DNA of 22,758 nt from positions 1 to 22,758 of the forward strand of contig JACPKR010000029.1 of the NCBI GenBank assembly GCA_016186945.1. The letters are read 5' to 3'. Made by a program: the position numbers and the translations under genes. The notes under the pieces are model-generated. The model searched no databases and was not told the origin of the DNA. It saw only the letters and a list, made by a program, of their open reading frames with translations. How positions within the stretch are numbered: position 1 is the first letter of the stretch; each line of letters starts with the position of its first letter. The DNA comes from Deltaproteobacteria bacterium. GTDB taxonomy: Bacteria; Bdellovibrionota_B; Oligoflexia; Oligoflexales; Bog-1112. Shown here piece by piece: positions 1 through 22,758 of the stretch.

Positions 1-129
1 AAATCGAAGGAGGACGTTTCTTTGCTTGTGGGATATTCACATAACAGGTTGTTGTTGCGGATCTTATCTCTTTGAAGAAAAAAATCGAAGGAGGACGTTT
101 CTTTGCTTGTGGGATATTCACATAACAGG
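1..129. repeat. Direct repeat, 48-bp copies spaced 81 bp
   Basis: Bases 1-48 and 82-129 are the same 48-bp sequence, beginning AAATCGAAGGAGGACG and ending CACATAACAGG. A 33-bp spacer separates them, giving an 81-bp unit. The left copy touches the window edge, so the array may continue outside. The second copy runs directly into the palindromic element that starts near 128. No convincing gene lies in bases 1-311; the open frames there only translate the repeats. Confidence 0.85.
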
Positions 130-234
130 GAACCGTCGCCTCCCCAAGGGATTTCTTGGAGGAACCAGCTGTGCAGTTTCCTCCAAACCACCTCCTTGCC
201 CCAAGTGGCTTACGCATTACCTCCTTGCCACATA
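128..234. repeat. Dispersed palindromic element, copy 1
   Basis: A composite element. It starts with a module containing GGGAACCGTCGCCTCCCC (128-145). A palindromic core follows at 158-184, with GGAGGAA and TTCCTCC arms, here with GTGCAG in the centre instead of the usual GCGCAG. The tail is AAACCACCTCCTTGCC (185-200). A partial tail copy (ACCTCCTTGCCACATA) follows near 219-234. Related copies occur near 5974, 9988, 15377 and 18961. This copy lies upstream of the small secreted-peptide gene. Confidence 0.85.
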
Positions 235-311
235 CGGGCTTGCATACGTGATTTCAATTTGATAAGTAACCCTCCAAGTAAAAGGGTCAAACCTTTTTCA
301 ATGAGGATTCA

Positions 312-509
312 ATGAAACTCATTCTAAAAAGCTTAGTGATTGGTTTGTTGTCAACTCCTGCCTTTGCAGACGTTTGGAAAAAAGATTGCCAATTGGAATT
401 ACATGGCAATGGACATGGTTTTGAAAAAGGTGGCGAACCCGTTGTGCCGCCGCCTAGCGGAAATGGCCCAACTGGGAACAGCACGACTAAGGAACCTAAA
501 AAAGGTTAG
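312..509 (+). CDS. Small secreted peptide, unknown function
   Basis: A 65-residue product with a classic Sec signal peptide: a short basic start (MKLILKS), a hydrophobic core, and a likely cleavage site after TPAFA, before DVWKKD. The mature part is about 45 residues, glycine- and proline-rich (GEPVVPPPSGNGPTGN), with a single cysteine and a lysine-rich end. A GAGG ribosome-binding site lies 4-5 bases before the ATG. The gene sits 40 bp upstream of a helix-turn-helix regulator on the same strand, so the two are probably co-transcribed. I do not recognise a family. An exported peptide beside a regulator could be a signal or a regulated product, but nothing in the sequence proves either. Confidence 0.6.
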   Translation: MKLILKSLVIGLLSTPAFADVWKKDCQLELHGNGHGFEKGGEPVVPPPSGNGPTGNSTTKEPKKG

Positions 510-549
510 TATTCTTTTGCGAATAACCCTGTAGCCGACTGAAGCCGAT

Positions 550-1332
550 ATGAAGCCTGTAATTAATGTGAAAGCATTGAAGGCCAGTTTGAGGGAAGCG
601 TTTTTAAGTTATCGACGCGAAAGACCTCACCTGTCCCTACGAGCGATCGCAAAACATGCCGGAGTCAATCGCTATTTCCTTAGTAAACTCATAGACGACG
701 ATGATGACAACACATCACTTGATCTGAGTCAGGTGCTCATTCTGCTTCAGTTCATCACCGAACGCAGTGCTGTCAATGAAATTATTGAGGCATCCAGTCA
801 GGAAGTAAAAGACACGTTTGGAAAAGTTTTCAACCTGGACTACTTCGGCCCTAAACGTGTTTCCGCAAAACTGCAACATATAGATCTTTACGATAGCTAC
901 AACTACTTTGTTCTCGTTCTATCCTCATACGGACGGGGGACCAAAAGAGAATTTGTTAGCAAGATCCTTGGCTTTAAGGGCGAGCGCACTCTTAAGAAAC
1001 TTCTCAACTATGGTATCGTCTTCGAGGAAAAGGGTAGAATTAAACTTAAGGAAGGCAACGAGTTTACCTTTTCCATGGATGTAATGAGACAACGCATCCC
1101 GGACTACCTGAAGTTTTACAGCTATGACCGTTGCTTGCAGCAGAGAAATTTTATCCACGTCTATTCGGAAGGCCTTAACGAAAAAGGCGTGCAGAGAGTC
1201 TTTGAACTCCATCAGGACCTCAATAGTAAGATCCAGAAAATCATCAGTGACGAGGAAAATTGGGGAGATATCCCCTTCTTCTCATTCGCCTGCATGGACC
1301 GTCTCTACGACTGCGATGAAGAATCAAACTAA
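550..1332 (+). CDS. HTH regulator resembling the TIGR02147 family
   Basis: A 260-residue soluble protein. Residues about 20-55 form a helix-turn-helix (SLRAIAKHAGVNRYFLSKLI), followed by an acidic DDDDD stretch. The remainder fits the helical C-terminal region of TIGR02147/DUF4423 proteins: a segment like 'EFVSKILGFKGERTLKKLLNYGIVFEEKG' (residues about 137-165, split here for recognition only) resembles their second winged-helix-like part, which ends in a hydrophobic strand (IPFFSFACMDRLY). TIGR02147 proteins are presumed transcriptional regulators in Fibrobacter and Bdellovibrio-type bacteria; their ligands are unknown. There is no strong ribosome-binding site, which fits translation coupled to the small gene upstream. 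Just downstream lies a decayed insertion element. The family assignment is from memory of the pattern and could instead be a lineage-specific relative. Confidence 0.6.
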   Translation: MKPVINVKALKASLREAFLSYRRERPHLSLRAIAKHAGVNRYFLSKLIDDDDDNTSLDLSQVLILLQFITERSAVNEIIEASSQEVKDTFGKVFNLDYFGPKRVSAKLQHIDLYDSYNYFVLVLSSYGRGTKREFVSKILGFKGERTLKKLLNYGIVFEEKGRIKLKEGNEFTFSMDVMRQRIPDYLKFYSYDRCLQQRNFIHVYSEGLNEKGVQRVFELHQDLNSKIQKIISDEENWGDIPFFSFACMDRLYDCDEESN

Positions 1333-1390
1333 GCCCGACCCCGTCAATAGCCTCATTGCCCCCATCTTTTTTATCATGTGCGCCGTAAAA

Positions 1391-1430
1391 CCTCGGCCTC
1401 AGGAGCCGAGCGGAGGCGAACAGGCCGGGG
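1391..1430. repeat. Probable left-end hairpin of the IS element
   Basis: CCTCGGCCT (1391-1399) pairs with AGGCCGGGG (1422-1430) over 9 bp with one G-U pair. The loop contains a smaller GCC/GGC stem. The hairpin lies just beyond the truncated 3' end of tnpA, where IS200/IS605 left ends carry the structure recognised by TnpA. It could also be read as a terminator hairpin for the upstream regulator, but no T-run follows on the plus strand. Confidence 0.55.
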
Positions 1431-1438
1431 ATATAATG

Positions 1439-1642
1439 CACGAGAATGTGAACGTGATCCTATTCGCCGTCGAATGCCACCAGTTCAGCTTCGAATGACG
1501 CACATACACCTTGAAATAGCTCACGCAGATCTTCAAGAATGATTTTGGTGAAGACTCTGCGACGATATTTCGTGACGAATACTAAATGAACATGAAGAAG
1601 AAAAACACAGTGTCTTCCCGGACGAATTTTGCTTGACAGCAT
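1439..1642 (-). pseudogene. tnpA: tnpA remnant, IS200-type HUH transposase
   Basis: The start at 1642 gives MLSSKIRPGRHCVF, the usual short N terminus of IS200 TnpA; an upstream ATG at 1702 would add 20 untypical residues. The product contains the family hallmark HVHLVFVTKYRRRVF. The frame then meets an in-frame TAG (1460-1462) directly before DHVHILV, the HUH metal-binding motif. After that motif the sequence jumps straight into the left-end hairpin. The C-terminal half, which should hold the catalytic tyrosine (around residue 127 in intact family members), is deleted. Two independent lesions make this a clear pseudogene. It is divergent from tnpB. Confidence 0.85.
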
Positions 1643-1700
1643 ATTAGACCAAATCCTACTCTGTGTGTAACGATTAGTATCAAAAGTGGATTTTCCTGTC

Positions 1701-2960
1701 ATGCTGATTCGTAGAGCTTACAAATTTCGCCTATCACCATCGCGTGATCAAAGCTCGCTTCTTGCCCAGGGTGCTGGGTGTGTTCGTTTGGTGTGGAATA
1801 AAGCTCTTGCAATACAGCGAGAAAAACTTGCCACAAAAAGCAAGGTCAGATCTTACAATGAGCTTGCAGGCCTCCTGACCGAGTGGAAGAAGTCTGACGC
1901 TCTGTCTTTCTTGAAAGATGCTCATTCCCAGCCATTACAGCAAACACTTAAAGACTTAGACCGTGCTTTGGCGGATGGGTTTGCCAAGACCAAGGGTATG
2001 CCGGAATTCAAGAAAAAAGATCGCTCTGTGGAAGCTATGCGGTTCCCACAGGGTTTTCGTATGGAAGGACGTAGGCTCTTCATCCCGAAGATAGGTTGGG
2101 TCAAGATGTATGCGGGCCGTCCCGTAGTCGGCTTGATGAAGAATCTCACCGTGCGTAAGGAAGCAGGCCTCTGGTACGCGTCAGTTCAAGTCGAAGAAGA
2201 TATCGGTGATTCGACCCATCCCAACATGACATGTATGGTCGGCATCGACATGGGAGTGAAGAGGTTTGCCACACTTTCCAATGGGGCAGTACTTGAACCA
2301 ATAAGCATCTATCGGAAGTACGAGGCAAAACTTGCAGATGCTGGGAGGAGATTAGCAAGGACGGAGAAACGTTCTAAGAACCGCGATAAAGCGAAGCGCA
2401 AACTTCGGGACCTTCATGAGAAGGTTCGTCGAATTCGTCATGACTTCTTGCACAAAGCTTCACATTGGGTTGCCAAAAACCACGGCATCATAGTGTTGGA
2501 AGACTTACAAGTTGCCAACATGTCAAAATCGGCGAAGGGTAGGAAAATCCTGGAAGAAACGTGAGAGCTAAGGCCGGCCTGAACAAGTCGATCCTTGACC
2601 AAGGGTGGCACGAGTTCAAGCGGCAGCTGGCATACAAGCTGGAATGGAGTGGGGGGATATTGCACGTAGTTCCACCTCACTACACATCGCAAATGTGTGG
2701 CAGTTGCGGGCACACTGCAGCGGCTAACAGACTGACTCAATCGTATTTTCGTTGTGAATCGTGTGGTATGGAAATCAATGCGGATAAATGCTGCGCGAAA
2801 CATAGCACGCAAAGCCCTGGGGCACAGGGAGATGGCCTGTGGATCGAATCTCACAAGAGGTCGGAAGCAGGAACCACTGAGAAAGCGAAAGGCAGCCAAG
2901 GCTATAAGCGAGTATCAGACTCAGGCAGCTCAAGGGCGGTCTGAGGAATCCCCTTCCTAA
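1701..2960 (+). pseudogene. tnpB: tnpB pseudogene, RuvC-type RNA-guided nuclease family
   Basis: The frame opens with MLIRRAYKFRLSPS, typical for TnpB. The RuvC-I aspartate (GIDMGVKRFA) is at about residue 183 and the RuvC-II glutamate (IVLEDLQVANM) at about residue 267. The frame breaks near 2558-2562. There, restoring one A to GAAGAAAC would give the conserved NVRAKAGLNKSILDQGW, so a single-base deletion is likely. The next frame (to about 2785) carries the CGSCG...CESCG zinc ribbon and the RuvC-III NAD. A second break follows immediately, and the expected NAARNI continues in a third frame to a stop at 2960. All catalytic residues survive but lie in three frames. Intact TnpB is roughly 400 residues, as this would be once repaired. 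Confidence 0.9.
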
Positions 2961-3012
2961 GCGACCTTTGAGCTTTAGCTCATTGGGAGGCACAGGGAGC
3001 GGAGGATGTCAA
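2945..3012. repeat. Right end of the IS605-type element with hairpin
   Basis: After the last tnpB codons comes GAATCCCCTTCCTAAG, a sequence style common at IS605-group right ends. It is followed by a TGAGC-TTTA-GCTCA stem-loop (2969-2982) and the terminal ATGTCAA (3006-3012). In active relatives the 3' part of tnpB plus this end encodes the guide (omega/re) RNA, whose guide begins just past the end. The remnant here may still be transcribed, but I cannot show that. Confidence 0.5.
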
Positions 3013-3034
3013 TCCCACTCATTCGTAGTATAAT
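3007..3034 (+). promoter_or_regulatory. Candidate sigma-70 promoter for the M48/FadL genes
   Basis: A perfect TATAAT (3029-3034) lies 16 bp after TGTCAA (3007-3012), a weak -35 box. The predicted start of transcription is about 35 bp before the M48 start codon. The -35 half is the last bases of the IS right end, so the element may have contributed part of this promoter. Confidence 0.45.
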
Positions 3035-3076
3035 GGAATAAGTATCCCCCCCCACCCGATCTTTAAGAGGGCCAGC

Positions 3077-3991
3077 ATGCCTAACATGCTTATGGTTTTT
3101 CTCGTTTTTTTCGTGTCCTGTACATGGGCCGTGGAGCAAGCTCCCGATTTGCTTAGTGAGGAACAGGAAAGAAAGGTTGAAGAATATAGACAAGAAGTTG
3201 AACTCGGTCGCAACATGGCGGGCCGTATCCTTCAGTACTATGGAACTTATGGTGATGAGGAGCTGATTCGCTATGTCAACCGAGTAGGTCTCTACGTTGG
3301 GGAATATGCGGATTTCCCCAACCGTGTCTATCATTTCACCGTCCTTGATACCGATGTCGTCAATGCGTTCGCATGCCCGGGTGGCTATATTTTAATCACC
3401 CTCGGCACCATCAAGAACCTGAAGAACGAAGCGGAACTTGCAGCGGTTCTGGGGCACGAAATTACACACGTCGGGAAAAAGCATATTTTCACTACGCTTC
3501 AGAAAATGGGTGAAAGCGAGCAGGAAGAAGCTGCCAAGCGAGTGGGAGAAGCGGGCTTTCTGGACGACATTATCGAAAACCGCAAACGACCGTCCAGCGA
3601 TTATTCGAGCGACACGGGAGCAATCCTAGCACGCTATCTTTCAGGTGCGGCGGGGGCAGGAATCAGCCTAATTAAGGCAGCGTCGGCGGGAATGTTCCTG
3701 ATCCTGGAAAAGGGCCTCGATAAAAAACTTGAGTTCGAAGCCGATGAGGAAGGCGTTCAATTTGCGATCAATGCGGGCTATGAACCTTTCGCCATGGCCA
3801 ACTTTCTTGAGCGAGTCGAAAAAAACAAGGGGAAGCTTAACGTCAAAATTCTCGAAAAAACTCACCCCAAAATGTCAGATCGAAGAGATCAAGTACAGGC
3901 CCTTCTAAAACGCATCCGGGCTAGGGAAATGATCGGAGCCGAAGTGGAAGATCGTTTTCGAAAATACACGGCAAAACTTACAACGAAATAA
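3077..3991 (+). CDS. Exported M48-family zinc metalloprotease
   Basis: A 304-residue protein with an N-terminal hydrophobic signal (MLMVFLVFFVSCTWA), so it acts outside the cytoplasm. The zinc-binding HEITH is at residues 127-131 and the third-ligand motif EFEAD at about 209-213, as in BepA/Oma1/HtpX-type M48 peptidases. A preceding VLDTDVVNAFACPGGYILIT stretch is also typical. Periplasmic relatives degrade misassembled outer-membrane proteins; that role here is inferred. FVSC could be read as a poor lipobox. An AAGAGGG ribosome-binding site precedes the ATG. The next gene, a FadL-type porin, starts 11 bp downstream, so the pair is almost certainly one operon. No TPR domain follows the peptidase domain, unlike BepA. 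Confidence 0.9.
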   Translation: MPNMLMVFLVFFVSCTWAVEQAPDLLSEEQERKVEEYRQEVELGRNMAGRILQYYGTYGDEELIRYVNRVGLYVGEYADFPNRVYHFTVLDTDVVNAFACPGGYILITLGTIKNLKNEAELAAVLGHEITHVGKKHIFTTLQKMGESEQEEAAKRVGEAGFLDDIIENRKRPSSDYSSDTGAILARYLSGAAGAGISLIKAASAGMFLILEKGLDKKLEFEADEEGVQFAINAGYEPFAMANFLERVEKNKGKLNVKILEKTHPKMSDRRDQVQALLKRIRAREMIGAEVEDRFRKYTAKLTTK

Positions 3992-4002
3992 ACGAGGGAA
4001 CG

Positions 4003-5412
4003 ATGAAGCTACTCGCAAGATTCTTCGTAGGAAGTTTGGGTATTCTGCTTAGCTGCCGAACGCTCGGCGATCAGTTCCACTACAACAATTTCCTTATCGG
4101 TGATCGCGCTATAGGAATGGGCGGTGCCTATGCAGGCGTGTCGGATGATGCGTCAGGCATCTTCTACAACCCGGGAGGCCTGGCCTACGCCTTAACCAAC
4201 GATGTGTCCGGTTCCGCTAACGCTTTCTATACGCGACGGGTGGTTTATAAGGAAGCTGTCGGTGGAGAGGACTTTACGGAACGAAGTGGGGGATCACTCC
4301 CTTCTTTCTTTGGAGGCTTGCAGAAACTTGATCATGTCGCAAGGGGCCTTGTTTTTGCCTTTGGAATTTATATTCCTGACAGCGAACAGAAAGATCAGGA
4401 TGACACGATCAAGAACATCAACCTAGGATCGCTCGGTCAATGCCCCTCAGGAGCGCAGGCGGATCGTGGGAGCCTTGTCCTTGATCGTTTCCACAGAACT
4501 GTCAACCAGAGAGCATCGACTTTTTTCATCGGAGCAGCAGCTGGGATACGTGTCATGCGTCGTCTTTCCATTGGGATAGGATTGAACTATGTGGGTGTGG
4601 ACGAGCTTGTACAGGAGTACCAGGACGTCAAGCAAAGTCAGGCTCAGTGCGGCAGTGACGGAAGCGCTATCCCCTACACTACGACACGTTCGCAGAATAT
4701 CCGCCAGCGTTTGGCTGGCTCAGGAGTTCAGCCCGTCCTCGGCCTTCAGATGCCTGTTATGGACCGCTTATCTGCTGGTGCCACTATCAAACTAGGGACA
4801 TATCTGGCTCAATCCTTCGAGCAGACCGTTGAAAATAGGAGCACGGGGCTTGACGCAGATGACCAGGCCCCTGTCGACGCAGCGGAAGGGGGAACGGTAG
4901 CCACCACTAAAACTTCGTTGATCTCCCAGTTGAACAGCGTTTCCGTCTCTGACAAACCACTGGGGACCATGCCGCTCTCCGCCCGTGCTGGCTTGGCCTT
5001 TTTTGCCTCAACTCGACTGCTCATGACCTTGGATACCATCTATAACGGAGCGGTCACGGATGCAGCGCAAATCCCCGGCGTGGGGACGGTTTACGACAAG
5101 GACGGTGTCCTGGATTTTGCCTTCGGTGCGGAATATTACATGACCCCATCCATTCCTCTGCGTTTGGGGCTGTTCACAAACAACGACGCACGTCCCAAGG
5201 TTGAGGAAAATAAAACTGGCCAACGAGACCACATTGACTATAATGGCGCGAGTGCGTTTTTAGCTTGGGTCCAGCCGAACAGCCAAATCGGTTTGGGTAT
5301 GATCTATCAGCTAGGAAAAGGCAAAGCACAAAAACTCGCAGATAGTCTGGTCATACAAGATGTCGAGGCAGAATCCACCACAATAGCCTTCTCCGCAACG
5401 CACAGTTTTTAG
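4003..5412 (+). CDS. OmpP1/FadL-family outer-membrane transporter
   Basis: A 469-residue beta-barrel protein with an N-terminal export signal. The mature start carries the family signature NNFLIGDRAIGMGGAYAGVS followed by DDASGIFYNPGGLAY. FadL proteins are 14-strand barrels that pass long-chain fatty acids or other hydrophobic compounds across the outer membrane. The last residue is phenylalanine (ATHSF), the normal outer-membrane sorting signature. The signal sequence contains LLSC, which could make it a lipoprotein, but ordinary signal-peptide cleavage is more usual in this family. A GAGGGAAC ribosome-binding site precedes the ATG. It follows the M48 protease by 11 bp. The substrate cannot be told from sequence. 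Confidence 0.88.
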   Translation: MKLLARFFVGSLGILLSCRTLGDQFHYNNFLIGDRAIGMGGAYAGVSDDASGIFYNPGGLAYALTNDVSGSANAFYTRRVVYKEAVGGEDFTERSGGSLPSFFGGLQKLDHVARGLVFAFGIYIPDSEQKDQDDTIKNINLGSLGQCPSGAQADRGSLVLDRFHRTVNQRASTFFIGAAAGIRVMRRLSIGIGLNYVGVDELVQEYQDVKQSQAQCGSDGSAIPYTTTRSQNIRQRLAGSGVQPVLGLQMPVMDRLSAGATIKLGTYLAQSFEQTVENRSTGLDADDQAPVDAAEGGTVATTKTSLISQLNSVSVSDKPLGTMPLSARAGLAFFASTRLLMTLDTIYNGAVTDAAQIPGVGTVYDKDGVLDFAFGAEYYMTPSIPLRLGLFTNNDARPKVEENKTGQRDHIDYNGASAFLAWVQPNSQIGLGMIYQLGKGKAQKLADSLVIQDVEAESTTIAFSATHSF

Positions 5413-5499
5413 AATCCCTTTAATGGAAATGCTCACAGGGGTAAAATGTCCCTCGGCTTCTCCACGGCGAGAGGCAAAAAAAACGTAATAGGTGATACT

Positions 5500-5967
5500 A
5501 TGGAAATCATTCCACTAACAAAAGATGGGCACGAAGCCCTTAAGAAAGAATTAGAGCAACTGAAAAATGTCGAACGTCCAAGTGTGATTTCAGCCATTGC
5601 TACAGCGCGGGCGCATGGGGACCTTCGAGAAAACGCGGAATACCACGCTGCTCGGGAACGACAATCGTTCGTCGAAGGCCGAATTGCAGAGCTAGAAGAT
5701 AAACTCTCTCGTTCAGAAGTTGTGTCCTTCAATGACAACAAACCTTCCAATATTAGGTTCGGTGCCTGGGTCACCCTGGAAGACGAGCAAGGGAAAACCA
5801 AGAAATACCGTCTTGTCGGAGAGCTGGAAGCGGACATAAGGAAGAATAAAATATCCGTCAGCTCACCGCTGGGTCGAGCCTTGCTAGGGAAAGAAGAAAA
5901 CGACTCTGTGGAAATTGCCGCACCTGGGGGGACTAAGGAGTACCAGGTGGTATCAGTTGAATACTAA
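5500..5967 (+). CDS. greA: Transcription elongation factor GreA
   Basis: 155 residues, close to the usual 158. It shows the N-terminal coiled coil with ARAHGDLRENAEYHAARERQ, which holds the acidic tip residues that stimulate RNA cleavage in backtracked RNA polymerase. The C-terminal FKBP-like domain ends with SPLGRALLGKEENDSVEI. I chose the ATG at 5500 (MEIIPLT) over an in-frame ATG at 5446. An AGGTGA ribosome-binding site precedes it, and family members begin this way. It lies 87 bp after the FadL gene; a TAAAAT at 5442-5447 could be a -10 box. The stop is followed after 6 bp by two palindromic element copies. Confidence 0.97.
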   Translation: MEIIPLTKDGHEALKKELEQLKNVERPSVISAIATARAHGDLRENAEYHAARERQSFVEGRIAELEDKLSRSEVVSFNDNKPSNIRFGAWVTLEDEQGKTKKYRLVGELEADIRKNKISVSSPLGRALLGKEENDSVEIAAPGGTKEYQVVSVEY

Positions 5968-5973
5968 CCTTGG

Positions 5974-6080
5974 GCAAGGAGGTGGTTTGGAGGAAACTGC
6001 GCAGCTGGTTCCTCCAAGAAATAGCCGCTTGGAGCAAGGAGGTGGTTTGGAGGAAACTGCGCAGCTGGTTCCTCCAAGAA
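5974..6080. repeat. Dispersed palindromic element, two tandem copies (copy 2a/2b)
   Basis: Two near-identical units at a 60-bp period (5974- and 6034-), in inverse orientation to copies 1, 3, 4 and 5. Each reads GCAAGGAGGTGGTTT, then the palindromic core GGAGGAA...TTCCTCC (5989-6015 and 6049-6075), then AAGAAAT. They fill the space between greA and the convergent ATPase gene. They could form strong RNA hairpins that end or protect both transcripts. No long T-run follows, so classical termination is unproven. Confidence 0.9.
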
Positions 6081-6108
6081 ATCCCTTGGCGGACCAAGAA
6101 TCTTCGTT

Positions 6109-7242
6109 TTATCCAATTTTGTTTTCCCATAACTCACGACAGAAAATTTTCCACGGTAGGATGAGAATCCCATCGTCGGTGATCCGCTTGTTTGCATCCA
6201 GACTTACCACCACATATTGTTCGATCAGCCCTTCTTCTGCCAAAGCCCTTAGCCCCCGTAAATGCTTGTCTGTGACAAGATCCGTTCCCTTTACTTCAAT
6301 AGCCAACTTGGTTCCGATGATATAATCCACCTCGAACTGTGAGGTGGACCGCCAGTAGCGAAGTTCATCATTTCTCCTTGTGTACGAAAGCCAGGCTCTC
6401 AGTTCTAACGCAATGAAATGTTCAAAAGCCGAACCAAACAACTCTGACTTTAGAGCGATCTTTCCTCTTCTAGCAAGGTGGTTCACGACGCCTACATCAA
6501 AAAGAAAGTATTTCGATCGGGTGATAGCTTTGCGTTTTATTGTTTTCAAAAAAGGAGGAACTTCAAACCCCAGAAGGGTGTCGTTCAAGATGGAAAAATA
6601 GCCTTGCAATGTACGTACAGGAATTCCGCAATCGCTTGCGAGGCTGGCATAATTAATTTCCTGCCCATTGCTGAGTGCGATCACCTCTAAGAACCTTGAA
6701 AACCCAGGAAGATTGCGGGTAAGTGCCTCTGCCTGTATTTCTTCCTTGAGATAGGTGCCCACGTAAGCTTGAAGGTACTCCTCGGCGAGGCTGTCGCCAT
6801 AGAACTCTGGCAGCCCTGTGGTGTTGAGATAAGACAGTAGGTTAAATTCTGGAATTTCGTTGGATACCAGCGGAAAAAGTGATGCTTCAAATGCCCTTCC
6901 CGCAAGCAGGTTAGCGCCACCTCTTCTTATTTTGCGGGCACTGCTGCCTGTAAGCAGAAAACGGACTTTACGCTTCGTTATGAGTCGTTGCACCTCATCG
7001 AGAATGCTGGGTAGCTTTTGAACCTCGTCGATCACAATCAACTGTTCGCCTGCGCTTTCCTCCGAGAGAAGTCCAGGAGATCGCACCAGGCGCTCAAAGA
7101 CAACAGGATCCAAGAGGTCATAGATGCGCGCCTCCGGCAAAGTTGCGTCTATCAGTGTGCTTTTGCCCGTGCCGCGAGGGCCGAAAAGAAAAAAACTTCT
7201 TTTCTTTAGTAATTCTCGGAGATTGAGAATTCTGGAAAACAT
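6109..7242 (-). CDS. AAA ATPase with DUF4143 domain
   Basis: 377 residues. The N-terminal AAA_14 domain has Walker A GPRGTGKST (21-29), Walker B LIVIDE (68-73) and LLTGSSARK (97-). The C-terminal half is DUF4143 with a PD-(D/E)XK-like end: EVDYIIG...LAIEVKGTD near residues 305-325. Proteins of this architecture are very widespread, often present in many copies, and their function is still unclear. A GGAG ribosome-binding site precedes the ATG. The gene is monocistronic, convergent with greA and divergent from the ABC-F gene. A perfect 34-bp palindrome lies in its promoter region. Its isolated position among housekeeping genes fits horizontal acquisition, but that is an inference. Confidence 0.9.
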   Translation of the reverse strand: MFSRILNLRELLKKRSFFLFGPRGTGKSTLIDATLPEARIYDLLDPVVFERLVRSPGLLSEESAGEQLIVIDEVQKLPSILDEVQRLITKRKVRFLLTGSSARKIRRGGANLLAGRAFEASLFPLVSNEIPEFNLLSYLNTTGLPEFYGDSLAEEYLQAYVGTYLKEEIQAEALTRNLPGFSRFLEVIALSNGQEINYASLASDCGIPVRTLQGYFSILNDTLLGFEVPPFLKTIKRKAITRSKYFLFDVGVVNHLARRGKIALKSELFGSAFEHFIALELRAWLSYTRRNDELRYWRSTSQFEVDYIIGTKLAIEVKGTDLVTDKHLRGLRALAEEGLIEQYVVVSLDANKRITDDGILILPWKIFCRELWENKIG

Positions 7243-7261
7243 TTCAGCTCCATAACGGAAT

Positions 7262-7295
7262 ATAGTTGCCGATTATCATGATAATCGGCAACTAT
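7262..7295. promoter_or_regulatory. Perfect 34-bp palindrome upstream of the DUF4143 ATPase gene
   Basis: ATAGTTGCCGATTATC, then AT, then the exact reverse complement of the first arm. It starts 20 bp upstream of the ATPase start codon. A TATATT on the minus strand (7259-7264) overlaps its edge and could be the -10 box, so the palindrome covers the promoter and is well placed to be an operator. It could equally be a cruciform or an end of a mobile unit. No second copy is seen at the other end of the gene. Confidence 0.7.
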
Positions 7296-7311
7296 CATGC
7301 CAGACCTCCCC

Positions 7312-7385
7312 CCAAAAAACTTTAAATATTGAAGTTTTTAAAAAGGGGCTTGGGGAAAAACTTTTTTCAAAAAGTTTTTCCCCAA
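7312..7385. repeat. Nested A/T-rich inverted repeats with G/C caps
   Basis: The stronger hairpin has a 17-bp perfect arm (TTGGGGAAAAACTTTTT, 7350-7366), a 2-base loop, and the complementary arm at 7369-7385. Just before it, near 7312-7339, is a weaker hairpin with AAAAACTT and AAGTTTTT arms. A related TTTTTGAAAAAAAGTTCCCC motif occurs twice near the right edge of the window (about 22550 and 22680). The long hairpin with T-tracts could also terminate transcription. Confidence 0.7.
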
Positions 7386-7439
7386 ATTGATTATCTTGAA
7401 TACTATAGCATTCTCTCACGCAAGAATTTGGTAATCCCT

Positions 7440-9356
7440 ATGATTCGCATCGAAAATCTTTCAAAGCACTTTGGCAGCAGGGCTATTATAGATGAGCAGA
7501 CCCTCCATTTTCCTCAGGGCGAGCGTATAGCCATCGTTGGGCCTAACGGAGCGGGGAAAACAACTTTGTTGAACATCCTCTGTGGCCTCGACGCCCCAGA
7601 TGGGGGGCTTGTAAAAACGCCCCCCTGCCGACTTGGCTATCTTCCCCAGGAGCCTAACACACAACCGAAAGCTACGATTGTTGAGGAATGCGAGTCCGCT
7701 CGCTCGGACCTTCTGGCGCTAAAAACGAAGATGAGTGAAGCCCTTGAGCGCATGGAGGATCATCACGACCATGAAACGCTCCATGCCTTTGAACATGCTG
7801 AGTCAGCGTATCGGCTGGCGGGTGGGTATGAACTGCGGTCTAAAGCGGAAAAAATCTTAGTGGGCCTGGGTTTCTCTGCCACCCGCTTTATTCTAAATCC
7901 CCGGCAATTGTCGGGAGGCTGGCGCATGCGGATCGAGTTGGCCAAACTCTTTCTTGTTGAGCCTGATGTTCTTATTCTCGATGAACCTACGAACCATCTT
8001 GACCTCCCCAGCCTGCTGTGGGTGGAACGCTTCCTTCAAAGCTATCGAGGCACCCTCCTATTCGTGTCCCACGACAGAAGCCTCCTCAACCGCTTGGCAA
8101 CTTATACCGTAAGGATCGCGAGTGGGACTTTGAAACTCTATACAGGTAACTACGATGCTTACGTGACACAGGAAGCAAAGGAATACAGCATTGCTGAGAA
8201 CACATCGAAAAACCTGGAAAAGCAAATTCAGGACTTGCAAACCTTTGTCGACCGTTTTGGGGCAAAGGCCACGAAAGCAGCGCAGGCGCAATCCAAACGC
8301 AAATTGATTGCTAAACTCGAGGAGGAGAAAGCTCTCCTCCCTCAGAGAACACGCATACAACAGATGAAGTTCAAACTTCCCGACCCTTTGCCCTGTGAAC
8401 GCATGGTGTGCCAAGTTCAAAACGGCGCGATCGGATACAAGGAAACCCTCTGCAAGGGGATCGATTTCAGCCTGGAAAAAGGGCAAAAGGTCGCTCTCAT
8501 TGGTGCAAACGGGATTGGAAAATCGACGCTCCTCAAAACCATAGTCGGAGTGATTGAAAAAAAGGGTGGCACAATATCGCTCGCCCCCCGAGCATCTATT
8601 GCCTACTTTGCACAGGATCAGCTGCTAATCCTAGACCCCCATGCGAGCGTGCTGGAAAACCTCCTAGCTCAGTCTCCTGTCGGTGAAAATGAAGCAAGGA
8701 AAATCCTTGGCGGCTTCCTTTTCAGTAAAGACGACGTGTTCAAACCACTGAGAGTTCTGTCAGGAGGTGAAAAAAACAGGGTTGGGCTTGCCTGCATCCT
8801 AGCGAAAAAGGCAAACTTCCTCCTCCTCGACGAGCCAACCAACCACCTAGATATGTTAAGCATAGATTGCCTGACCCAAGCTCTTGTCGATTACAACGGA
8901 ACCCTTCTTTTTGTAAGCCACGACCGCGCTTTCATCAACTCCATCTGCACTCATACGTTCGTTATGACGGAAAAAGGTGAAAGTATGATGTTTGAAGGGA
9001 ACGTGGACGACTATGAACGCTTGGCAGAGATTGCAGGGTTTCCCAACGTTCTGCAAACTGAAAAGCTCCCAAGTTCACCAGTGAGCGAAACGTCCCCCTC
9101 TGACTATCATGATGCAAAGAAACAAGAGAAGGAACTCCGTCTCCTCCTGAAAAAGAAAGATAAAGTCGAAGCCGAGTTGCTTCAATCGCAGAAAGAGTTA
9201 GACCTCTGCGAGCAAGAATTCCTGAAAGTGTTCCAAGACCACCAGGCAATCAGAGAACTAGGTATTAAAAAGGAAAAACTAAGCAGGACCATAGAAGCCC
9301 TGGAGAACGAGTGGCTTTCGCTCACTGAACGCATTGAGAACCTTCGAGGGAAATAG
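7440..9356 (+). CDS. ABC-F family ATPase (ribosome-associated)
   Basis: 638 residues with two ABC ATPase domains and no membrane segments. Walker A is GPNGAGKTT (34-42) and GANGIGKST (about 355). The signatures are LSGGWRMR and LSGGEKNR, and both copies of LDEPTNHLD are present. The linker contains FGAKATKAAQAQSKRK, the tRNA-interaction region of ABC-F proteins. A C-terminal charged coiled coil (about 560-638) follows, as in Uup/YheS. These proteins act on translating ribosomes rather than as transporters. I chose the ATG at 7440 (MIRIENLSKHFG). The frame is open from 7329, but the extra 37 residues translate the hairpin repeat. The ribosome-binding site is weak. Its 3' end overlaps that of comF by 35 bp. 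Which ABC-F subgroup it belongs to is uncertain. Confidence 0.93.
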   Translation: MIRIENLSKHFGSRAIIDEQTLHFPQGERIAIVGPNGAGKTTLLNILCGLDAPDGGLVKTPPCRLGYLPQEPNTQPKATIVEECESARSDLLALKTKMSEALERMEDHHDHETLHAFEHAESAYRLAGGYELRSKAEKILVGLGFSATRFILNPRQLSGGWRMRIELAKLFLVEPDVLILDEPTNHLDLPSLLWVERFLQSYRGTLLFVSHDRSLLNRLATYTVRIASGTLKLYTGNYDAYVTQEAKEYSIAENTSKNLEKQIQDLQTFVDRFGAKATKAAQAQSKRKLIAKLEEEKALLPQRTRIQQMKFKLPDPLPCERMVCQVQNGAIGYKETLCKGIDFSLEKGQKVALIGANGIGKSTLLKTIVGVIEKKGGTISLAPRASIAYFAQDQLLILDPHASVLENLLAQSPVGENEARKILGGFLFSKDDVFKPLRVLSGGEKNRVGLACILAKKANFLLLDEPTNHLDMLSIDCLTQALVDYNGTLLFVSHDRAFINSICTHTFVMTEKGESMMFEGNVDDYERLAEIAGFPNVLQTEKLPSSPVSETSPSDYHDAKKQEKELRLLLKKKDKVEAELLQSQKELDLCEQEFLKVFQDHQAIRELGIKKEKLSRTIEALENEWLSLTERIENLRGK

Positions 9357-9936
9357 CTCGCAGTGAATAAGCATCTCCGATCGTGAGTAAGCTGGTGTTG
9401 AACTGAGTCAGAGCGTCCGATGTCTTAAGAAATGTGTGTCCTGTGGTGACAATGTCATCGACGACAAGAGCATTCTTCTTATTGGGGTCTCGTTCCTTGT
9501 AGTTGAATTCCCTTTTTTCCCGAAAACCAATCTTTGAACGCTTCCTAAACTCCCATCGAAGAGAGAGGGGAGGAGCTATAAGCGGACGTGCGACTTGTTT
9601 CGCCAACGCGGACGCCAGCAGGCCTGCCAGGTCCACACGGCCTCTCGCGCGAGCCCAGAAGCTTGAGGGGGCGGGGATGATGACGTCTGCTTTTTGGGCA
9701 ACTCGCACCGTTCGCGGAGACTTAAGGAAAAGATGCGTCAAGCAACGCAGGGCACGGTAATCGGCATTTATTTTCACATTAAGAACCAAAGTGCGAAGGG
9801 GTGAGTTGTAGACGAAGAGGCTTGTGTAAGCCCGTCGACTAGGAGCAAGTGCGAGGGTTTCCAGACATTCGTGGCAGAGGAAAGGAGCTGCTTCCGTGTC
9901 GATCTTTCTCTGGCAGACTTGGCATCTAGATTTCAT
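9322..9936 (-). CDS. comF: ComF-family phosphoribosyltransferase-like protein
   Basis: 204 residues. A short zinc-finger-like start (CQVC and CHEC, residues 5-8 and 21-24) is followed by a phosphoribosyltransferase fold with the PRPP-binding motif VVDDIVTTGHT (158-168). ComF/GntX proteins are linked to DNA uptake during natural transformation, or to DNA metabolism. The open frame extends to 10182, but those residues translate the palindromic element, so the start is ATG 9936. GAAGG lies too close to the ATG to be an ideal ribosome-binding site. It is downstream of rsfS on the same strand, 166 bp away with the element between them. Its 3' end overlaps the convergent ABC-F gene by 35 bp. Confidence 0.88.
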   Translation of the reverse strand: MKSRCQVCQRKIDTEAAPFLCHECLETLALAPSRRAYTSLFVYNSPLRTLVLNVKINADYRALRCLTHLFLKSPRTVRVAQKADVIIPAPSSFWARARGRVDLAGLLASALAKQVARPLIAPPLSLRWEFRKRSKIGFREKREFNYKERDPNKKNALVVDDIVTTGHTFLKTSDALTQFNTSLLTIGDAYSLRAISLEGSQCVQ

Positions 9937-9958
9937 GCCTTCACAATTGCATAAAGAC

Positions 9959-9980
9959 AGCGGTCGCTCCAGTGACCGCT
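9959..9980. repeat. Hairpin between rsfS and comF
   Basis: AGCGGTC and GACCGCT arms (7 bp) flank an 8-base loop. It lies between comF (starting at 9936) and the palindromic element. On the minus strand it is followed by GTCTTTAT, a poor T-run, so any termination of the rsfS transcript here would be weak. Confidence 0.4.
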
Positions 9981-9987
9981 TGGGAAA

Positions 9988-10089
9988 AAGGGAGAGGGGG
10001 GGTTGGGGGGCGAGGGAACTGTCGCTCCCCCATGATTTTTCTTGGAGGAACCAGCTGCGCAGTTTCCTCCAAACCACCTCCTTGCCCCA
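9988..10089. repeat. Dispersed palindromic element, copy 3
   Basis: This is a full composite copy. The G-rich module is GGGAGAGG then a G-run, followed by GAGGGAACTGTCGCTCCCCC (to about 10031). The palindromic core is at 10044-10070 and the CACCTCCTTGCCCCA tail runs to 10089. It lies 13 bp past the rsfS stop codon and shows the module order clearly: G-rich module, core, tail. Confidence 0.9.
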
Positions 10090-10102
10090 AGCGGCGTACG
10101 GG

Positions 10103-10444
10103 TCAGTCCGGAAGTTTGACTCGTGCTTTGGGCCAAATTTCCTCAATGGCATAGAAGTCACGGAGGTCTTTATGAAAGACATGGATGACGGTGTTCCCGT
10201 AGTCCATAGCGATCCAGTGGCCTGCGTTCTTGCCTTCTATGGCGAAGGGGACAATTTTCATTCCTTGGCGCAGTTTCGCTTCCACGGCATCAGCGATGGC
10301 GATCGTTTGACGGTTGTTGTCCCCGGAGCAGACGAAGTGGTATTCGCAAATGTCGGACTTCCCCGCTACATCCAAAAGAACGATGTTTGTCGCTTTCTTT
10401 TCCAACGCAGCTTGTTTCGCAAATTTAGCGATTTCGATTTTCAA
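10103..10444 (-). CDS. rsfS: Ribosomal silencing factor RsfS
   Basis: 113 residues, matching the RsfS/Iojap family. It has the N-terminal ALEKKATNIVLLDV, the YHFVCSGDNNRQTIAIADAV core, and the conserved end GHWIAMDYGNTVIHVF followed by FYAIEEIW. RsfS binds ribosomal protein L14 and blocks subunit joining during starvation. It starts with TTG. The start overlaps the nadD stop as TTGA, and a GAGGG ribosome-binding site lies inside nadD. The rsfS-nadD pairing is common in many bacteria. A palindromic element copy lies directly after its stop codon. Confidence 0.95.
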   Translation of the reverse strand: MKIEIAKFAKQAALEKKATNIVLLDVAGKSDICEYHFVCSGDNNRQTIAIADAVEAKLRQGMKIVPFAIEGKNAGHWIAMDYGNTVIHVFHKDLRDFYAIEEIWPKARVKLPD

Positions 10445-11130
10445 TGTGACCCTCTATAGAGATGATGTTGAGAGATATAGTCCCTAACCTCCATTTTAAG
10501 CCAATCTTCGGGGATGGGGAGGTCCTCGCTCATTTTCCCCCGAATGATTGAGCTTCCCGAATTTGTCGTGGGTTCGCTCAGCAAAAAAATGGGCTTGCTG
10601 GAACCTAGGGACAGTCTATCTTTTTCTTTTTGAAGGGGAAGGGACAGTTTCTCGCTCAGTGTCTCGACTCCCTTTAGCAAGGCTGCTTTACGCCCGCGAC
10701 TGACTATAATGAGAGAGGCGATGTGTAAGATTTCCGTCGGCTGGAACCAACGGTGAAAAAGTCTCAGTTGATCCCCACCTATAAGAAAACCAAGTTTTTC
10801 GGTTTTATGACCCTGGCGGAGGTGTTTCAGTGTTTGCACTGTATAATTGGGACAAGGCAGATAACGCTCGACATCCACGATCTCTACATTCTCCAGCGCC
10901 GCAAAATTCAGCTTGCACATTGCCTGACGATCTTCAAAGCCTGCGACAGGCACCTTGACGCTGTCCTTAGTACGAGGAGCTTGGTAACAGGGAGTGACGA
11001 ACACCTGGGCTTTCGGAAAACGCTTCAGCACTTGCTCGACACAGTCGGAATGCCCTTTGTGGGGAGGGTCAAAGGTTCCTCCGAAAACAACAAGATTAGG
11101 TTCCCACTGCAAGTCCGTCATGGGGTTCAT
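10441..11130 (-). CDS. nadD: Nicotinate-nucleotide adenylyltransferase NadD
   Basis: 229 residues. It has the nucleotidyltransferase signature GGTFDPPHKGH (17-27), with the HxGH-type ATP-binding histidines, and the C-terminal GSSIIRG corresponding to the SSTxIR motif. It transfers AMP from ATP to nicotinate mononucleotide in NAD synthesis. The first ATG (11130) has GAG at suitable spacing. A second ATG three codons later (11121) is possible. Its start overlaps the end of obgE by 35 bp and its stop overlaps rsfS, so all three are translationally linked. Confidence 0.95.
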   Translation of the reverse strand: MNPMTDLQWEPNLVVFGGTFDPPHKGHSDCVEQVLKRFPKAQVFVTPCYQAPRTKDSVKVPVAGFEDRQAMCKLNFAALENVEIVDVERYLPCPNYTVQTLKHLRQGHKTEKLGFLIGGDQLRLFHRWFQPTEILHIASLIIVSRGRKAALLKGVETLSEKLSLPLQKEKDRLSLGSSKPIFLLSEPTTNSGSSIIRGKMSEDLPIPEDWLKMEVRDYISQHHLYRGSH

Positions 11131-12133
11131 TCATCTCAGTGTGTGTCAGGTGTGACGCCAGCAAATTTGTGAAGTCCCTTATACCTCGGCCCGTGACCGC
11201 AGATAAAGCCAAAACAGGGATCTTTCCAGATGGGAATGAAAAAAGGAGTTTGGCAATCTCCTCTTCTCCAAGTAAATCGACTTTATTAAGAACGATGAGT
11301 CTTTGCTTGTCTTCAAATTGTGAGTCAAAAGCAAAAAGTTCGCTTTGCAGTGTCGCCAAGGTCTGATGGCATTCCTCAACACCGCACGAAGCATCCAAGA
11401 CAAACGTGATAATCCGGGTCCTACTTAAATGACGAAGAAAGTGCCAGCCTAGTCCTTTGCCCTGGCTAGCTCCTTCGATCAGTCCGGGGATATCGGCGAC
11501 CACGAAGGATTGGTCCCCGCGCTGTTCTTCCACGACTCCCAAAATAGGATGCAGGGTGGTAAAGGGATAGTCTGCTATTTTCGGTTTTGCTTTGCTGATT
11601 CTACTGAGGAGGGTGGACTTACCCGCATTGGGGGCTCCCGCCAGGCCGACATCAGCTAGGACTTTTAATTCAAGGCGTAGATGACGAGTGAGGCCCTTCT
11701 CACCTTTTGTTGACTGTCGGGGAGCACGATTCAATGACGAGACAAACGCTACGTTGCCAAGCCCTCGTTTACCTCCCTCCGCAACAAGCAGTTTCGTGCT
11801 GAGGTCTGTGATTTCGCCGAGACGCTCACCGCTTTCCTTATCAAAAAAGATGGTTCCCAGCGGAACTTTGATCAGCAGGTCCTCACCGCATTTTCCTGTA
11901 CAGCTTTTAGACCCTCCCCTTGCTCCATGGTCGGCCTGGTATTTTTGACGGTACTTCAGGGGGGCTAGCGTATTCATCCCGCTGTCCGCGACGAAGTAAA
12001 CACTGCCTCCATGTCCTCCACTGCCGCCGTCGGGTCCGAGTTTGGGAAGGTTGTGCGCTCGGTGAAAACACACTATCCCATCCCCTCCATTGCCGGAGCT
12101 AATTATGATTTCTGTCTGATCTATGAAACGCAT
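11096..12133 (-). CDS. obgE: Obg-family GTPase ObgE/CgtA
   Basis: 345 residues. The glycine-rich Obg fold occupies about residues 1-158 (SGNGGDGIVCFHRA, GPDGGSGGHGGSV). The GTPase domain follows with G1 GAPNAGKST (166-174), G2 PFTT (190-193), G3 DIPG (214-217), G4 NKVD (283-286) and G5 SAVTG (311-315). It lacks the long acidic C-terminal tail of some family members. ObgE acts in late 50S subunit assembly and stress control. An AAGGA ribosome-binding site precedes the ATG. The order rplU-rpmA-obgE is the classic conserved cluster. Confidence 0.98.
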   Translation of the reverse strand: MRFIDQTEIIISSGNGGDGIVCFHRAHNLPKLGPDGGSGGHGGSVYFVADSGMNTLAPLKYRQKYQADHGARGGSKSCTGKCGEDLLIKVPLGTIFFDKESGERLGEITDLSTKLLVAEGGKRGLGNVAFVSSLNRAPRQSTKGEKGLTRHLRLELKVLADVGLAGAPNAGKSTLLSRISKAKPKIADYPFTTLHPILGVVEEQRGDQSFVVADIPGLIEGASQGKGLGWHFLRHLSRTRIITFVLDASCGVEECHQTLATLQSELFAFDSQFEDKQRLIVLNKVDLLGEEEIAKLLFSFPSGKIPVLALSAVTGRGIRDFTNLLASHLTHTEMNEPHDGLAVGT

Positions 12134-12181
12134 CTTAGTGTCCTTGATGGGGCGAGAACGGGGCGGGTGGCTTGCCTATAC

Positions 12182-12448
12182 TTAGGCGGTAGTTTCGGTG
12201 GCGACGATGCTGACTCTTTGGCGGTCTTTGCCAAAGCGTTCAAAAACGACTCGGCCAGCTTGTTTGGCGAAGAGTGTGAAATCTCTGCCCTGGCCTACGT
12301 TGGTCCCCGCATGAAACGTGCTACCCACCTGGCGGACGATAATGTTCCCAGCTTTTACCGGAGTGCCGCCGTAGATTTTTACCCCACGTCGCTGGGCGTT
12401 AGAATCTCTACCGTTCCTGGTACTACCACCTGCTTTTTTATGGGCCAT
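12182..12448 (-). CDS. rpmA: 50S ribosomal protein L27
   Basis: 88 residues, the normal length. The N terminus [20 protein letters not shown] is the strongly conserved L27 tail that reaches towards the peptidyl-transferase centre. The body ([19 protein letters not shown]) is also standard. There is no N-terminal prepeptide of the Firmicutes kind. A GAGGA ribosome-binding site precedes the ATG. It is 31 bp downstream of rplU and 48 bp upstream of obgE, in one operon. Confidence 0.98.
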
Positions 12449-12479
12449 GATGTCCTCTAAAGTTATCTAGTGCCAAGAG

Positions 12480-12794
12480 TTACACTGCCAGGTTAGCGAT
12501 TTCAACAACCGTTACCTCTTGTCTGTGTCCTCTTAGCTTTTTATGGTTTTTACGACGTTTATATTTCATCACGAGAATTTTTGGTTCTCGTTTCTGTTCT
12601 TTGATGGTTGCTTCGACTTTTGCGTTACTCAGGAACGGCGCCCCGACCTGAAGACCTTTCGCTTCGTCGTTCACGAGGAGAACTTTATCGAAGACGACCG
12701 TTTGGCCAACATCGCCGACTACTTTGTCGATAGTGATGGCATCGCCCTTTTTCACTCTGTATTGATGGCAACCTGCAAGAATTACAGCGTACAT
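12480..12794 (-). CDS. rplU: 50S ribosomal protein L21
   Basis: 104 residues. It starts MYAVILAGCHQYRVKKGD, matching the L21 consensus (MYAVIxxGGKQYxVxxGD) with a cysteine-histidine variation at the usual GK. Towards the C terminus it has KYKRRKNHKKLRGHRQ, the rRNA-binding basic stretch. An AGGA ribosome-binding site precedes the ATG. It is the first gene of the rplU-rpmA-obgE-nadD-rsfS cluster. Confidence 0.97.
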   Translation of the reverse strand: MYAVILAGCHQYRVKKGDAITIDKVVGDVGQTVVFDKVLLVNDEAKGLQVGAPFLSNAKVEATIKEQKREPKILVMKYKRRKNHKKLRGHRQEVTVVEIANLAV

Positions 12795-12858
12795 AATGTT
12801 TTTCCTAAGATTCGGGAGCTATCTTTTTTTCCGGTTCTATTGTGATCGAAAACTGGGC

Positions 12859-12888
12859 TAACTTCTCCGAAGGACAGCTCCCTGTCAA
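12859..12888 (-). promoter_or_regulatory. Possible promoter of the rplU operon
   Basis: On the minus strand a perfect TTGACA (12883-12888) lies about 90 bp before the rplU start. The expected -10 position (about 12859-12865) is poor, reading AAGTTA or GAAGTT. The TTGACA overlaps a small GACAG/CTGTC stem. I see no clear terminator for the upstream lipoprotein gene in this gap (12795-12951). Confidence 0.3.
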
Positions 12889-12951
12889 CAACTTTCTCCC
12901 TCGAATAACCCCATTAGGAACCCTTTTCCTCCCGTTCGCCTCCCGGCTGGT

Positions 12952-15270
12952 TTAGGGAAGAGGCCACGGAACTGTGGGCAGAAGGTAATAAATCTTGCCG
13001 GCAGCATTCACTCCCCAGACGCCGAGAGTCCCGCTAGATATCTGTTTTAGGACGCCGCCAATTTTTGCCCAAGCTGTGCCTTTTGGCGTACTCGAAGTGA
13101 TTCCAATTCTGTAATAAATTTCGTTGGTAGGATTCACTCCAAAGACGCCGAGAGTCCCGCTAGATATCTGGCTTAGGGCACCGTCTATTATTCTGTAATA
13201 AATTTCGTTGGTAGGATTCACTCCAAAGACGCCGAGAGTCCCGCTAGATATCTGGCTTAGGGCACCGTCTATTCGTTCCCAAGCTGTGCCTTTTGGCGTA
13301 CTCGAAGTGATTCCAATTCTGTAATAAATTTGGTTGTAGGGATCCACTCCCCAAACGCCGAGAGCTCCGCTAGATATCTGTTTTAGCTCTGGCTGGCTAG
13401 ATACCAAGTCCCAATTTGTGCCGGTTGGAGTACCCGAACCGATTCCGGCCCTGTAGTAACTTTGATTGGGCTCCACTACTGCTCCCATTATAACAAGGGG
13501 CCTCACTCCCCAGACGCCGAGAGTCCCGCTAGATATCTGTTTTAGGCCGCCGTCTATCCATTTCCAATTTGTGCCAGTTGGATTAGCGGAACTGATTCCT
13601 TCTCTGTAATAATTCTGGCCCACTAGGGTAGTAGCCCAAACTCCAAACTCCCCACTCGATACCTGGCTCATCACTTCCGGCCCGACGTCTTTCCAAGTCC
13701 ATTTATCCGGGGACATATCGACACATGGTGAATCAGCGTCAGACTTCTCTTCTTTCGTGAAGAGACAATATTCAAACGCACCTTTCGGTAGCCTAATTGA
13801 TCCGGTTGTTAGATCCTTCACTAAATTTCTCTGAGACAAAACGTCGGCCGATTTTGTTCCGAAGTCGACACGAAGATACTTCGAACCCTGGAAAAAGAAG
13901 AATTCGTTCCCAAATTCAGTCGTATCCAATTTTTTGTTCACAGCGGCATCTATGAACTTAAAATCTCCCATGTGTGAATAGCCCGCATCGCTTGCGATGA
14001 GTTTGGCTCTGTTGTCCAAATAGGTTGCTGTCGGGTCACTAATTATGCTCAGGTTTTCGGAATTCACGGTGATGAATAGGTAGCCTTTGAAAATCTGTAG
14101 GTTCTTGTCGTGATCAAGTACTACTGCATCTAGATCCCGTTGGAATTCTGTCGGCCAACTTTCAGGCAGTATTTGCTCAGAAGCTGAAGAAAAGTCAGTT
14201 TTAAGTTTTAAGAGCTTATTTCCCTTGAAAAAATAGAAATAATGCCCATCAGCGCGTTCCACATAACTTGCTGCACTAATACCACTAGACCAATCGCCGA
14301 TCAAAAACTCTTGCCCCCCAGGCTTTTTGAAAACTTCTCGAATTGTCTTCCCCGAGGAGGTGATGTATCCCCATTTGTTAACTGAAATTACTTTATCTTT
14401 AATAAGGTAATAAATTATTGGAGAATCAGGTGCGTCGGGATGAGAAACTGCCGCATCGATCTCAGGCATGCGGTTTGGGATAACTATGGGGACACGACAA
14501 GTTGCGTTCGTTTCGTCCCACCACATTTCGTCGCCTCCATGTTCTGTAACACACAGCGTTTTTGCAGTGAGCTCACATTTCTGGTCTGTTTCGTTCCATG
14601 CAAAATTGACGGCTGTGCATTCTGTTTCTAATGGCTCACGACAACTTGAAGCGGTTGCATCCCATATATATCCGCCAGCTACACATTCACTTTGATCAAC
14701 GCATTGATTCTTGGGGTTTGGCCGTTCATCAGCCTCACAGGTAATGATTTGTACACATTTTCCTTCTGCATCAGCGATTTCCCCTTGCAGGCACGCGATT
14801 TTCCCTTCATCGGCGACACATTTTCCTTCTGCATCAGCGGTTTCCCCCTGCGGACACGTGATTTTCCCTTCATCGGCGCCACATTTTCCTTCTGCATCAG
14901 CGGTTTCCCCCTGCGGACACGTGATTTTCCCTTCATCGGCGCCACATTTTCCTTCTGCATCGGCAATTTCCCCTTGCGGGCAGACAATTTTTTCTTCATC
15001 TTCCTTCTGCATCAGCGTTTTCCCCGTGCGGGCAGACAATGGCGACACATTTTTTTCTTCATCGGCGACACATTTTCCTTCTGGATCAGCGGGTTCCCCT
15101 TGCGGGCATATAATTTCCCCTTTTTCGCCAGTCATTTTGGCAATTTCGCTGCTGCCTTTTTCGACGCTTCTAGCCATCTTAGGTTTTCTTGGGGTATCTT
15201 CCTGTTTTGAACAGCCCTCACTGAGGGTAACCAATAGAAAGGCGGCCAAGACTGTTTTCTTGATAAGCAT
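12952..15270 (-). CDS. Mosaic lipoprotein: Cys repeats, hemopexin-like and tectonin-like repeats
   Basis: 772 residues. I chose ATG 15270 (MLIKKTVLAAFLLVTLSEGC) because it gives a lipoprotein-type signal with Cys20 and a GGAGGG ribosome-binding site. The longer frame to 15486 reads through a palindromic element. Domains in order are: a lysine-rich linker; six 21-residue repeats with the pattern CPQGExADAEGKC (about residues 51-176); a cysteine-rich segment (to about 265); hemopexin-like repeats containing YFYFFKGNKLLKLK and FFFFQGSKYLRVDF (about 268-500); and six tectonin-like repeats around QISSGTLGVWGV (about 524-770). Hemopexin and tectonin folds are beta-propellers that bind proteins or glycans, so surface adhesion or host/prey recognition is likely but inferred. 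SEGC is not an ideal lipobox. Two internal duplications suggest fast evolution. No family with this whole architecture is known to me. Confidence 0.85.
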   Translation of the reverse strand: MLIKKTVLAAFLLVTLSEGCSKQEDTPRKPKMARSVEKGSSEIAKMTGEKGEIICPQGEPADPEGKCVADEEKNVSPLSARTGKTLMQKEDEEKIVCPQGEIADAEGKCGADEGKITCPQGETADAEGKCGADEGKITCPQGETADAEGKCVADEGKIACLQGEIADAEGKCVQIITCEADERPNPKNQCVDQSECVAGGYIWDATASSCREPLETECTAVNFAWNETDQKCELTAKTLCVTEHGGDEMWWDETNATCRVPIVIPNRMPEIDAAVSHPDAPDSPIIYYLIKDKVISVNKWGYITSSGKTIREVFKKPGGQEFLIGDWSSGISAASYVERADGHYFYFFKGNKLLKLKTDFSSASEQILPESWPTEFQRDLDAVVLDHDKNLQIFKGYLFITVNSENLSIISDPTATYLDNRAKLIASDAGYSHMGDFKFIDAAVNKKLDTTEFGNEFFFFQGSKYLRVDFGTKSADVLSQRNLVKDLTTGSIRLPKGAFEYCLFTKEEKSDADSPCVDMSPDKWTWKDVGPEVMSQVSSGEFGVWATTLVGQNYYREGISSANPTGTNWKWIDGGLKQISSGTLGVWGVRPLVIMGAVVEPNQSYYRAGIGSGTPTGTNWDLVSSQPELKQISSGALGVWGVDPYNQIYYRIGITSSTPKGTAWERIDGALSQISSGTLGVFGVNPTNEIYYRIIDGALSQISSGTLGVFGVNPTNEIYYRIGITSSTPKGTAWAKIGGVLKQISSGTLGVWGVNAAGKIYYLLPTVPWPLP
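13106..13273 (-). repeat. Perfect 84-bp tandem duplication within a tectonin repeat
   Basis: Bases 13106-13189 and 13190-13273 are identical. The unit is 28 codons, so the frame is kept. The protein gains a second IDGALSQISSGTLGVFGV plus the strand ending NEIYYR. The extra repeat lacks the GITSSTPKGTAW segment that separates the other repeats. Perfect identity, including synonymous sites, points to a very recent event. Confidence 0.95.
14743..15120 (-). repeat. Six tandem 63-bp units coding 21-residue Cys repeats
   Basis: Units start at 15120, 15057, 14994, 14931, 14868 and 14805 (minus strand). Five encode the consensus GKITCPQGETADAEGKCGAD. Unit 2 (15057-14995) keeps the DNA similarity but is read in another frame, giving PLSARTGKTLMQKED and losing both cysteines. 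The total length stays 63 bp, so compensating insertions and deletions restored the frame. Confidence 0.9.
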
Positions 15271-15376
15271 GGGACAGCCCTCCGAAACTCTCACGTCACC
15301 TTGTCGTTTTTTTTTTAAGAAAACTTTAGGTTTTTCTTTTTTCTTCGTGGAGGTTGGGGTCTCTCGGGCAGGGTTT

Positions 15377-15420
15377 GGAGGAACCAGCTGCGCAGTTTCC
15401 TCCAAACCACCCTCCTTGCT
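15377..15420. repeat. Dispersed palindromic element, copy 4
   Basis: The palindromic core is at 15377-15403, followed by AAACCACCCTCCTTGCT, with one extra C compared with other copies. It lacks the G-rich module. It lies in the 311-bp gap (15271-15581) between the divergent lipoprotein and fliK genes. The rest of the gap holds T-rich runs near 15309-15345, no gene, and the sigma-54 promoter of fliK. Confidence 0.85.
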
Positions 15421-15528
15421 AAAGGCGGATGACGATTTCTGTACAGCAATTCTTCCCCATTGGGCAAGTTCTAGCCATTTAGGCAAGAATCAAAAAACGC
15501 AAGTGACTGAAAATATAGCATTTCTTTA

Positions 15529-15544
15529 TGGCACGACCGTTGCT
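15529..15544 (+). promoter_or_regulatory. Sigma-54 (-24/-12) promoter of fliK-flgD
   Basis: TGGCACG-ACCG-TTGCT matches the RpoN consensus (TGGCACG-N4-TTGCW) exactly. The -24 GG (15530-15531) and the -12 GC (15542-15543) are separated by the required 10 bp. Transcription should begin near 15555, about 27 bp before the fliK ATG. Flagellar hook and rod genes are under sigma-54 control in many proteobacteria, with an enhancer-binding protein of the FlrC/FleQ/FlgR kind. Confidence 0.9.
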
Positions 15545-15581
15545 TTAGAGAGATAGGGGTCCGTGTGTATTAAGGAGTCAG

Positions 15582-18041
15582 ATGTTCCTTAAACCGAGCA
15601 GCGAAACTATTTTCTTCCCGATCAAGGGGACAGCGGAGTCGGAGCAGACGGCTGAGGGCACCGAGTCCCTTCTCTCTCCCGAGAGTCTTGTCTTCTCCCT
15701 TCAAAGTCCGGACATCCTGAAAACTCCGGCGCCTACCATTCCCGCGACCATGTTACCGATGAAGGAGAAGGTCTTAAATGAAGACGCTCCCACCCTGAGC
15801 GGGGCAGTAAAACAAGATGATCTCTTCAAAAGCCTCACAGCACCCAGGCCTATAAAAATAGAAGAAGAATCGGAAGATGCGGAGCCTTTTATCGCTCTTG
15901 TTATTCCCCAACCTACTGCTCCGCTTGAACTTGCACCGGAGGAAGTGCCCGCTCTCTCGATCCCCCGGCCTTCCAAGGTTCTTGAAAAGGAGTTGGCAGG
16001 AAAATTCCTTCCATCCTCGCCCCCTCCCGAATTAGCAAGATCTCTGGGGCTGGCCCAGATAGATGACGGCATGAGCCTCGGCTCTCGGAAAGACGGCGTC
16101 GATCTGGAAAACACTGAAGGCGCGCTCAAAAACCCACTTGAACGCCCTTCCTTTCAAGGGAATGCGGAACCGACCCTGAAGCAAGGGCGGTTCAGCTTCG
16201 CACCCGCTACCCCCGGTCGCCCTGCCTCACCAAGGGAAGTGGGAGACACCCTCCAAGGATACCCCCTTCCCAGCGCTGCCCCATCTATGGGCAAGCGAGA
16301 AACTCAAATGGGAAAGGGTATCGTCGGCCCTTCAACAGGGAGAGACGACACGCTCAATGTCGTGGATGATCCAGGCGCCGAGACGCTCGTACCAAAGTCC
16401 GACAAAAATATCAGGATGAAGTTAAACCAGGGGATCGCAGAAGAGTTTTCTTACAGCTACAGCCCCGCTGCGCAGTCGTTGGGAAACTTTCTGCAAGCCC
16501 AGAACCTTGACGCATCCTCTCCACTCGTTGGGTTCCTCAAAAATGCTCAACCCCTTGATCAAAAGGGCCTGACGAAACTAGTGACTGGAAATGGCTTTAT
16601 CAGAAAAGCCCTCGCAGGGGATATCACGGAATTTATCCAGCAGTCCTTCCCCCTGCGAGAAATTATTCGCATGTTCGATTTGGAAGCCGTGCTCGATAGG
16701 CCGGAATTGAAAAGCCTTGATTTATCAGAAGAGGCCACACCTCTTCTTTTCCTCAAGTCCTTGGGCATAGACCCCCATCTCGCCATAGCCAAGATTACGC
16801 AGATGAAGCAGGTCTTGTCGTCAGGGGATGTGGGAGATTTGGCCAAAACCCAGGAGCATGCGAAACCTGTGGATGACCCGCGTGCTTTTCAAGAATTTGC
16901 AAAGCTGGGGGAAGATCCGCGCTTTGTCTTAAAGCGGGAGTTTGGAGGAGCTGCCGGTGAGCCACCTTCCTCTTCTTCGCGGGATGGCCTCCGACCGTAC
17001 GCGGGGCCGAATGACTTCCGGCCCGACATAGGACCGGAACTTCCGGAGCCGAAACTATCGGGACCGAAACTATCGGGACCGAAACTTCCGGAACCGAAAC
17101 TTCCGGCAGCGAACGTTTCGTTCTTGCCGAGGGGCGACGGCTCACTTCGCCAAGAGGTCTTCGACGGCCAGAAACCTGAGTTTTCGAGACTTTCCTTATG
17201 GGAAGGACGTTCAGAAAGACAATCGGCAGAAGGACAAGCAGCTACCCACCTTGTACCCCACAGGAGTGAACCGTCTGCGGGACAATCTGTCGCCCACCTT
17301 TTAGCCCCAAGGGAGAGAGGAGCTTGGCAGAGTGAGGGAAGCGTCGCTCCCCCAAGTATAGCGAGTCTAGAGGGTCGGGAAGGACTCCCCCACCTTTTCG
17401 CCTCTGGGGAAGAAAAACAATCAGACTCCCACCTAAAAACAGTTAAACGATCAGACTCCCACTTTGTAAGCTCCAGGGAGAGGGGAGGCGAGGGAACCGT
17501 CGCACCCCCAAACTTGGCGGAGAGTCTCTGGCGTCACGAAGGGCCGAATGACATCCGTCCCATCGTAGAGCAGAAGGACGCGGCTCGCGTGAGCAGTTCT
17601 TCGGCGCTCATTGAAGAGTCGAAGATCCTCCTTGATAAGGGTGGGGGTACGGTGGTGATGGACCTTCCCGACATGGGTGGGGAGAAGGTGGCCCTGTCTC
17701 TCAAAATTGAGGGCGAGCATGCTAAGCTGAGGGTGATTACAGATTCCGAGCACGTTAAGGAAGCCTTGGGGCACGACATCGCTCAGTTAAAACAGTCATT
17801 GATGAGTCATAAGATTACTTTGGATCGTTTCGATGTCGACACTATGCCGAGGGAGCAGCTGGCACAGTTTTTCGATCGGCGCTTCGATCAGCGGAATTGG
17901 CAGAACGGGCAAGCATTCAACGAAGCTTCGCAAGCGGACGTCAATCCTTCATGGTCACGGCCAGAGCCACATCCCACTAAGTTTTTCTATCGAACGGATG
18001 CGAACATCCCTGAGTATTCGAGGTTTCAGGTTGTAGCTTAG
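15582..18041 (+). CDS. fliK: Flagellar hook-length control protein FliK
   Basis: 819 residues, longer than most FliK proteins (about 400-600). The long N-terminal part is proline/serine/acid-rich and looks disordered, as in FliK rulers. The C-terminal Flg_hook domain (about 690-755) includes MDLPDMGGEKVALSLKIEGE and LKQSLMSHKITLDRF. FliK measures the hook and switches export from hook to filament subunits. AAGGAG precedes the ATG. The gene starts behind a sigma-54 promoter and is followed after 10 bp by flgD, its usual partner. Unusual features are a 15-bp tandem repeat (17040-17114), two in-frame segments resembling the G-rich module of the dispersed element (near 17309 and 17473), and duplicated GPNDxRP and QSDSHxK motifs. 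These have enlarged the region at about residues 475-660. Confidence 0.88.
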   Translation: MFLKPSSETIFFPIKGTAESEQTAEGTESLLSPESLVFSLQSPDILKTPAPTIPATMLPMKEKVLNEDAPTLSGAVKQDDLFKSLTAPRPIKIEEESEDAEPFIALVIPQPTAPLELAPEEVPALSIPRPSKVLEKELAGKFLPSSPPPELARSLGLAQIDDGMSLGSRKDGVDLENTEGALKNPLERPSFQGNAEPTLKQGRFSFAPATPGRPASPREVGDTLQGYPLPSAAPSMGKRETQMGKGIVGPSTGRDDTLNVVDDPGAETLVPKSDKNIRMKLNQGIAEEFSYSYSPAAQSLGNFLQAQNLDASSPLVGFLKNAQPLDQKGLTKLVTGNGFIRKALAGDITEFIQQSFPLREIIRMFDLEAVLDRPELKSLDLSEEATPLLFLKSLGIDPHLAIAKITQMKQVLSSGDVGDLAKTQEHAKPVDDPRAFQEFAKLGEDPRFVLKREFGGAAGEPPSSSSRDGLRPYAGPNDFRPDIGPELPEPKLSGPKLSGPKLPEPKLPAANVSFLPRGDGSLRQEVFDGQKPEFSRLSLWEGRSERQSAEGQAATHLVPHRSEPSAGQSVAHLLAPRERGAWQSEGSVAPPSIASLEGREGLPHLFASGEEKQSDSHLKTVKRSDSHFVSSRERGGEGTVAPPNLAESLWRHEGPNDIRPIVEQKDAARVSSSSALIEESKILLDKGGGTVVMDLPDMGGEKVALSLKIEGEHAKLRVITDSEHVKEALGHDIAQLKQSLMSHKITLDRFDVDTMPREQLAQFFDRRFDQRNWQNGQAFNEASQADVNPSWSRPEPHPTKFFYRTDANIPEYSRFQVVA
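17040..17114 (+). repeat. 15-bp tandem repeat in fliK
   Basis: Five units of 15 bp, two of them identical (CTATCGGGACCGAAA). They encode PEPKLSGPKLSGPKLPEPKL-type pentapeptides. Whole-codon units allow the number to vary without breaking the reading frame. Confidence 0.85.
17309..17356 (+). repeat. In-frame segment of the dispersed element in fliK (first)
   Basis: AGGGAGAGAGGAG, a short spacer, and GAGGGAAGCGTCGCTCCCCC followed by AAG match the G-rich module of element copies at 9988 and 19013. It encodes RERGAWQSEGSVAPPS. The frame is open through it. Confidence 0.7.
17473..17517 (+). repeat. In-frame segment of the dispersed element in fliK (second)
   Basis: CAGGGAGAGGGGAGG then CGAGGGAACCGTCGC and ACCCCCAA, a close match to the module at 19013-19058. 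It encodes SRERGGEGTVAPPN. The same reading frame of the 19013 copy would give RERGVWGGEGTVAPP, so the insertion keeps an equivalent frame. Confidence 0.75.
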
Positions 18042-18051
18042 AGGAGAGCGC

Positions 18052-18951
18052 ATGAACACGAGTCTTGTACGCAACGGTACTCCTGTCCAAGAAAGCAATA
18101 ACACGCTTAGCAGCCAAACTCAGGTCAAGCAGGAGCCGGAACAAGGCAAGGTCGATTTTCGAAGCCTTCTTGCTGAATCCAACCAAACGATCAAGAAGCA
18201 GAGGGACTTGGAAGAAAAGCAAGGCCTTTCTGGGACTGAAAGCTACGACAAATTCCTAGAGACGCTCAGTCAGAATGGGCCCATAGCCGCCGCGCCGAAA
18301 AACAAGATGGATAAGGATGATTTCCTCACACTTTTTGTTGCCCAATTGCAGAATCAGGATCCCCTACAACCAAAGGATGGTACGGAGATGAGCGCCCAGC
18401 TGGCCCAGTTCAACAGCCTGGAGCAGATGATGAACATGAACAAGTCTCTCGAAAGGATGGAAGAGAGCAACAAGAGTGACAGGCAGCTTCAGTGGGTGTC
18501 TTACCTCGGCAAGGACGTTCTGGTGAAAGACCAAAGCGCTGGAGTCCGGGGAGGAAACGTTCAGGAGACATACTTCGTCAGCCAAAATGAAGTTAAAAAT
18601 GCGACCTTAAAAATAACCGATCAAGACGGCAACATTGTCTATGAGAAAAAGCTTGGCTCTTTCGAACCAGGACGGCACCCCGTGCAGTGGGACGGAACCC
18701 AAATGGATGGGGGAAAAGCTAAAGATGGTAGATATAAAGTGGAAGTTACCACAAGTGACGGAGCAGGATCGGAAGTTCCCCTCGAAACAGTCGGAAAGTT
18801 GAAAATAACGGGTATTGATCTAAAAGACAAAGAAAAGCAATTCACCACAGACGTTGGTAAAATTGGGTCATCTGATATCCTGGCTATCAATGAACCCGCG
18901 GACAAAGAAGCTAAGGTTCTTAGTCCCCCGCCTTCCTCTGCTAAGCCTTAA
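18052..18951 (+). CDS. flgD: Flagellar hook assembly (capping) protein FlgD
   Basis: 299 residues. The conserved FlgD N-terminal motif, MDKDDFLTLFVAQLQNQDPL followed by SAQLAQFNSLEQM, lies at residues 86-126, after an unusually long glutamine/lysine-rich leader. The C-terminal part (about 170-260) matches the FlgD Tudor/Ig-like domains, with FEPGRHPVQWDGTQMDGGKA and GRYKVEV. FlgD caps the growing hook. A GGAG ribosome-binding site precedes the ATG, 10 bp after the fliK stop, so it shares the sigma-54 transcript. The stop codon is followed within 10 bp by a palindromic element. Confidence 0.95.
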   Translation: MNTSLVRNGTPVQESNNTLSSQTQVKQEPEQGKVDFRSLLAESNQTIKKQRDLEEKQGLSGTESYDKFLETLSQNGPIAAAPKNKMDKDDFLTLFVAQLQNQDPLQPKDGTEMSAQLAQFNSLEQMMNMNKSLERMEESNKSDRQLQWVSYLGKDVLVKDQSAGVRGGNVQETYFVSQNEVKNATLKITDQDGNIVYEKKLGSFEPGRHPVQWDGTQMDGGKAKDGRYKVEVTTSDGAGSEVPLETVGKLKITGIDLKDKEKQFTTDVGKIGSSDILAINEPADKEAKVLSPPPSSAKP

Positions 18952-18960
18952 GCTTTTTTT

Positions 18961-19124
18961 GGAGGAACCAGCTGCGCAGTTTCCTCCAAACCACCTCCTT
19001 GCCCCAAGGTCAAGGGAGAGGGGGGTTTGGGGGGGGGAGGGAACCGTCGCTCCCCCAAGAAATTCCTCCAAACCACCTCCTTGCCACATAGTTGCTTTAC
19101 TCCAAACCACCTCCTTGCCACATA
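18961..19124. repeat. Dispersed palindromic elements, copy 5 and partial copies
   Basis: The palindromic core is at 18961-18987, with the CACCTCCTTGCCCCA tail to about 19006. The G-rich module follows at 19013-19058; its GGGGGAG/CTCCCCC arms at 19033-19056 form a hairpin. Two further tail pieces, CTCCAAACCACCTCCTTGCC with ACATA, lie at about 19066-19090 and 19100-19124. The cluster fills the gap between the convergent flgD and waaA genes and runs into the waaA coding sequence. Confidence 0.9.
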
Positions 19125-20374
19125 AATGTAAGAAAGCGATCGGAAGCGCCGGTCATGTTCTTGATAAAATTCCGCAAAGTTTCATCCGTCCCTTCTTTGA
19201 CCGCTTTTCTAAGCCAGTCAAAAAATTCGCCTTCATCATGAATAACAGTCGCAAGTTTGTTAGCAACCAGTGTTTCAGCTTCATGACTGTTGTGGTACAG
19301 CGGTCCGAAGGCTATAGGAAGCCCGAAACTTGCGGGTTCCAAGACGTTGTGAACTTCGTAGTGCAGCGCTCCCCCAATAAAGGCGAAGTGACACGCGCGG
19401 TACAATTCGAAAAGAACTCCAACCGAATCAATGATCAAGATGTCTACCGAGTTGGGATTTTCGAGTTGTGACAAGTGACCCCAAGTGAAAGTGGTTTCAT
19501 CACATTTTTCATCAAGCCAGTGTAGGAATTCCATATCGGGACTGTGGGGAGCCAAGATCAGTTGTAGAGTGGGCATGTGGTCATTACGGCACCGCCAGAA
19601 GGCCGCAAGAGCCAACTCGCAGTCCTTCCACCAGGCGCTTCCGACAATCAGCTTGAGAGGAGAGGGCCAAAGATTAATTCCCATTGTCGGCCGCTGCGGA
19701 TTGTGTGTTCTTTCCCACACCCGATCATATTTCGTGTCGCCAATGCTGTGAACACGCTCTATAGGCAAGGAAAGTTCCTTCACAAATAAGTCAGTTTCCT
19801 TATCAGAGACTGTGAAGAAAGTGTCCACGAAGGAGTAGAGATGTTTCTTCAGAAAAAGTTTGAGCGGCTTTTTTGAAGTCAGACTTCCATTGATGAGGTA
19901 GATCTTTCCCCATCGGGCAGCCGTATGGAGGAAGGCGGGCCAGAGTTCATGACGGATAATAATCGTCGCAGTGGGACGTATGGCTGCGAACACTTTCCTC
20001 CAATTACCGAGTGTATCCAGGGGAGACATAAGACAGGGAAGACTCTCGTTTCTTTTTTGAGCGAAGGAATAGCCAGAGTTTGAGAAAAAAATGATACAAG
20101 CAAACGTATCCTGTCTCTTGCTTAAACGATCGAGAACCGGCTTCGCCTGTTCGTATTCTCCCGCTGAACTACAGAAGAAAAGGAAACTGTACGTTTTCCC
20201 TTCGCGCAGTGTGCGGATTTTCCCAAGAGTTTCCTGATCCCATTTGTGCTGCTCAAAAAACTTGCGCGCTTTTGACGAGCACAAGCCAAGCACGGGACGG
20301 AGCAGAGCCAGGAGCATCATGAATACGGAGCTAACGACAGCCATGGATCGTGCGGTGAAAGTGGAGCTAGTCAT
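19097..20374 (-). CDS. waaA: 3-deoxy-D-manno-octulosonic acid (Kdo) transferase WaaA
   Basis: 425 residues, the normal size. It has an N-terminal membrane anchor (VVSSVFMMLLALLRPVLG) and the GT30 motif CSSAGEYEQAKPVLDRL (68-), whose SAGE glutamate corresponds to the catalytic base. It also has RHELWPAFL, GDTKYDRV, and the C-terminal IGGALHYEVHNVLEPASFGL sugar-nucleotide site. It adds Kdo from CMP-Kdo to lipid A precursor at the inner membrane. Its start shares one base with the upstream heptosyltransferase stop (TGATG), so translation is coupled. No ribosome-binding site is visible. The last nine residues (MWQGGGLE and neighbours) and the stop codon are encoded by a dispersed repeat fragment, so the natural C terminus has been replaced or extended. 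Confidence 0.95.
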   Translation of the reverse strand: MTSSTFTARSMAVVSSVFMMLLALLRPVLGLCSSKARKFFEQHKWDQETLGKIRTLREGKTYSFLFFCSSAGEYEQAKPVLDRLSKRQDTFACIIFFSNSGYSFAQKRNESLPCLMSPLDTLGNWRKVFAAIRPTATIIIRHELWPAFLHTAARWGKIYLINGSLTSKKPLKLFLKKHLYSFVDTFFTVSDKETDLFVKELSLPIERVHSIGDTKYDRVWERTHNPQRPTMGINLWPSPLKLIVGSAWWKDCELALAAFWRCRNDHMPTLQLILAPHSPDMEFLHWLDEKCDETTFTWGHLSQLENPNSVDILIIDSVGVLFELYRACHFAFIGGALHYEVHNVLEPASFGLPIAFGPLYHNSHEAETLVANKLATVIHDEGEFFDWLRKAVKEGTDETLRNFIKNMTGASDRFLTFMWQGGGLE

Positions 20375-21546
20375 CAGGGGATCGTCTTTGCAGTTTTATT
20401 GTTGGTGAAACTTCGATTCGTTATCAGTGTAGCGAGGTATTTTGCCACTTCGAGACGGTCAATTCTATCAAAACAAAGCTTGTCTCCAAAACGGCATGCT
20501 GATTTGCCGTGTTTGGAGCAAGGGCGGCAGCCGAGAGGAGCGGAGAAGGCCCGACTCTCCTCTTTACGGGGAGCAAATCCAAAACCCTCGACGGTGGGGC
20601 CGAAAAGTATGACTGTAGGTGTCTCGACTGCCTCGGCAATATGCCCCAGGGAAGAATCATTGCTGAGGAGACATACTGTTTCCTTAAGGGCTAATGCGTT
20701 TTCCCATAGTGAAAGTTCCCCCGCAAAATTAAGCACAGGTGCCTTCCATGATACGCGGCGGATGAGTTCCTCACATACGACTTTGTCTTTCGCGTCCCCA
20801 AAGAAAGCTAGGCCGGGTAAAGTTCCCCCGGCACTTGAAACTTGTTCCGCAAGGTTTGCGAGAATCTCTGAAAAAACCGCCTCAGGAGCCTGCTTGGTTG
20901 GATAGGACGCTCCTGGAGCAAGTGCTAACCATTTGTTTGCGCGCAGTTTTTGCAAGTGCTGGCTTTGGGCTTCCAACGCGTGCTCAGTTTGCAGATGAGG
21001 TGCTGCTTCATTTTTGGGGATGGAGACTGTCTCCTTGACGACTTTAAGTCCCTGGAGGGCAGTCAAGAGGGAGTCACTCATAAGTCGGTACTGAGGCTTC
21101 ATGGCAATCATTGCCCGCCTGGGAAGGGGTCTCCTACGCCCATAAAGTCTGCCTTCCCATATCAGTCGATTCCGCTGAAAGTGAATTTTGGGGCAGCTAA
21201 GCACCGGTCGTTTGAAACGGCTTTTAAAAGTCTGAGTGATGATGCGGGAACGTAGGTTTGTTTGCAAGTCGATGAGGACACTTAAGTCTTGAAGTTTGTC
21301 GAGAATCTCACGTGTCTTTGTTTCCTTTGTGATTTCAAGGCAGCTAAGTTCCGGGTAGGCTGCCTGCAAAAGTTGTATAGCCGGGGCACGTCCGATCCAG
21401 ACAAGTTCCGCTTCGACTTTTAAATATCGAAGCAAGCTAAGGCAAGAACTCGCCAAAACGACATCGCCAATGCTGCTCGTGCGTATTATGCCGATTTTTA
21501 GTTTGGATGGTCGACCCTTCAAGTGCCCCCCGGCTTTATGTAACAC
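20374..21546 (-). CDS. GT9-family heptosyltransferase (WaaF/WaaC-like)
   Basis: 390 residues. It starts with the GT9 pattern KIGIIRTSSIGDVVLASSCL near residue 17. It continues with LALAPGASYPTKQAP and the C-terminal LLSNDSSLGHIAEAVETPTV and LFGPTVEGFGFAP, which form the nucleotide-sugar site. A late cysteine cluster (CRPCSKHGKSAC) is common in this family. It transfers a heptose onto the LPS inner core, probably after waaA acts. The start is uncertain: GTG 21546 has a weak ribosome-binding site, and TTG at 21522 is an alternative that leaves fewer residues before KIGII. It is the first gene of a two-gene operon with waaA. It is divergent from the membrane protein at 21671. Confidence 0.92.
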   Translation of the reverse strand: MLHKAGGHLKGRPSKLKIGIIRTSSIGDVVLASSCLSLLRYLKVEAELVWIGRAPAIQLLQAAYPELSCLEITKETKTREILDKLQDLSVLIDLQTNLRSRIITQTFKSRFKRPVLSCPKIHFQRNRLIWEGRLYGRRRPLPRRAMIAMKPQYRLMSDSLLTALQGLKVVKETVSIPKNEAAPHLQTEHALEAQSQHLQKLRANKWLALAPGASYPTKQAPEAVFSEILANLAEQVSSAGGTLPGLAFFGDAKDKVVCEELIRRVSWKAPVLNFAGELSLWENALALKETVCLLSNDSSLGHIAEAVETPTVILFGPTVEGFGFAPRKEESRAFSAPLGCRPCSKHGKSACRFGDKLCFDRIDRLEVAKYLATLITNRSFTNNKTAKTIP

Positions 21547-21611
21547 ACTTTTCTAATGCTTTTAGTGGAGATGGTCTAGACTTTCCTCTTCTTGCTCCAA
21601 CCTTAAAGCCG

Positions 21612-21628
21612 CTGTATATTGAATACAG
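21612..21628. promoter_or_regulatory. Inverted repeat in divergent promoter region
   Basis: CTGTAT-ATTGA-ATACAG, a 6-bp perfect inverted repeat with a 5-base spacer. It lies between the divergent heptosyltransferase and membrane-protein genes, 43 bp before the latter. The half-sites are separated too widely by one base to be the gammaproteobacterial LexA box. It may bind a dimeric regulator. Confidence 0.35.
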
Positions 21629-21670
21629 TGTCAATTTTTGGCAGTTTTTTCGATTTAAGGAACTACGGCA

Positions 21671-22507
21671 TTGTCACTGAAGAAAAGTGGAGGCAAGGCA
21701 GAGAAAAATAAGATTCGCTTCCTGAATATCATATATTTTGTTGACGACAGCAAAACACATTCCTTCAAGATTTCCTTGAAGTGGCTCAACATGGTCTTAG
21801 TGTTTACAGGTTTTATCTTCCTGTGGTCTCTATTCGCAACATTTGCCCTTCTGGGAACTTTTAATTCTTACAACGTGACCCTTGATAAGTTGAAATTTTC
21901 TCTTGAGACTATTTTCGAGTATCAAAGCAAATACGACTCTGTCTATGAGTTGGCCTACCCGTCTGACAAGGGTTCGGATACACAGTTGGCGGAAGTGGCG
22001 CCCGCTCCGCATTCGGAAAGTGAAGAAGTCGACAGTCACATCGAATTTGGCGACGCCGATGGAAGTATTGTCGTCAAGACGGATGCAAACAATTGGCCCG
22101 TTGATATTGAAAATCCGGTGGTCATGCGCGACAAAAGTAATGTGGAGTTGAATTTTGCAATCAAGAACAAGATAAGCCCCCAAAAAACGGAGGGTTTCAT
22201 CTGGGCTGTAGCGGTCTGGAAAGACACTGAGGGGAAAAAGCACTTCCTCGGCTCACCGCAGGGTATCAAGATTAACAAACAGGGCCTAGTGATCGATGCC
22301 TGGAAAAATGCAAACACGTACAGCATTCGCCAATATACGGACAAGAATTTTGGCTTTAAGGTGCCCGAATCCGCGACCGGCTTTCTGAACAGTATAGAAA
22401 TCTGGATGATGGACAAAGCCGGGAAAACAGCTAAGTTCGATATCGTCGATGAAAGCGGACCACAGAAATTCAGCAAGAATACGGAAATCCCCCCGACAAA
22501 TTATTGA
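21671..22507 (+). CDS. Single-pass inner-membrane protein, unknown function
   Basis: 278 residues, starting with TTG preceded by AAGGA at suitable spacing. There is a basic cytoplasmic N terminus of about 38 residues (LNIIYFVDDSKTHSFKISLKW), one membrane segment at about 40-63 (MVLVFTGFIFLWSLFATFAL), and a short region that may be helical. An acidic linker follows (about 96-125). The periplasmic domain is about 150 residues, rich in beta strands (GFIWAVAVWKDTEG, TGFLNSIEIWMMDKAG). The N-terminal part resembles the cytoplasmic and membrane start of membrane-anchored M23 peptidases, but no peptidase domain follows. I do not recognise the periplasmic domain. The gene is monocistronic as far as visible, and repeats follow its stop. 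Confidence 0.8.
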   Translation: MSLKKSGGKAEKNKIRFLNIIYFVDDSKTHSFKISLKWLNMVLVFTGFIFLWSLFATFALLGTFNSYNVTLDKLKFSLETIFEYQSKYDSVYELAYPSDKGSDTQLAEVAPAPHSESEEVDSHIEFGDADGSIVVKTDANNWPVDIENPVVMRDKSNVELNFAIKNKISPQKTEGFIWAVAVWKDTEGKKHFLGSPQGIKINKQGLVIDAWKNANTYSIRQYTDKNFGFKVPESATGFLNSIEIWMMDKAGKTAKFDIVDESGPQKFSKNTEIPPTNY

Positions 22508-22547
22508 TCAGCTATAGTCTTTGAGAAAAAGAATTTGTGGAGAGTAC

Positions 22548-22758
22548 CTTTTTTGAAAAAAAGTTCCCCCCCCACTGTCATCCCGCGGCTTGACCGCGGG
22601 ATCCAACGGCAGCCTTCCTCGAATAAGTTGGATCCCGCGGTCAAGCCGCGGGATGACAGACTTGTAAGAGTTTTTCCCCTTTTTGAAAAAAAGTTCCCCC
22701 CCCCCACTGTCATCCCGCGGTCAAGCCGCGGGATGACAGACTTGTAAGAGTTTTTCCC
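22548..22758. repeat. Tandem hairpin repeats with CATCCCGCGG core
   Basis: The first unit has perfect 32-bp arms (22575-22606 and 22628-22659) around a 21-base loop. The outer half reads CTGTCATCCCGCGGCTTGAC. The second unit (22707-22739) is a shortened form with 14-bp arms and a TCAAG loop. Both sit in the same frame: TTTTTGAAAAAAAGTTCCCC before, and GACTTGTAAGAGTTTTTCCC after. The window ends inside the last flank, so the array may continue. Similar CATCCCGCGG hairpins are common dispersed repeats in several bacterial groups. No gene is visible in 22508-22758. Confidence 0.9.

Follow-up and report, generated by a model that had tools for sequence, protein, structure and literature searches.

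The reading frame at positions 12952-15270 of the window (the whole stretch of 22,758 nucleotides analysed here, contig JACPKR010000029.1 of a Deltaproteobacteria bacterium) raises the question of what a bacterium might do with a predicted lipoprotein in which cysteine repeats are joined to hemopexin-like and tectonin modules. The preliminary description had placed one protein at these coordinates, and this was borne out: a single ORF on the minus strand encodes the protein, here P0001. The ATG at 15270 is the most plausible start, with GGAGGG upstream, and the plus strand of the gene interval is full of stops in the one frame examined. We suggest that P0001 combines a disulfide-type stalk, a hemopexin-like domain and a tectonin propeller on a probable lipoprotein, with the following features.

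12952..15270, minus strand: whole coding sequence, 772 aa and a stop codon; GGAGGG at 15278-15283 before the ATG
15211..15270, minus strand: signal peptide with a lipobox-like SEGC end; the predicted lipidated Cys is residue 20 (read from the sequence)
14701..15117, minus strand: Cys stalk, residues 52-190, with five intact C-x11-C repeats of 21 aa, a frameshifted copy and a degenerate one (63-nt period, 93% matches)
14998..15051, minus strand: frameshifted Cys repeat copy, residues ~74-91; the other frame reads IVCPHGENADAEG (read from the sequence)
14497..14685, minus strand: residues 196-258, three segments of the C-x(13-17)-C type that contain W[DN] motifs (read from the sequence)
13786..14472, minus strand: hemopexin-like domain, residues ~267-495, four putative blades starting IDAA, ISAA, LDAV and IDAA (Pfam, blade profile against PDB, reversed control, single blades)
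13723..13767, minus strand: Cys 502/516 pair in the linker joining both propellers (read from the sequence)
12955..13707, minus strand: tectonin propeller, residues ~522-772, six motifs and the N-terminal strand WTWKDVGPEVMSQ (Pfam, PDB, motif count)
13106..13273, minus strand: exact 84-nt tandem duplication at the short fourth tectonin blade (two identical 84-nt copies)

The short signal peptide MLIKKTVLAAFLLVTLSEGC has a basic n-region and a hydrophobic stretch and leads to Cys20, in agreement with the lipoprotein proposed earlier. The lipobox S-E-G-C is not canonical when compared with the pattern [LVI][ASTVI][GAS]C, having Ser at -3 and Glu at -2, and because these two residues are atypical the lipidation of Cys20 is only probable.

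P0001 has 20 further Cys after Cys20, all in consecutive pairs with spacings of 11, 11, 11, 11, 11, 11, 13, 13, 17 and 13, for which a run of small disulfide loops would be the natural reading. Tandem Repeats Finder detected the 63-nt period of the Cys repeats. Where six 21-residue Cys repeats had been reported, five copies are intact (type CPQGEIADAEGKCVADEGKI; Cys 55/67, 97/109, 118/130, 139/151 and 160/172), one is frameshifted, and a further copy is degenerate (Cys 178/190). The frameshifted copy is translated in frame as SPLSARTGKTLMQKE, with the overall frame of the gene kept, and reflects a compensated frameshift or else a mistake of the assembly. Comparable Cys repeats were detected in other long ORFs of the order, for instance in genomes G020 and G025.

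The tectonin identity of the C-terminal part can be taken as certain from its profile matches. Pfam detected Tectonin PF19193 with 136.2 bits against a curated cut-off of 30 (E 1.5e-39) and the Hyd_WA propeller PF06462 far above its cut-off (E 6.3e-22), and the only significant PDB match of this part was the fish-egg lectin 4ruq (3.8e-17). Six motifs were counted, starting at residues 537, 579, 632, 674, 702 and 744, which is the number of tectonin-like repeats given previously. The segment WTWKDVGPEVMSQ ahead of the first motif corresponds to the final strand of a blade, the arrangement of propellers in which the N-terminal strand closes the ring, and would complete the last tectonin blade. 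The fourth blade has 28 residues instead of 42 (14 short) because of the exact 84-nt tandem duplication; this may be very recent, or the assembly may have collapsed a repeat here.

PF00045 (Hemopexin) was detected by Pfam in two stretches above the curated cut-off (27.2 against 21.3 bits, E 3.8e-6), in line with the hemopexin-like repeats first described. Searching PDB with the region as one single sequence gave only suggestive matches (CP4 0.11, LS-24 0.71, vitronectin 1.3), and a profile was therefore built solely from the four putative blades of P0001 and searched against PDB. The best of its 12 matches was LS-24 (3e-7), followed by CP4 (5e-6), and PA2-type plant lectins, vitronectin, MMP-13, MMP-14 and hemopexin were matched as well, together with the unnamed protein 5lg9 and with 6ix1, named 2S albumin. 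The entries matched are essentially only hemopexin-fold proteins. The reversed blade profile gave no hemopexin match in PDB, only two S-layer entries with E >1; the blade borders were picked with the hemopexin signature known, which favours the result somewhat and is not removed by this control.

Only blades 2 and 4 are individually recognisable, blade 4 matching CP4 at 1.8e-5 and blade 2 matching MMP-14 at 0.0046 in PDB. Blade 3 alone gave no hemopexin match in the PDB search, and blade 1 was placed from its IDAA motif and the spacing. A match of the region to cytosine deaminase 2i9u (0.0067) came mainly from blade 3 and was judged to be chance. Taken together, the profile data make the hemopexin-like assignment well supported. 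Single-sequence structure models made without an alignment were unusable for both heads (pLDDT 35.6 for the hemopexin part and 36.9 for the tectonin part, both <40), so the two folds are assigned by homology.

The same genome encodes, at another locus, a second mosaic lipoprotein, which goes beyond the preliminary description. P0002 (854 aa; G000:C59:31984-34545, minus strand; L005:2982-5546) and P0001 are the sole tectonin proteins of this genome. P0002 begins like a lipoprotein (QLACEQ) and has Cys-rich repeats forming a stalk, twelve tectonin motifs (2 x 6, two propellers) and a C-terminal PAN/apple domain, for which PAN_1 falls just under the curated Pfam cut-off (3.4e-4) and the apple domains of coagulation factor XI match in PDB at 1.5e-6. 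Both proteins are thus built as a lipoprotein with a Cys-rich stalk and a tectonin head, while P0002 has twelve motifs and carries PAN/apple where P0001 has hemopexin; the identity of their tectonin parts is only 28%. In another genome of the order, G026, an astacin-like metallopeptidase that has a lipobox-like signal (L020:3141-4601, G026:C1) carries tectonin as its C-terminal module, which suggests that tectonin serves as an exchangeable terminal module in the order. The architecture of P0001, both module families, the Cys pairing, the six-motif count and the similarly built P0002 are, in our view, supported by the sequence evidence.

The full P0001 architecture was found in no other of the 56 phylum genomes searched, and the same was true of P0002, so that the search proposed earlier points to a lineage-specific protein; the absence of P0001 from the genus-mate G001, a genome 75% complete, is weak evidence. 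The hemopexin region was found in no other of 58 phylum genomes, with one marginal match at 0.06, and the PF00045 scan of the order's whole genomes is uninformative on absence, giving no match even in the source genome. Tectonin was above the cut-off in 3 of the 43 genomes of the order, the source genome included, and a match in G038:C27 below the cut-off was left out. PAN_4 domains have a scattered distribution in the phylum. Scans of genome contigs and of viral contigs found no named relative. A phage tail-fibre origin was also considered and is unsupported, the phage records giving no match and PHROGs nothing significant.

The modules had been presented as best known from eukaryotes, which is true, but bacterial members are already known: tectonin-type matches were detected on 24 Streptomyces plasmid records, most of them annotated as tectonin domain-containing proteins, and photopexin, a bacterial hemopexin-like protein, has been known since 2000 (as cited in PMC2266911). 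The combination of stalk, hemopexin and tectonin appears to be new and lineage-specific, while the separate modules are not.

P0001 shares with the tectonin lectins (tachylectin-1/limulus GBP, fish-egg lectin 4RUQ, Laccaria Tec2; PF19193) the six motifs, the W..I.G.L..IS.G...VWGVN...IY.R.G signature and highly significant profile and PDB matches. Those lectins are mostly soluble and tectonin-only, whereas the module of P0001 is the C-terminal head of a multi-module lipoprotein and has one short blade. The albumin-2-type single hemopexin domains (LS-24, CP4, PA2) and photopexins likewise have one hemopexin-like unit with the [IL]DAAV...YFFKG..Y blade signature; they are stand-alone, while the unit of P0001 is fused to a Cys stalk and tectonin. 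The heme carrier hemopexin differs in having two hemopexin propellers, in contrast to the one hemopexin-like unit of P0001, where the second propeller is tectonin.

We propose P0001 as a modular, outer-membrane-anchored surface lectin or adhesin with a two-propeller head, a reading for and against which we see the chances as about equal. A surface protein for recognition or adhesion is the best explanation that we infer from the domains and the anchor. The N-terminal Cys would be lipidated and the protein sorted to the outer membrane, and successive small disulfide loops would form a rod that holds the C-terminal part off the cell. The binding head would consist of the four-bladed hemopexin-like propeller and the terminal six-bladed tectonin propeller. 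The sugars bound by the latter may be repeated epitopes (LPS/O-antigen sugars, GlcNAc or O-methylated sugars) carried by another cell, by a matrix or by the surface of a host, and its repeated blades could provide avidity; the hemopexin-like propeller may have another partner, which is probably a protein. In this proposal, lipidation, exposure at the surface, disulfides in the stalk, the identity of the ligand and the biological role, whether in prey, host or biofilm contact, are inferred.

LPS and lipid A are ligands of tectonins (PMC2707011). Tec2 of Laccaria recognises O-methylated fucose or mannose and agglutinates E. coli of a particular O-antigen (PMC6272156). Bdellovibrio has a repertoire of mosaic surface proteins, the MAT proteins, whose tips resemble animal lectins and are directed at prey glycans (PMC10769870). 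These are analogous in the proposed function, as a surface repertoire whose glycan-binding heads are exchangeable and in some cases have the fold of an animal lectin; they differ from P0001 in family, being phage-fibre-like trimeric beta-prisms, and no Pfam or PHROGs match to the fibre/S74 phage-like domains that define MAT proteins was found in P0001. The atypical lipobox, the lack of an orthologue in the phylum genomes searched, a neighbourhood with no gene pointing to adhesion or predation and the shortened blade, which could weaken the tectonin propeller, count against the lectin or adhesin reading.

The binding of LPS and O-antigen-like sugars by tectonins (PMC2707011, PMC6272156) is also consistent with a self-directed envelope or matrix protein, whose tectonin head would bind the LPS, capsule or biofilm polysaccharide of its own cell; the protein would then link membrane and outer layer, or one cell with another. 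The organism makes LPS, as indicated by the KdtA and heptosyltransferase genes in the window. Such a general role should be conserved, however, and with the architecture seen in no other phylum genome searched and tectonin above the cut-off in only two others of the order's 43 genomes, we regard a self-directed role as unlikely. We consider it distinctly unlikely that P0001 is a protein-protein docking platform, in which both propellers would bind proteins (secreted proteases, host matrix, complement-like proteins) without lectin activity. Docking is favoured by the protein-binding hemopexin domains of MMPs and vitronectin. Human tectonin, too, binds a protein, M-ficolin (PMC2707011). The closest solved tectonin relative is nevertheless a lectin.

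Membership in the hemopexin family (Pfam, blade profile against PDB) might further suggest a lipoprotein scavenging heme or iron compounds with its hemopexin-like propeller, but hemopexin holds heme between two propellers and P0001 has one such propeller. Its hemopexin-like domain has only four His, no heme-uptake gene adjoins the gene, and LS-24 and CP4, plant proteins of the albumin-2 type, are its best matches. The photopexins of Photorhabdus, for which such binding has been proposed, are called putative heme-binding bacterial hemopexins in PMC2266911, and we hold the heme function to be improbable for P0001. We regard as very unlikely, and as the least probable of these readings, a degrading or non-functional gene, in which repeat slippage would have shifted the frame of one Cys repeat and shortened one blade. 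The frameshifted repeat and the exact 84-nt duplication are of the kind expected from it, and the GC3 of the gene is 0.44 compared with 0.50-0.56 in its neighbours; the 772-codon frame is nevertheless intact, the Cys pairing complete and the number of tectonin motifs the canonical six.

By extension of the surface lectin or adhesin reading, this organism could display a small repertoire of lipid-anchored, modular proteins for pattern recognition that carry tectonin, hemopexin and PAN/apple on a disulfide stalk and recognise prey or host surfaces; we put this forward tentatively and rather doubt it. These three modules are typical of animal innate immunity and the extracellular matrix. If the head binds foreign glycans, a little-known lineage near predatory and parasitic bacteria would build its surface recognition proteins from the very modules by which animals recognise bacteria, and P0001 would offer a concrete handle on partner choice by such bacteria. 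This one gene also illustrates cleanly how domains and repeats are rapidly shuffled.

The preliminary description considered the locus the best candidate for an undescribed system, a claim that the data do not support; what we detected is a single protein in an ordinary neighbourhood: L21, L27 and Obg (rplU-rpmA-obg), a cytidylyltransferase-type protein, FliK and FlgD (fliK-flgD), and KdtA. No gene near P0001 in the window points to adhesion or predation. An operon with L21/L27/Obg or fliK was rejected as functional evidence, because in genome G006 the interval from fliK to the L21 gene differs and holds an alpha/beta hydrolase instead. Elsewhere in the window, an IS605 OrfB-type (TnpB-like) transposase lies at 1686-2944 on the plus strand as two overlapping ORFs, apparently broken by a frameshift. 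The 469-aa protein encoded at 4003-5412 on the plus strand, adjoining an M48 peptidase, has a weak match to the outer-membrane PorV/PorQ proteins (2.9e-7, below the cut-off).
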